Source: a virus. From it: a stretch of 40,760 nucleotides of DNA. Below, piece after piece: positions 1-40,760 of the stretch. A model generated the notes under the pieces. The model had not been told where the DNA came from, searched no databases, and saw nothing but the letters and a program-made list of their open reading frames with translations. The position numbers and the translations under genes were made by a program. The stretch lies in IMG/VR virus record IMGVR_UViG_3300045051_001512, positions 1-40,760 of that record. One strand, written 5' to 3'. Every line of letters starts with the position of its first letter. The first letter of the stretch is position 1.

Positions 1-717
1 GTGAGCCTCACCTATCAGTTCCGGCCGATCTCCTCCTGGCCTGGCAAACCCACCCCAAACGACGCCCGCCGACGTGCAACCTTCAGCGCCGGCTGGACGG
101 CCACGCTTCGCCTTCTGGAGGCTGAGCTGGGTCATCTGGACGGCAGCAGTGTTGTGATTGAGGCAGACTGTGACCAGTCGGCCATCAAGCTCGACGGGAT
201 GTTCCGCGCTGGAGCCAAGCTTCGCGGGCCGGGGGTGGTCATCAGCTTTGGCTCACGGGTGGGAGCCCTGCGTTACCCGTGTGACACGTTCACGGACTGG
301 CAGGACAACGTCCGGGCGATCGCCTTGTCTCTGGAGGCATTGCGAAAAGTTGAGCGGTACGGCGTCACCAAACGCAACGAGCAGTACCAAGGATGGGCGG
401 CGCTGCCGGCACCTGGCCAAACCTCGGTGGGACTTGTCGCCCCTGTGGCCACGAATGCGCTGGCCGATCCAGTGAGGGCGGCTGTGTGGCTTTCCAACAC
501 TGTTTACGGTCCCAAGGTGCCCGGCCCGGGCGTCTTCACCGCTGACCACATCCTGAAAGATGAGACTGCCTACGACGCGGCCTACCGGGATGCGGTTCGT
601 GAGCTGCACCCGGACGCGAACGGCGGGAACCTCCGCCCTGAGTGGCACAAGCTGCAGGATGCGGTTCGGTCATTGTCCTTCTACTGGGAAAAGCGGCAGC
701 AGGGTGGTGGCAAATGA
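1..717 (+). CDS. Phage J-domain-like protein
   Basis: A 238-residue protein that starts with GTG at the first base of the window, so its upstream signals cannot be seen. The C-terminal 50 residues resemble a DnaJ J domain: a helix with Arg and Glu runs into an HPD tripeptide (His203-Pro204-Asp205) followed by Asn-Gly-Gly and a second amphipathic helix. In J domains HPD stimulates Hsp70 ATPase; phages carry such proteins near replication genes, where they may recruit host DnaK. The first 150 residues match nothing I recognise. It is followed 36 bp later by the replication organiser. The J-domain call rests on the HPD motif and its helices; the role in replication is inference. Confidence 0.55.
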   Translation: MSLTYQFRPISSWPGKPTPNDARRRATFSAGWTATLRLLEAELGHLDGSSVVIEADCDQSAIKLDGMFRAGAKLRGPGVVISFGSRVGALRYPCDTFTDWQDNVRAIALSLEALRKVERYGVTKRNEQYQGWAALPAPGQTSVGLVAPVATNALADPVRAAVWLSNTVYGPKVPGPGVFTADHILKDETAYDAAYRDAVRELHPDANGGNLRPEWHKLQDAVRSLSFYWEKRQQGGGK

Positions 718-753
718 GCAAGGCGGTGCCGAACAACATGCAAAGGACTGCAT

Positions 754-1920
754 ATGCCTGACAGAATCATTCGAGCAACAATTCTCTCGTCAGACGCCGT
801 GTGTGGTCTCGGCTGGGCCGAAGAGGTCTTCTACCGGCGCCTGCTGAGTGTGATCGACGACTATGGCCGCTTTGACGGCCGACCTGATGTACTGCGTTCT
901 TCTTGTTACCCCGTCCAAACCGACAAGGTACGTGTTTCCGACATCTCCCGCTGGCTCGCCGAGTGCGAAATGGCCGGGTTGCTCGCAATCTACGAAGTTG
1001 AAGGTCGACGGTTTATCCAAGTTCACAAGACGCAGTTTCAGATTCGTGCCAAGAAATCGAAGTGGCCGCAGCCGCCTGCCAACATCTGCAAGCATGTGCT
1101 GGCAGATGACAGCACGTGCAAACATCCTCCGGCAAATGCGCCCGTATTCGTAGTCGTAGACGTAGGCGCAGCAGCAGCAGGAACGATTACCGGAGATTCC
1201 CCGCCGGCTGGGGCTGCTGCTGCCGCTGCTGCTGCTGAGCCTACGCAGGGGGGAGAAGCGGACGAGCGGCACGATGACGTGCTCATCACGTTGGCGGGCA
1301 TGGGGATTACTGGCGCCAAAGCCACAGAGCTGGCGGCGATGCCATGGGTGAGCGTTGACCTGATCCGGCGGGTGAAGGCCGAGATGCGTGCGGGTGAAGG
1401 GCCTGGAATGCTGATCACCAGGCTCGAGAAGGATGAGCGAGCCAAGTGGGAGGCCAAGCAGCTGGCCGAGCAGGCCCGAGCGGCGGCCGAGGCTGTGAAG
1501 CGTGAAGAGGCTGAGCGGCAGCGAGAGGCCATTCAGCAGGCTGCTGTCGAGAACAGGCCGGAGGATGAGAAGCTCTTGGCAGCGACCCCAGTCACCGAGA
1601 TCACTCGAGCCATCGACCGAACGCCGGACCCTCGGATGCGATCGGCGATCAGGTCGGCGAGCAAGGATGGGCGAGGACTGCCCACGGACCAGAAGCTCCG
1701 TCACTGCGTTGCTCAGGAGATTCGGGCTGGCGAGACGGCCAAGGCGGCACTTGCCAGGGTGAGGCCGATGATCATCCCAAAGGCGCATGACGCGGCAAAT
1801 GAACAGCCACAGGCGGCTGCACCCATTCTGAAGCGTGACCATCACCGCGAGGGGGTGCGCGCCGGGTTAGGGGGGGTGGGGTCAACGGGTCCTTCCCCGG
1901 CCTTGGCCCTCTCCCCCTAA
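754..1920 (+). CDS. Replication organiser-like protein (winged helix plus coiled coil)
   Basis: A 388-residue protein; the ATG is preceded by AAAGGA at a good distance. Residues 1-105 have the look of the winged-helix region of phage replisome organisers (VFYRRLLSVIDDYGRF, later WLAECEMAGLL and a short wing before a Lys-rich stretch). A low-complexity Ala linker (about residues 137-165), encoded by GCA/GCT triplet runs, leads into a long charged coiled coil (about 205-265) and a C-terminal helical part. Such proteins bind the phage origin and load the helicase. No helicase gene follows, so the host enzyme would be used. The family call is by resemblance only. Confidence 0.5.
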   Translation: MPDRIIRATILSSDAVCGLGWAEEVFYRRLLSVIDDYGRFDGRPDVLRSSCYPVQTDKVRVSDISRWLAECEMAGLLAIYEVEGRRFIQVHKTQFQIRAKKSKWPQPPANICKHVLADDSTCKHPPANAPVFVVVDVGAAAAGTITGDSPPAGAAAAAAAAEPTQGGEADERHDDVLITLAGMGITGAKATELAAMPWVSVDLIRRVKAEMRAGEGPGMLITRLEKDERAKWEAKQLAEQARAAAEAVKREEAERQREAIQQAAVENRPEDEKLLAATPVTEITRAIDRTPDPRMRSAIRSASKDGRGLPTDQKLRHCVAQEIRAGETAKAALARVRPMIIPKAHDAANEQPQAAAPILKRDHHREGVRAGLGGVGSTGPSPALALSP

Positions 1921-2003
1921 CCCTTTGGAACATCACCGCGGGCGGTAGTGTTTGTTTGTCGGGATTTTTGTTTGTTGTTGTCGTGAATTTTGATGAGGTT
2001 TTT

Positions 2004-2576
2004 ATGGCGAAAAAGGCTGAAAAACGAAGCGGTGGAGAGAGTGTGGTGGGGGTGCAGAAGCTGGTGTTTATGACGGCGGGGGAGCTGGCGAAGAACCCGA
2101 AGAACTGGCGGACCCATCCGCCGGAGCAGATCTCGGCGCTCCGGAAGATGATCGCGGATCCTGAGGTGGGGTTTGCAGTGCCGGTGCTCTTCAACTCGAA
2201 GCTGGGGCGGCTGGTCGACGGGCATGGCCGGCTGGAGGCGGTGACGCCGGACACGGTTGTGCCGGTGCTGATTGGGAACTGGGATGTGCGTGGGGAGGCG
2301 AAACTGCTGGCGAGTCTGGACCGGCTGACGGGGATGGCGGGGTCGGACCATGGGCAGGTGTCGGCGCTGCTGGCGGAGATCGGGGATGAGTTGCCGGAGG
2401 AGATTCGGGCGCTGATGGAGGATGAGGTGTCGCCGGTGCTCGAGGGTGAGAAGGATGCGGTGGAGGTGCCAGAGGCCTGGCAGGTGGTGGTGGAGTGCGA
2501 CGGGGAGGATGAGCAGGCGGCGGTGTTTGAGCGGCTGAAGGGTGAGGGGATGAAGGTGAAGTTGTTGACGCTGTGA
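2004..2576 (+). CDS. ParB-like nuclease/CTPase-fold domain protein
   Basis: A 190-residue protein. I chose the ATG at 2004 because the in-frame extension back to 1956 is hydrophobic and lacks a ribosome site. Residues 15-75 match the ParB/sulfiredoxin fold: a LxxNPKNWRTHPPEQISAL segment as in many phage ParB proteins, then VDGHGRLEA, equivalent to the GxxR signature loop. The C-terminal half is acidic and helical. Short phage ParB domains next to terminase genes may act as nucleases or as DNA-binding partners of modification enzymes. The next gene, 32 bp downstream, is an ABC-ATPase/GNAT fusion, and the pair looks like a functional unit. Confidence 0.75.
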   Translation: MAKKAEKRSGGESVVGVQKLVFMTAGELAKNPKNWRTHPPEQISALRKMIADPEVGFAVPVLFNSKLGRLVDGHGRLEAVTPDTVVPVLIGNWDVRGEAKLLASLDRLTGMAGSDHGQVSALLAEIGDELPEEIRALMEDEVSPVLEGEKDAVEVPEAWQVVVECDGEDEQAAVFERLKGEGMKVKLLTL

Positions 2577-2608
2577 TGGTGGTGTCTTTTTGCCAAGGAA
2601 GGTGAACG

Positions 2609-3802
2609 ATGAAGACTAAAGTCGTCAATGAGGCTGGTGGAGGGCGTAGTCTGCGCGTGGAGCAGGTGGTGGGGATGTTTGACCTGGACGTGCAGAAGGC
2701 GCGGCGGGTGGAGGTGTCGGCCGAGTTGCCGGCTGCGGCCGGGGATTGGCGGATTGGGCTAATCGTGGGGCCGAGCGGCAGCGGGAAGAGCAGTGTAGCG
2801 CGGGCTGCTGTGAAGGCCGGCGGGGCGTGGGATGGGCTGGCGGATCTGTATGAGCCTGGTGTGCGGTGGCCAGCCGGCGCGGCGATGGTGGACGGGATGC
2901 CGGCGGGGGTGGGGATGAAGGAGATCGCGGGGATGCTGACGGCGGTGGGCTTGAGTAGTCCGCCGGCGTGGGTGCGGCCGTATGAGGTGCTGAGCGGCGG
3001 GGAGAAGTTTCGGGCGGATCTGGCGCGGGCGGTGCTGTCGGCCGAGCCGGGCAGCGTTGTTGTGTTCGATGAGTTCACCAGTGTGGTGGATCGGACGGTG
3101 GCGAAGGTAGGGAGCGCAGCTGTGGCGAAGGCGGTGAGGAGGATGAACGGACCAAAGCTGGTAGCGGTGACCTGCCACTACGACGTGGCGGAGTGGCTGC
3201 AGCCGGACTGGGTGGTGGACATGGGGGCTGGCGGGAAGTGCGTGTTTGCAGGGGCCGACCCTGCAAGGGGGTCTCTTCGGCGCCCCGAGATCTTCGGCAG
3301 GTTGTACCGGTGCCGGCCTGGGACTGGGGTTGGGCGGCGGCTATGGCAGACTTTTGGGAAACATCACTATCTAGACTCGAGCCTGCATCCGGCGGCACAG
3401 TGCTATGTCGGCGTAGTTGAGAAGATGGGCGATGTGGTGGTGGATGAGCCGGTGTGTCTGGTGGCGGTGCTGTCGATGACGGGCCGCGCGGGAAGGGATC
3501 GGATTAGTCGGGTGGTGGTGTTGCCGGACTGGCAGGGAATCGGGGTGGGCGGTGCTGTACTGAGGGCGGTGGCCGCTGACCGGGTGGGAATGGGGCGGCG
3601 AGTGAGCCTCGTGACGCGGCATCCTGGGATGCTGGCCGGGTTGAAGCGGGCGGGGAGCGGGTGGAAGTGTGTGGGTGCACTGCGGAACGGGCATCGGGCA
3701 GGTCGCAGCAAGAAGGTCGATGGCCGGATTATTGGGAGTGAGGCGCTGAGCCGCGGGCGGCCGGTGGTAAGTTTTGAGTACGTTGGTGGAGGACCCCGAT
3801 GA
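2609..3802 (+). CDS. ABC-type ATPase fused to GNAT acetyltransferase domain
   Basis: A 397-residue two-domain protein. Residues 1-215 are an ABC ATPase with every core motif: Walker A GPSGSGKS (54-61), signature LSGGEKFRADLARA (128-141), Walker B VVVFDEF (150-156) and switch His190. There are no membrane segments, so it is not a transporter subunit by itself. Residues 250-397 hold a GNAT domain with the acetyl-CoA loop RVVVLPDWQGIGVGG (301-315). The linker has a KHHYL...CY motif (251-265). Such fusions occur in phages and resemble Mom-like GNAT DNA-modification proteins, which suggests base modification or another anti-restriction role (inference). Its stop overlaps the next start. Confidence 0.8.
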   Translation: MKTKVVNEAGGGRSLRVEQVVGMFDLDVQKARRVEVSAELPAAAGDWRIGLIVGPSGSGKSSVARAAVKAGGAWDGLADLYEPGVRWPAGAAMVDGMPAGVGMKEIAGMLTAVGLSSPPAWVRPYEVLSGGEKFRADLARAVLSAEPGSVVVFDEFTSVVDRTVAKVGSAAVAKAVRRMNGPKLVAVTCHYDVAEWLQPDWVVDMGAGGKCVFAGADPARGSLRRPEIFGRLYRCRPGTGVGRRLWQTFGKHHYLDSSLHPAAQCYVGVVEKMGDVVVDEPVCLVAVLSMTGRAGRDRISRVVVLPDWQGIGVGGAVLRAVAADRVGMGRRVSLVTRHPGMLAGLKRAGSGWKCVGALRNGHRAGRSKKVDGRIIGSEALSRGRPVVSFEYVGGGPR

Positions 3803-4014
3803 ACGATGAAGCCTTGCTGATCGAACTGCTCGAAGAACACCTAGATGACCTGCGGCTGTACGTCGAAGGCGCGGACGACGCCTACGACGCTGCACCGGCA
3901 GGAACTGCAAAAGCCGATGCACGCGCGAAGGCGAGCAAGATGCGCCGTCAGGCTGAGCTGCTGGCCGAACATATCGAGAAGTTGAAGGACGGAGGGAACC
4001 GCAAAGATGACTAA
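3799..4014 (+). CDS. Small acidic helical protein, unknown
   Basis: A 71-residue protein whose ATG overlaps the stop of the ABC-GNAT gene (ATGA), indicating translational coupling. It is rich in Glu, Asp, Ala and Lys and predicted to be almost wholly helical (LIELLEEHLDDLRLY at the start, AELLAEHIEKL near the end). No catalytic or binding motif is visible. Its last codons overlap the next gene by 8 bp, so it belongs to the packaging operon. It could be a small adaptor of the terminase; I do not recognise a family. Confidence 0.6.
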   Translation: MNDEALLIELLEEHLDDLRLYVEGADDAYDAAPAGTAKADARAKASKMRRQAELLAEHIEKLKDGGNRKDD

Positions 4015-4534
4015 GCCTCGAAAGAAACCACTGCAGAAGTCTCCGGGACCGGAGGTGCTGGCTGCCGAAGCGAAGGCGGTGGAGCAGGCAGTGCTGCTGC
4101 TGGTGGGCGGGGTAAGCCGTCGACTGGTGGAGCAGCAGGTGGCTGGATCTGGCGTGGCAGCGGCCCGGGTGGCAGAGGTGGTGCAGGCGGCGCGGGAGAA
4201 GATCCGGGTGGCGGCGGACTATGACCGAAGCGAGGAGGTGGGGTTGGCGGTGACGCGGTGTGAGGACATCTACCGGAAGGCGCTGGCGGCGAAGGATCTG
4301 AAGACGGCGCTGGCAGCCAACAAGGAGAAGAGCCGGCTGAGAAGGCTGTACGAAAGGACCGAGGGAGAGACCGGTTCGGAAGGCGCTGCTGGCGGCGGCG
4401 CTGAGCTGGAGGAGTGCCGGCGGGTGCTGGCGGCGATCGCGGGACACGTTTTGCCGCTGGAGCTGGCGGAGGCGGGGTATCCTCTGGAGGAGCATGTGAG
4501 GATTGCGGCGTCGCGGCTGAGTCGGCCGGCTTGA
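4007..4534 (+). CDS. Probable terminase small subunit
   Basis: A 175-residue protein directly upstream of the large terminase. After a basic N-terminus, residues 22-62 form a predicted helix-turn-helix (AVLLLVGGVSRRLVEQQ, then AARVAEVV), as expected for a DNA-recognition domain. Residues 65-120 are helical with a Lys-rich segment (AANKEKSRLRRLYE) that could form the oligomerisation core. Small subunits bind the packaging site and hand DNA to the large subunit. The call rests on position, size and HTH-like pattern; sequence similarity to a named family is not obvious. Confidence 0.55.
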   Translation: MTKPRKKPLQKSPGPEVLAAEAKAVEQAVLLLVGGVSRRLVEQQVAGSGVAAARVAEVVQAAREKIRVAADYDRSEEVGLAVTRCEDIYRKALAAKDLKTALAANKEKSRLRRLYERTEGETGSEGAAGGGAELEECRRVLAAIAGHVLPLELAEAGYPLEEHVRIAASRLSRPA

Positions 4535-4593
4535 TCAGTTCCGGCAGGGGTGCCGGGTTCGTTCGGAGTCACGGGAGTGACTGGCTGTGGTGA

Positions 4594-6708
4594 ATGACTG
4601 CGGTGTATGCAGCAGTAAAGCGACGGGAGTCGGCGCGGCGGCGTGAGCTGACGCTGCTGGGGCAGGACATCGGCCCGATCCCGGCGGTGGCGGACCCACG
4701 CCGGCGGGCGCGGGCGGAGGCGTCGCTGGAGTTTTTCCTGAAGACCTACTTCCCGCAGGTCTTTCACCTTGCCTGGTCGGGGGACCACTTGGAGGCGATC
4801 GGCCTGATCGAGGGGGCGGCGCGGGATGGCGGGCTGTTTGCGTATGCGATGCCGCGCGGGAGCGGGAAGACATCCATGTGTGAGGGGGCGGTGCTGTGGT
4901 CTCAGCTGGTGGGGCTGCACCCGTTTGTGATGCTGGTGGGGGCTACGGCGGACGCGGCCGGGGTGGCGCTGGCCAAGATCAAGAGCCAGTTGCAGAACAA
5001 TGACCTGCTGCTGGCGGACTGGCCGGAGGTGGTGTTTCCATTCCGAAAGCTCGAGGGAGAGAGCCGGCGGGCGAGCGGACAGCGGTACTACGGGAAGCTG
5101 ACGCACATCGGGTGGAGCGCGGAGGAGGTGGTGTTTCCGATGATTCCCGGGAGCCGGGCGGGGGGCTCGGTGATTCGGACGGCGGGGCTGACGGGGAACA
5201 TCCGCGGGGCGAGCCATGTGACGCCGGCGGGGGCGAGCGTGCGGCCGAGTCTGGTGATCATCGACGACGCTCAAACGGACCAATCAGCCAGGAGCGTGAG
5301 CCAGGTGAAGGAGCGGCTGGCGATCATCGAGGGGACGATCCTGAATCTGGCCGGGCCGGGGCAAAAGATTGCGGCGGTGATGCCGTGCACGGTGATCAGG
5401 GCGGACGATGTGGCGGATCAGCTGCTGGACCGGGCGCGGCACCCGGAGTGGCAGGGCCGGCGCACGAAGCTCATGAAGAGCCTGCCGACGAACGATGCGA
5501 TGTGGAACGAGTACACGCGGCTTCGGGCGGAGAGCCTGCGGAACGGCGGGAAGGGTGAGCCAGCAACCGAGTACTACCGCGAAAATCGGGAGGCGATGGA
5601 CGAGGGGGCGGAGGCGAGCTGGCCTGAGCGGCACAACAGCGACGAGATCAGCGCGGTGCAGTACGCAATGAACCTGCGGATGCGGAACGAGGCGGCGTTT
5701 TGGGCGGAGTACCAGAACGAGCCGCTGAGCGAGCGGGGCGGCGATGGGGTGGAACTGACGATCGAGGGGCTCGAGCTGAAGGTGACGGGGCTGAAGCGGG
5801 GTGAGGTGCCGCTGGGGGTGGAGCACCTGGTTTCATTTGTGGACGTACAAAAGGATGTGTTGTTTTGGACGGCGATGGGGTTTGCCGACGACTTCACGGG
5901 GTGGATCCTGGACTACGGGGCGTGGCCGGATCAGAAGCGGGACTACTTCACGCTGAGCAACATCACGCGGACGCTGGCCGGTTTTACAAAGGCGGCGACG
6001 ATGGAGGGGCAGATTTACAACGGTCTGCGGGGGGCGTGCGACCTGCTGTTCGGGCGCGGGTCCGGAGGGCAAGCCCGTCCGTGGCGCAGGCAGGACGGGG
6101 TGGGGATGGAAATGGAGCGGTGCATGGTGGACGCGAACTGGGGCAGGTCGACGGATGTGGTGTACCAGTTTTGTCGGGAGGGCGGCGGCGCCGATGGCAT
6201 GTACCGCGGGAAGGTGACGCCGTCACACGGCCGGTACTTCGGGGCGAGTGCGGTGCCGATCAGTGAGTACAAGCGCAAGGAGGGTGAGCGGGTGGGGACC
6301 TACTGGAGGATGGGCCAGCCGAAGGCGGCGCGGGGGGTGCGGCACGCGCTCTGGGACACCAACTGGTGGAAGAGCTTCACAGAGCAGCGGCTGCTGCAGG
6401 CGCAGGGGGACGCGGGCAGCTATTCGATCTTTGGCGTGGAGGCCAACGGCCGGCGGACGGACCATCGGATGCTGTTCGAGCATCTCACCAGCGAGGGCAA
6501 GACGAAGGTGACGGCGCGGGGCAGGGAGATCGATGAGTGGCGGATCAAGGTGGGCAGGGACAACCACTTTTGGGACTGCGTGGTGGGCTGCTCGGTGGCG
6601 GCCAGCATCGCCGGGGCGAAGGTGCTGGGCAGTAGTACGCCGGCGGTGGTGAGGAGGGTGGTGAAACTGAGCGAGCGGAAGGGAAAGGTCTGGGGCGGGC
6701 AGAAGTAA
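4594..6708 (+). CDS. Phage terminase large subunit (GpA-type)
   Basis: A 704-residue packaging motor. The ATPase domain shows a Walker A-like PRGSGKTSM (87-95) in the early position typical of GpA-type terminases, and a Walker B LVIIDDAQ (220-227) with paired Asp. A second domain begins near residue 409; the first conserved acid of the RNase H-like nuclease fits Asp417 (LVSFVDVQKD). Length agrees with lambda gpA-like proteins. It cuts concatemeric DNA and pumps it into the prohead through the portal. The 6064-6076 segment, inside the nuclease domain, carries a short palindrome also seen in two non-coding places. The start has only a weak ribosome site. Confidence 0.9.
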   Translation: MTAVYAAVKRRESARRRELTLLGQDIGPIPAVADPRRRARAEASLEFFLKTYFPQVFHLAWSGDHLEAIGLIEGAARDGGLFAYAMPRGSGKTSMCEGAVLWSQLVGLHPFVMLVGATADAAGVALAKIKSQLQNNDLLLADWPEVVFPFRKLEGESRRASGQRYYGKLTHIGWSAEEVVFPMIPGSRAGGSVIRTAGLTGNIRGASHVTPAGASVRPSLVIIDDAQTDQSARSVSQVKERLAIIEGTILNLAGPGQKIAAVMPCTVIRADDVADQLLDRARHPEWQGRRTKLMKSLPTNDAMWNEYTRLRAESLRNGGKGEPATEYYRENREAMDEGAEASWPERHNSDEISAVQYAMNLRMRNEAAFWAEYQNEPLSERGGDGVELTIEGLELKVTGLKRGEVPLGVEHLVSFVDVQKDVLFWTAMGFADDFTGWILDYGAWPDQKRDYFTLSNITRTLAGFTKAATMEGQIYNGLRGACDLLFGRGSGGQARPWRRQDGVGMEMERCMVDANWGRSTDVVYQFCREGGGADGMYRGKVTPSHGRYFGASAVPISEYKRKEGERVGTYWRMGQPKAARGVRHALWDTNWWKSFTEQRLLQAQGDAGSYSIFGVEANGRRTDHRMLFEHLTSEGKTKVTARGREIDEWRIKVGRDNHFWDCVVGCSVAASIAGAKVLGSSTPAVVRRVVKLSERKGKVWGGQK

Positions 6709-6754
6709 GTGGTGGGTGGTGAGTAGAGCAGACTAGCGCGAAAGGATGTGCGTT

Positions 6755-7297
6755 ATGACGGTGGTGAAGACGAAGAAAAAGAAGGTTGGCCGGCGGAAAA
6801 AGCTGCGGGCTGGGCTTTCGGTGCGGTCTTGGATCAAGTTCTTGGAAAGCTCTGGCGGGATTGCGGAGCTGGGGGCGGACGTGGCGCGGGAGCTGGCGGC
6901 GGAGGCGCGGCTGGAGCTTGGCCGGCAGTCGCGGCGGTGTTGCTCTGCTTATTGGCTGGAGTGCGTGCGTGCGGCGCCGGGTGAGGTGCGGCAGCCGTGC
7001 GAAGAGCTGGTGATGATCGACGGGCACGCCGCGTGCGTGTGGCGGCCGGGGATGGCGACGGTGAGGCGGGTGAAGGATCTGGAGTGGAGGGACTGCCCGG
7101 ACTATGTGAGCGAGTTCTTTGCTGACATCAGCTGGTCGGAGGCGGCGCTGGTGCCGAGCGTGTACGTGACGGAAAGTGGCTACAGCGGGGACTTCGTGAT
7201 TGAGCAGACGGAACTGCTGCGGATGCGGCTGTCGCGGGAACTGGGAGACGATGAGGAGACGCGGCGAGTGAGCGTGGCTGGCATGGGGTGGGGGTGA
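6755..7297 (+). CDS. Hypothetical phage protein
   Basis: A 180-residue protein of unknown function. An alternative ATG lies 9 bp upstream, but AAAGGA sits 8 nt before the one chosen. The N-terminus is a run of Lys and Arg (KTKKKKVGRRKKLR), which could be a nucleic-acid or membrane-surface contact. The rest is mixed alpha/beta with several Cys and Trp and an acidic C-terminal third. It sits 46 bp after the terminase and before the repeats at 7291-7330. No domain recognised. Confidence 0.6.
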   Translation: MTVVKTKKKKVGRRKKLRAGLSVRSWIKFLESSGGIAELGADVARELAAEARLELGRQSRRCCSAYWLECVRAAPGEVRQPCEELVMIDGHAACVWRPGMATVRRVKDLEWRDCPDYVSEFFADISWSEAALVPSVYVTESGYSGDFVIEQTELLRMRLSRELGDDEETRRVSVAGMGWG

Positions 7298-7330
7298 TGC
7301 AGGGTGATGCAAAGTGATGCAAGGTGATGC
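7291..7330 (+). repeat. Four tandem 10-bp direct repeats (GTGATGC core)
   Basis: Four head-to-tail 10-bp units, each ending in GTGATGC and differing only in the first three purines. The first copy contains the stop codon of the preceding gene. The array occupies most of the gap before the small HTH protein at 7384. Helical-phase spacing is typical of iterons or multi-site operators, so a DNA-binding protein, perhaps the product of the next gene, may line up on one face of the helix (inference). Confidence 0.8.
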
Positions 7331-7383
7331 GTCGCAATATTTCGTAGCAACTCACGCGCACAGATTTAGAGGGAGATGGTTTT

Positions 7384-7641
7384 ATGGATGACCGGCTGCG
7401 GAAAATCCGAGATGCTCGGCTTACTCCGGCAGAGGTGAATGCGCTGGTAGTGGTGGATCAGGCAGGGAGTGTCAGGGCGGCGGCGGACTATCTGCGGATC
7501 ACCAAGGCGGCACTGAAATCGGCGAGGAACCGAGCGTTTCGGAAGCTCAATGGGGTTGGAGCACCTGCGCCCGACCTGCGAAGAGCGGGGGAACGTGGGG
7601 CGATCGGTCGGTGCAGGCGGGGGCTGCTGCAGAGCGTGTAA
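7384..7641 (+). CDS. Small HTH DNA-binding protein
   Basis: An 85-residue basic protein. Residues 13-55 fit a helix-turn-helix of the sigma-4/LuxR type: LTPAEVNALVVVDQAGSVRAAAD, a turn, then ITKAALKSARNRAFRKL as recognition helix. The C-terminal 25 residues are Arg/Gly-rich and may contact DNA non-specifically. GGGAG stands about 10 nt before the ATG. It lies 53 bp downstream of the tandem 10-bp repeats, which are plausible binding sites. It could be a late-gene regulator or a structural-DNA protein; the sequence does not decide. Confidence 0.6.
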   Translation: MDDRLRKIRDARLTPAEVNALVVVDQAGSVRAAADYLRITKAALKSARNRAFRKLNGVGAPAPDLRRAGERGAIGRCRRGLLQSV

Positions 7642-7669
7642 GGCAATCACAGAAATGAAGGAGTACACG

Positions 7670-8461
7670 ATGACGAGACTGAACTTTCAGTTCGGCGGGA
7701 TCTTGGCTGCGCTGGTGCTTGTGGTCGCGGCGTTGGTGATGCCGCTGGCGGTTGGTGGGTGTACCGCGGACGGAAGCCCGGCGCCTCCGGAGTCGGTGCT
7801 TCCGACGCCGGAGGATGTGGCTGAGCTGCGGGCACAGGTGGAGCAGGCGGAGAAGACCAAGGCGGCGGTGCTATCCGATGCCCAGCAGGCGGTGGCGGTG
7901 GCTCAGGCGGCGCTGGCAGAAGCCAAGGCGGCTACCACCAGACCGGCGCCGGACGGATCCACGATCTCCCCGGACATTCAGGCGAAGCTGCTGGAGGTGG
8001 CTACGGCCAGCCAGAGGGCATTGGCGCGGGCGGAGACTGACGCGATGGCGATCAACGCCAAGGCAGATCAGGTACTGGGCAAGGTGACGACGGCACTCAA
8101 GGCGGCGGAGACCGGGCTGACGCGGGATGAGCAGGGCCAGGTAGACGGGCAGGCCGTGGGCGGGGTGGTAGGGACGATTGTGGGCCTGATCCCCGGCGCC
8201 CAACCGTTTGCGCCGCTGGCCGTGGAATTGGTCGCTGGCGTGCTGGGCATCTGGGGATTGATGACCCACAAGAAGCGTAAGGCGGCTGAACAGAAAGCGG
8301 CCACAAACTTCCGTCAACTGGTCGAAGTGGTGGACTCTTTTGAGTTCTTGTACCACGGCGAGAAGAAGCCGGCGGAGGATGTATTGAAGCTGCGGGCGGT
8401 GCAGTCGGCCGACACGCAGGAACTGGTGGACAAGATCACCAAGAAGCGGCTTGGGAAGTAG
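7670..8461 (+). CDS. Lipoprotein-like membrane protein, possible lysis/envelope factor
   Basis: A 263-residue protein with the start fixed by GAAGGAG upstream. It begins with a signal peptide (hydrophobic 10-29) ending in a lipobox-like VGGC (Cys31). Residues 45-170 are Ala/Gln/Lys-rich coiled coil. A second hydrophobic segment (about 165-200, Gly-rich, VVGTIVGLIPGAQPF onward) is followed by the basic HKKRK, so the C-terminus may stay in the cytoplasm. It sits just before a second one-TM coiled-coil protein. The pair could act in lysis as spanin- or holin-like factors, or as a superinfection-exclusion lipoprotein. Confidence 0.6.
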   Translation: MTRLNFQFGGILAALVLVVAALVMPLAVGGCTADGSPAPPESVLPTPEDVAELRAQVEQAEKTKAAVLSDAQQAVAVAQAALAEAKAATTRPAPDGSTISPDIQAKLLEVATASQRALARAETDAMAINAKADQVLGKVTTALKAAETGLTRDEQGQVDGQAVGGVVGTIVGLIPGAQPFAPLAVELVAGVLGIWGLMTHKKRKAAEQKAATNFRQLVEVVDSFEFLYHGEKKPAEDVLKLRAVQSADTQELVDKITKKRLGK

Positions 8462-8502
8462 GGGAGCGGCGGTCTTCAGTAGGTCTCATCGGGAGTGCTG
8501 AC

Positions 8503-8832
8503 GTGGCTGAGTTCTCATCGGAAACACGGTCGTACATCCGCGAATGGTTTCAGCCGTCGACCTTGTTGCATTTGGGGACGGTGGTGGCGTGCGTGATCCT
8601 CGCTTGGGGGAACGTGACCAGCCGGCTGAACTTTGCCGAAAAGAAGCTCGGCGAGCACGAAGTGCGGATCGACGATGTGGAGAAGCAGGTGACGGTGACG
8701 GAGATGAACGCTGAGCGTGCCCAGACAAGCCTGGAGCGGAGGCTAGCCGAGATCGGGGTTATCAAGACCGAAGTTCAGGAACTGAACCGAAAGATCGAGC
8801 GGCTGCTGACACAGCAGGGGCAAAGACCTTAG
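8503..8832 (+). CDS. One-TM coiled-coil protein (holin/XhlA-like)
   Basis: A 109-residue protein starting with GTG, with GGGAG upstream. A single membrane segment lies at residues 19-38 (LLHLGTVVACVILAWG), followed by a coiled coil running to the C-terminus with regular Glu/Lys/Leu heptads. This is the plan of small phage lysis accessory proteins such as XhlA-type or spanin-like proteins. With the lipoprotein upstream it forms the only visible lysis-like module. Function is inferred from topology and place only. Confidence 0.55.
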   Translation: MAEFSSETRSYIREWFQPSTLLHLGTVVACVILAWGNVTSRLNFAEKKLGEHEVRIDDVEKQVTVTEMNAERAQTSLERRLAEIGVIKTEVQELNRKIERLLTQQGQRP

Positions 8833-8842
8833 AGAAACCATC

Positions 8843-11140
8843 ATGCCAGTTACACCTGCGGAATTTCTCGCGCGAGCATCGATCGCGGTGAGTTTGGCCA
8901 ATGGGCCGATCACCAGCGGGGCGATCTCTAACTTCATGCTGCCGCCTCTGGACCTGACCGAGGCGCTGGGTGGATTGCACATCAGCGACGAGGCGAATGA
9001 CGTGCGGGTGGCAGATACGTTGCTCAACGACCTGAGCTTTACTCAGCATCGCGACGCGGTCAGCAGCGGGGACACGGTGCGGGGGCTGACCAACTTCTGG
9101 CTCAACGGCAACCCCGGCACGGCGGGAGTGCGGAGCGGAGAAAACCTCTACTACACGCGGGCGCTGACGGACGGGAAGGTGCTTTTTTCCCAAAGGAACC
9201 TTAAGACCCACAAGGTCGTCAGCCGGGTGCTGGTGGCGAACTGGGCGGCCAGTGACCACAACACAGGGGCGGTGTTTGACCTCAACCGCGACGGTCGGAT
9301 AGGCATCATCGCCAGCGAGCACTCGCAGAACGGCTTCCTTGCCTGGCGGATGACCCGACCGCATGACATGGACAGCATCGGCGATCCGGTCGACCTGAAG
9401 ACCGCGATGGGGCTGCCTTCGCAGAGCAGCTATGCCCAGGTGTTCTTCTCGCCGCTGTTTCCGGGCAGGACCTTCTGCCTGTTCAGGACCACCGCGCCGA
9501 CATGGACCCGGCTGCTGAGCTGGTCGGACTCGCCGGATCTGTCGGTGTGGGCGACGCCGGTGACGCTCATCACATCCAACGGCGTGAACTATGACCGGCC
9601 ATACCCGGTCATCACCTACGACACCGCTACCGACCGCCTCTACATCCTGTTCTCCAGGGACAACCCCGAGGACATCTACGACACCTCTGGCAATCAGATC
9701 GGCGGCGAGCCGAACAACGTGCCGCTGTATGCCGGCTACCTGCAGTTTGCTCCCGGTGCCCATACGGGCTGGACCGTGCGAACGATGACCGGTACCTCAC
9801 TGGGGGCATTTGGCACGGCGGTGCTCAACTTGACCAATGCCACCAATGCCTGGCAGGTGGCGGATCGTGTCGCGTGGCCGTGGCACGCGTTCATGTGCGC
9901 GGGCCAGCCGGCCTTCATCATCGGATCGACTAACGCGACGGATGAGCGGGTGCAGGAGATGAGGGTGCTGCGCTGGAATGGATCGGCCTTTGCCGCTGTC
10001 ACCCTGCCGGCGACGGTGACCACGGCGGCTGACGATTACTACCCGGCCGGAGCTTGCAGCGCCGATGGCGGCCAGACGATCTACGCCTGCACGGCGAGCA
10101 ACGGGGCATTACCCGGCCCGGCCAACCAGCGCGTGGTGAAGTATGTCACGACGGACAACTGGGCGACGGCCCCTACCCCGACCGAACTGGAGCGACATGC
10201 GGGGATGCACGTTCGGTTTGTCTGGGTACCCGACAACGCGGATGGCCTGTGCCCGTTGGTGGTGGATAGCGGCTACTTCGAGCGCATCACTCAGAAGTAC
10301 AACCTCTTCGGCCGGGGGCAGGTGCCGCTGTTCTTTGGCCGCAAGGGCGTGGTGATTGCTCCGGTGGTGCCAAGTCTTCCGGTGGACGGGAACGCGGTGA
10401 TCGAGGTGTTCGCCGGGAAGAGCGGTCTGGCCGCCGGCAACAGCAGCCCTGACAGCACTTTGGTGTTTGACTGGGCCGCACCGACGCTGGGACGGAGTTA
10501 CCTGGGGACCAACCCTGCGACGTTCTTCCAGAACATCGCGCAGTTTTCCATCGAGTTTGCGATCGACATCTACGGGTTCGACACCGACACCGATGGCGCC
10601 GGCAGCGACACCGAGGCGACGGACAACTTCCTGCTCAGCGGTTGGGACGGTACACGCGGCGGACCGATCATCCGGTACCGGAAGAACGTGACGCCGTTCG
10701 AGCTCAACTTTGTGGTGATCGAGGGCACGACCAACCGGACGGTCAACAACACCAATCTGACGAGGCCGGGGATTGGTCGGCACTACTACTGCCTGAACTA
10801 TTCGACCTCGACCGGAGCGAAGATCTATCACAACGGTGTGGCGGGCAACGGAGTGCAGTCGATCGCGGCGAACTATATGTCGTCGGGGGCGGCGACGGTC
10901 CCTCTGATCGCGTTGTGGGGCATGCACGGCCAGCCGGATCAGCACACTTTTGGGCGGCTGCTGTGGTGCCGCGTGCGTACTGCGGCACTGGGTTCTGGTA
11001 CCGGGCTTGATGGTCAGCCGCGGGCAGTGCGGACAGTCGACGAGATTCTGGCCATGGACCACATGGTTAGGGCCAAGGACGCGATCCAGATCATCGGGCG
11101 GAACAGCTTTGGGAGCCGGCGGCCGCAGATCTTTGTTTAG
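8843..11140 (+). CDS. Large fibre-type protein: BNR-like beta-propeller plus LamG/lectin domain
   Basis: A 765-residue protein. Residues 100-500 show repeated short strands with Asp-box-like and aromatic motifs (for example VFDLNRDGRIG, ITYDTATDRLYILFSRD, YTCT/YACT turns), as in BNR-4-type sialidase-like propellers. Residues 540-740 resemble a concanavalin/LamG jelly roll (FSIEFAIDIYGFD, RHYYCLNYSTSTGAKIYHNG). Such proteins usually bind or cut surface glycans, so a receptor-binding fibre or spike is likely. Its place between the terminase and the portal is unusual for a tail fibre. I see no signal peptide. The domain calls are by pattern, not alignment. Confidence 0.65.
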   Translation: MPVTPAEFLARASIAVSLANGPITSGAISNFMLPPLDLTEALGGLHISDEANDVRVADTLLNDLSFTQHRDAVSSGDTVRGLTNFWLNGNPGTAGVRSGENLYYTRALTDGKVLFSQRNLKTHKVVSRVLVANWAASDHNTGAVFDLNRDGRIGIIASEHSQNGFLAWRMTRPHDMDSIGDPVDLKTAMGLPSQSSYAQVFFSPLFPGRTFCLFRTTAPTWTRLLSWSDSPDLSVWATPVTLITSNGVNYDRPYPVITYDTATDRLYILFSRDNPEDIYDTSGNQIGGEPNNVPLYAGYLQFAPGAHTGWTVRTMTGTSLGAFGTAVLNLTNATNAWQVADRVAWPWHAFMCAGQPAFIIGSTNATDERVQEMRVLRWNGSAFAAVTLPATVTTAADDYYPAGACSADGGQTIYACTASNGALPGPANQRVVKYVTTDNWATAPTPTELERHAGMHVRFVWVPDNADGLCPLVVDSGYFERITQKYNLFGRGQVPLFFGRKGVVIAPVVPSLPVDGNAVIEVFAGKSGLAAGNSSPDSTLVFDWAAPTLGRSYLGTNPATFFQNIAQFSIEFAIDIYGFDTDTDGAGSDTEATDNFLLSGWDGTRGGPIIRYRKNVTPFELNFVVIEGTTNRTVNNTNLTRPGIGRHYYCLNYSTSTGAKIYHNGVAGNGVQSIAANYMSSGAATVPLIALWGMHGQPDQHTFGRLLWCRVRTAALGSGTGLDGQPRAVRTVDEILAMDHMVRAKDAIQIIGRNSFGSRRPQIFV

Positions 11141-11151
11141 AAGGAGAAGCC

Positions 11152-11445
11152 ATGGGCAAGAGTGCTGGAGCAACAACCATCAACGCGATCACGAGCGGCA
11201 CGGCGGAGACGATCTTCGACAGTGCCGTGGATGAGAAGGCCACCAGGCTCTTCATCTACAACCCGAGCACGGAGATCGTTTACGTGAATATCGAAGGGCT
11301 GCACAAGGTGGGCGAGTTCTTCCCGATGAGGCCGCAAGTCGGCCTGACCTTCGGGCCGGTGCTGCCGCCCGGAATCAAGACGGTGAAGGCCTACGCGGCG
11401 GCGGCGGGGACTGTGGTGGAACACTCGGTTCTGTCGCGTGTCTAG
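11152..11445 (+). CDS. Small beta-rich phage protein
   Basis: A 97-residue protein with AAGGAG before the ATG. It is beta-rich and resembles short phage structural proteins that begin with a Thr/Ala-rich strand and end with a small barrel (FIYNPSTEIVYVNIEG, GPVLPPGIKTVKAY). It sits directly after the fibre-type gene and may be its partner or a decoration protein. It shares its overall style with the product of 23433-23765. No family name can be given. Confidence 0.6.
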   Translation: MGKSAGATTINAITSGTAETIFDSAVDEKATRLFIYNPSTEIVYVNIEGLHKVGEFFPMRPQVGLTFGPVLPPGIKTVKAYAAAAGTVVEHSVLSRV

Positions 11446-11482
11446 GCTGACGAGGATTTAGTCCGGAAAGGTGCAACAAACC

Positions 11483-11680
11483 ATGGCGGAAGAGCTCGAA
11501 ACCAAGATCGCAGAGAACGCGGCCGGGCCGAAGATGGTCCGCGGGGATGAGGGAGCAGTGGAGCAGCATTCGCTGATGGACCAGATCGAGGCGGATCGGT
11601 ATCTGGCGTCGAAGAAGGCGGCGAAGAAGGGGCTGGGGGTGCGGCTGGTGAGGCTGGTGCCACCGGGGGCGGTGTCCTGA
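11483..11680 (+). CDS. Short pre-portal protein
   Basis: A 65-residue protein; the ATG at 11483 has GGAAAGG 11 nt upstream, better than the GTG at 11471. Its centre reads HSLMDQIEADRYLASKKAAK and its C-terminus is basic, ending in a VRLVPPGA motif. Short proteins of this style are common just before lambda-type portals. A head-assembly role is inferred only from position. Confidence 0.6.
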   Translation: MAEELETKIAENAAGPKMVRGDEGAVEQHSLMDQIEADRYLASKKAAKKGLGVRLVRLVPPGAVS

Positions 11681-11726
11681 CGGCGGCGGTGGCTGGTTAA
11701 CAACTACTAATCTCGCAGAAATTGAC

Positions 11727-13355
11727 ATGAGTTCGATGTCCACACGACTGGCCGCGGATACGCGGGAGCTGGTCCGTGCGCAGAAGGTACGCCTGAGCGA
11801 GGTGGGCGCCCGGCCATACGGCGGCGGCTCGCTTCGCGGCAGGTACGACGCGGCTCAGACGGTGGACGGCAACCGCCGACACTGGGCAATGTCGGACGGG
11901 CTGAGCCCCGCAGCGGGCCAGACGCCGGCGATCCGGCGGACGCTGCGGAACCGGGCACGGTACGAGACTGCAAACAACAGCTATGCGGCGGGCATGAAGC
12001 TGACGGTGGGCAATGACACGGTGGGGACAGGCCCGCGGGTGCAGATGCTGACAGATGAGGCGGAACTGAACGACGCGCTGGAGCGGAGTTTCGCGGCTTG
12101 GGCGGATGAGACGGAGCTGGCGGCCAAGCTGCGGACGCTGCGCATGGCGAGGATGGACTCGGGGGAAGGCTTTGCGGTGATGGCTGCCGACCCCGGGCTG
12201 CGGCACGTGGTGAAGCTAAACCTTCGGCTGATCGAGGCAGACCAGATCGCGATGGACCTGATCTCGCTGATGAAGAGCAAAACCAGCCTGACCGGCGAGC
12301 TGACGACGGAGGAGACGGACGGGATCGAGATGGACGACAGCGGCCGGCCACGGCGGTACTGGGTGCTCAAGGGTCATCCAGGCGGGCAGGGCAGTGCGTT
12401 CATGTCGATCGGCGGCGATGGGAACTGGGTGGATGCGAAGTACGTGCTGCATTTCTTCAGGCGTGAGCGGCCGGGGCAGGTGCGGGGTATCCCGGAGATC
12501 ACGCCGGCGCTGGGGCTGTTTGCCCAGTTGCGGCGGTACACGATCGCGGTGCTCGAGGCGGCTGAGACAGCGGCGGGCTGGGCGGCCGTGCTGAAGAGTG
12601 ACTCCTCGGCGGACGCGGACGGGGCAGAGCTGAGCGCCGAAGACCCACAGGCGATGGACCAGGTGGAGCTGCAGCGGCGGATGGCGACGGTCCTCCCGCG
12701 CGGCTGGGACATCAGCCAGGTGAAGGCGGAGCAGCCGACGACGACTTACGGGGACTTCAAGCGGGAGATCCTCAACGAGATCGCGCGGTGCCTGAACATG
12801 CCATTCAACGTGGCTGCCGGCAACAGCGCTTCCTACAACTACGCCTCGGGGCGGCTGGACCATCAGACCTACTTCAAGGCGATCAAGGTGGACCGGAGTG
12901 AGCTGGAGACCCTGCTGGACCGGCTGTTTGAGGCGTTCATTACTGAGCAACTGCTGGTGTGGTCGGTGGCAGGGGACGAACTAGGTGAGCTGGCGGGCGA
13001 TGCACTCAAGCGGCTGAGGCTGGGGCTGCTGGATTGGGCGTGGTTCTGGCCGGGGAATCCGCATGTGGACCCGGTCAAGGAGGCTGCGGCCACGGAGACG
13101 CGGCTGAAGACCAACACGACGACGCTGGCGGAGGAGTACGCGGTTGAAGGCAAGGACTGGGAGAAGCAGCTGCGGCAGCGGGGCAAGGAACTGAAGTTGA
13201 TGAAGGACATGGAGAAGGAGTTCGGGATCAGCTTCTCGGCTGTTGTGCCGGGTGCGGGCATGCCCAACGGGGCGGCGCCGGGCGGTCCCAAGAAGGAAGA
13301 GCCATCTGCGGCGAAAGAAGAGGACGACGATGACGATGACCAACAAGACGAATAA
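11727..13355 (+). CDS. Phage portal protein, lambda family
   Basis: A 542-residue portal. Features of lambda gpB-like portals are visible: an N-terminal RRHWAMSDGLSPAAG segment, a stretch RYETANNSYAAGMKLTVGND, the stem region, RPGQVRGIPEITPALGLFAQLRRY, and SYNYASGRLDHQTYFKAIKVDR near residue 372. The C-terminus is a highly acidic tail of Glu and Asp. Twelve copies form the ring through which DNA enters and leaves the head. The ATG has no strong ribosome site; a second ATG lies 9 bp on. The last 26 bp overlap the protease-capsid gene. Confidence 0.92.
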   Translation: MSSMSTRLAADTRELVRAQKVRLSEVGARPYGGGSLRGRYDAAQTVDGNRRHWAMSDGLSPAAGQTPAIRRTLRNRARYETANNSYAAGMKLTVGNDTVGTGPRVQMLTDEAELNDALERSFAAWADETELAAKLRTLRMARMDSGEGFAVMAADPGLRHVVKLNLRLIEADQIAMDLISLMKSKTSLTGELTTEETDGIEMDDSGRPRRYWVLKGHPGGQGSAFMSIGGDGNWVDAKYVLHFFRRERPGQVRGIPEITPALGLFAQLRRYTIAVLEAAETAAGWAAVLKSDSSADADGAELSAEDPQAMDQVELQRRMATVLPRGWDISQVKAEQPTTTYGDFKREILNEIARCLNMPFNVAAGNSASYNYASGRLDHQTYFKAIKVDRSELETLLDRLFEAFITEQLLVWSVAGDELGELAGDALKRLRLGLLDWAWFWPGNPHVDPVKEAAATETRLKTNTTTLAEEYAVEGKDWEKQLRQRGKELKLMKDMEKEFGISFSAVVPGAGMPNGAAPGGPKKEEPSAAKEEDDDDDDQQDE

Positions 13356-15543
13356 GCGAATTCTGGCGAGCAAAACCCAAGGTGCGACGCAGAAGATCGC
13401 CATGACGGCCGCGGTGACCTTTGTGCAGGAGCCAGCGACGCAAACCGCAGACGGGGCTGGCGCGGGCGGTGAAGCCCGGCCGGTGAAGAGCTTTGAGATG
13501 GTGGCGTACACCGGCGGGGCGATGCGGTTGATGTTCTGGCGGTACCCGGTGGTGATCGACCTGGCGGGACTGACGGCGGGGAACAGCAAGCGGCCGATCT
13601 ACCTGCAGCATGAGTACACCATGGCGGCGCTGCTGGGTCAGACCACGGAGGTGACCAAGACGCAGGACCAGCTGAGCGTGAAGGGGCGGTTTCTGGCGAG
13701 GCAGCCGGCGGCGAAGCAGGTCATGGATCTGCAGGAGGACGGCTACGAGTGGCAGGCGAGTGTGGGGGTGAGCCCGAGCCGGGTCGAGTTCGTGGATGCG
13801 GGGAAATCAGTCGTTGTGAACGGTCGAAGCTTCAACGGTCCGCTGTATGTGACACGGGCCGGAACTCTGGACGAGGTGAGCTTCGTGATGTTGGGCGCGG
13901 ACGATAACACGTCCGCCAAGATTGCGGCGGGGCGTAAAACCTCTGTTGCCGCGAAAGGAAATGCCATGACTTTTGAGCAGTGGCTGGCTGATCGCGGCCT
14001 TGTCGCGAGCGGTCTATCGTTGAAACAGCGCGAGTCGCTGGAGAAGGATTACAACGCCCTAGTGGCGGCCGGCGTCATTGCCGCGGCCGGTGGCGGTGGC
14101 GGCGATCCGGCGGACCCGGTGGATCCGGGTACTGCGGAGCAGGTCATTGCTGATCTGCGTGCCCGTCGTGCTGCCGAGATCGGCCGGCAGAACGCCATCA
14201 CGAAAGCCTGCGGTGGCAAGCATGGCGACATTGAAGCCAAGGCCATCGCCGAGGGATGGTCGGTGGACAAGACGGAGCTGGAGGTGATGCGTGCTGAGCG
14301 GCCTCAGCCGGGCAGCCTGCCGGCGGGAGGCGGCGGCAATCGTGGTGGCGGTCTGTCCAAGATGGCGGCGGCCGTGGCGTTTGCCGCGATCTGCGCGAGT
14401 GCAGGTATGCAGGAGGAGGCGATCGCCAAGAGCCTGCCGGATGGAGAGCGGCAGGCGGTGATGAACGAAGCCATGAGCGGGAAGATGCGCGGCTTCGGCA
14501 TCCAGTCGCTGATGGACTGGACGATCCGGGCGGCCGGTGAGTCGTTCGACGGCCAGCGGACCAGCAGCGAGTTCCTCGTAGCCGCCTTGAAGGCCGACCA
14601 GAAGATCCAAGCCAGTGGCACCAACGGCTTCACGACCCTGTCGCTGTCGGGAATCCTGTCCAACCTGGCGAAGAAGGTGCTGCTGGAAACCTACACGGCA
14701 CAGAATGTGGTGTGGGATCAGATTGCCGGCCTCGGCAACAACAGCGACTTCAAGCCGACGACGCGGTACCGGCTGGATTCGTCGGGCGGCTACCAGCAGG
14801 TATCGGCCACTGGCGAACTGAAGCACAGCGGCCTGTCGGAAGCCGGGTACAGCTCGGCGATCGATACATTCGGTACGCTCATTTCGCTGACGCGCAAGAT
14901 GATGATCAATGACGATCTGGGCGCGTTCCTGCAGGTGCCTGGCCTGTTGGGCCGGATGGCGGCGGTGCGGCTGGAGGAGGCGGTCTTCTCGCTGTGGATG
15001 AGCAACCCGAGCAACTTCTTCTCTACCGGCAATCGCAACCTGCTGACCGGTGCCGGGTCGGTTCTGTCGATCTCGGCGCTGACCGATGCTGAGACGCTCT
15101 TAGGCAATCAAGTCGACAGCAACGGCAAGCCGATCCTGATGATGGCGGATCGGATCTTGGTGGGCACCAACAACAAGGTGCTGGCCGAGCAGCTCTACAA
15201 GGAGTCGGATATCCGCAACAACACGGCCAATAAGGAGTACGTGGTCAAGAACCCGCACTCGAACAAGTTCCGGGTGATCGTCTCGCCGTACATCAACAAC
15301 GCCGCCATCAAGGACTCGGCCGGCGCGGCCATCGCCAACCAGAGCCAGACCAAGTTCTGGCTGCTGGGGAACCCAGCAGTTCGGGCGGCGATCCGGGTGA
15401 GCCTGCTGAACGGCAACCGGACGCCGGTGCTCGAGAGCGCGGAGACCGACTTCGCGACTCTGGGCATGCAGTGGAGGAGCTACCACGACTTCGGCGTTGG
15501 GATGGAAGACGCGGTGGCGGCGGTGCAGAGCAACGGTGCTTAA
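13330..15543 (+). CDS. Fused prohead protease-major capsid protein
   Basis: A 737-residue fusion. Residues 50-200 form a HK97-type prohead protease with His94 in PIYLQHEY and Ser144 in WQASVGVSP, the expected catalytic pair. After a linker with Gly-rich and charged helices (about 213-340, scaffold/delta-like), residues 345-737 form a Mu gpT-like or HK97-fold capsid protein (TAQNVVWDQIAG, LISLTRKMMINDDLGAF, ADRILVGTNNKVLAEQLY). An in-frame ATG at 13966 with AAAGGAA in front could give a separate 525-residue scaffold-capsid protein. The protease would then mature the shell in cis or in trans. Start chosen after the acidic portal tail. Confidence 0.88.
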   Translation: MTMTNKTNKRILASKTQGATQKIAMTAAVTFVQEPATQTADGAGAGGEARPVKSFEMVAYTGGAMRLMFWRYPVVIDLAGLTAGNSKRPIYLQHEYTMAALLGQTTEVTKTQDQLSVKGRFLARQPAAKQVMDLQEDGYEWQASVGVSPSRVEFVDAGKSVVVNGRSFNGPLYVTRAGTLDEVSFVMLGADDNTSAKIAAGRKTSVAAKGNAMTFEQWLADRGLVASGLSLKQRESLEKDYNALVAAGVIAAAGGGGGDPADPVDPGTAEQVIADLRARRAAEIGRQNAITKACGGKHGDIEAKAIAEGWSVDKTELEVMRAERPQPGSLPAGGGGNRGGGLSKMAAAVAFAAICASAGMQEEAIAKSLPDGERQAVMNEAMSGKMRGFGIQSLMDWTIRAAGESFDGQRTSSEFLVAALKADQKIQASGTNGFTTLSLSGILSNLAKKVLLETYTAQNVVWDQIAGLGNNSDFKPTTRYRLDSSGGYQQVSATGELKHSGLSEAGYSSAIDTFGTLISLTRKMMINDDLGAFLQVPGLLGRMAAVRLEEAVFSLWMSNPSNFFSTGNRNLLTGAGSVLSISALTDAETLLGNQVDSNGKPILMMADRILVGTNNKVLAEQLYKESDIRNNTANKEYVVKNPHSNKFRVIVSPYINNAAIKDSAGAAIANQSQTKFWLLGNPAVRAAIRVSLLNGNRTPVLESAETDFATLGMQWRSYHDFGVGMEDAVAAVQSNGA
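13954..13968 (+). promoter_or_regulatory. Internal ribosome site and in-frame ATG inside protease-capsid gene
   Basis: AAAGGAA at 13954-13960 stands 5 nt before an ATG at 13966 that is in frame with the protease-capsid ORF and falls exactly in the linker after the protease domain. It is stronger than the signal of the full-length start at 13330. It would allow a nested capsid protein to be made in excess over the fusion, as in lambda C/Nu3-type nested genes. Confidence 0.6.
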
Positions 15544-15557
15544 TCGGTGGAATTGAC

Positions 15558-15587
15558 GCCAGCGGGCAGGGTGTCCTGCCCGCTGGC
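15558..15587 (+). terminator. Perfect 13-bp hairpin after capsid gene
   Basis: GCCAGCGGGCAGG and its exact complement are separated by a GTGT loop, 15 bp after the capsid stop. It is followed by a second smaller dyad (15592-15612) and then a T-rich but not pure-T stretch. It may be an attenuator or an mRNA-stabilising end that keeps capsid message in excess; classical rho-independent termination is less sure because the T tract is absent. Confidence 0.6.
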
Positions 15588-15663
15588 CTTCGCGGAGGGC
15601 AAGCCCTTCGCTGCGGTCTTTGTTGAATTTCTTTGAACTTCTTGTGGAAGGACGTGTGACATC

Positions 15664-16362
15664 ATGGGTAAGAGTGACTTTGTAGAAAGTGGTGATCGGA
15701 TCGACTTCACGCCGGTGAGTGCGGTGACGGCGGGCGATCTGGTGGATCTGGGCGGCGGTCTTGTGGGCTTCACGGACAACGATGTGGCGGCCGGCTCCTT
15801 GGGATCGGCGTCGCTGACTGGCATTCGCCGCGGTGTGAAGTCGACGGGCGCGATTGCCAAGGACCAGATCGTTTACTGGAACCCCACGGCCAACCCGGTG
15901 GTTGGTACGGCTGGTTCGGGCGCGTGGTCGGCGACGCCGGCAGCGGGCGCGGTGAAGACTGCGATCTGCCTGCGGGCGGCGCTATCTGATGATCCGCAGG
16001 TGCTGCTGCTGCAGCTCCAGCCGATCTACCTGCGCGGGCCGGTGGAGAAGCTGATTGCCGACCCTGGCAATGCCGGGGCGATCCCGGTGAACGACTCGGG
16101 GTACTGCCCGATCGTGACGGCCGGGTCTGAAACCCGGACGCTGGCTGCACCGAGCTTCATCGGTCAGGAGTTGTTGCTGTACATCAAGACCGATGGCGGC
16201 ACGTGCGTGATCACGGTGGCGTCGGCGATCAACCAGACCGGCAACAACACGATCACGATGGCAGACGTGCGGGACGTGATTCGGCTGGTGGCAATCGAAA
16301 GCGGCGCCAACCGCGTGTGGCACATCGTCAGCAGTGACGGCGCGGTCCTGTCGACGGTGTAG
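15664..16362 (+). CDS. Capsid decoration/cement protein, DUF2190-like
   Basis: A 232-residue protein after a 120-bp hairpin-containing gap. Residues 15-115 match the DUF2190 pattern: a strand, AGDLVDLGGGLVGFTDNDVAAGSLGSA split over two strands, and a late VYWNPTANP. This family decorates heads of phages with lambda-type portals. The C-terminal 100 residues add a beta-rich domain (ELLLYIKTDG, CVITVAS, TITMADVRDVIRLVAI) that resembles phage structural extensions. The start has GGAAGGACGTG upstream. It is bracketed by two strong hairpins, hinting at separate control of its dosage. Confidence 0.75.
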   Translation: MGKSDFVESGDRIDFTPVSAVTAGDLVDLGGGLVGFTDNDVAAGSLGSASLTGIRRGVKSTGAIAKDQIVYWNPTANPVVGTAGSGAWSATPAAGAVKTAICLRAALSDDPQVLLLQLQPIYLRGPVEKLIADPGNAGAIPVNDSGYCPIVTAGSETRTLAAPSFIGQELLLYIKTDGGTCVITVASAINQTGNNTITMADVRDVIRLVAIESGANRVWHIVSSDGAVLSTV

Positions 16363-16383
16363 TAACTGAACTACCTCCCCCTC

Positions 16384-16414
16384 GGGGGCGGGCCTTCCCT
16401 CCAGGCTCGCCCCC
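16384..16414 (+). terminator. Terminator-like hairpin after decoration gene
   Basis: An 11-bp stem (GGGGGCGGGCC against GGCTCGCCCCC, one G-T wobble) with a 9-nt loop, followed by TCTTT. It lies 21 bp after the decoration gene and 27 bp before the next start. It probably ends or weakens transcription into the tail genes; the short T run makes it a partial terminator at best. Confidence 0.6.
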
Positions 16415-16441
16415 TCTTTGGGGTGGTCGGTTTGGATCACC

Positions 16442-16813
16442 ATGGCAGATCTACTCAAGAGCGGTGCGGCTTGGCTGGCAGCGGCCAGGCGGAACTACAT
16501 GGCCAGCGAGGTGACCTACGCCCGTGGGGTGTTCAGCAAGGTCGTGCTGGCGACGCGGGGGAAGACGGACGTGCAGGTGGTGGATGGGGACGGGAATGTG
16601 CGGCAGATGGAGACGGCGGATTTCATCATCAACACCTCGGACCTGGTGCTGGGTGGGCAGGCGGTGCTGCCGGCTCTGGGAGACCGGATCACGGTGCAGC
16701 TGGGTGCAGTGGCGGAGGTGTTTGAAGTGCTGGGGGTGCCGGGGATGGGGCACTACCGGTTCTGTGACCAGCAGAAGTACTCGATTCGGGTGCACACCAA
16801 GAAGGTGATTTAG
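16442..16813 (+). CDS. Head-tail joining (stopper-like) protein
   Basis: A 123-residue protein. Its position after the head genes, size and beta-rich C-terminus (VVDGDGNVRQMETADFII, VLPALGDRITV, VFEVLGVPGMGHYRFCD) match small stopper/connector proteins that seal the head after packaging. The N-terminal helix (SGAAWLAAARRNYMASEVTYARG) is a common opening for this type. ATG chosen at 16442; no strong ribosome site. The stop is followed 1 bp later by the next gene. Confidence 0.65.
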   Translation: MADLLKSGAAWLAAARRNYMASEVTYARGVFSKVVLATRGKTDVQVVDGDGNVRQMETADFIINTSDLVLGGQAVLPALGDRITVQLGAVAEVFEVLGVPGMGHYRFCDQQKYSIRVHTKKVI

Positions 16814-16814
16814 C

Positions 16815-17273
16815 ATGGCCAGCGAACTGGCAACACTCTCGGCGGACGTGGTGGCCATGGTGGAGGGCTTTGGCGGCACGCTGGCTGGGATTCGGGTGGA
16901 GCGGCGGTATCTGGGCCTGAAGAAGCTCGAGGAGATCACGGCCCAGCCATCGATCACTGTGGTGCCGGCGGCGCAGACCAAGACGCGGCGATCTCGAGGT
17001 GAGCACGACCGTGAGCGGCGGATCAGTCTGGCCTACCAGGAGAAGCTGGTGGCGGACGAGACGGCAGACGGGGTGGATCCGGGGGACGCGGCGATGGAGA
17101 AGGCGGAGGCGCTGGCGGAGGGGTTTGAAGTCGGGGACGGGATCGGCAGCGGGGACGGGTTACATCAGATCACGGAAATCCTGCATGAGCCGATTTTTGT
17201 GCAGGAGCACCTTCGGCAGCACGGCGTGTTCACCAGTGTGGTGACTTTGGTGCTGCGGCGGGTGAAAGGCTAA
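16815..17273 (+). CDS. Probable minor tail/head-tail completion protein
   Basis: A 152-residue protein starting 1 bp after the preceding stop. It has an alpha/beta pattern with a central acidic loop (GDAAMEKAEALAEGF) and ends in a beta strand (VFTSVVTLVLRRVK), typical of proteins that set tail-tube length at the head side (gpU/gpZ-like place). It precedes the tail tube gene by 9 bp. The function is inferred from gene order in siphophages; no motif is decisive. Confidence 0.55.
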   Translation: MASELATLSADVVAMVEGFGGTLAGIRVERRYLGLKKLEEITAQPSITVVPAAQTKTRRSRGEHDRERRISLAYQEKLVADETADGVDPGDAAMEKAEALAEGFEVGDGIGSGDGLHQITEILHEPIFVQEHLRQHGVFTSVVTLVLRRVKG

Positions 17274-17282
17274 GGAGATACC

Positions 17283-17735
17283 ATGAGCAAGATTGGACTT
17301 GATTGCAAACTGTACCGGTCGACGACGCTGCTGACTGCCAGCGATGCAGCTGCGGCAAGCGGCGCGACCTGGGTGGAAGTTAAGTCGGCACGCGATGTTG
17401 AGCTTCAGCTCGACGGCGGCGAAGGCGACATCTCTAAGCGCGAGTTCAAGTTCGACCTGACGAAGGTGACGAACCTCACGGCGAGTATTGAGGTCACTAT
17501 GCCGCTGGACATCGCCGATGCCCACTACATCGCCTTTGAAACGGCAGCGATCAACGGATCGCCGATCGCGATCGCGGCCATGAGCGGCGACATCGCAACG
17601 ACCGGAGAGCGCGGACTGGTGGGCAACTTCTCGGTGTTCAGCCTGCCGCGATCCGAGCCGCGGGACGGCGCCGTGGAGATCAGCTTCACGTTGCGGCCGA
17701 CAAGCCACCCGCAATGGTTCGTGAAGGCGGCTTAG
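17283..17735 (+). CDS. Major tail tube protein
   Basis: A 150-residue beta-rich protein with AAGGAG before the ATG. The sequence follows the pattern of siphophage tube subunits: WVEVKSARDVELQLDGGEGDISKRE, a central SIEVTMPLDIADAHYIAFE, and AMSGDIATTGERGLVGNFSVFS before a final strand. The tube proteins stack as hexamers round the tape measure. It is followed by the chaperone pair and the tape measure, which is the standard order. Confidence 0.75.
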   Translation: MSKIGLDCKLYRSTTLLTASDAAAASGATWVEVKSARDVELQLDGGEGDISKREFKFDLTKVTNLTASIEVTMPLDIADAHYIAFETAAINGSPIAIAAMSGDIATTGERGLVGNFSVFSLPRSEPRDGAVEISFTLRPTSHPQWFVKAA

Positions 17736-17807
17736 TCGGCTGGGTGGCGGTGGGGGATTGGGATGGCAGAGGGCAATCCCTCTGTGGCACAGGTAGAAGG
17801 AGGTTCG

Positions 17808-18236
17808 ATGCGACAGTTCTATGACAACAAGGGCAAGCTCCACACGTTGGCGATCGATGCGTTCACCCTGCGACAGGTGCACCGGGCGACAGGCATTGAC
17901 CTGATCGCCGAGGTGACTGAGAACGGGGCCAAGGCGTTGAGCAGCCCGGTGAAGCTGTGTGAGGTGCTGGCGGCGGCGGTGTTCGCCAAAGCCGACAAGC
18001 AGCCGGACGAGGCAGCAGAGCGGCAGTTTTTGGAAGCACTGGAGGGAGACAGCTTCGAGGCAGCCACCGAGGCGCTGATGCTGGCGATCACCGATTTTTT
18101 CCCGAGCCGGCCGCGGGAGAAGCTCCGGAGCGTCCAAGCGGCCGGGAAGGCTCATCTGGAGCGGGTGATGGACAGGAAGTTCGACGAGGCACTGCAGAAG
18201 ATCACGGAAGGCGAAAAAAGTCAGCCTGGCAATTGA
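17808..18236 (+). CDS. Tail assembly chaperone, upstream frame (gpG-like)
   Basis: A 142-residue protein. The ATG at 17808 was preferred over one 45 bp upstream because a perfect AAGGAGG lies 4 nt before it. It begins with FYDNKGKLHTLAIDAFTLRQVHRATG, a motif seen in phage tail chaperones, and is helical after that. The end of the gene has the run GCGAAAAAAG, after which the -1 frame stays open for 111 codons. Such chaperones coat the tape measure during tail assembly. It overlaps the downstream ORF by 4 bp. Confidence 0.7.
   Translation: MRQFYDNKGKLHTLAIDAFTLRQVHRATGIDLIAEVTENGAKALSSPVKLCEVLAAAVFAKADKQPDEAAERQFLEALEGDSFEAATEALMLAITDFFPSRPREKLRSVQAAGKAHLERVMDRKFDEALQKITEGEKSQPGN
18213..18220 (+). 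promoter_or_regulatory. Candidate -1 ribosomal frameshift site (A6G run)
   Basis: The 0-frame codons are GAA AAA AGT. A Lys-tRNA on AAA can slip back one base to AAA, after which the -1 frame (AAG TCA GCC) runs into the next ORF without a stop. The run contains AAAAAAG, but not in the phase of the dnaX heptamer, so a single-tRNA slip or polymerase slippage on A6 is more likely than a classical tandem slip. Confidence 0.55.
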
Positions 18237-18568
18237 TCCTTGAGACGGCGGCCGTCGCGGGTGTTGAGCCATGGCAGTACACCTGGCGTGAGCTGCTCTG
18301 GATGGCCAACGCGAGAATTGACGCCTATGTGCTCGAGGTCGACAAGGCCCAGTGGATGAAGACTTCGGAGCTGATGGCGCTGCTGATCAACATCCACAAG
18401 GGAAAGAAAGGCAAGACGGTTGTCGGGGCCGATTTGGACCCGTATCGCCGGCAGCAGGGCGGACTGAGGCGAGGTGGCGAGAAGAAGCCTTACCGGCCGA
18501 ACATCAGGCAGGCAGAGGACACACTGAGCAAGATGTTTCCACAGAAGGCATCCACGCCGGCGGGTTGA
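18233..18568 (+). CDS. Tail assembly chaperone, downstream frame (gpT-like extension)
   Basis: An open frame of 111 codons that has no ATG with ribosome site at its start (its first possible start is TTG at 18233), which supports expression by -1 frameshift from the preceding gene. The frame is open well upstream of the slip site too. It encodes a helix-rich region (WQYTWRELLWMANARID, KTSELMALLINIHKGKKGK) and a basic tail. The fused product would be a gpGT-like chaperone made at low level. It ends just before the tail completion gene. Confidence 0.6.
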   Translation: MILETAAVAGVEPWQYTWRELLWMANARIDAYVLEVDKAQWMKTSELMALLINIHKGKKGKTVVGADLDPYRRQQGGLRRGGEKKPYRPNIRQAEDTLSKMFPQKASTPAG

Positions 18569-18574
18569 AGAATC

Positions 18575-19075
18575 ATGCAAGTGACCATTGGGCCCAGCGC
18601 CAAGAACTGGTTCTTTGACCGGGATCGCGTGATCAAGGGGATGGACCGCGGCACAAAGCGTGCGCTGTCGAAAATTGGCGCGTTCATTCGCCGGAGTGCC
18701 AAGTCGTCGATGCGGAAGCGGAAGGGGCCGAGCCGGCCGGGGATGCCGCCGCACGTGCATACAGGGCTGCTCAAGGATCGGCTGTTCTTCGCCTATGAGC
18801 CGACCAGCAAGACGGTGGTGGTAGGACCGGAGGCGCTGTCGAGCTCGTCCACGGTGCCTGGGCTGATGGAGTTCGGCGGGACGGTGGTGACCAAGTCGAA
18901 GCGGTGGCTGCCGGCCGGGTTGAAGCGGGGAACGAGCGGACGATTCACGTCGGGCGGGCTTACCACGGTGGAGGCTGGAAGCAGCCTCGACTATGCGGCG
19001 AGGCCGTTCATGGGGCCGGCACTGGAAAAGAACGAGTCGATGATCCCGAAGGCGTTTGAAGATGCCTTGGAGTAA
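18575..19075 (+). CDS. HK97 gp10-like / tail completion protein
   Basis: A 166-residue basic protein. The N-terminal pattern DRDRVIKGMDRGTKRALSKIGAFIRRSAKSS followed by RPGMPPHVHTGLLKDRLFF matches gp10-like or tail completion proteins of siphophages. Residues 100-130 (LMEFGGTVVTKSKRW) form the usual middle strand, and ARPFMGPALEKNES the final helix. It binds the upper end of the tail. It stands between the chaperones and the tape measure, which is slightly later than in most phages. Confidence 0.65.
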   Translation: MQVTIGPSAKNWFFDRDRVIKGMDRGTKRALSKIGAFIRRSAKSSMRKRKGPSRPGMPPHVHTGLLKDRLFFAYEPTSKTVVVGPEALSSSSTVPGLMEFGGTVVTKSKRWLPAGLKRGTSGRFTSGGLTTVEAGSSLDYAARPFMGPALEKNESMIPKAFEDALE

Positions 19076-19100
19076 AGGCGTCCATCTGAGGTAACAAACA

Positions 19101-21245
19101 ATGGCATCGAGAGAAATCAGAGCCGGCAAGGCATTCGTTGAGGTGGGTGCGGTCGACAAGCTGGGACCGGCGCTGGCCAAGATGGGGAAGAAGTTGCAGG
19201 AGTTTGGCAACCAAGTGAAAGACTTGGGGATCAAGGTGGGGGCGGTGGGGGCGGCGATGACGGCACCGTTTGCGGCGGCGGCGATGGTGTTCAACAGCAC
19301 CGGTAGTGCACTGGCGGATATGAGTGCCAGAACCGGTGCCGGTGTCGAATCCTTGAGTGCCTTGGGATTTGCCGCGGAGCAGTCTGGTGGGAGCGCCGAG
19401 GACGTGGAGAAGGGGATGCGGAAGCTGGCGCAGACCATCGACGATGCTGCCAACGGCGGCGATGCTGCCGCAGAGGCCCTGGCGAAGCTCGGGACGAGCG
19501 CAGAAGAGTTGAAGGGACTGAGCCCGGATAAGCAGATGGCGGCGCTGGCAGACGGGCTGGCGAGGCTGGAGGGGAGTGAGCGGACGGCGGCGGCGCTGGA
19601 GGTGCTGGGGCGGGGTGGGGCGAAGCTGATCCCAATCCTGTCTGGCGGGGCGGAAGGTCTGGCGGCGATGGCGGCGCGGGCGGAGGAGCTGGGGATTGTG
19701 GTGAGCGGCGAGGCAGCGGGTCAGGCGGATGCCTTCGGTGACGCGCTGAGTGAGGTGTGGAAGCAGGCAAAGATGGTGACATTCTGGGTGGGTAGTGCGA
19801 TCGCGGAGTCGATCATGCCGTGGATGCCGGCCGTGAACGCGGCGCTGAAGGCGACGATGGACTTTGTGAAGGGGAACAAGCGGCTGATCATGATTGCCGC
19901 TTCGGTGGCGGTTGGGGTTGTGGCGGTGGGCGGAGCGATCACTGCGGTCGGTTTTGGGATCATTGGATTGGGGGCTGCCTTTACGGCTGCCGGCACGGTG
20001 ATCGGGGCGGCGGTATCGGCGGTGACGGGGCTGTTTGGGTTGATGGGGACTGTATTCACTGGCGTGGTGGGGCTGATAGGGGGTGTGCTGGCGGCGGTCA
20101 TGTCGCCGATCGGCCTGGTGGTGGCGGCCGTGGTTGGGCTGGGGGCCGCGTTTCTGTACTTCAGCGGGATGGCGGGCAAGGCGATGACAGCGGTGAACGG
20201 CTGGGTGGGTGGTGCCTTGGGCTACATCGGGAAGATGTTTCAGGGCATGTGGGGGTTCGCCAGTGAGGTCTTCGGGGCGCTGGTCAACGCGCTGACGGCC
20301 GGAGATCTGGAAGGGGCGATGAAGCTGCTGATGGCGACGTGGGGTGTGATCTGGAGCAAGGGTGTGGCATACCTGATGGGGGTATGGAATGACTGGGGTG
20401 TGGGTGTGGTCAACGCGGCGTTCAACGTCTACAGCGAGGTGGTGAAGTACTGGAACATGCTCACATCGGCAATCGAGCAGGTGATGCACGGAGGTATCAA
20501 CCGCCTGACGAGTGATTGGGACTTGTTCGTGACGGTTCTGGCCGATGGGTGGGACTGGTTCTCGACCAAGTTCATGAACTTTTGGAGCGGTGTGTACGGG
20601 GTGGTGGGCAAGGTGTGGGCCTACATCCGGGGTCTGTTCGATGAGAGTGTGAACGTCGGCGCGGAGGTGGAGCGGATCGACAAGGAAGTTCAGGCGGCCA
20701 AGGACAAGCGCAATGCCGAGATGGGTGGGCGGGGCATGGAGCGCGGGGCCGGGCTGGCAAACCGGCAGGCGGCGCGGGATGAGGCGACGGCGGCGGCAGT
20801 AAGCGAAGCCGACAGGGCACTGAAGCAGAGGTTGGCGGAGCTGGAGGAGAGCCGGCTGGCCTTCACGAATGGACTCAAGGGGGATGCCGAGAGCCGGGTG
20901 GCGGAGGCCGAGGCAGCACTCGAGGCGGCGCGGGCGGCGTTCAAGGGTGCCTTGGACCAGGCGAACAGCGCCAAAGCGAAGGACCAGCTGCGGTACGCGG
21001 CACCGGCGCTGGAAGGTGAGGACAGTGCCGGCAAGGGGCCGGGCAACATCGATATGCCGACCGCCGCGACCAGGACGACAGGATCGTTCAACGCCTCGTT
21101 GGTGTCGCAGTCTCTGGGGCTGGATGACGGGGTGGAGAAGAACACCCGGAAGACATTTGAGGAGCTGATCGAATTGCGGAAAGCAGTGCAGGCGAACAAT
21201 GCGTTGAAGTATGTGCCTACCGGGGCGGTGCTGGCTTTTGCCTGA
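19101..21245 (+). CDS. Tail tape measure protein
   Basis: A 714-residue protein. Residues 1-240 match phage tail tape measure domains: VEVGAVDKLGPALAKMGKKL, then a GTGALADMSARTGAGVESLSALG-type segment (about 68-92) and a repeat LAKLGTSAEELKGLSPDKQ. Residues 245-345 are strongly hydrophobic with Gly/Ala/Val (membrane-crossing or pore-forming segments). Residues 560-640 form coiled coil. The length would set a short to medium tail (roughly 0.15 nm per residue, about 107 nm). It ends with a helix for the tip. The gene is about 70% GC. Confidence 0.88.
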   Translation: MASREIRAGKAFVEVGAVDKLGPALAKMGKKLQEFGNQVKDLGIKVGAVGAAMTAPFAAAAMVFNSTGSALADMSARTGAGVESLSALGFAAEQSGGSAEDVEKGMRKLAQTIDDAANGGDAAAEALAKLGTSAEELKGLSPDKQMAALADGLARLEGSERTAAALEVLGRGGAKLIPILSGGAEGLAAMAARAEELGIVVSGEAAGQADAFGDALSEVWKQAKMVTFWVGSAIAESIMPWMPAVNAALKATMDFVKGNKRLIMIAASVAVGVVAVGGAITAVGFGIIGLGAAFTAAGTVIGAAVSAVTGLFGLMGTVFTGVVGLIGGVLAAVMSPIGLVVAAVVGLGAAFLYFSGMAGKAMTAVNGWVGGALGYIGKMFQGMWGFASEVFGALVNALTAGDLEGAMKLLMATWGVIWSKGVAYLMGVWNDWGVGVVNAAFNVYSEVVKYWNMLTSAIEQVMHGGINRLTSDWDLFVTVLADGWDWFSTKFMNFWSGVYGVVGKVWAYIRGLFDESVNVGAEVERIDKEVQAAKDKRNAEMGGRGMERGAGLANRQAARDEATAAAVSEADRALKQRLAELEESRLAFTNGLKGDAESRVAEAEAALEAARAAFKGALDQANSAKAKDQLRYAAPALEGEDSAGKGPGNIDMPTAATRTTGSFNASLVSQSLGLDDGVEKNTRKTFEELIELRKAVQANNALKYVPTGAVLAFA

Positions 21246-21283
21246 TGGGTTGCTGGCGGGGCTTACACGGATGAGGTGATGAA

Positions 21284-22174
21284 ATGGCTGTGAAGTGGTC
21301 TGAAAGCAGGCTGAGCCGGCAGGGCACGACAGGGCCGGGGGCGCGATTTGATTTCATCTACAGTGTTTGGTCAGAGCTTGAGGGTGCGGAGACCGTGCTC
21401 AATACGGTCGAGGAGATGCAAACCTACCTGCTGACGAGTGTGGCGCCGTCAAGCTACACGGGGTTGCCGCGGGGCTCGGCAGTCTCGCGGACCACAAATG
21501 ACGGGATGGTGTGGACCTTCGTGGTGCCCTACGGCTTTGCGGCCATCATCCAGTCGCCCAGTACCCGCCGGCGGGTGCAGATCGGCGGACGGACAGAGAC
21601 GATCAAGACAAGCCTGGCGACGGTGGGGCAGTACGGGAACATTCTTCCGGCTGATGTAGACCCAGCGGGTGTCGCCAGCCCCATGTTCAGCGGGCAGATC
21701 AATGTGCAGCAGGATGGCACGGTGAATGGTCTATCGATTGTGGTGAGTTCACTGGACTTCACGATCACGATTGAGAAGACCTTCGCCAACGAAGCAGAGC
21801 GGACAGATTACGAGTATGCGGTTTATAGCTGTTCTGGCCGGGTGAATGATGCCACGTTTGAAGGGTTCTCCGCCGGCGAGGTGCTGCTCAAGGGTGGTTC
21901 GGGCGAGCAGCTGGACGAGGACGGGTTGCGGTTCCGATGGACCTTGGAGTTTTCGTATAGTCAGAATGTAACGGGGCTGACGCTTCCAGGCCTCAAGGAT
22001 GAAACTGCCGTGCCTCACGAAATCGACAAGAAGGGGTGGGAGTACCTCTGGACGCGAACGAGCGGCGGGACGGTGGTGATCGATGGAAAGACCAAGGCAA
22101 CATCGAAGATTGATGCTGCCCTCGTTGAGAAGGTCTACGAGCTCGCGGACTTCACGCTGTTGGAGATCGTCTGA
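21284..22174 (+). CDS. Probable distal tail/tail-tip protein
   Basis: A 296-residue protein directly after the tape measure. It is mainly beta, with segments such as FDFIYSVWSE, SAVSRTTNDGMVWTFVVPYGF and TLEFSYSQNVTGLTLPGLKD. Position fits the distal tail protein that begins the tail tip. No catalytic motif or signal peptide is seen. Its TGA overlaps the ATG of the next gene by one base (TGATG), so the two are translationally coupled. Confidence 0.6.
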   Translation: MAVKWSESRLSRQGTTGPGARFDFIYSVWSELEGAETVLNTVEEMQTYLLTSVAPSSYTGLPRGSAVSRTTNDGMVWTFVVPYGFAAIIQSPSTRRRVQIGGRTETIKTSLATVGQYGNILPADVDPAGVASPMFSGQINVQQDGTVNGLSIVVSSLDFTITIEKTFANEAERTDYEYAVYSCSGRVNDATFEGFSAGEVLLKGGSGEQLDEDGLRFRWTLEFSYSQNVTGLTLPGLKDETAVPHEIDKKGWEYLWTRTSGGTVVIDGKTKATSKIDAALVEKVYELADFTLLEIV

Positions 22175-23433
22175 TGCCCAGCTTCCAGAGAGTTTCAACT
22201 GGCCAGCCGATCAAGATTGAGGCGTCGACCTGGAACGCAGTTCTGGCGGCGGCGGAGGCGCAATCGCTGGGCCAAGGCGGCGGTCCCGCCGGCAGGGATG
22301 GCGGATTCGTGGGGCGACTGCCGGTGAAGCTGGGGGCGGTAGACGAGGGGGAGAACTGGGACAGGTACCAAGTTGCCGAGCTGGACGCGGCGGTCTTCGA
22401 TCCGGCGGTACAGGAGGACGAGTATTTGGGAGGCTATGGCACCATGGGGGTGCCGGTGTTGGGTGGGAAGGTGCCGACAGCGGAGGCTGCAGCCGGCACG
22501 GCGACGGGGCGTTGGGGGGTGATTCTGCGGCCGGGGGATGAGGGGACGATCGTGCCGGCGGTGGTGAGCGGGCCGGTGGCGGTGCGGATCAACGTGACAG
22601 ACGAGGGGCATGGGTGGGCGGTGCCGATTGCGGATGACCGGACGAAGCTGGCGAGCAGTGGCGGGGCTGCAGCTGGTGCGGCGCGGGTGCTGTGGAAGGA
22701 GGCGGGAACTGGGGAGAAGTGGGGCGTGGTGAATATTGGGGGAGGAGGCGGGGGTGACGCTTCGACGGCGATCCGGCTGGTGCTGATCACAGATGCGATA
22801 GCGGTCGGGTTCTACACGTGCCGGTATATCAGCTCAGGGCGGACCATCCTCGACCCGGAAGTTGACTTGGACCTGTCGGCGCTTGGGGTCTTCCCGGCAG
22901 TCAACGTGGGATACTTTCTCAACACGGCGGAACTGCTGACGGATGGGAACACGGCGCTGGACCCGCTGGCGGCGGACGTGGTGTACCCGGCACTGAACGT
23001 ATCGACCCACCGGGTGGTGCCCACGCTGAAACTGGAGCACGACGAGGTGAATGTGCCCGGCGTGGCAATCACCTCAGATGACGGGGGGTTTGTTCTGGCC
23101 GGCATGACCTCCGGGACTGTCAGCACCAAGGGGGTTGGGTACATCACAGTGAAATCGAACCCGGCGCCCGGGAAAAATCTGGTGGTGGACGATGACACCA
23201 CCACCAAGACTTTCATCTTCACCAGTGGCACGCCGACCGGTGACCAGATCAAGATCGGGGCGGACGTGGTGGAGACAGCGGCGAACATTCTCAAAGCGAT
23301 CAACGATTCCGTCTTGGCGATCACGGCTACCGACGTGACGAGGCCGCTGTTTGTGAGCTTCCTGCGTCAGTCGGAAATCTGCTCTTCGCCGACCGGGACG
23401 GTGTCGGTTCTTACCTTGATGGGTGGCTACTGA
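22174..23433 (+). CDS. Tail-tip/baseplate-type structural protein
   Basis: A 419-residue protein whose opening FQRVSTGQPIKIEASTWNAVLAAAEA is common in phage tail proteins encoded after the tape measure. Residues 30-200 are Gly-rich beta structure. Residues 310-410 include DDDTTTKTFIFTSG and AANILKAIND, which look like a second globular domain. It is translationally coupled to the genes before and after (1-base overlap at the start, TGATG at the end). Function is inferred from position. Confidence 0.6.
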   Translation: MPSFQRVSTGQPIKIEASTWNAVLAAAEAQSLGQGGGPAGRDGGFVGRLPVKLGAVDEGENWDRYQVAELDAAVFDPAVQEDEYLGGYGTMGVPVLGGKVPTAEAAAGTATGRWGVILRPGDEGTIVPAVVSGPVAVRINVTDEGHGWAVPIADDRTKLASSGGAAAGAARVLWKEAGTGEKWGVVNIGGGGGGDASTAIRLVLITDAIAVGFYTCRYISSGRTILDPEVDLDLSALGVFPAVNVGYFLNTAELLTDGNTALDPLAADVVYPALNVSTHRVVPTLKLEHDEVNVPGVAITSDDGGFVLAGMTSGTVSTKGVGYITVKSNPAPGKNLVVDDDTTTKTFIFTSGTPTGDQIKIGADVVETAANILKAINDSVLAITATDVTRPLFVSFLRQSEICSSPTGTVSVLTLMGGY

Positions 23434-23765
23434 TGGGACAGGTTGCAGGAAACTTCATCACTAACGTCACGACCACGACACCCACTGTGGTGCTCTCCTC
23501 GCCGGCCAGTGCAACGCGGCGGATCCTCACCAGCCTCACGGTGTTCAACGACGCCGGATCGGCGGTGGACTACCGGATTGACCTGCGCAAGGGTTCGACG
23601 GACTACGGGCTGAAGCGGAACGCGGCACTGGCCAGCAAGGGGACGGATCAGCTGCTGGTGGAAAGCAAGCCGCTGGTGCTGGACGACACCAATGAAAGCC
23701 TGCAGATCACGCTGGCCGGCTCGGGGGATGTAGACATTGTGGCGTGCTATGTGGATGAGAACTGA
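23433..23765 (+). CDS. Small tail-associated beta protein
   Basis: A 110-residue protein, coupled by overlapping stop/start bases to both neighbours. It begins VAGNFITNVTTTTPTVVLSSPAS and continues as short beta strands (RRILTSLTVFNDAG, VDYRIDLRKG, SLQITLAGSG). The composition resembles the small protein at 11152-11445. It probably forms part of the tail tip. No enzymatic motif. Confidence 0.6.
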   Translation: MGQVAGNFITNVTTTTPTVVLSSPASATRRILTSLTVFNDAGSAVDYRIDLRKGSTDYGLKRNAALASKGTDQLLVESKPLVLDDTNESLQITLAGSGDVDIVACYVDEN

Positions 23766-24958
23766 TGCCGCTGAAGAATCGGGTATCGAGCAGGAACGGG
23801 GCGGCCGGGGGCGGGCTGGTCAAGGCCGCCCGGGTGATCGCCTCGCCGTCTAACGGGGAAACTGTGGGGGGGACTGTCCCCTTGGGGTGTACCGGATGCC
23901 CGAACGACTGCGGCGACGACGGCGGGGGCGGGGTGCAGCAGTGCTACGACATGTGGGGGGCCTACTGGCTGTGCGACACCTGGGAGGTGAGATACCTGGG
24001 CAGGCGGTGCGGGCTGCCGGACAACACCGACTACCGGACTACTGAGCGCTGGTTCGGCACCAGCACCTGCTATGCGACCCTCATCAAATCTGTTCCGTTC
24101 AAGACGTGTGCCAACACCAACGGGTCGTGTGAGTATGTGCCGGGTGAGCTGGATGAGGTGCTGGACAACCCGCCAGACCCGCCGACCACCACGCCGAGCT
24201 GCGGGTCCTGCTCGCCGCCGTCGATCCTGACGGTGAGCGAAACCGAGAACTACACATCGACCGTCACCGAGCAGACGATTACCGACTGGAAGGGGTGCAG
24301 CGGAGCGCCGGACTACATCGGGTGCACCAACATCTTCTTCCAGTGCAAGAAGCAGTACCGCCGGCAGCGAGAGTGGGGGTTTGATCCGGTGACGTGCACG
24401 AGCTTCGACATCGGGGATCTGCAGGTTTCGCAGTTTGATCGCACGGACCAGAGCTTTCAGTGCGGCGATAACACGGACTACTCGGCGTGCCCTAATGCGA
24501 CCATCCCGGGGTATTGCACGAGCGTCTTGCCGCCGGCGCCGATCCTGAAGCAGCGTGGCGTGGTGCGGGCGTTTTACATTGGGCTGACGCTGGTCAGTTA
24601 CTTCAAGAGCAACTACAAGAACAAAGAGGTGGCGTGCCGGCTGGTGGAGGATGACATCAACTGCTCGACGGATGACCCGGCCGACCCCGACTGCCCGGAC
24701 ACCTACGGGCTATTTGCTTGCGATCCTGGCGGCACGGAATCAACGGTGACGACGACGCTGAGGAATGATGCCAAGTATCAGATCACGCGGACGGTGACAA
24801 CGGAGGTTGCCAACGAGAATACGCCGGTGACCGGATCGTGCCCGAGCGGCGAGAGCAAGTGCGGCAACAGCGGGTACACCACCGGGACGGCACTGCTGAA
24901 GATCGGGCAGTCGACCTACACGCGGACTGTGGTGAAGGTGAAGTTTGACCCGTGCTAA
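23765..24958 (+). CDS. Cys-rich tail-end protein
   Basis: A 397-residue protein with 25 Cys (about 6%). Cys occur in small clusters such as GCTGCPNDCG near residue 42, SCGSC near 145 and single residues down to the last residue, Cys397. There is no signal peptide, so disulphides could form only after lysis or in the particle; metal binding is the alternative. It is rich in Thr, Ser, Asp and Gly and looks secreted or exposed. The gene is coupled to the one before. It could be a receptor-binding or enzymatic tip. I do not recognise the family. Confidence 0.6.
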   Translation: MPLKNRVSSRNGAAGGGLVKAARVIASPSNGETVGGTVPLGCTGCPNDCGDDGGGGVQQCYDMWGAYWLCDTWEVRYLGRRCGLPDNTDYRTTERWFGTSTCYATLIKSVPFKTCANTNGSCEYVPGELDEVLDNPPDPPTTTPSCGSCSPPSILTVSETENYTSTVTEQTITDWKGCSGAPDYIGCTNIFFQCKKQYRRQREWGFDPVTCTSFDIGDLQVSQFDRTDQSFQCGDNTDYSACPNATIPGYCTSVLPPAPILKQRGVVRAFYIGLTLVSYFKSNYKNKEVACRLVEDDINCSTDDPADPDCPDTYGLFACDPGGTESTVTTTLRNDAKYQITRTVTTEVANENTPVTGSCPSGESKCGNSGYTTGTALLKIGQSTYTRTVVKVKFDPC

Positions 24959-24974
24959 AGTGAACAGGTGAGCG

Positions 24975-25337
24975 ATGCCCTTCGTTGACTACAAACCGTG
25001 CCCGCCGTGCGAGCCGATCCGGGTGTTTGTGCCGGACAAAAGCGATGAGGCCGGGCCAGTTCCGCCGGCGGCGGTGGGCAGGATGGCAGAAGAGGCGAAG
25101 GCTGCGGTGGCGCTGAGGCTGTGTGTGTGCCGGCGGTGCCCACGGATGGGCGGGGAGCGAGCGGGTGGGACGGCGGTGAAGTGCCTGGCGGTGGAGAAGA
25201 AGGGGTGCAGCAGCTGCCAAACCATTGTGCTGGCGTCGGGAAAATGCCCGGAGAACCGGTGGCCGGTGGAACTGCCGGACGGGCTGAGGCACGATCAGGA
25301 CTCCGCCGGCAATGACGGGTGCGGGTGCGCTGAGTAG
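24975..25337 (+). CDS. Small Cys-rich protein, possible metal binder
   Basis: A 120-residue protein with 11 Cys, among them PCPPC near the start, LCVCRRC in the middle, GCSSC and a final GCGC. The CxxC pairs suggest one or two zinc-binding sites, although an exposed disulphide fold is also possible. It is the last gene of the structural operon, 42 bp before a strong terminator, and probably acts with the Cys-rich protein upstream. Confidence 0.55.
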   Translation: MPFVDYKPCPPCEPIRVFVPDKSDEAGPVPPAAVGRMAEEAKAAVALRLCVCRRCPRMGGERAGGTAVKCLAVEKKGCSSCQTIVLASGKCPENRWPVELPDGLRHDQDSAGNDGCGCAE

Positions 25338-25378
25338 CTCGATGCGTGGGTGAATCTAGGAGGGGAATTGTCGATTCG

Positions 25379-25413
25379 CGCCCGTGGCCCTGAGTGGCTG
25401 CGGGCGGTTTTTT
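25379..25413 (+). terminator. Rho-independent terminator of the structural operon
   Basis: CGCCCG and CGGGCG form the stem, with an inner GCC/GGC pair group in the 16-nt loop, followed at once by GGTTTTTT. It lies about 40 bp after the last Cys-rich gene and cleanly separates the late operon from the accessory region. Confidence 0.85.
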
Positions 25414-25583
25414 ATGCGCCGTGTACTATGGTGACATAGTGTTGTCAGTGCCGGTAACTGAATGACTGTGCATAGTGTTTGAATGGCAAGTTATCTGTGT
25501 TTTGTGGTGACAATAGGGTGTCATTCTGCCGGGTGGATTGGGGGCAAATCGCCAAATATTCGGCTATTTTTCGCAATCAATGC
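25414..25583 (+). promoter_or_regulatory. Non-coding spacer with three small dyads
   Basis: No gene fits here; the sequence is clearly more AT-rich than the genes around. Three short inverted repeats are visible: ACTATG/CATAGT with a GTGA loop (25425-25440), TCAGT/ACTGA (25445-25461) and TGACA/TGTCA (25508-25523). They are of operator size and stand upstream of the promoter at 25584, so they could bind repressors of the amidoligase cassette. Confidence 0.4.
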
Positions 25584-25611
25584 TTGAATTGTCTAAATGC
25601 TGCGATATACT
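25584..25611 (+). promoter_or_regulatory. Sigma70-like promoter of the amidoligase cassette
   Basis: TTGAAT at 25584-25589 and TATACT at 25606-25611 are separated by 16 bp. Transcription would begin near 25618, giving a leader of about 50 nt that contains the GAGGAG ribosome site at 25657. It separates the cassette from the late operon, which ends at the terminator upstream, so expression in the lysogen is likely. Confidence 0.6.
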
Positions 25612-25668
25612 TCTTACATCAAATCAAACGAGTCGCTTATGGTGAGTGACGCAACTGAGGAGAATGAG

Positions 25669-26541
25669 ATGATCGCAAGCGAAATGACCTTCGGAGTTGA
25701 GATCGAGTGCTACATCCCGGTCGGGCTGATCGCCGACGGGACGGTTGTTGTGGGTGGGTATCACCGGGGCGTGCAGGTTCCTGCTCTGCCGGCGGGTTGG
25801 ACGGCCCAGCATGACGGCTCGCTGTATCGCGGGCGTCGGAGTCGTCGGGGTGTGGAGTTTGTGTCGCCGGTGTTGAAGGGGGCCGAGGGGCTGGGGCAGG
25901 TGAAGGCGGTGGTGGAGCAGCTCAAGGCTTGGGGCGCGACGGTGAATGAGACCTGCGGCTTCCACGTCCACATCGGCTTTCCGGCCGACAAGGCGGACGT
26001 GCTGGGCCGGCTGGTGGCGATCGTGTCGAACCATGAGACGGCGATCTATGCCGCGACCGGGACGAAGAGCCGCGAGCGCGGGGCGTTTTGCCGAAGTGTG
26101 CGGCGGGGCTTCAATCCGGCGGAGGCTGGCCGGCCGCTGGGTGAGTGGCAGAGCAATGGCCGGCATGACCGGTACCACCTGCTGAATGTGAAGCGGCTGG
26201 CGGATGGTGGTGGCACGGTGGAGTTCCGGGCGTTCGCCGGGACGCTGAACTTCGCCAAGGTGGCGGGGTACATCCGGCTGGCTTTGGGGATGGTGGAGAA
26301 GGCGTGGGCGACGAAGCGCCAGCCGAAGTGGACGCCGAAGGCGGTGTCGCCGACTTCGCCGATCGCCCGCAAGGGTGGGGTGGGTCAGACCGAACTGACT
26401 CGCCTCTACTACGCCTTGGGCTGGACGGCCGGGCGGGTGGATCGGGTGTACGGCGAGATTGTGGGGCCGGGCCTGCCGACTACCTACGGGCTGAAAAGGC
26501 AGCTGCTGAAACTGGCGGCGAAGTATGACCAGCGGCCATAG
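25669..26541 (+). CDS. Amidoligase (Amidoligase_2-type)
   Basis: A 290-residue enzyme. The ATG at 25669 was chosen because GAGGAG stands 6 nt before it. Motifs of the glutamine-synthetase-like amidoligases are present: GVEIE (9-13), GVEFVSP (61-67), CGFHVHIG (96-103) and VEFRAFAGTLN (184-194), whose acids and His would bind Mg-ATP. The family joins amines to carboxylates using ATP; the Pfam family is recorded next to glutamine-amidotransferase-like genes, and one lies two genes downstream. The substrate may be a peptide, the cell wall or a protein tail (unknown). It has its own promoter. Confidence 0.88.
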   Translation: MIASEMTFGVEIECYIPVGLIADGTVVVGGYHRGVQVPALPAGWTAQHDGSLYRGRRSRRGVEFVSPVLKGAEGLGQVKAVVEQLKAWGATVNETCGFHVHIGFPADKADVLGRLVAIVSNHETAIYAATGTKSRERGAFCRSVRRGFNPAEAGRPLGEWQSNGRHDRYHLLNVKRLADGGGTVEFRAFAGTLNFAKVAGYIRLALGMVEKAWATKRQPKWTPKAVSPTSPIARKGGVGQTELTRLYYALGWTAGRVDRVYGEIVGPGLPTTYGLKRQLLKLAAKYDQRP

Positions 26542-26590
26542 GGCCGCTGGGGGGCGGGGGTGGCAGGGGGTTGTCAGCGGGGGCGACTTT

Positions 26591-26613
26591 TGCGGAAGGG
26601 CAAGCCCTCCGCA
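26591..26613 (+). repeat. Short palindrome with AGGGCAAGCCC core
   Basis: TGCGG-A-AGGGC, AA, GCCCT-CCGCA forms an almost perfect hairpin between the amidoligase and HEXXH genes. Related cores (GGAGGGCAAGCCC) occur at 6064 inside the terminase gene and at 15594 after the capsid gene. It may be a REP-like dispersed palindrome or an mRNA processing site. Confidence 0.5.
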
Positions 26614-26630
26614 TGGAACTGGAGGCAGCA

Positions 26631-27065
26631 ATGAGCAGGCGAGATGAGTACCCGGCGACGGCGAGTGAGGAACTGCGGGAAGGGATGAAGTATCGGGCGG
26701 GGGCATTGGCGGCGGTGAGGCGGCTGCGGCGGGCTGGAGCGTGGCGCGGGGATGATGCCGTGCGGTTTGCGCGGTATGTGCGGTGTGTGGAGGAGCTGGC
26801 GGCGGTGTATGGGATGCGGACGCCGCGGGTGATCAGGGGCGGGCGAAAAACCGGGTGCAGTGGCGACAGCTGGTATTCGCCGATGGGGCACGCGATCTGT
26901 CTGCGGGGCCGGTTGAGTGTGGTGACGATGCTGCATGAGTTTGCCCATGCCCGGGGGTATGGGGAGCGGCGGGCGGTGCGGTGGAGCGTGAATCTGTTTC
27001 GGCGGGTGTTCCCGCGATCGTTTGAGAGGTGCAGGGAAGTGGGGCATGTGCTCGTGGCGAGGTAG
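26631..27065 (+). CDS. HEXXH metallopeptidase-like protein
   Basis: A 144-residue protein. GGAGG stands 5 nt before the ATG at 26631. The key motif is LHEFAHARG with His102, Glu103 and His106, the zinc-binding HEXXH of metallopeptidases, set in a predicted helix. The third ligand cannot be named with certainty. The protein is small, basic and without signal peptide, similar in layout to SprT-like or toxin-type minimal metallopeptidases. Lying between the amidoligase and the glutamine amidotransferase, it may cut the same substrate that those enzymes modify. Confidence 0.7.
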   Translation: MSRRDEYPATASEELREGMKYRAGALAAVRRLRRAGAWRGDDAVRFARYVRCVEELAAVYGMRTPRVIRGGRKTGCSGDSWYSPMGHAICLRGRLSVVTMLHEFAHARGYGERRAVRWSVNLFRRVFPRSFERCREVGHVLVAR

Positions 27066-27100
27066 TGACTGCAGTCTTTGACCGGAAAGTGAGGCTCGAT

Positions 27101-27826
27101 ATGTGCGCGATTTTTGGATTTGTGGCGGAGCAGGGGCAGGAGATGGACGTGAAGGAGATGGTGCGGATCGCCGAGGCGAACGTACGGCGCGGGCCGCATG
27201 CCTTCGGCTTCGCGTGGGTGGATGGGCGCGGCCGGCTGCGGATGTACAAGCAGCAAGGGGCGATTACCGACCACTTGGGAGTGCTGGCGATGGCACGGGG
27301 GGCGAGGATGTTTGTGGGGCATGTGCGGTATGTGACCCACGGCAGCGCCGAGGCGAACATCAACAACCACCCGCACGCGGCGGACGGTGGGTGGCTGGTG
27401 CATAACGGGGTGGTGACGAACTATGAGCAGCTGGTGCGGGCGCAGCGGCTGTGGCCGGTGAGTGAGTGTGACAGTGAGGTGCTCGGGCTGCTGGCGGAGC
27501 GGGCGGAGGGTGGGCTGCTGGGGCGCGTGGCTGGGGCGGTGACACAGACGACGGGCAACCTATGCCTGCTGGGGCTGTGGAGCCGGCCGGCGAAGCTGGT
27601 GGCGGTGCGGAGGGGCAACCCGCTGCATTGGAGCCAGACGAGCAGGGGTGTGTATCTGGCGACGCTGGCGATGGGACTGCCGGGGAATGCGCACGCCGTG
27701 CCGGACGGGCAGGGGTATCAGCTGGCGGTGCGGGGAGGGAAGGTGGTATCGCGGGCGGTGACGGTGGGGGTGAGTGCCGGCGAGCTGTGGGAGAGCAGTG
27801 CCGGCGGGGCATACCGGGGAGGGTGA
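27101..27826 (+). CDS. Class II glutamine amidotransferase (stand-alone)
   Basis: A 241-residue protein with GAGG six nt before the ATG. After removal of Met the catalytic Cys2 becomes N-terminal (MCAIFGF), as in GlmS/PurF/AsnB-type Ntn glutaminases. Further motifs are RRGPHAFGFAW (29-39), GHVRYVTHG (73-81), NNHPH, VHNGVV (100-105) and CDSE (123-126). Nothing like a synthase domain is attached. It should release ammonia from glutamine and would supply it, or a glutamyl group, to the amidoligase. The family context (amidoligase plus this enzyme) is documented for Amidoligase_2. Confidence 0.88.
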   Translation: MCAIFGFVAEQGQEMDVKEMVRIAEANVRRGPHAFGFAWVDGRGRLRMYKQQGAITDHLGVLAMARGARMFVGHVRYVTHGSAEANINNHPHAADGGWLVHNGVVTNYEQLVRAQRLWPVSECDSEVLGLLAERAEGGLLGRVAGAVTQTTGNLCLLGLWSRPAKLVAVRRGNPLHWSQTSRGVYLATLAMGLPGNAHAVPDGQGYQLAVRGGKVVSRAVTVGVSAGELWESSAGGAYRGG

Positions 27827-27885
27827 GGCGGGGTAGAAATTTCACCAGACACCGGAGCGAGTTGACTGCCACCATTCGACGTAAT

Positions 27886-28455
27886 CTAAGGCCCAGGCTG
27901 TTTCGCCTGTGTGTTTTCAGTTTTCTTCCCCGCTGCTTCTTTGGCCACTGCTTCCTGTTCGAGAAAATCGAACCAAGACTGCAGATTTTTCTTAATCGTA
28001 AACATCACGATCAAAAGCAGTATGATCGTAAATCCTGCGAGCGTAATACAAAAGATGGCAGCAAGGCGGTATGGAACAAGTCCAATCGTAACCTGAGATA
28101 CTGCGGTTAGGAGTGATGAGAGAATCGCCCAAAAAAGGAAGGTGCTGAGGCGCTTTAGAGGACCGAAGTATGTCACATTCGATTTGCTGCCGTTTACTTT
28201 GTTGAGCTGACGCCTCGCGAGTGCTATCGATCGGTAGGAGTCGTGATCGTAGAGCTCCTTCTTCAGGTTTACAATGATGAACGTATTCACGGCAACAAGA
28301 AAACTGCCTAGTGTGAAAAAGCCAGTAAAAAAACTCACTCGTAGATTAGCGGCATAAAACGCGAAGACTTGATCCACCACTGGCGTTGCCATGTTCTGGC
28401 TGCCAATAATCGATTCCGGCAGGATCTGTGCGAGAATAGCTATTAAGTCCGTCAT
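27886..28455 (-). CDS. Three-TM membrane protein of a minus-strand pair
   Basis: A 189-residue protein with membrane segments at about 41-63, 104-126 and 131-154, a charged loop between TM1 and TM2 and a Lys/Glu-rich C-terminal tail. Its ATG overlaps the stop of the upstream gene (ATGA), so both are translated together. The pair sits in an AT-richer island facing the late genes. A membrane effector with a soluble partner is the general plan of phage exclusion systems such as RexA/RexB or Kiwa, but no similarity in sequence is claimed. It could also be a lysis or transport protein. Confidence 0.65.
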   Translation of the reverse strand: MTDLIAILAQILPESIIGSQNMATPVVDQVFAFYAANLRVSFFTGFFTLGSFLVAVNTFIIVNLKKELYDHDSYRSIALARRQLNKVNGSKSNVTYFGPLKRLSTFLFWAILSSLLTAVSQVTIGLVPYRLAAIFCITLAGFTIILLLIVMFTIKKNLQSWFDFLEQEAVAKEAAGKKTENTQAKQPGP

Positions 28456-29378
28456 GGGTTCACAGGGGACTCAAAAATGGCTTTTACTCCAGGATCACTG
28501 TTAACGACTCGGAGCATTTCCTCAAAAAAAGGCGATCTCTCAACCTCGGCAACATTCAGCGTTGTCTCGTCTGCGATGTCCTCATACTCAAACTCGGCAA
28601 ACTTGTCAGGATTTTCAATAAGACGATAGACTCGCTCTCGCTTCTCAGCATCCGTACCACCGACCCTACCCGTCGTGATTTGGCGATTCTGAATGGTTTC
28701 AATAATCGCATTGACTAGACCCACTTGCGCTGCTTTAAATCGGACTATGCGGCGGTTCTTCTTGACGAAGCGCTTCAAGGGCGTCATCCAAGGATCTGAT
28801 TCATCAATTGTTGCAATGTTGAAGTCAAAAAACTTAATCTGTTCCAGCTCTTCAAGCAGCTGTTTTAGGGACTCTTGCTTGACGATGTTCTCCCACGTCA
28901 GGGATCCCTTGTATGTTTTGTTCACACGTCTCTTGTCTCTTGGTGACGCACCGTCGCCCCCGACGTGTCCGAGATCAGCCTCAATTCGCGACTGCTTCAG
29001 CCCTTCATACTGTTGAGCACAAAAAATGCTAAATTGGTTAAAACTGCATGATTGATGGTAGTACTGGTAAAGGCCCCGGCAGGTCTTCTTGTTGATCATG
29101 AAAAAATTGAAATCACATAGATTATTGCCTTGATCTAATGACCGGACCGTGATCTTGAACTGGCCACCACTATCAGTGATCTCGGTGAAGCGGCGTTGAT
29201 CCTTTAGTTTTAGAAACAAGCCAACGTGATAGTCTTCCAATTGCCCCACATATAATAGTCGATCGTAATCTCCGAATCTTTCCCGTCGATCCTTAAGTAC
29301 AGCAAGGTGCGCAAAAAAATCATCGATTGCTATGCCCTGCCCGAGCTGCCAAATAAACCCTATAAGCTGTGCTTTCAC
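28452..29378 (-). CDS. Soluble partner protein of unknown family (candidate defence sensor)
   Basis: A 308-residue soluble protein. It starts with GTG, and AAAGGAG stands 6 nt upstream. It is rich in Phe, Asp, Lys, Arg and Gln with patches such as CDFNFFMINKKTCRGLYQYY (about 88-107) and CSFNQFSIFCAQQYE, which suggest a defined fold; a basic segment KRFVKKNRRIVRFK lies near 205. No TM or catalytic motif was recognised. It is the first gene of the minus-strand operon, driven by the promoter at 29429-29457, and its base composition differs strongly from the phage genes, which suggests acquisition. A role in defence is inference. Confidence 0.65.
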   Translation of the reverse strand: MKAQLIGFIWQLGQGIAIDDFFAHLAVLKDRRERFGDYDRLLYVGQLEDYHVGLFLKLKDQRRFTEITDSGGQFKITVRSLDQGNNLCDFNFFMINKKTCRGLYQYYHQSCSFNQFSIFCAQQYEGLKQSRIEADLGHVGGDGASPRDKRRVNKTYKGSLTWENIVKQESLKQLLEELEQIKFFDFNIATIDESDPWMTPLKRFVKKNRRIVRFKAAQVGLVNAIIETIQNRQITTGRVGGTDAEKRERVYRLIENPDKFAEFEYEDIADETTLNVAEVERSPFFEEMLRVVNSDPGVKAIFESPVNP

Positions 29379-29394
29379 CCGATTCTCCTTTCAG

Positions 29395-29447
29395 GCTGAC
29401 CCCCCGCTGTGGCCACTATTTTTTCGTGAGTTTAGCGGTGGGTCAGC
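29395..29447. repeat. 14-bp inverted repeat at the defence-type promoter
   Basis: The arm at 29395-29408 (GCTGACCCCCCGCT) and the arm at 29434-29447 (AGCGGTGGGTCAGC) are complementary at 13 of 14 positions, with 25 bp between. The right arm touches the -10 box and the left arm lies in the leader. This fits an operator bound by a dimer or a looped structure in the 5' UTR. Confidence 0.6.
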
Positions 29448-29457
29448 AATTTCTCAA
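29429..29457 (-). promoter_or_regulatory. Promoter of the minus-strand pair
   Basis: On the minus strand TTGAGA (29457-29452) and TAAACT (29434-29429) stand 17 bp apart. Transcription would start near 29422, leaving about 44 nt before the GTG at 29378, with the AAAGGAG site inside. It overlaps the inverted repeat at 29395-29447. Confidence 0.55.
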
Positions 29458-29519
29458 CGTGCGCGAACAGGCATGTTCAGTTACTGCCACGGAGTCGAAA
29501 TGAGTGACGCGAGGCAGCA

Positions 29520-29744
29520 CTAGTTCAATCTTGGGTCAATATCGGGGTCGGCCGGATCGACCAGGCGGCCGTCTGGGAGGGCGACGAAGGTGAGGGCGAC
29601 CTCGGCTTTTTCGCCGAGGAAGTCGACGGTCTTGGTGCACGTGTCGCATTGGTAGACGGGTAGCACGGCGCCTTCGATGGTGACTTCGCCGGCAGGGGGG
29701 AGGGGGGCTTTGCACTTGGGGCAGGGGTGGGAGGGGCTAGCCAT
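29520..29744 (-). CDS. Small zinc-ribbon protein
   Basis: A 74-residue protein with CPKC near the start (residues 8-11) and CDTC about 20 residues later, the spacing of a zinc ribbon. The C-terminal half is acidic (VALPDGRLVDPADPDIDP). The start is preceded not by a ribosome site but by a -10 like box 6 nt away, so the mRNA may be leaderless. It faces the Bet gene, with the promoters back to back, and could be a regulator or a recombination accessory; function unknown. Confidence 0.55.
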   Translation of the reverse strand: MASPSHPCPKCKAPLPPAGEVTIEGAVLPVYQCDTCTKTVDFLGEKAEVALTFVALPDGRLVDPADPDIDPRLN

Positions 29745-29750
29745 GGCGAC

Positions 29751-29778
29751 AGCATACCGACCAGCTGGTGGTTGCGAA
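29751..29778 (-). promoter_or_regulatory. Leaderless-type promoter for zinc-ribbon gene
   Basis: Minus-strand TTCGCA (29778-29773) and TATGCT (29756-29751) are 16 bp apart. Only 6 nt lie between the -10 box and the ATG at 29744, so transcription would start at or next to the start codon. It is the weakest of the five promoters of this type. Confidence 0.4.
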
Positions 29779-29786
29779 AAAAGGTG

Positions 29787-29816
29787 TTGACTTGGCGTTT
29801 TGGTGTTTGGTATAAG
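29787..29816 (+). promoter_or_regulatory. Leaderless-type promoter for bet-like gene
   Basis: TTGACT (29787-29792) and TATAAG (29811-29816) stand 18 bp apart. The ATG at 29824 is 7 nt downstream of the -10 box, so a leaderless transcript is predicted. There is no ribosome site before that ATG. Confidence 0.6.
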
Positions 29817-29823
29817 TTTGGGT

Positions 29824-30999
29824 ATGCAAACATCGACCAAGCAAACAGGTGGCAGCAGGCTGGAGCAGATGCTTTTTGAGGAGGTGGACGGTGTGGCAGT
29901 GGCGGTGATGCCGGCGGAAGGGGCGGGCGAAGGCGTTCGCTACATGAGGCTGGTGGAGGCGGAGAAGCGGTTTGGGGTGCCGAAGGAGGTGCTGGCGGAT
30001 CTTTGGGACTCGAACGCCAGGCGGTTCGCCGTGGACGTGGTGGACGAGTTTGATGCCGGCGAGGGTGCGACTAGGCCAGGGGCCGGGGAAGTGGCTGAGA
30101 ATGCGGCGGGCGCAGATGGACGAGATTCTGGCGGGGTGGGTGAAAGTAGTCCACGGGAACAGGCGGCGCTGCAGCAGCTGCGGTTGGCGAAGTATCCGGC
30201 CCTGACCGGTGAGCAGTGGGAGTACTTCCTCGAGGTTTGCCGGCAGCGGAAGCTGAACCCGTGGGCGCGGCAGCTGCTGGCAGCGCTGGAGCCGGCGGAG
30301 CGGAAGCGGGATGCGGATGAGAAGGGCAGTGGCTTTGAGCTGGCGCTGATCATGTCGATCGAGGGGATGCGGCTGGTGGCGCACCGGACCGGCCTGTACG
30401 CAGGGATCGATGAGATCGAGTTCGGGTGGGGAGAAGACCCGCGGTACCCGGCGAGTGCCAAGGCCACGGTGTACCGGCTGGTGGGTGCTCCAGGTGCCAG
30501 AGAGCGGGCGTCGTTTGTGGCCCGGGCCTACTGGTCGGAGTACGCCCCGGCGATCGTGGAGGGGACGCTGTGGGAGCGGATGCCGCGGGTGTGCATGGAA
30601 AGGCCGGCGGAGGCGATGGCACTGCGCAGGGCGTTTCCGGCGGAGCTGGGCGGTATCTACGTGGCGGAGGAGGGTTTGGGCAGCCGGCAGGCGGCTGACA
30701 ATGGGAGTCGGGATGGAGCGAGGCGGGTGGTGGCGGCCGGGGAGGATGACCGGATGGTGTCAGCGGCGGGCCTGTCCGAGGGCGAGATGCCGGCGGGGGA
30801 GGACGGGCCGCAGACGCGGCGGCAGTGTGAGCTGGAGCTGCTGGAGCTGGGGGTGACGCCGGCGGCTGCGAGGGAGGCGGTGATCGGGCGGTTTGCTGCG
30901 GCGTATCCTCACTTGGTGGGGACGCCGGGGCTTTATGGGCTGGTGGTGCGGGAGGTGCGGAAGCGGCCGGGTGATTATCGGGGTGGGACGGGAGGGTAG
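29824..30999 (+). CDS. bet: Phage recombination protein Bet/RecT-type ssDNA annealing protein
   Basis: A 391-residue protein. The central part carries the Bet/RecT signature: LTGEQWEYFLEVCRQRKLNP, WARQLLA, FELALIMSIEGMRLVAHRTGLYAGIDE. These proteins anneal complementary single strands during phage recombination. The N-terminal 95 residues and the C-terminal tail are extensions rich in Glu, Gly and Ala. There is no adjacent exonuclease, which usually accompanies Bet, so RdgC-like or host nucleases may serve. A promoter with the -10 box 7 nt before the ATG suggests a leaderless message. Confidence 0.82.
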   Translation: MQTSTKQTGGSRLEQMLFEEVDGVAVAVMPAEGAGEGVRYMRLVEAEKRFGVPKEVLADLWDSNARRFAVDVVDEFDAGEGATRPGAGEVAENAAGADGRDSGGVGESSPREQAALQQLRLAKYPALTGEQWEYFLEVCRQRKLNPWARQLLAALEPAERKRDADEKGSGFELALIMSIEGMRLVAHRTGLYAGIDEIEFGWGEDPRYPASAKATVYRLVGAPGARERASFVARAYWSEYAPAIVEGTLWERMPRVCMERPAEAMALRRAFPAELGGIYVAEEGLGSRQAADNGSRDGARRVVAAGEDDRMVSAAGLSEGEMPAGEDGPQTRRQCELELLELGVTPAAAREAVIGRFAAAYPHLVGTPGLYGLVVREVRKRPGDYRGGTGG

Positions 31000-31044
31000 G
31001 AGCGTTGAAGAAGGGCTTGATTCGAGGGTTGGTTATAAAAAAGA

Positions 31045-31081
31045 CAACATTGTTGACATTTCGAGATTTTGCATTTAGGAT
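31045..31081 (+). promoter_or_regulatory. Consensus promoter with CAACAT-TGTTG operator, leaderless type
   Basis: TTGACA (31053-31058) and TAGGAT (31076-31081) are exactly 17 bp apart. The ATG at 31088 follows after 6 nt, so the message is predicted to be leaderless. The -35 box overlaps the perfect dyad CAACA-T-TGTTG (31045-31055), a probable operator. Confidence 0.7.
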
Positions 31082-31087
31082 GGAAAG

Positions 31088-31801
31088 ATGAAAGAAATCA
31101 ATCCGTTTGACGGTGATTCGGTGATGTCGGAGATTGGGGAACTGGTCCCAGTCATTCTGCGCGAGGCCATGGACAGCGGGTTTGATGCATTTCGCAAAAG
31201 CCGTGAATTGGATGCGGTCGGGTTCAACGACTACCGCCAGAGCACCTTGGCGAACATGCTGGCGGATCGTATCTATCCTTTTTTGATTTCGCTTTCTGAG
31301 GCTGCTGATCCGGAGGGTCTCCACCTTCGCACTCGTCTGACACAAAACGGGCGAGCGACCGAGCTTTTGATCGGTTCAGAATTTTACACGAAGGTCAAAC
31401 GAATTAAGGATAGGATTCGGCCTTCAACGCTCGATGATGATGTTGAAGTTGATGACGTGATGGAACTTCAGATCATCGAGGAAGGCATGCCGCAAAACAT
31501 CCCCACTGGTCGCGTGATGCGTCAGCGGTCTCCCAGTGCATACACGGGCACGCAGCTCACCTTGCCTGGAGTGGCGCCGGTACAGGTTCCTGATGACGGC
31601 CGCGAGCGGCTGTGTTTGGTTGCAGGCTTTGATCTTGATTTGACAGAAGAACGGATAGAGCGACATCGAATCGGACTTTATGGTTCGACTCAAGTTTTTT
31701 GGACAAGTCGTTTGCCCGAATTGGAGTTGGATGCAATCGCGAGGATATCACCGACGTTGTACGAACGAGTGACCGTCTTACGCCAAGTACGGCAGGCGTG
31801 A
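31088..31801 (+). CDS. Unknown partner of XRE-ImmA regulator
   Basis: A 237-residue acidic protein of unknown family. The N-terminal half is helical (EIGELVPVILREAMDSGFDAF, LADRIYPFLISLSEA) and the C-terminal part beta-rich (ERLCLVAGFDLDL, GLYGSTQVFW). It is expressed from a consensus promoter and its stop TGA lies 1 bp before the ATG of the XRE-ImmA gene, so the two are certainly an operon. Such pairs can be toxin-antitoxin, repressor plus anti-repressor, or stress sensors. Codon use is less GC-extreme than in the late genes. Confidence 0.6.
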   Translation: MKEINPFDGDSVMSEIGELVPVILREAMDSGFDAFRKSRELDAVGFNDYRQSTLANMLADRIYPFLISLSEAADPEGLHLRTRLTQNGRATELLIGSEFYTKVKRIKDRIRPSTLDDDVEVDDVMELQIIEEGMPQNIPTGRVMRQRSPSAYTGTQLTLPGVAPVQVPDDGRERLCLVAGFDLDLTEERIERHRIGLYGSTQVFWTSRLPELELDAIARISPTLYERVTVLRQVRQA

Positions 31802-31802
31802 T

Positions 31803-32987
31803 ATGACCCACCAAACCGTCAACCTCAAAATGCCTCAGAATCCGGCGGCCGGCGAAATGCCATTGGGTTCGAGCGGATTGATTCGCAGTGGCGAGTTTAA
31901 TCCAAACATGCTCACTACGGCCCGCGACGCACGACGGATGACCCAAGCCGAGCTCGCCGATCAGATGGATGTCAGCCAACCTCTCATCAATCAGTGGGAG
32001 GCCGTCGCGATCCCCGGTGAGCAGGTTAAGCGTCCCGGTGTTGAACAAGTCGACAAGCTTTGCAGGCTGCTGAACTTACACCCATCGTTCTTCTACATTT
32101 CCAGACCCACGCGGTTGGCAAATCTCTCAGAATTTTATCACCGCGCATTCGCCAAAGCCAAGCGATTGGATGTCAAAGCGGCGCATGCGCGGTGTGGCAT
32201 ATATGACTTGCAGGTAGATCGTCTGCTCCAGCTCTGCCCACCACTTGAGGACCGGATACCAGACATCGACCCCGACAATCACGCCGGCAATGTCGATAAG
32301 ATAGCAGCGATGGCGCGTGCACGCATGGGTGTGCCTCCCGGGCCCGTAGAGAATCTCGTTGATCTAATCGAGTCGAGCGGTGGGATCGTGATTGACCGCG
32401 ACTTAGAGATTGAAAGTGTCGATGCACTTTGTCGTTGGGTGCCGGGGTTGCCGAAGCTGTTTTTTCTCAACGGCGATAGGCCTGGAGATCGGATGCGATT
32501 GACCCTCGCACATGAACTTGGGCACACAATCATGCACTTCAATCGAGACGCTGAGATCGATGTGGCGGAGATGCAAGCACAGCGATTTGCGGCGGCTTTC
32601 CTCCTGCCGGCCACCGAGATTCGAGCCGATTTGGGTGTGAAACTCGATCTCCCGAAGCTGATGGCGCTCAAACGCAAGTGGCGTGTTTCCATGCAGGCTA
32701 TCGCATACCGCGCTCACCAGATAGGTTGTATCGACAAGACCCGTTACACGTCGATTTTCCAACAGCTTTCACGGCAAGGCTGGCGGAAGTCGGAGCCGGT
32801 TGAAGTTCGGAGAGAGTCGCCTCGGGCGTTCAAGCGCCTTCTTCGTGCCCATCTTGATGCGGGGTACACCCATGACCAGCTTGCGGAAATACTGCTCGTC
32901 AGCCTTGAGGAATTAGGACAGATGCTTGTTGATGGGGCATCTCCTGATTGGCAGGACACGGGGGTGCGAATGCGGATTGCGCGTTGA
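31803..32987 (+). CDS. XRE-type HTH plus ImmA/IrrE metallopeptidase protein
   Basis: A 394-residue regulator. Residues 37-70 form a helix-turn-helix of the XRE type (TTARDARRMTQAELADQMDVSQPLINQWE split over two helices). The centre holds AHELGHTIMHF with His237-Glu238-x-x-His241, the zinc site of ImmA/IrrE peptidases; AAAFLLPATE follows as usual. Such proteins cleave or inactivate repressors, or act as antitoxin with the gene in front. It may autoregulate the promoter at 31045. It could thus govern the lytic switch, as no classical CI-type repressor is visible elsewhere. A terminator follows. Confidence 0.85.
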   Translation: MTHQTVNLKMPQNPAAGEMPLGSSGLIRSGEFNPNMLTTARDARRMTQAELADQMDVSQPLINQWEAVAIPGEQVKRPGVEQVDKLCRLLNLHPSFFYISRPTRLANLSEFYHRAFAKAKRLDVKAAHARCGIYDLQVDRLLQLCPPLEDRIPDIDPDNHAGNVDKIAAMARARMGVPPGPVENLVDLIESSGGIVIDRDLEIESVDALCRWVPGLPKLFFLNGDRPGDRMRLTLAHELGHTIMHFNRDAEIDVAEMQAQRFAAAFLLPATEIRADLGVKLDLPKLMALKRKWRVSMQAIAYRAHQIGCIDKTRYTSIFQQLSRQGWRKSEPVEVRRESPRAFKRLLRAHLDAGYTHDQLAEILLVSLEELGQMLVDGASPDWQDTGVRMRIAR

Positions 32988-33004
32988 GAGACTGCTTATT
33001 TAAT

Positions 33005-33018
33005 GCCACGATCGTGGC
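33005..33018. repeat. Perfect 14-bp palindrome
   Basis: GCCACGATCGTGGC reads the same on both strands and lies 18 bp after the XRE-ImmA stop. It could be an operator or part of the end signal of that operon. Confidence 0.5.
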
Positions 33019-33034
33019 TGCTTGATTTGTATTC

Positions 33035-33097
33035 AGCTCGCGGGGTACGCGGCGGAGTTCCCCCCCTCTCTGCCCCTCCCGCGGGCTGTTTTTATTT
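33035..33097 (+). terminator. Terminator after XRE-ImmA operon
   Basis: AGCTCGCGGG (33035-33044) pairs with CCCGCGGGCT (33078-33087), one mismatch, with a 33-nt loop rich in C and T; GTTTTTATTT follows. It serves the + strand and overlaps the end of the converging minus-strand gene. Confidence 0.6.
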
Positions 33098-33745
33098 GGG
33101 GGATCGCTCGATTGCGTAGGCATCATCGAGCGCCTTTCGGGCGGCAGCGACGGTGGGGTCTTCGCTGAGCAGCTTTTGGCGGAGGTCATCGCGGGTGGTG
33201 CGGATGGCCCGGTAGTCGTCCATTAGACGGACTTTGTCATTGGGGCTGGCGATGGCAGCTTGGTCTGATGCCTTGTCCATGTCAGCCTTCAGGCGCTGCA
33301 TCTCAGGGTGTTGGTTGATGGTGGCATTGGCGGTGGTGATGGCGCTGGTCAGCTTGCGTTGGAGTTCAGGAATCGATTCTGCGGGAGGTGTAGGTGCCGC
33401 CCTTGTGGGCTCCGGCGCTGGCGGGGGTGGGGACTGAACCGGTGTGCTTGGAGTGACCGGTGAACTCGATGGATTGGGTGTGGCGCGATCTGGCAGCAAA
33501 CTGCCTATAAGTGCCAGTACGCCTATGCCAAAGGCCGTGAGCAGAAAGAGTCCGAGCAGTATTGACAGGCAACCGGAACCTGCTGAATCGGCGGCTGCCG
33601 TTGAACTGCGACGCTTTCCGCCACGGCCGGGGCCAAAGGTGAAGCGTAGCGGGCCTAGCCCGGTGGAAAGAGATGGGCCGCGCTTGCCGATGTTGAGGCG
33701 AGTGCCCTTGGCGACGCGGAAGCTTTTGCGAAAACTGAACCCCAT
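33092..33745 (-). CDS. DUF4236 membrane protein
   Basis: A 217-residue protein. Residues 1-45 match the DUF4236 pattern (GFSFRKSFRVAKGTRLNIGK, GPSLSTGLGPLRFTFGPG). A hydrophobic segment at 58-84 is a membrane span, then a Pro/Ser-rich linker and a C-terminal helical domain (ELQRKLTSAITTANATINQ onward) follow. DUF4236 has no known biochemical role, though it occurs with membrane and stress proteins. It is the third gene of a minus-strand operon, with an RHH-like protein first and a PH-domain protein in the middle. Confidence 0.75.
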   Translation of the reverse strand: MGFSFRKSFRVAKGTRLNIGKRGPSLSTGLGPLRFTFGPGRGGKRRSSTAAADSAGSGCLSILLGLFLLTAFGIGVLALIGSLLPDRATPNPSSSPVTPSTPVQSPPPPAPEPTRAAPTPPAESIPELQRKLTSAITTANATINQHPEMQRLKADMDKASDQAAIASPNDKVRLMDDYRAIRTTRDDLRQKLLSEDPTVAAARKALDDAYAIERSPK

Positions 33746-33776
33746 GGGTCACTTTTTGTCGGCGGCGGTGGGATGT

Positions 33777-34553
33777 TCAGCTTGCCGGGGGCTCGCGAAA
33801 GCGGTTGATTGTGTTGGTGGCAGCCGCCTTCGACTTCTTGAACAGGTCGGCGGCCGTGGTGGCGGCAGCATTCAGCTTCTCGGCGGTGGTTGGTTTGGGT
33901 GCAGGCGGGGGCGTTGGGGCAACGTACTTGCTGACATTGGTAACGATAATCTCATCGTCTAGCTGGGCTTTGATTCTGGCGGCGTCAAGGGAGTCGGCGT
34001 TGATGGTGTACTTCACGTCCATTTTGGAGGCTTTGTCCACGCCGAAGACTTCGTAGGTGCCGGGGCCCGTGGGCAGAATCTGGGAGCTGTTGGGTGCTAG
34101 GTGGGCGGAGGCGGGGCTGGTCTGCTGGGTGGTGTTTGGGCGGGCGGGGAAGGGGTTTTGGCGTTCGATCCGAAGGCGGTTGATGAGGTCTCTGACGGTG
34201 TTGGGGTTGTCGAGGCCGGTCGTGGTGATTTCGATGCCAGTGTTGGCGGAGGAGGAGATCTCGACGGTGCCACTACGCCACATGCGCTGGAAGGCGGTCT
34301 GCTCGATGTGCACGTTGCGAACATCGACGACCATCATTTCGGTGATGTCTTTGGAGAACACGCCTTTTCGATAAATGATGCGGTAGTTGGTGATGGTGAG
34401 CTTCTTGGCTTTGAGCTGGAAGTGCCAGGCGATGAGGTAGGGGATGCCAACGAGTACGAGGCAGAAAAGGAGGACGAAGAACAGCTTGACCGGGTCAGCC
34501 TTCAACATAGTGGGCGTTGACTCGTACAACACCTGTTCGCCGGGGACTGTCAT
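33777..34553 (-). CDS. Membrane protein with bacterial PH domain
   Basis: A 258-residue protein. Residues 22-45 form a single membrane helix followed by a bacterial PH (YdbS/bPH_2-like) domain at about 48-120 (KKLTITNYRIIYRKGVFSKDITEM, VVDVRNVHIEQTAFQRM, GTVEISSSAN). The rest is a Pro/Thr/Ala-rich linker, a small domain about 160-215 (TYEVFGVDKASKMDVKYTINADS) and an Ala/Lys-rich end. It lies 20 bp after the RHH-like gene and 31 bp before the DUF4236 gene, so all three share an operon. It may localise a complex to the membrane. Confidence 0.7.
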   Translation of the reverse strand: MTVPGEQVLYESTPTMLKADPVKLFFVLLFCLVLVGIPYLIAWHFQLKAKKLTITNYRIIYRKGVFSKDITEMMVVDVRNVHIEQTAFQRMWRSGTVEISSSANTGIEITTTGLDNPNTVRDLINRLRIERQNPFPARPNTTQQTSPASAHLAPNSSQILPTGPGTYEVFGVDKASKMDVKYTINADSLDAARIKAQLDDEIIVTNVSKYVAPTPPPAPKPTTAEKLNAAATTAADLFKKSKAAATNTINRFREPPAS

Positions 34554-34573
34554 GGGTGCCTCCCTGTGGTGGG

Positions 34574-34966
34574 TTACTTCTTGCCGGCTGCTTTGAGTGC
34601 GGCCGTGCGTTGGGTCTTTACGTTTGATTCAGCTTGTTTGTAGATCAGATCCATCGTGTCGAGCAAGGTCTTGGCGGCCCTGACTGCCTGGCTGTGGTCC
34701 ATGCCGGCAGCGGAGCGGTGCAGGTCGGTCGCAAGGTCGGCGCCAGCGTAGTCGCGGATGATCGACTGGATGAGCTCGCCTCGCATCGACTGATCGTTGT
34801 TCATTATTGCGAGTTGTAAACGCGCGTCGAGCGAAGCGTACCAATCGAGAATTCTTGCGAGCGCTTCAGCTTTTGGTACTCCAGTTTTCACCCGGATGGC
34901 ATCCATCACCTGCCGAGCGCGGGGAAGAACTGCAAGGGTGATGCTTTCTTTGGTTGCTTCGGCCAT
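34574..34966 (-). CDS. Ribbon-helix-helix-like DNA-binding protein, first gene of minus-strand operon
   Basis: A 130-residue protein. The N-terminus ESITLAVLPRARQVMDAIRVKTG, then PKAEALARILDWYA, matches a ribbon-helix-helix fold: one strand and two helices. The remainder is helical and charged. I start it at 34966 because a promoter stands just before it and the -35 box lies within a possible extension to 35005. RHH proteins often repress their own promoter, and here the promoter carries a CAACAT-type dyad, a good site for autorepression. Confidence 0.65.
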   Translation of the reverse strand: MAEATKESITLAVLPRARQVMDAIRVKTGVPKAEALARILDWYASLDARLQLAIMNNDQSMRGELIQSIIRDYAGADLATDLHRSAAGMDHSQAVRAAKTLLDTMDLIYKQAESNVKTQRTAALKAAGKK

Positions 34967-34974
34967 CGCTGTCA

Positions 34975-35010
34975 AAAATAGGCGATTTTCTGTTTTGTTC
35001 AACATGTTTG
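34975..35010 (-). promoter_or_regulatory. Leaderless-type promoter with dyad, minus-strand operon
   Basis: Minus-strand TTGAAC (35002-34997) and TATTTT (34980-34975) stand 16 bp apart and the ATG at 34966 comes after 8 nt. The 11-bp segment CAACATGTTTG (35000-35010), read on the plus strand, resembles the operator CAACATTGTTG at 31045 (9 of 11 identical) and covers the -35 box. Confidence 0.55.
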
Positions 35011-35066
35011 TCCATAAAGACTTAGGTATGTTTTTGGGGGCATCTAGCTTGTTTCTTCACGATAAA

Positions 35067-35098
35067 GATGTTGACAACAACATCTCGCGTGCTACAAC
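35067..35098 (+). promoter_or_regulatory. Leaderless-type promoter with perfect dyad
   Basis: TTGACA (35071-35076) and TACAAC (35093-35098) are 16 bp apart; the ATG at 35108 follows after 9 nt. GATGTTG (35067-35073), four bases and CAACATC (35078-35084) make a perfect 7-bp inverted repeat over the -35 box. The arms carry the CAACAT/ATGTTG motif of the two other operators. Confidence 0.65.
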
Positions 35099-35107
35099 TA
35101 TCGCATC

Positions 35108-35335
35108 ATGTCGAGAACCATAGCAGCAAAGCCGGCGAGGACTTCGGGCGGGCAGTTACCGAGCATTCGGGTGGCTCGCGAGGATTTTCGGGTAGTGGAT
35201 GACATCGAGCGGGACTGGGTGACAACCAAAAAAGCAGCGTTTGGCTTCCTGGTGGAGCTGTGGAAGGCGGCGACGCCGGAGCAGAGGCAGGAGGCGGTTC
35301 GTTCAGTGGCCCGGCGGCGAGTGGCCTCAGCTTAG
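35108..35335 (+). CDS. Small protein, unknown
   Basis: A 75-residue basic protein. The middle part REDFRVVDDIERDWVTTKKAAFGF and the end WKAATPEQRQEAVRSVARRR are helical; no family is recognised. There is no ribosome site in front, but a consensus promoter with operator makes a leaderless transcript likely. The place, divergent to the RHH-like operon with a shared dyad motif, suggests a regulator or an anti-repressor of the phage switch. Confidence 0.55.
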   Translation: MSRTIAAKPARTSGGQLPSIRVAREDFRVVDDIERDWVTTKKAAFGFLVELWKAATPEQRQEAVRSVARRRVASA

Positions 35336-35482
35336 CGGCGGTGGGATGAAACGCCCGGAGATTCTGGATCTTCGGGGGCTCTTTTGACGGAAAGCGCGGC
35401 TATTTCGGCGATGTGAAGCGGTCAAACGGTGTCGGCGAGATGGGCGAGATGCGACGGGCGAGATGCACGGAAGGAACGCGAG

Positions 35483-35953
35483 ATGACACAGACGATTGAA
35501 AAACCTGCACGGGTGGCAACCAAGGACAAGTCACGGGAGCCGACGGCCACGGAAGTAGAACTGCTGGCCAAGGCCGAAGCCTTCATCCTGGAGAACTTTC
35601 AGCGCGGACCGTCGATCGAAGAGATCGGCAAGGCGGTGGGGCTGAGCAAGTTCTACTTTCACCGGGTCTACAAGCGGCTGATGGGCATCACGCTGAAGCA
35701 GCGGATCGACGGGATGCGGATGGAGAAGGCGGCAAAGCTGCTGCTGGAGACCAGCATGCCACTGGGTGAGGTGGCGCAGGCGGTGGGCTTCTGCCATCAG
35801 AGTGCCTTCACGTCGCGTTTTCACCGTCTGTCGGGCAATACGCCGGCAAGGTTTCGCCGCGCGGCGCGGGAGGTAGCGAAGGCGATGGGTCCGGGGGTCG
35901 TTGCCCGGGTGACGGCGGCGGAGGCAGCGAAAGCGATACCGGCGGGGATGTAG
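35483..35953 (+). CDS. AraC-type HTH regulator (DNA-binding domain only)
   Basis: A 156-residue protein; AAGGA stands 7 nt before the ATG at 35483. Residues 30-130 contain both HTH motifs of the AraC family: SIEEIGKAVGLSKFYFHRVYKRLMG and MPLGEVAQAVGFCHQSAFTSRFHRLSG (split). The typical effector-binding domain is absent; a short acidic N-terminus and a C-terminal Ala/Val-rich helix replace it. It most likely controls phage or host promoters, and a free AraC domain is known for activators such as SoxS and MarA. Downstream follows a small acidic protein. Confidence 0.8.
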   Translation: MTQTIEKPARVATKDKSREPTATEVELLAKAEAFILENFQRGPSIEEIGKAVGLSKFYFHRVYKRLMGITLKQRIDGMRMEKAAKLLLETSMPLGEVAQAVGFCHQSAFTSRFHRLSGNTPARFRRAAREVAKAMGPGVVARVTAAEAAKAIPAGM

Positions 35954-36001
35954 GGGCAGTGGTGGGCTGGCACGAACTACACACAAGCAAGGAGTCGAAC
36001 T

Positions 36002-36262
36002 ATGGGCACGGGCATGCTGGAACTGGGTAACACCGGGTATGCGGTGGAGTGGGTGAAGGTGGTGGATTTCTTGAAGCGGGCGCCGGAGCAGCGGGGCATT
36101 GCAGCGTCGCCGGAACTGGTGGCGGTGGCGATGGACGTGGAGGAGGCCGAGGCACTGGGCAAGGTCATGAGGGACATGGGCCGGCCGCGGGTGATTGAAG
36201 AGGGGTATGACCCGGGGAGCAGCGAGCACCACGGGGACGACGAGTATCAGTCGGATGGGTGA
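36002..36262 (+). CDS. Small acidic protein, unknown
   Basis: An 86-residue protein with AAGGAG before the ATG. It is acidic with an Asp/Glu/His/Gly tail (GSSEHHGDDEYQSDG). The fold appears helical (WVKVVDFLKRA, MDVEEAEALGKVMRDMG). It follows the AraC-type regulator by 48 bp and precedes the structured non-coding stretch. No function suggested. Confidence 0.6.
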   Translation: MGTGMLELGNTGYAVEWVKVVDFLKRAPEQRGIAASPELVAVAMDVEEAEALGKVMRDMGRPRVIEEGYDPGSSEHHGDDEYQSDG

Positions 36263-36286
36263 TGTCGAACAACGTGTGATGAGTCA

Positions 36287-36633
36287 GGTCCTGTGCTGGG
36301 GCCTGAGCCCAAAGCCTGCTCACCACAGAACCGGGAAACGCCAACTGCGAGAGGTACAGCCGGTGAGGGCGTACAGGTAGCGAAGGCGACAGCACGAGCG
36401 GTCACAAGCCGCCCGGCGAGAGGCGATCAGAGAGAACCCTGATCGAAGGTAGCTGGAAACACCTCTGGGCTGCTTACCGGCGGTCTGGAGGTTTGAAGAA
36501 CATGGCCGGGGTGTACACACCGTGGTTCCCCCCTCCACGTGGTACTTGGGCTTCATGCCCGGTACCCGCCCCGGCCTTCTGAGTATCTCCCCTCCGGGTG
36601 TGCCCGGTACCCCACGATTCCGCCGGGCACACC
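36287..36633 (+). ncRNA. Candidate structured RNA (nested stem-loops)
   Basis: The 396 bp between the genes at 36262 and 36659 have no convincing ORF but many stems. They are: GGTcCTGTG/CACAGaACC (36287-36295 with 36324-36332) around GGGC/GCCC; GTACaGCC/GGCGTAC (36354-36374); GCGG/CCGC (36398-36412); CGATCAG/CTGATCG (36424-36445); GGTA/TACC (36448-36478). GGCCGGGG/CCCCGGCC (36504-36511 with 36569-36576) encloses two hairpins, CGTGG/CCACG and GGTAC..GGGC/GCCC.GTACC. Last comes a perfect 11-bp hairpin at 36597-36633 that could end the transcript. TGCCCGGTACCC is repeated at 36556 and 36601. No match to a known RNA class was recognised. Confidence 0.5.
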
Positions 36634-36658
36634 TATTTGGGGGAGTTGAGAAGGACAC

Positions 36659-36925
36659 ATGCAACAACCCGACCCAAAACTCGAGACGAAGGATGGCCGG
36701 GTGTGGGTGCGCCAGTGGCTGATGGTCGACAGCAGGCCGGTGGCTGAGCACCTCATACCAGCAGACCTGCAGCAGGTGTGGGAAGAGATTTTGGCCAAGG
36801 CAGGGGCTGTGACGCGGTACCAGAGCAGCCTGACGGCCACGCTGAAGCTGCCGGGAGACCAGTTGTTTACAGGGGAACTGCCGGCGGAGTTGCCGACCGG
36901 GGACGGAAAGGCAGGAGGCCAGTGA
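36659..36925 (+). CDS. Small unknown protein upstream of ASCH gene
   Basis: An 88-residue protein with a weak ribosome site (GGGGGAG about 16 nt upstream). It has helix and strand pattern (GRVWVRQWLMVDSRPVAEHLI, LQQVWEEILAKAGAVTRY) and an acidic end. Its stop overlaps the ASCH start by one base (TGATG), so the two are coupled. Function unknown. Confidence 0.55.
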   Translation: MQQPDPKLETKDGRVWVRQWLMVDSRPVAEHLIPADLQQVWEEILAKAGAVTRYQSSLTATLKLPGDQLFTGELPAELPTGDGKAGGQ

Positions 36926-37497
36926 TGACCAAGACACGAAAAGTCGCGACGCGGAGGGGCCTGCGGGGCGATCTGCGGGCGATCACGATCAGGCAGCCGT
37001 ATGCGGAGCTGATTGCCCGCGGGGAGAAGCTGTGCGAGAACCGCACCTGGCCGACGAACTACCGCGGGCGCCTGCTGATCCACAGCGGGACCAGCCGGAT
37101 GTTTGACGGGTTCAGCGTCGAGGTGATGGCACCGCGATTCGGGCTGCAGGTGAAGGACCTGGACTTCGGCGCGGTGGTGGCCGTGGCAGATCTGGCGGCC
37201 TGCATCCCGCTGGAGGTGATCAAGGCGGGCAGGCTGCCGGCGGACATGAAGTGGATCGAGCAGCACGAACACTGCCACGGGCCGTACTGCTGGATTCTCA
37301 AGAACGTGCGACGGATGCCGGTGACGGTGCTGGTGAAGGGCCAGCAGGGCATCTGGAGCCTGACGGGCAACGAGAAGAAGCGGGTGGAGCAGCTGCTGCT
37401 GGCACTGCGGGACGGTCGGCCGACGCTGCGGGAACCGATCAGCGGGGAGACAGGCCGGGACGAGACGGCAGGACTCCAGCCGGCGGGGGTCGGATGA
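36925..37497 (+). CDS. ASCH-domain protein
   Basis: A 190-residue protein; GGAGG in front of the ATG. Residues 18-60 show the start of an ASCH domain: LRAITIRQPYAELIARGEK, ENRTWPTNYRGRLLIHSG. ASCH domains bind RNA or act as small nucleic-acid enzymes, and phages often carry them near replication and modification genes. A Cys/His-rich loop (HEHCHGPYCW) in the middle is also typical. The C-terminal tail is a charged extension. It shares the 16-bp ribosome-site block GGAGGCCAGTGATGAC with the following gene. Confidence 0.8.
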   Translation: MTKTRKVATRRGLRGDLRAITIRQPYAELIARGEKLCENRTWPTNYRGRLLIHSGTSRMFDGFSVEVMAPRFGLQVKDLDFGAVVAVADLAACIPLEVIKAGRLPADMKWIEQHEHCHGPYCWILKNVRRMPVTVLVKGQQGIWSLTGNEKKRVEQLLLALRDGRPTLREPISGETGRDETAGLQPAGVG

Positions 37498-37526
37498 GAG
37501 TGATCTCGTACCACCGGAGGCCAGTG

Positions 37527-37712
37527 ATGACGACCGCGGCGGTTGAGCGGATGGATCTGAGAGAGCTGGAGGCGTGGGTGCTGTCAGGGGCGGCGATGCC
37601 GGCGGCCGTGTGGCTGCGGGTGAGGCGTGAGCGGGTGATCGAGCGGATGACACACCATGAGCTGCTGGGCAGGCCGAGCCTGGCGGACTTCAAACCAATC
37701 GGCGGAAGGTAG
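37527..37712 (+). CDS. Small basic helical protein
   Basis: A 61-residue protein. The ATG at 37527 has GGAGG 6 nt upstream; an earlier ATG at 37494 overlaps the ASCH stop (ATGA) and would add 11 residues. The sequence has two helices (LRELEAWVLSG, PAAVWLRVRRERVIERM) and may bind nucleic acid. It leads to the RdgC gene after 6 bp. Function unknown. Confidence 0.5.
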   Translation: MTTAAVERMDLRELEAWVLSGAAMPAAVWLRVRRERVIERMTHHELLGRPSLADFKPIGGR

Positions 37713-37718
37713 TCAGAC

Positions 37719-38978
37719 ATGGGATTCAGGACCGGACAGATCAGCTATCGGCGGTATCAGACTGTGGGGCAGGCGCCGGAGGAGGTTTCGGGCGACGTCG
37801 TGGAGGCATTACGGAAGGAGATTCACACGCCGGGGCCGGTGCCGAAGTTGCTTGGCATGCAGTACGGGTGGTGTGGCGGCCGGGACCAGCTCGACGGGGA
37901 GATTGACTTGGGCGAGCACGTCTTTGACAACTCCGTGCTGTTCGGGCTGTTGGAGGAGTTGAACGAACCGCCGGGCAAGCTGGTAAAGGCGTTGTACCGG
38001 AAGGCACTGGTGGAGGCGGGCAAGACTCGCCAGTTATCGAAGAGTGATCGGAAGGAGGCGAAGGCGAATGCGAAGGCCGAGGCTGATGATGAGGCCAGGA
38101 AGGGCCGGCATTGCAAGGTGAGCGTGACGCCGGTGCTGTGGGACCTGGACGCAAGGGCGATCTACACGCCGGCTGGGGGGAAGCGGGCAGATCGGTTGAT
38201 GGAGCTCTTTGAGCGGTCTTTCAACCTCAAACTCTGGTGCATGACTGCAGGGGTGATCGCCGAGCGGGAGGGGGTGGCATTGAACGTGCCGCCGGAGCAG
38301 TTTGTAAACAACCCGGGCGGGCTGTTCATGGGGTACGGGTTTTTGGTGCGGGGTGGGCCGCACAACCACGCGCTGGACTTTCTGGGGTGCGAGTTCCTGC
38401 TGTGGTTGATGTGGATGCAGGCCAGTGCGAGCTCCAGCACACGCGGGGTGCACGGGTTGTGGGTAGATCCGACTGCGGCGATGACGCTGGATGACCCGTA
38501 TCAGGTGCTGGGCCGGACGACGCTGGGTACCGCCGAGGATCTGCGACCAGGCGAGCCGGCATCGGCACTGGCGGCCGGCAAGATGCCGGTGAGTGTGACG
38601 GTGAGCGTGCCAGAGCTGAGGCTCAAGGGGCCGATGACCCTGCACGCCAAGGATCTGGCGGTCAGTGGGTTGGACATCGAGGTGCCGGATGTTTTGCACG
38701 ACCCTCGGCAGATTATTGAGTACCGCCTGGAGACTCAGAGGAATGTGGATCATGTGATCCTAAATGCATTTAGCCGGTTTCTGCTTGATCGAAAGCGTGA
38801 GGAGAGGTGGAGGAAGGTGGCGGTGGCGATGCGGCAGTTCATCAGCGGCGGGCTCTTGGAGTCGGTGGAGGAGGATGAGGTGCCGGAGAAGGCGGAGAAG
38901 CAGGCGAAGTCGTCTGGGGAAGGAAAGAAGGCGGCAGGGAAGCCCGGGAAGGCAAAGCTCGCCAAGGCAGGTAGGTGA
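37719..38978 (+). CDS. rdgC: RdgC-like recombination-associated protein
   Basis: A 419-residue protein. It begins GFRTGQISYRRYQTVG and continues with GMQYGWCGGRDQLDG, FDNSVLFGLLEELNEPPGKL, VTPVLWDLDARAIYTPAG and RLMELFERSFNL, the pattern of RdgC. RdgC is a ring-shaped, non-specific DNA-binding protein that limits RecA loading and acts in replication and phage recombination. The C-terminal 40 residues are a Lys/Ala/Gly-rich tail, probably DNA-binding. The gene sits just before excisionase and integrase, far from Bet. Confidence 0.82.
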   Translation: MGFRTGQISYRRYQTVGQAPEEVSGDVVEALRKEIHTPGPVPKLLGMQYGWCGGRDQLDGEIDLGEHVFDNSVLFGLLEELNEPPGKLVKALYRKALVEAGKTRQLSKSDRKEAKANAKAEADDEARKGRHCKVSVTPVLWDLDARAIYTPAGGKRADRLMELFERSFNLKLWCMTAGVIAEREGVALNVPPEQFVNNPGGLFMGYGFLVRGGPHNHALDFLGCEFLLWLMWMQASASSSTRGVHGLWVDPTAAMTLDDPYQVLGRTTLGTAEDLRPGEPASALAAGKMPVSVTVSVPELRLKGPMTLHAKDLAVSGLDIEVPDVLHDPRQIIEYRLETQRNVDHVILNAFSRFLLDRKREERWRKVAVAMRQFISGGLLESVEEDEVPEKAEKQAKSSGEGKKAAGKPGKAKLAKAGR

Positions 38979-39271
38979 CGAAACTCTGTGATTTCCGCCC
39001 GTCAGCAATGACGCAGGAGCACGACCCGGAGCCCAGCGGAACGGCACCCGGGGCGAATCCGGGACCGAAGACAGGGACAACCACGGTCCAGCACCCGGAA
39101 GTGGTGACAGCTCGGAGAGACGGGCAGATCGGTGAGGCCGCAGGCGAAGGCATGGCAGCCATCCGCAGTGCGACAGGGATCGGACCCCACCTCACCATTG
39201 GAAGCGAAGGGCCCGGCGGTGTTGGCGGCGTGTGCCGCCGCCGCCGGGTCGGCTTGAGACGGAGCTCAGCG

Positions 39272-39499
39272 ATGGCGATAGCAAGTTTGACGACGCGGCC
39301 GGCGGCATCGGAGCAGCCGACGAGCGAGCTGATTCAGATCGATCAGGTCTTGAAGCTATGTCAGATCAGCCGGTCGCAGCTGTACCGGGTGATGGGTGAC
39401 AGGCGGGCGGGATTCCCGAAGCCGGTCAGCTGGCTAGGGGGCCGCAATCGGAAGTGGCGCCGCCGAGAGGTCATGCAGTGGATCGCAACAACGAAGTGA
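39272..39499 (+). CDS. AlpA-type HTH excisionase/regulator
   Basis: A 75-residue protein with GGAG 7 nt before the ATG. The pattern LIQIDQVLKLCQISRSQLYRVMG, FPKPVSWLGGRNRKWRRREVMQWI (split) is AlpA/MerR-like: winged HTH with the FPKPV hairpin. AlpA-type proteins act as excisionases or regulators of the adjacent integrase, which starts 1 bp after the stop. The frame is open back to 38975, but the upstream part is Gly/Pro/Arg-rich and lacks a ribosome site, so I count the 293 bp before the gene as leader. Confidence 0.8.
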   Translation: MAIASLTTRPAASEQPTSELIQIDQVLKLCQISRSQLYRVMGDRRAGFPKPVSWLGGRNRKWRRREVMQWIATTK

Positions 39500-39500
39500 C

Positions 39501-40760
39501 ATGAGTAACCCGCATCCCAATGTCAGTCTGTTTGAGCGTAAGGGCCGTCGAGGCATCTACGGACGCGTCAACTTCAACGGCGAGAGCTGGGAAGTGAAGG
39601 CCGGTGATGACCAGAAGACGGCCACGCGGACGGCGCTACTGATCAGCCAAGATCTCGAGCTGGTGCGGCGCGGGCTCAAGTCGTTGGCGGACGTGCGGGG
39701 GGATACGAAGAAGGTGTCGCCAGTGAGTCTGCTCCAGGAGCAGTTTGAGCGTAGCCTGATCGACGCGGGGGTAAGCGAGTTTCACAGGCTGACGGTGAAG
39801 CAGCGGGTGCGGGACCTGTTTGAAGCTGCGGGGATTGAGCGACTGTCGGGCGACTATGGCAGGAAAGTGCTTGGGGCGTTGGTCAGGATGCGGGACCAGG
39901 GGGCGGCGGCACAGACCCTGAAGCACTACCGGCAGGCTGTCCGGCAATTTGAGAACTGGATGGTCCAGCGAGGCCATGTGACACAGAAGCTCATCCACAA
40001 GGCCACCGGTGAGATGAGGATCAACGTGGCGGCCGACCGCAGGCACCGCCGGCGGGCGTGGACCGAGGTTGAGCTGAGGAAGCTGTTGACCTATCTGCGG
40101 AACGACCAGCTGAGGGTGGAGAAGGCCAGAGCGGAGGGGCGCCATGGGGTAAAGGGTCAGCAGATGACACCTGGGGATCGGGCGTTGTTGTATGAGTTTG
40201 CGATTGCCACGATGCTGCGGGCGGGAGAGATCAGGTCACTGACGGCAGCCAGCTTCAAGCTGGACGGCAAGCAACCGCATGTGGTGCTCAAGGCTCAGGA
40301 CGAAAAGGCACGTCGGGGAGCCCGGCAGCCCATTCCATCGGCGCTGGTGCCGAGGCTCAAGGAGCTGGTGGCACGATCGACCGGCCGGGTCTTCCAGTGG
40401 ATGGGCGAAGTGCCGGCCAAGATGCTCAAGCCCGATCTGATCGCGGCCGGCATCCTCTACAAGACCGACGAGGGGGTGCTGGACTTCCACAGCTTCCGGC
40501 ACAGCGGCGGGGCCCACCTGGTGAGGGCAGGCGTGAATGTGAAAGTGGTGCAGTTCCTCATGCGGCACAAGTCGATCAATCTGACCTTGGACACCTACGG
40601 GCACCTGATGCCGGGAGATGAGCTCAATGCGACGGAAATCGGGTACGGTTGGGTTGGAATCTGTTCACCGTTTTGTTCACAGGTTCAGGGTCAAAAAATG
40701 GGATTTACTGAGACACAAGGGAACACCGAAACGGAGGTATCGCACGGCGATGGAATCTGA
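39501..40760 (+). CDS. int: Tyrosine recombinase (phage integrase)
   Basis: A 419-residue integrase, complete and ending exactly at the window end. The catalytic domain has Arg240 (MLRAGEIRSL), a lysine in the KAQDEKARRG beta hairpin, His330xxArg333 (HSFRHSGG), His356 (MRHKSINLTLDTYGHL) and Tyr366 as nucleophile. The N-terminal part contains an arm-binding region and a SAM-like core-binding domain (about 75-165). The C-terminal tail of about 45 residues after Tyr366 is Gly/Thr/Glu-rich and unusual. It would join attP to a host att site outside the window; the excisionase lies upstream. Confidence 0.92.
   Translation: MSNPHPNVSLFERKGRRGIYGRVNFNGESWEVKAGDDQKTATRTALLISQDLELVRRGLKSLADVRGDTKKVSPVSLLQEQFERSLIDAGVSEFHRLTVKQRVRDLFEAAGIERLSGDYGRKVLGALVRMRDQGAAAQTLKHYRQAVRQFENWMVQRGHVTQKLIHKATGEMRINVAADRRHRRRAWTEVELRKLLTYLRNDQLRVEKARAEGRHGVKGQQMTPGDRALLYEFAIATMLRAGEIRSLTAASFKLDGKQPHVVLKAQDEKARRGARQPIPSALVPRLKELVARSTGRVFQWMGEVPAKMLKPDLIAAGILYKTDEGVLDFHSFRHSGGAHLVRAGVNVKVVQFLMRHKSINLTLDTYGHLMPGDELNATEIGYGWVGICSPFCSQVQGQKMGFTETQGNTETEVSHGDGI

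Follow-up and report, generated by a model that had tools for sequence, protein, structure and literature searches.

The window, by which is meant the whole stretch of 40,760 bases that was analysed, contains at 27886-29457 a pair of overlapping genes on the minus strand with their upstream sequences. Gene 1 (28452-29378, minus strand) encodes a soluble protein of 308 amino acids from a GTG start with AGGAG 6 nt upstream (ribosome-binding site AGGAGAAT, 29382-29389, minus strand). Gene 2 (27886-28455, minus strand) encodes a membrane protein of 189 amino acids, and its ATG start overlaps the TGA of gene 1 by 4 nt. This ATGA overlap (28452-28455, minus strand) makes translational coupling of gene 1 to gene 2 likely. 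The arrangement agrees with that given in a preliminary description made from the DNA alone, and both are real genes, since their homologues have been conserved together.

The unlike base composition reported in the same description is also evident. The GC content of the pair is 46.5%, compared with about 63% for the contig as a whole, and is the lowest in the contig; among 786 sliding windows of the pair's length only two were as low, both of them overlapping the pair, and the next-lowest region (53%) is found at 31.0 kb. The claim that the pair stands against all of its neighbours has to be corrected. The two large flanking genes, a GATase gene (27029-27826) and a RecT gene (29800-30999), are indeed on the plus strand, but a probable zinc-ribbon ORF (29520 to about 29744, minus strand; CPKC...CDTC) shares the strand of the pair directly upstream of its promoter, and further minus-strand ORFs are found at 33.1-34.6 kb. 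Transcription of the zinc-ribbon ORF could read through into the pair.

A promoter and an operator-like repeat belonging to the pair had also been proposed, and sequences of both kinds are present. The putative sigma-70-like promoter, TTGAGA-17-TAAACT (29429-29457, minus strand), was found by a consensus scan and is a weak site that matches the consensus at 9 of 12 positions; three such sites occur in the region against 1.5 expected, and a match of this quality is by itself no evidence of promoter function. The inverted repeat consists of two arms of 14 nt, GCTGACCCCCCGCT and AGCGGTGGGTCAGC, which are complementary at 13 of 14 positions. The arm proximal to gene 1 (29395-29408, plus strand) lies downstream of the promoter and the other (29434-29447, plus strand) in the promoter spacer and around the -10 element. 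It is the best inverted repeat in the 160 nt upstream of the pair, none of 40 shuffled sequences gave its equal, and exact copies of the half-site are absent from the rest of the window. The position of one arm within the promoter spacer favours a DNA operator over an RNA hairpin. None of the relatives examined shares the repeat, and it was rejected as a conserved feature of the family.

The contig carries genes for a terminase, a portal protein, a head protease/capsid protein and a tape measure protein, and an integrase gene at its right end (39501-40758); it therefore belongs to a temperate tailed phage. The relatives of the portal protein are remote, with at most 26% identity among the best matches listed, and searches with the RecT and portal proteins as queries found no near relative of the phage, and hence none with an empty site in place of the pair.

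Three other regions of the window, all on the plus strand, deserve mention. At 31088-32987 a 237-aa protein of no known family is followed after 2 bases by a protein with an HTH and an M78 protease domain, which matches the PADLOC models of the RmrA antitoxin (2.4e-59). RosmerTA systems combine RmrA with diverse toxins (PMC10440598), and the two genes are a candidate defence pair of this type whose toxin belongs to no recognised kind. They fall in the stretch of the phage with the second-lowest GC content, so that a second defence-like module is located 2.4 kb from the pair described here. At 25597-27826 an amidoligase (PF12224, 1.5e-25), a 164-aa protein with a metalloprotease-like HEFAH motif and a class II glutamine amidotransferase are encoded consecutively, a cassette that possibly modifies a peptide or the cell wall. 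At 2609-3802 a 397-aa protein of phrog_11143, a group of unannotated function, matched the PADLOC mad3 model in part (2.7e-13), probably through a domain in common and not as a member of a MADS system.

The soluble protein matches phrog_2802, annotated as "unknown function", with residues 1-288 aligned to positions 1-294 of the profile (E=4.8e-38), and its E. coli relative matches the same profile (4e-185). The group is not named in any paper of the literature searched. Scans of both proteins against Pfam, NCBIfam and PADLOC gave no match above chance, the membrane partner had no named family in these or in PHROG, and the soluble protein had no match on plasmids. The earlier statement that no known family was matched is therefore right as to function. 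Homology to a metabolic or transport family, which would have spoken against a defence role, was found for neither protein.

Relatives were collected from IMG/VR, bacterial genomes and lambdoid phages and fell into 35 sequence groups on clustering at 85% identity. Identity to the window copy ranged from 22 to 36% for the soluble proteins and from 30 to 42% for the membrane proteins. When the membrane protein was searched independently of the soluble protein, 66 loci were obtained, and in every one of them the soluble gene was directly upstream of the membrane gene, in overlapping or near-abutting order. The overlap was mostly 4-49 bases, with 14, 29, 4 and 41 nt as the commonest lengths. Conversely, the loci found through the soluble protein had the membrane partner in all cases except one, which was cut by the end of its contig. 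The pairwise distance matrices of the two proteins correlated with r = 0.94, a value not reached in any of 5000 permutations. The constant gene order and this correlation show that the pair is an obligate module that travels and evolves as one unit. In three viral contigs (L043, L044 and L061) and one genome (G256) the soluble gene was split or contained a stop codon; the membrane gene was intact in the three viral contigs, which suggests that there the sensor decays while its partner is retained.

The pair was lower in GC than its flanks in all 35 groups, by 0.15 on average, and with a crude longest-ORF caller both flanking genes ran opposite to the pair in 16 of the 35, and at least one of them did so in 27. 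The genomic sites are unrelated to each other. In lambdoid enterobacterial phages the pair is antisense between the Q antiterminator gene and the lysis genes; in one locus (L004) it is antisense in the tail module, between a tape-measure-like gene and other structural genes; in another locus (L006) it is near a gene for a DnaB-type helicase, and in a Pseudomonas locus (L127) beside a tyrosine-recombinase-like gene. The copies in Alteromonas, Kangiella and Pseudomonas are likewise at unrelated sites. Low GC content, antisense placement and unrelated sites are the marks of imported cargo (moron) genes. Of 5,426 complete E. coli genomes, 219 (about 4%) carried the lambdoid version, of which the pair in ON470598 (L002, 3911-5372) is an example. 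It was always on the chromosome, and 218 of these copies had at least 99% identity and one had 76%. In evenly sampled genomes the family is rare (3 of 400 for Pseudomonas and 2 of 399 for the phylum, seed genome included). The association with mobile elements, the lack of which the preliminary description had named among the things that would speak against defence, is strong.

The AlphaFold model of the soluble protein, a monomer built from 35 aligned sequences, had a pLDDT of 88 and a pTM of 0.78. The top Foldseek match in the PDB was lambda RexA (8twq; E=1.9e-6, probability 1.00, 337 alignment columns), which was also the single fold match below 0.001. Ranks 2 and 3 were both E. coli RdgC and rank 4 was chain N of the human CCAN complex, which we take to be CENP-N, the orthologue of yeast Chl4; given this orthology, the matches to RexA, RdgC and chain N make up the same group as has been reported for RexA. 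RexA itself is related to RdgC and to the kinetochore proteins IML3/CHL4 (PMC11077077). In the published topology of RexA, a seven-stranded globular domain is split by a dimerisation sheet with helices and closed by a C-terminal helix. The order of elements in the model agrees with this, with seven main strands predicted in residues 2-106, a second sheet in 161-254 and C-terminal helices. The full-length TM-scores were low (0.32-0.34, with an rmsd of 13 Å over the full length), so that, as modelled, the match to RexA is better for the domains than for their arrangement. Low scores would be expected if the two domains were oriented differently; the crystal structure of RexA is of a closed state, from which the protein is believed to open when it binds DNA (PMC11077077). 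The protein has no transmembrane segment and, with a pI of 6.5, is not basic overall. In a PDB sequence search with both family profiles the only low E-value was for a portal protein (0.0022, about 70 residues); this match had no support from the fold search and was taken as chance.

The membrane protein has three segments in the window copy according to hydropathy (46-64, 106-124 and 134-152), as stated in the preliminary description. An additional N-terminal segment is seen in nearly all relatives, and hydropathy counted four segments for 21 of the 34 family members and three for the others. The family plan, as read from the sequences, is probably one of four transmembrane helices, with the first (N-terminal) helix predicted to be weak or lost in the window copy; the weakness of this segment explains why only three are seen there. 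The AlphaFold model was all-helical (pLDDT 86.7), and neither sequence profile nor fold search gave a significant match in the PDB. Ten residues are invariant in this conserved family (A4), namely R39, F43, G45, G50, L53, F59, Y74, L103, Q121 and G125, and they cluster in the second family helix, immediately ahead of it, and in helix 3. Basic residues abound in the loop between family helices 2 and 3 and in the C-terminal helix, and both are therefore predicted to be cytoplasmic by the positive-inside rule.

In lambda, RexA is understood to be a sensor in the cytosol and RexB the membrane channel that it activates. The likeness of the pair to RexA/RexB and other exclusion pairs, proposed in the preliminary description from its general plan, is supported by the structural model, for which lambda RexA is the top match and RdgC the second. 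A close counterpart is RexABpp of Pseudomonas putida, a pair of a RexA-fold DNA-binding protein and a four-TM protein, which is required for phage defence and in which overexpression of RexApp leads to RexB-dependent growth arrest and membrane leakage and damage (PMC12894663). The pair is probably a Rex-type module for phage exclusion (abortive infection), carried by a prophage and belonging to a sequence family distinct from lambda RexAB, and by analogy its most likely effect is to prevent the growth of other viruses in cells that harbour it.

Gene 1 would then encode the infection sensor or activator and gene 2 an inner-membrane protein acting as the membrane-damaging effector. The soluble protein, whose predicted RexA/RdgC fold places a dimerisation domain between N-terminal strands and C-terminal helices, would probably dimerise as a DNA clamp, by analogy with RexA and RexApp, and on the same grounds may detect either the replication or recombination state of a phage or a phage protein. 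It might activate its partner through the positively charged loop between helices 2 and 3 or through the long C-terminal helix. Once activated, the membrane protein would oligomerise and permeabilise the inner membrane, by analogy with lambda RexB and RexBpp, and growth of the infected cell would be halted before new phage is made. In the lysogen the pair may be expressed from its own antisense promoter, apart from lytic transcription, and the inverted repeat may control this expression. We infer DNA binding, triggering, pore formation and exclusion alike.

The same two-part plan can be wired in the opposite way. In gp30/gp31 of mycobacteriophage Butters the roles are reversed (PMC12894663), and if this applied here the soluble protein would be a toxic effector held inactive at the membrane by its partner. 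The tight gene overlap and the coevolution of the two proteins would fit such a sequestering pair, but in P. putida and lambda the roles are the opposite, and the invariant small and polar residues in predicted helices (G45, G50, Q121 and G125) are more than a simple anchor needs; we consider inverse wiring unlikely. Slightly less probable still is a pair that mainly tunes the lysis-lysogeny decision of its own prophage, the RexA-fold protein binding phage DNA and biasing the switch, the membrane protein restraining it and exclusion being a side effect. There is a precedent in lambda, where RexA without RexB can push the CI/Cro switch in the lytic direction and RexB antagonises it (PMC11077077). 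The many unrelated sites away from a repressor, however, fit self-contained cargo better than a regulator of one switch, and the membrane partner accompanies the soluble protein at every locus found through the latter save the truncated one.

A function outside defence, such as superinfection exclusion at the envelope, lysis control or a contribution to host fitness, is least probable of all and in our view improbable. It is brought to mind by the lambdoid pair, which adjoins the lysis genes, but this pair is antisense to the lysis operon and GC-poor, and the family also occupies sites free of lysis genes, in the tail module and near the helicase gene mentioned above. To our knowledge, moreover, the RexA fold does not occur among lysis proteins.

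Lambda Rex exclusion is the oldest known abortive-infection phenotype. By January 2026 only five RexAB-like systems had been listed (PMC12894663). With the present results a predicted RexA fold and an obligate membrane partner are assigned to a PHROG without a function, present in hundreds of phages and prophages. A wider reading, which we hold with somewhat less than even confidence, is that the pair represents a large unrecognised Rex-like exclusion family across phages of Pseudomonadota, in which a DNA clamp of the RexA/RdgC fold works with a membrane effector that has no homology to RexB. On this view one sensor fold would have acquired different pore proteins as partners on more than one occasion, and the family would be carried as free-standing antisense cargo and not as a part of the immunity region, in about 4% of E. 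coli among others. The lambdoid version in E. coli, with its 219 complete genomes, is a tractable form, and the 35 diverged natural pairs make the matching of sensor and effector and the identification of the trigger directly testable.

Compared with lambda RexAB, the pair is alike in the predicted RexA fold, the gene order, the probable four-TM plan of the partner and its occurrence in a temperate phage. It differs in that lambda rexAB adjoins the CI repressor in the immunity region and is co-transcribed with it, whereas the window pair is flanked by the GATase and RecT genes and has overlapping genes and a putative antisense promoter of its own. Lambda RexA and RexB belong to phrog_12654 and phrog_14878, and the soluble protein matches phrog_2802 but not phrog_12654. 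With hhalign the comparison of the soluble protein with RexA was not significant (P=0.23 for the single RexA, P=0.039 for an alignment of five sequences, including a 29%-identical RexA from a RexA-RexB pair found in a bacterial genome), nor was that of the membrane protein with RexB (P=0.9, and P=0.36 against a family of four sequences). Homology was still not significant after the RexA and RexB families had been enlarged from phages and 369 gammaproteobacterial genomes. Because the sequence comparison falls short of significance, common descent with RexA is supported through the predicted fold and not through sequence. The pair is thus outside the strict lambda RexAB sequence family, having neither the profile similarity nor the location in the immunity region; by kind, in its fold, gene order and membrane partner, it is Rex-like. 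The diverged lambda-type RexA-RexB pair of the bacterial genome (L130, 1029-2343, minus strand) is 29% and 20% identical to lambda, its genes overlap by 71 nt, and it has an epimerase-like gene and no obvious repressor as neighbours.

Kiwa (KwaA/KwaB) likewise consists of a soluble protein, about 310 aa long, and a small protein with several TM segments. It was dropped as a candidate because PADLOC gave no match at E<1 and it was absent among the best 50 fold matches listed. The Rex-like pairs of actinobacteriophages (Sbash gp30/31, CarolAnn gp44/43, Toast gp42 and Butters gp30/31) consist, as here, of a soluble and a membrane gene, with longer soluble proteins (337-403 aa compared with 308 aa), and profile comparison with the single sequences of Butters gp30 and gp31 revealed no similarity. 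Some of these pairs, too, are inverted and stand apart from the repressor (PMC11077077), and location therefore does not exclude a Rex-like kind.

RexABpp of P. putida prophage P1 (PP_5643/PP_5644; PMC12894663) is closely analogous to the pair, as judged from its published description. A search among the loci for RexBpp by its published mutated residues (W25, F35, L55, T103, S145, G153 and Y181) found no locus that fits. RexABpp is located downstream of a CI-like repressor, which the window pair is not. In both cases the gene for a soluble protein of the RexA fold (predicted for the window pair) and the gene for a membrane protein, with four TM segments in RexABpp and a probable family plan of four here, are consecutive and prophage-borne, and the soluble proteins are of similar length, about 320 aa for RexApp (37.5 kDa with its His tag; PMC12894663) and 308 aa here. 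The partner in RexABpp is likewise without detectable sequence similarity to RexB, and the system was found by fold and not by BLAST (PMC12894663). Because the pair has the same anatomy as RexABpp, wiring of the kind proposed for lambda and P. putida is the best explanation for it.

Follow-up and report, generated by a model that had tools for sequence, protein, structure and literature searches.

Phages are well known to hide start sites in hairpins and to have their mRNAs cut by RNases between cistrons, and the examples from T4 are reportedly covered in a review. Such intercistronic hairpins that occlude a ribosome-binding site, and such RNase-processed leaders, lie between co-directional small early genes and enclose a start site in a stem predicted to be stable, properties shared by the 396-nt gap between two genes that is described here. 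The gap is, however, much longer than the phage leaders, with several further hairpins, it lacks a known RNA-binding partner, and it is known here from sequence alone. The large ornate phage RNAs GOLLD and ROOL (Rfam) likewise resemble the gap in being non-coding, phage-borne, several hundred nucleotides long and composed of multiple hairpins, but the gap gave no covariance-model match to them even at E 10, shows no conservation, and was found to have neither a promoter nor a terminator of its own. The layout had originally been likened to large phage RNAs in size, and size is indeed what the fit with them comes down to. As to group II intron domain I and HEARO-type RNAs, the resemblance is a superficial one in sequence (a GUGUG start and loop motifs). 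An identity as group II intron, HEARO or twister-like RNA was rejected, with no credible Rfam match in the gap, and no reverse transcriptase or IscB was noticed when the ORF list of the window was read by eye.

The window, i.e. the whole stretch of DNA analyzed, is a virus record of 40,760 bases (IMG/VR IMGVR_UViG_3300045051_001512, positions 1 to 40,760), with, among others, genes for an integrase, an AlpA-like regulator and a repressor (Table 1). Its terminase shares no more than about 50-53% identity with the closest relatives, and those found among genomes are mostly situated in prophages of Phycisphaerae and other planctomycetes. From this sequence relationship, it is probably a temperate phage of this bacterial group, without a near relative in the collections. 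For five of its ORFs (36659, 37719, 39501, 35483 and 36002), no relatives were found in the viral contigs searched.

Table 1. Coordinates of the features discussed, given for the window unless a locus is named.
Feature	Position	Strand	Remarks
Structured gap without coding; candidate for an intercistronic leader RNA	36263-36658	+	396 nt
Upstream ORF 36002, 86 aa	36002-36262	+	No family match; coding signal in own frame
Downstream ORF 36659, 88 aa	36659-36925	+	Orphan; coding signal in own frame
ASCH-domain protein (ORF 36925)	36925-37497	+	Pfam PF04266; phrog_3193
AGAAGGA, Shine-Dalgarno-like sequence of ORF 36659	36649-36655	+	Paired in predicted hairpin D
Domain A, long irregular helix	36292-36396	+	Weak and context-dependent; z -2.0
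Hairpin B1, GCGGU CACAA GCCGC, last pair U-G	36398-36412	+	Pair probability 0.88-1.0
Hairpin B2, 5 bp, symmetric purine-rich loop (GAGAGG/AAGGUA), 7 bp	36413-36456	+	
Hairpin B3, 14 bp including G-U pairs, UACC loop	36461-36492	+	
Domain C, three-way junction, GGCCGGGG stem around two hairpins	36504-36576	+	
Hairpin D	36577-36652	+	Perfect 11-bp core, 36597-36607/36623-36633
26-codon ORF MAGVYTPWFPPPRGTWASCPVPAPAF, speculative leader peptide	36502-36582	+	GGAGG at 36487-36491
Repressor with IrrE-type domain	31803-32987		
AlpA-like regulator	about 39113-39499		
Integrase	39501-40760		
Conserved element of related phages, about 100 nt	L008:6984-7129, L073:5998-6137, L148:5459-5593, L141:5330-5466		Also in about 70 further loci

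The limits of the gap are exact, being set by the stop codon of ORF 36002 at 36260-36262 and the ATG of ORF 36659 at 36659. Both neighbors are on the same strand as the gap, and the stop codon of ORF 36659 overlaps the start of the ASCH gene. That so long an empty stretch is unusual in this phage was borne out by the gene list, in which the gap is the longest (the next is 328 nt and the median 33.5 nt). It also proved to be non-coding, as had been proposed: scores based on the codon usage of the phage were negative in all six frames inside the gap and positive in one frame on either side of it, and GC skew was 0.04, compared to 0.20-0.40 in the flanking genes. A coding reading was rejected, with no frame displaying phage-like codon usage and the read-through frames lacking Pfam matches and credible tblastn relatives.

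On the + strand, the gap has a predicted folding energy of -183.3 kcal/mol, compared to an average of -158.1 for shuffled sequences (z -3.91, with 0 out of 500 shuffles as good), while the - strand is not outstanding (z -1.5). A scan of the whole window with 200-nt windows placed two of the five strongest + strand folding windows in the gap; the strongest of the phage, at 16001-16200 (z -4.9) and 31301-31500 (z -4.5), are within coding sequence. In line with the original prediction, the gap is predicted to form at least seven hairpins. When the gap was refolded with flanks of varying length and in a 1 kb context, groups B and D held in the latter, while the stem of C and much of domain A gave way to long-range pairings; the large-scale architecture is not established by these models, although the number of at least seven predicted hairpins holds. 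Of the proposed candidate structured RNA, the non-coding nature and the strongly folded + strand were thus supported, but a distinct RNA class was not, as the collections searched yielded no homologue. Since related phages often have gaps that fold equally well, good folding by itself says little in favor of a new class.

The individual hairpins differ in how well they withstand changes of context. Domain A was equalled by 31 out of 1000 shuffles, and its pair probability ranged from 0.08 to 0.95 depending on context, whereas groups B (36397-36495, z -4.0), C (36502-36578, z -4.5) and D (36575-36655, z -6.1) were not equalled by any of 1000 shuffles each. In group B, the pair probability of B2 was at least 0.86 in all contexts tested but one (0.56), and that of B3 was 0.9-1.0 throughout; the G-U pairs of the latter favor an RNA of the + strand. 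A module, GCGAGAGG...AGGTAGC, occurs at both 36347-36381 and 36416-36453, a recurrence that may be due to chance. Domain C reached probabilities of 0.86-0.98 in local folding and 0-0.5 in several larger contexts. Its 8-bp stem is present as described (GGCCGGGG/CCCCGGCC, 36505-36512 with 36569-36576) and encloses two hairpins, but while both of these had been called perfect, this is true only of 36521-36525/36535-36539, the other one (36541-36551/36557-36566) being bulged.

The final 11-bp stem, also present as described and in fact perfect, forms the core of hairpin D and is extended by CUCCCC/GGGGGAG and then by UUCU, which pairs with the Shine-Dalgarno-like sequence of ORF 36659. Pair probabilities were 0.99-1.0 for the core and 0.39-1.0 for the outer part. 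The suggestion that this stem looks like an end signal had to be abandoned: the core is followed by UAUUUGGGGG in place of a U tract, unlike an intrinsic terminator (GC-rich stem plus U tract), and the stem extends as far as the site where ribosomes would bind for ORF 36659. The direct repeat TGCCCGGTACCC was also confirmed; it is situated at 36556-36567 and 36601-36612 and nowhere else in the window. A switch by means of this repeat, with the 5' arm pairing with the second copy, is unlikely because the alternative fold is 31 kcal/mol worse.

Opening the start site of ORF 36659 would require a predicted 14.0 kcal/mol, the third highest energy among the 38 starts scored, and the two that exceed it are less certain starts. 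In the 1 kb context, the unpaired probability was 0.03 for GGGGGAG and 0.2 for the Shine-Dalgarno region. The start-site sequence is accordingly found in a stable predicted stem, as is characteristic of leaders that occlude a ribosome-binding site, in a gap that is non-coding, folds beyond chance on the + strand and has no terminator-like site. As it stands, the gap is a well-folding orphan, structured on the + strand, that is most probably a cis-acting intercistronic leader. Somewhat tentatively, we suggest that it hides the start of ORF 36659 and is possibly also cut by RNase III. We infer that it would then be an untranslated folded stretch of early-operon mRNA, transcribed together with the upstream ORF 36002 and the downstream ORFs 36659 and 36925 (ASCH). 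Hairpin D would hold the ribosome-binding site of ORF 36659, the translation of which would be low until the hairpin is opened, be it by a protein, by the processing cut of a double-strand-specific nuclease (e.g. RNase III) or by ribosome disturbance. The ASCH gene is probably translationally coupled to ORF 36659 by way of their overlap, and its translation would be kept low likewise, while the B and C hairpins may act as spacer, stability elements or binding platform. If correct, an early operon would here be controlled at the RNA level in a phage of planctomycetes, the phages of which are little studied.

Several observations count against such a leader. The spacing of 3 nt between the Shine-Dalgarno-like sequence and the ATG of ORF 36659 is short, and the use of Shine-Dalgarno sequences in Planctomycetota is variable. 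Moreover, hiding a ribosome-binding site needs about 80 nt, and hairpin D thereby leaves the other 300 nt largely unaccounted for. Equally strong folding is seen in other gaps of the related phage group. Finally, no relative of the gap was found, and its function is therefore unproven.

The search for such relatives was carried out at several levels. In agreement with the original statement that no known class was recognized, none out of 4227 Rfam families matched the gap; no match in the window reached the gathering score in Rfam 15 (including GOLLD, ROOL, OLE, HEARO, group I and II introns, tmRNA and riboswitches), and searching the gap up to E 10 yielded chance matches only. Nothing was found by blastn of the gap against 50,697 phage records, and the matches obtained by BLAST against 397 Phycisphaerae genomes were all short and attributable to chance, those inspected being located inside long open frames. 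Three single-sequence covariance models, built on group B (R1), domain A (R2) and domain C (R3), recovered the window itself with 126, 137 and 111 bits, respectively. R1 was applied to 31 related virus records, 9 genomes, the larger loci and the 397 Phycisphaerae genomes; R2 was applied to 100 loci plus 258 genomes, and R3 to 100 loci. No credible homologue was identified. Two R1 matches were rejected, namely the best one in a genome (L251, 40.6 bits), which is a terminator-like hairpin directly 3' of a chromosomal gene with four outer pairs broken, and one at chance level (L252, 26.8 bits, with an E of 0.046 per genome when 397 genomes were searched). Two DNA-pattern scans of viral contigs also resulted in chance matches only, and no homologues were found of the small neighboring ORFs 36002 and 36659. 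Distant relatives of the gap may nevertheless exist, as single-sequence models have limited reach.

Chance or decay, i.e. a GC-rich non-coding relic of a lost gene or an insertion remnant, with hairpins that are either functionless or weakly terminating or stabilizing, is a less likely but serious alternative. It agrees with the lack of homologues of both the gap and its two small neighbors, as well as with the exact 15-nt repeat AGGTAGCGAAGGCGA, which is common to the end of the nearby AraC-like gene (35871-35885) and domain A (36375-36389) and hints at local duplication. It is also favored by the base rate: out of 130 non-coding gaps of 250-450 nt in terminase-related loci, 16 had z <= -3.9 on at least one strand, as determined with 12 shuffles per strand and a simple gap caller, by which some of the gaps are perhaps missed genes. 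Good folding is therefore not rare in gaps of this phage group, which counsels caution. Many of these other gaps, however, are made up of inverted repeats that are specific to the phage and fold on either strand, unlike the strand-asymmetric gap of the window. Three hairpin groups that each beat 1000 shuffles in a strand-asymmetric manner speak against chance, and no protein remnant was found.

Rather improbable, i.e. possible but unsupported, is an independent phage RNA of 300-400 nt that acts in trans, similar in kind to GOLLD and ROOL and either transcribed from its own promoter or cut from the operon mRNA. The size, multi-domain fold and + strand bias of the gap are as expected for such an RNA, as is the presence of 396 nt without coding in a compact genome. 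Against it stand the absence of a promoter-like or terminator-like site between ORFs 36002 and 36659, the lack of relatives in Rfam and in the phages and Phycisphaerae genomes searched, and the loss of domain A and the C stem once flanking sequence was added. To our knowledge, the large phage RNAs known so far were also recognized by wide conservation. If it were independent, the RNA would join the few large ones known from phages. It is more doubtful still that the gap represents a new class of phage RNA, large and multi-domain and so far with one Phycisphaerae phage, that would act in trans or control the ASCH-domain operon and have relatives in unsampled planctomycete phages.

A DNA element, i.e. 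a replication origin or a packaging or recombination site with single-stranded DNA hairpins or inverted-repeat protein sites, seems quite improbable. Hairpin D is improbable by chance on the - strand too (z -3.5), and related phages have phage-specific inverted repeats in gaps adjoining replication genes; however, the fold of the gap is strand-asymmetric with contributing G-U pairs, its repeats are short and in two copies only, without iterons, and the conserved element of related phages is absent from the window (no match at E 10 in a sequence-profile search). Most improbable is leader-peptide attenuation, in which the 26-codon ORF would be translated through domain C and a ribosome at its UGA would cover CCUUCU and free the Shine-Dalgarno sequence of ORF 36659: the positions do fit, with the GGAGG inside the B3 stem (unpaired probability 0.0) and the stop codon overlapping the anti-Shine-Dalgarno strand of hairpin D, but the ORF has no coding-like codon usage and no relatives, and short ORFs arise by chance.

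The conserved element mentioned above is a non-coding stretch of about 100 nt, present in about 75 out of 160 terminase-related loci, with a consensus that is roughly GGTACTTCC (or GGTTCCTTCC) ... GCGGGAACAGCCGCCA ... GACAGAGTTTGTTTCGC.TGTCCGG. It is always on the terminase strand, upstream of the terminase by 4.2 kb (median), and in the loci read it lies between primase-like and ParB-methylase-like genes (named by eye), upstream of the latter. There was no credible Rfam match to the element, RNAalifold gave no consensus structure for 49 copies, and a hand-drawn structure showed no covariation beyond shuffles. With neither consensus pairing nor covariation, it probably acts at the level of DNA, as an origin or in packaging or late control, rather than as an RNA. 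Just upstream of it are strongly folding, phage-specific inverted repeats (L079:4391-4836, L063:4886-5200, L004:6563-6920, L124:6497-6894 and L110:2055-2401), most of which fold on both strands, e.g. AATCCTTCAC/GTGAAGGATT in L063 and CTCGAGCG in L004. The repeat words differ from phage to phage, as would be the case if they were protein-binding or origin repeats, which diverge rapidly.

Elsewhere in the window, ORF 37719 (37719-38978) encodes a 419-aa protein without Pfam or PHROG match, whose relatives (23-33% identity) are found in many Phycisphaerae genomes (70 out of 397 at E <= 1e-20). The gap and the other genes of the window were absent from all Phycisphaerae loci examined that harbor such relatives. 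The protein belongs to an uncharacterized family, the layout of which, judged by eye only, resembles RdgC. Lastly, a perfect inverted repeat at 15558-15587, just 3' of the ORF ending at 15543, is likely a terminator, and the 200-nt windows around it also fold well.
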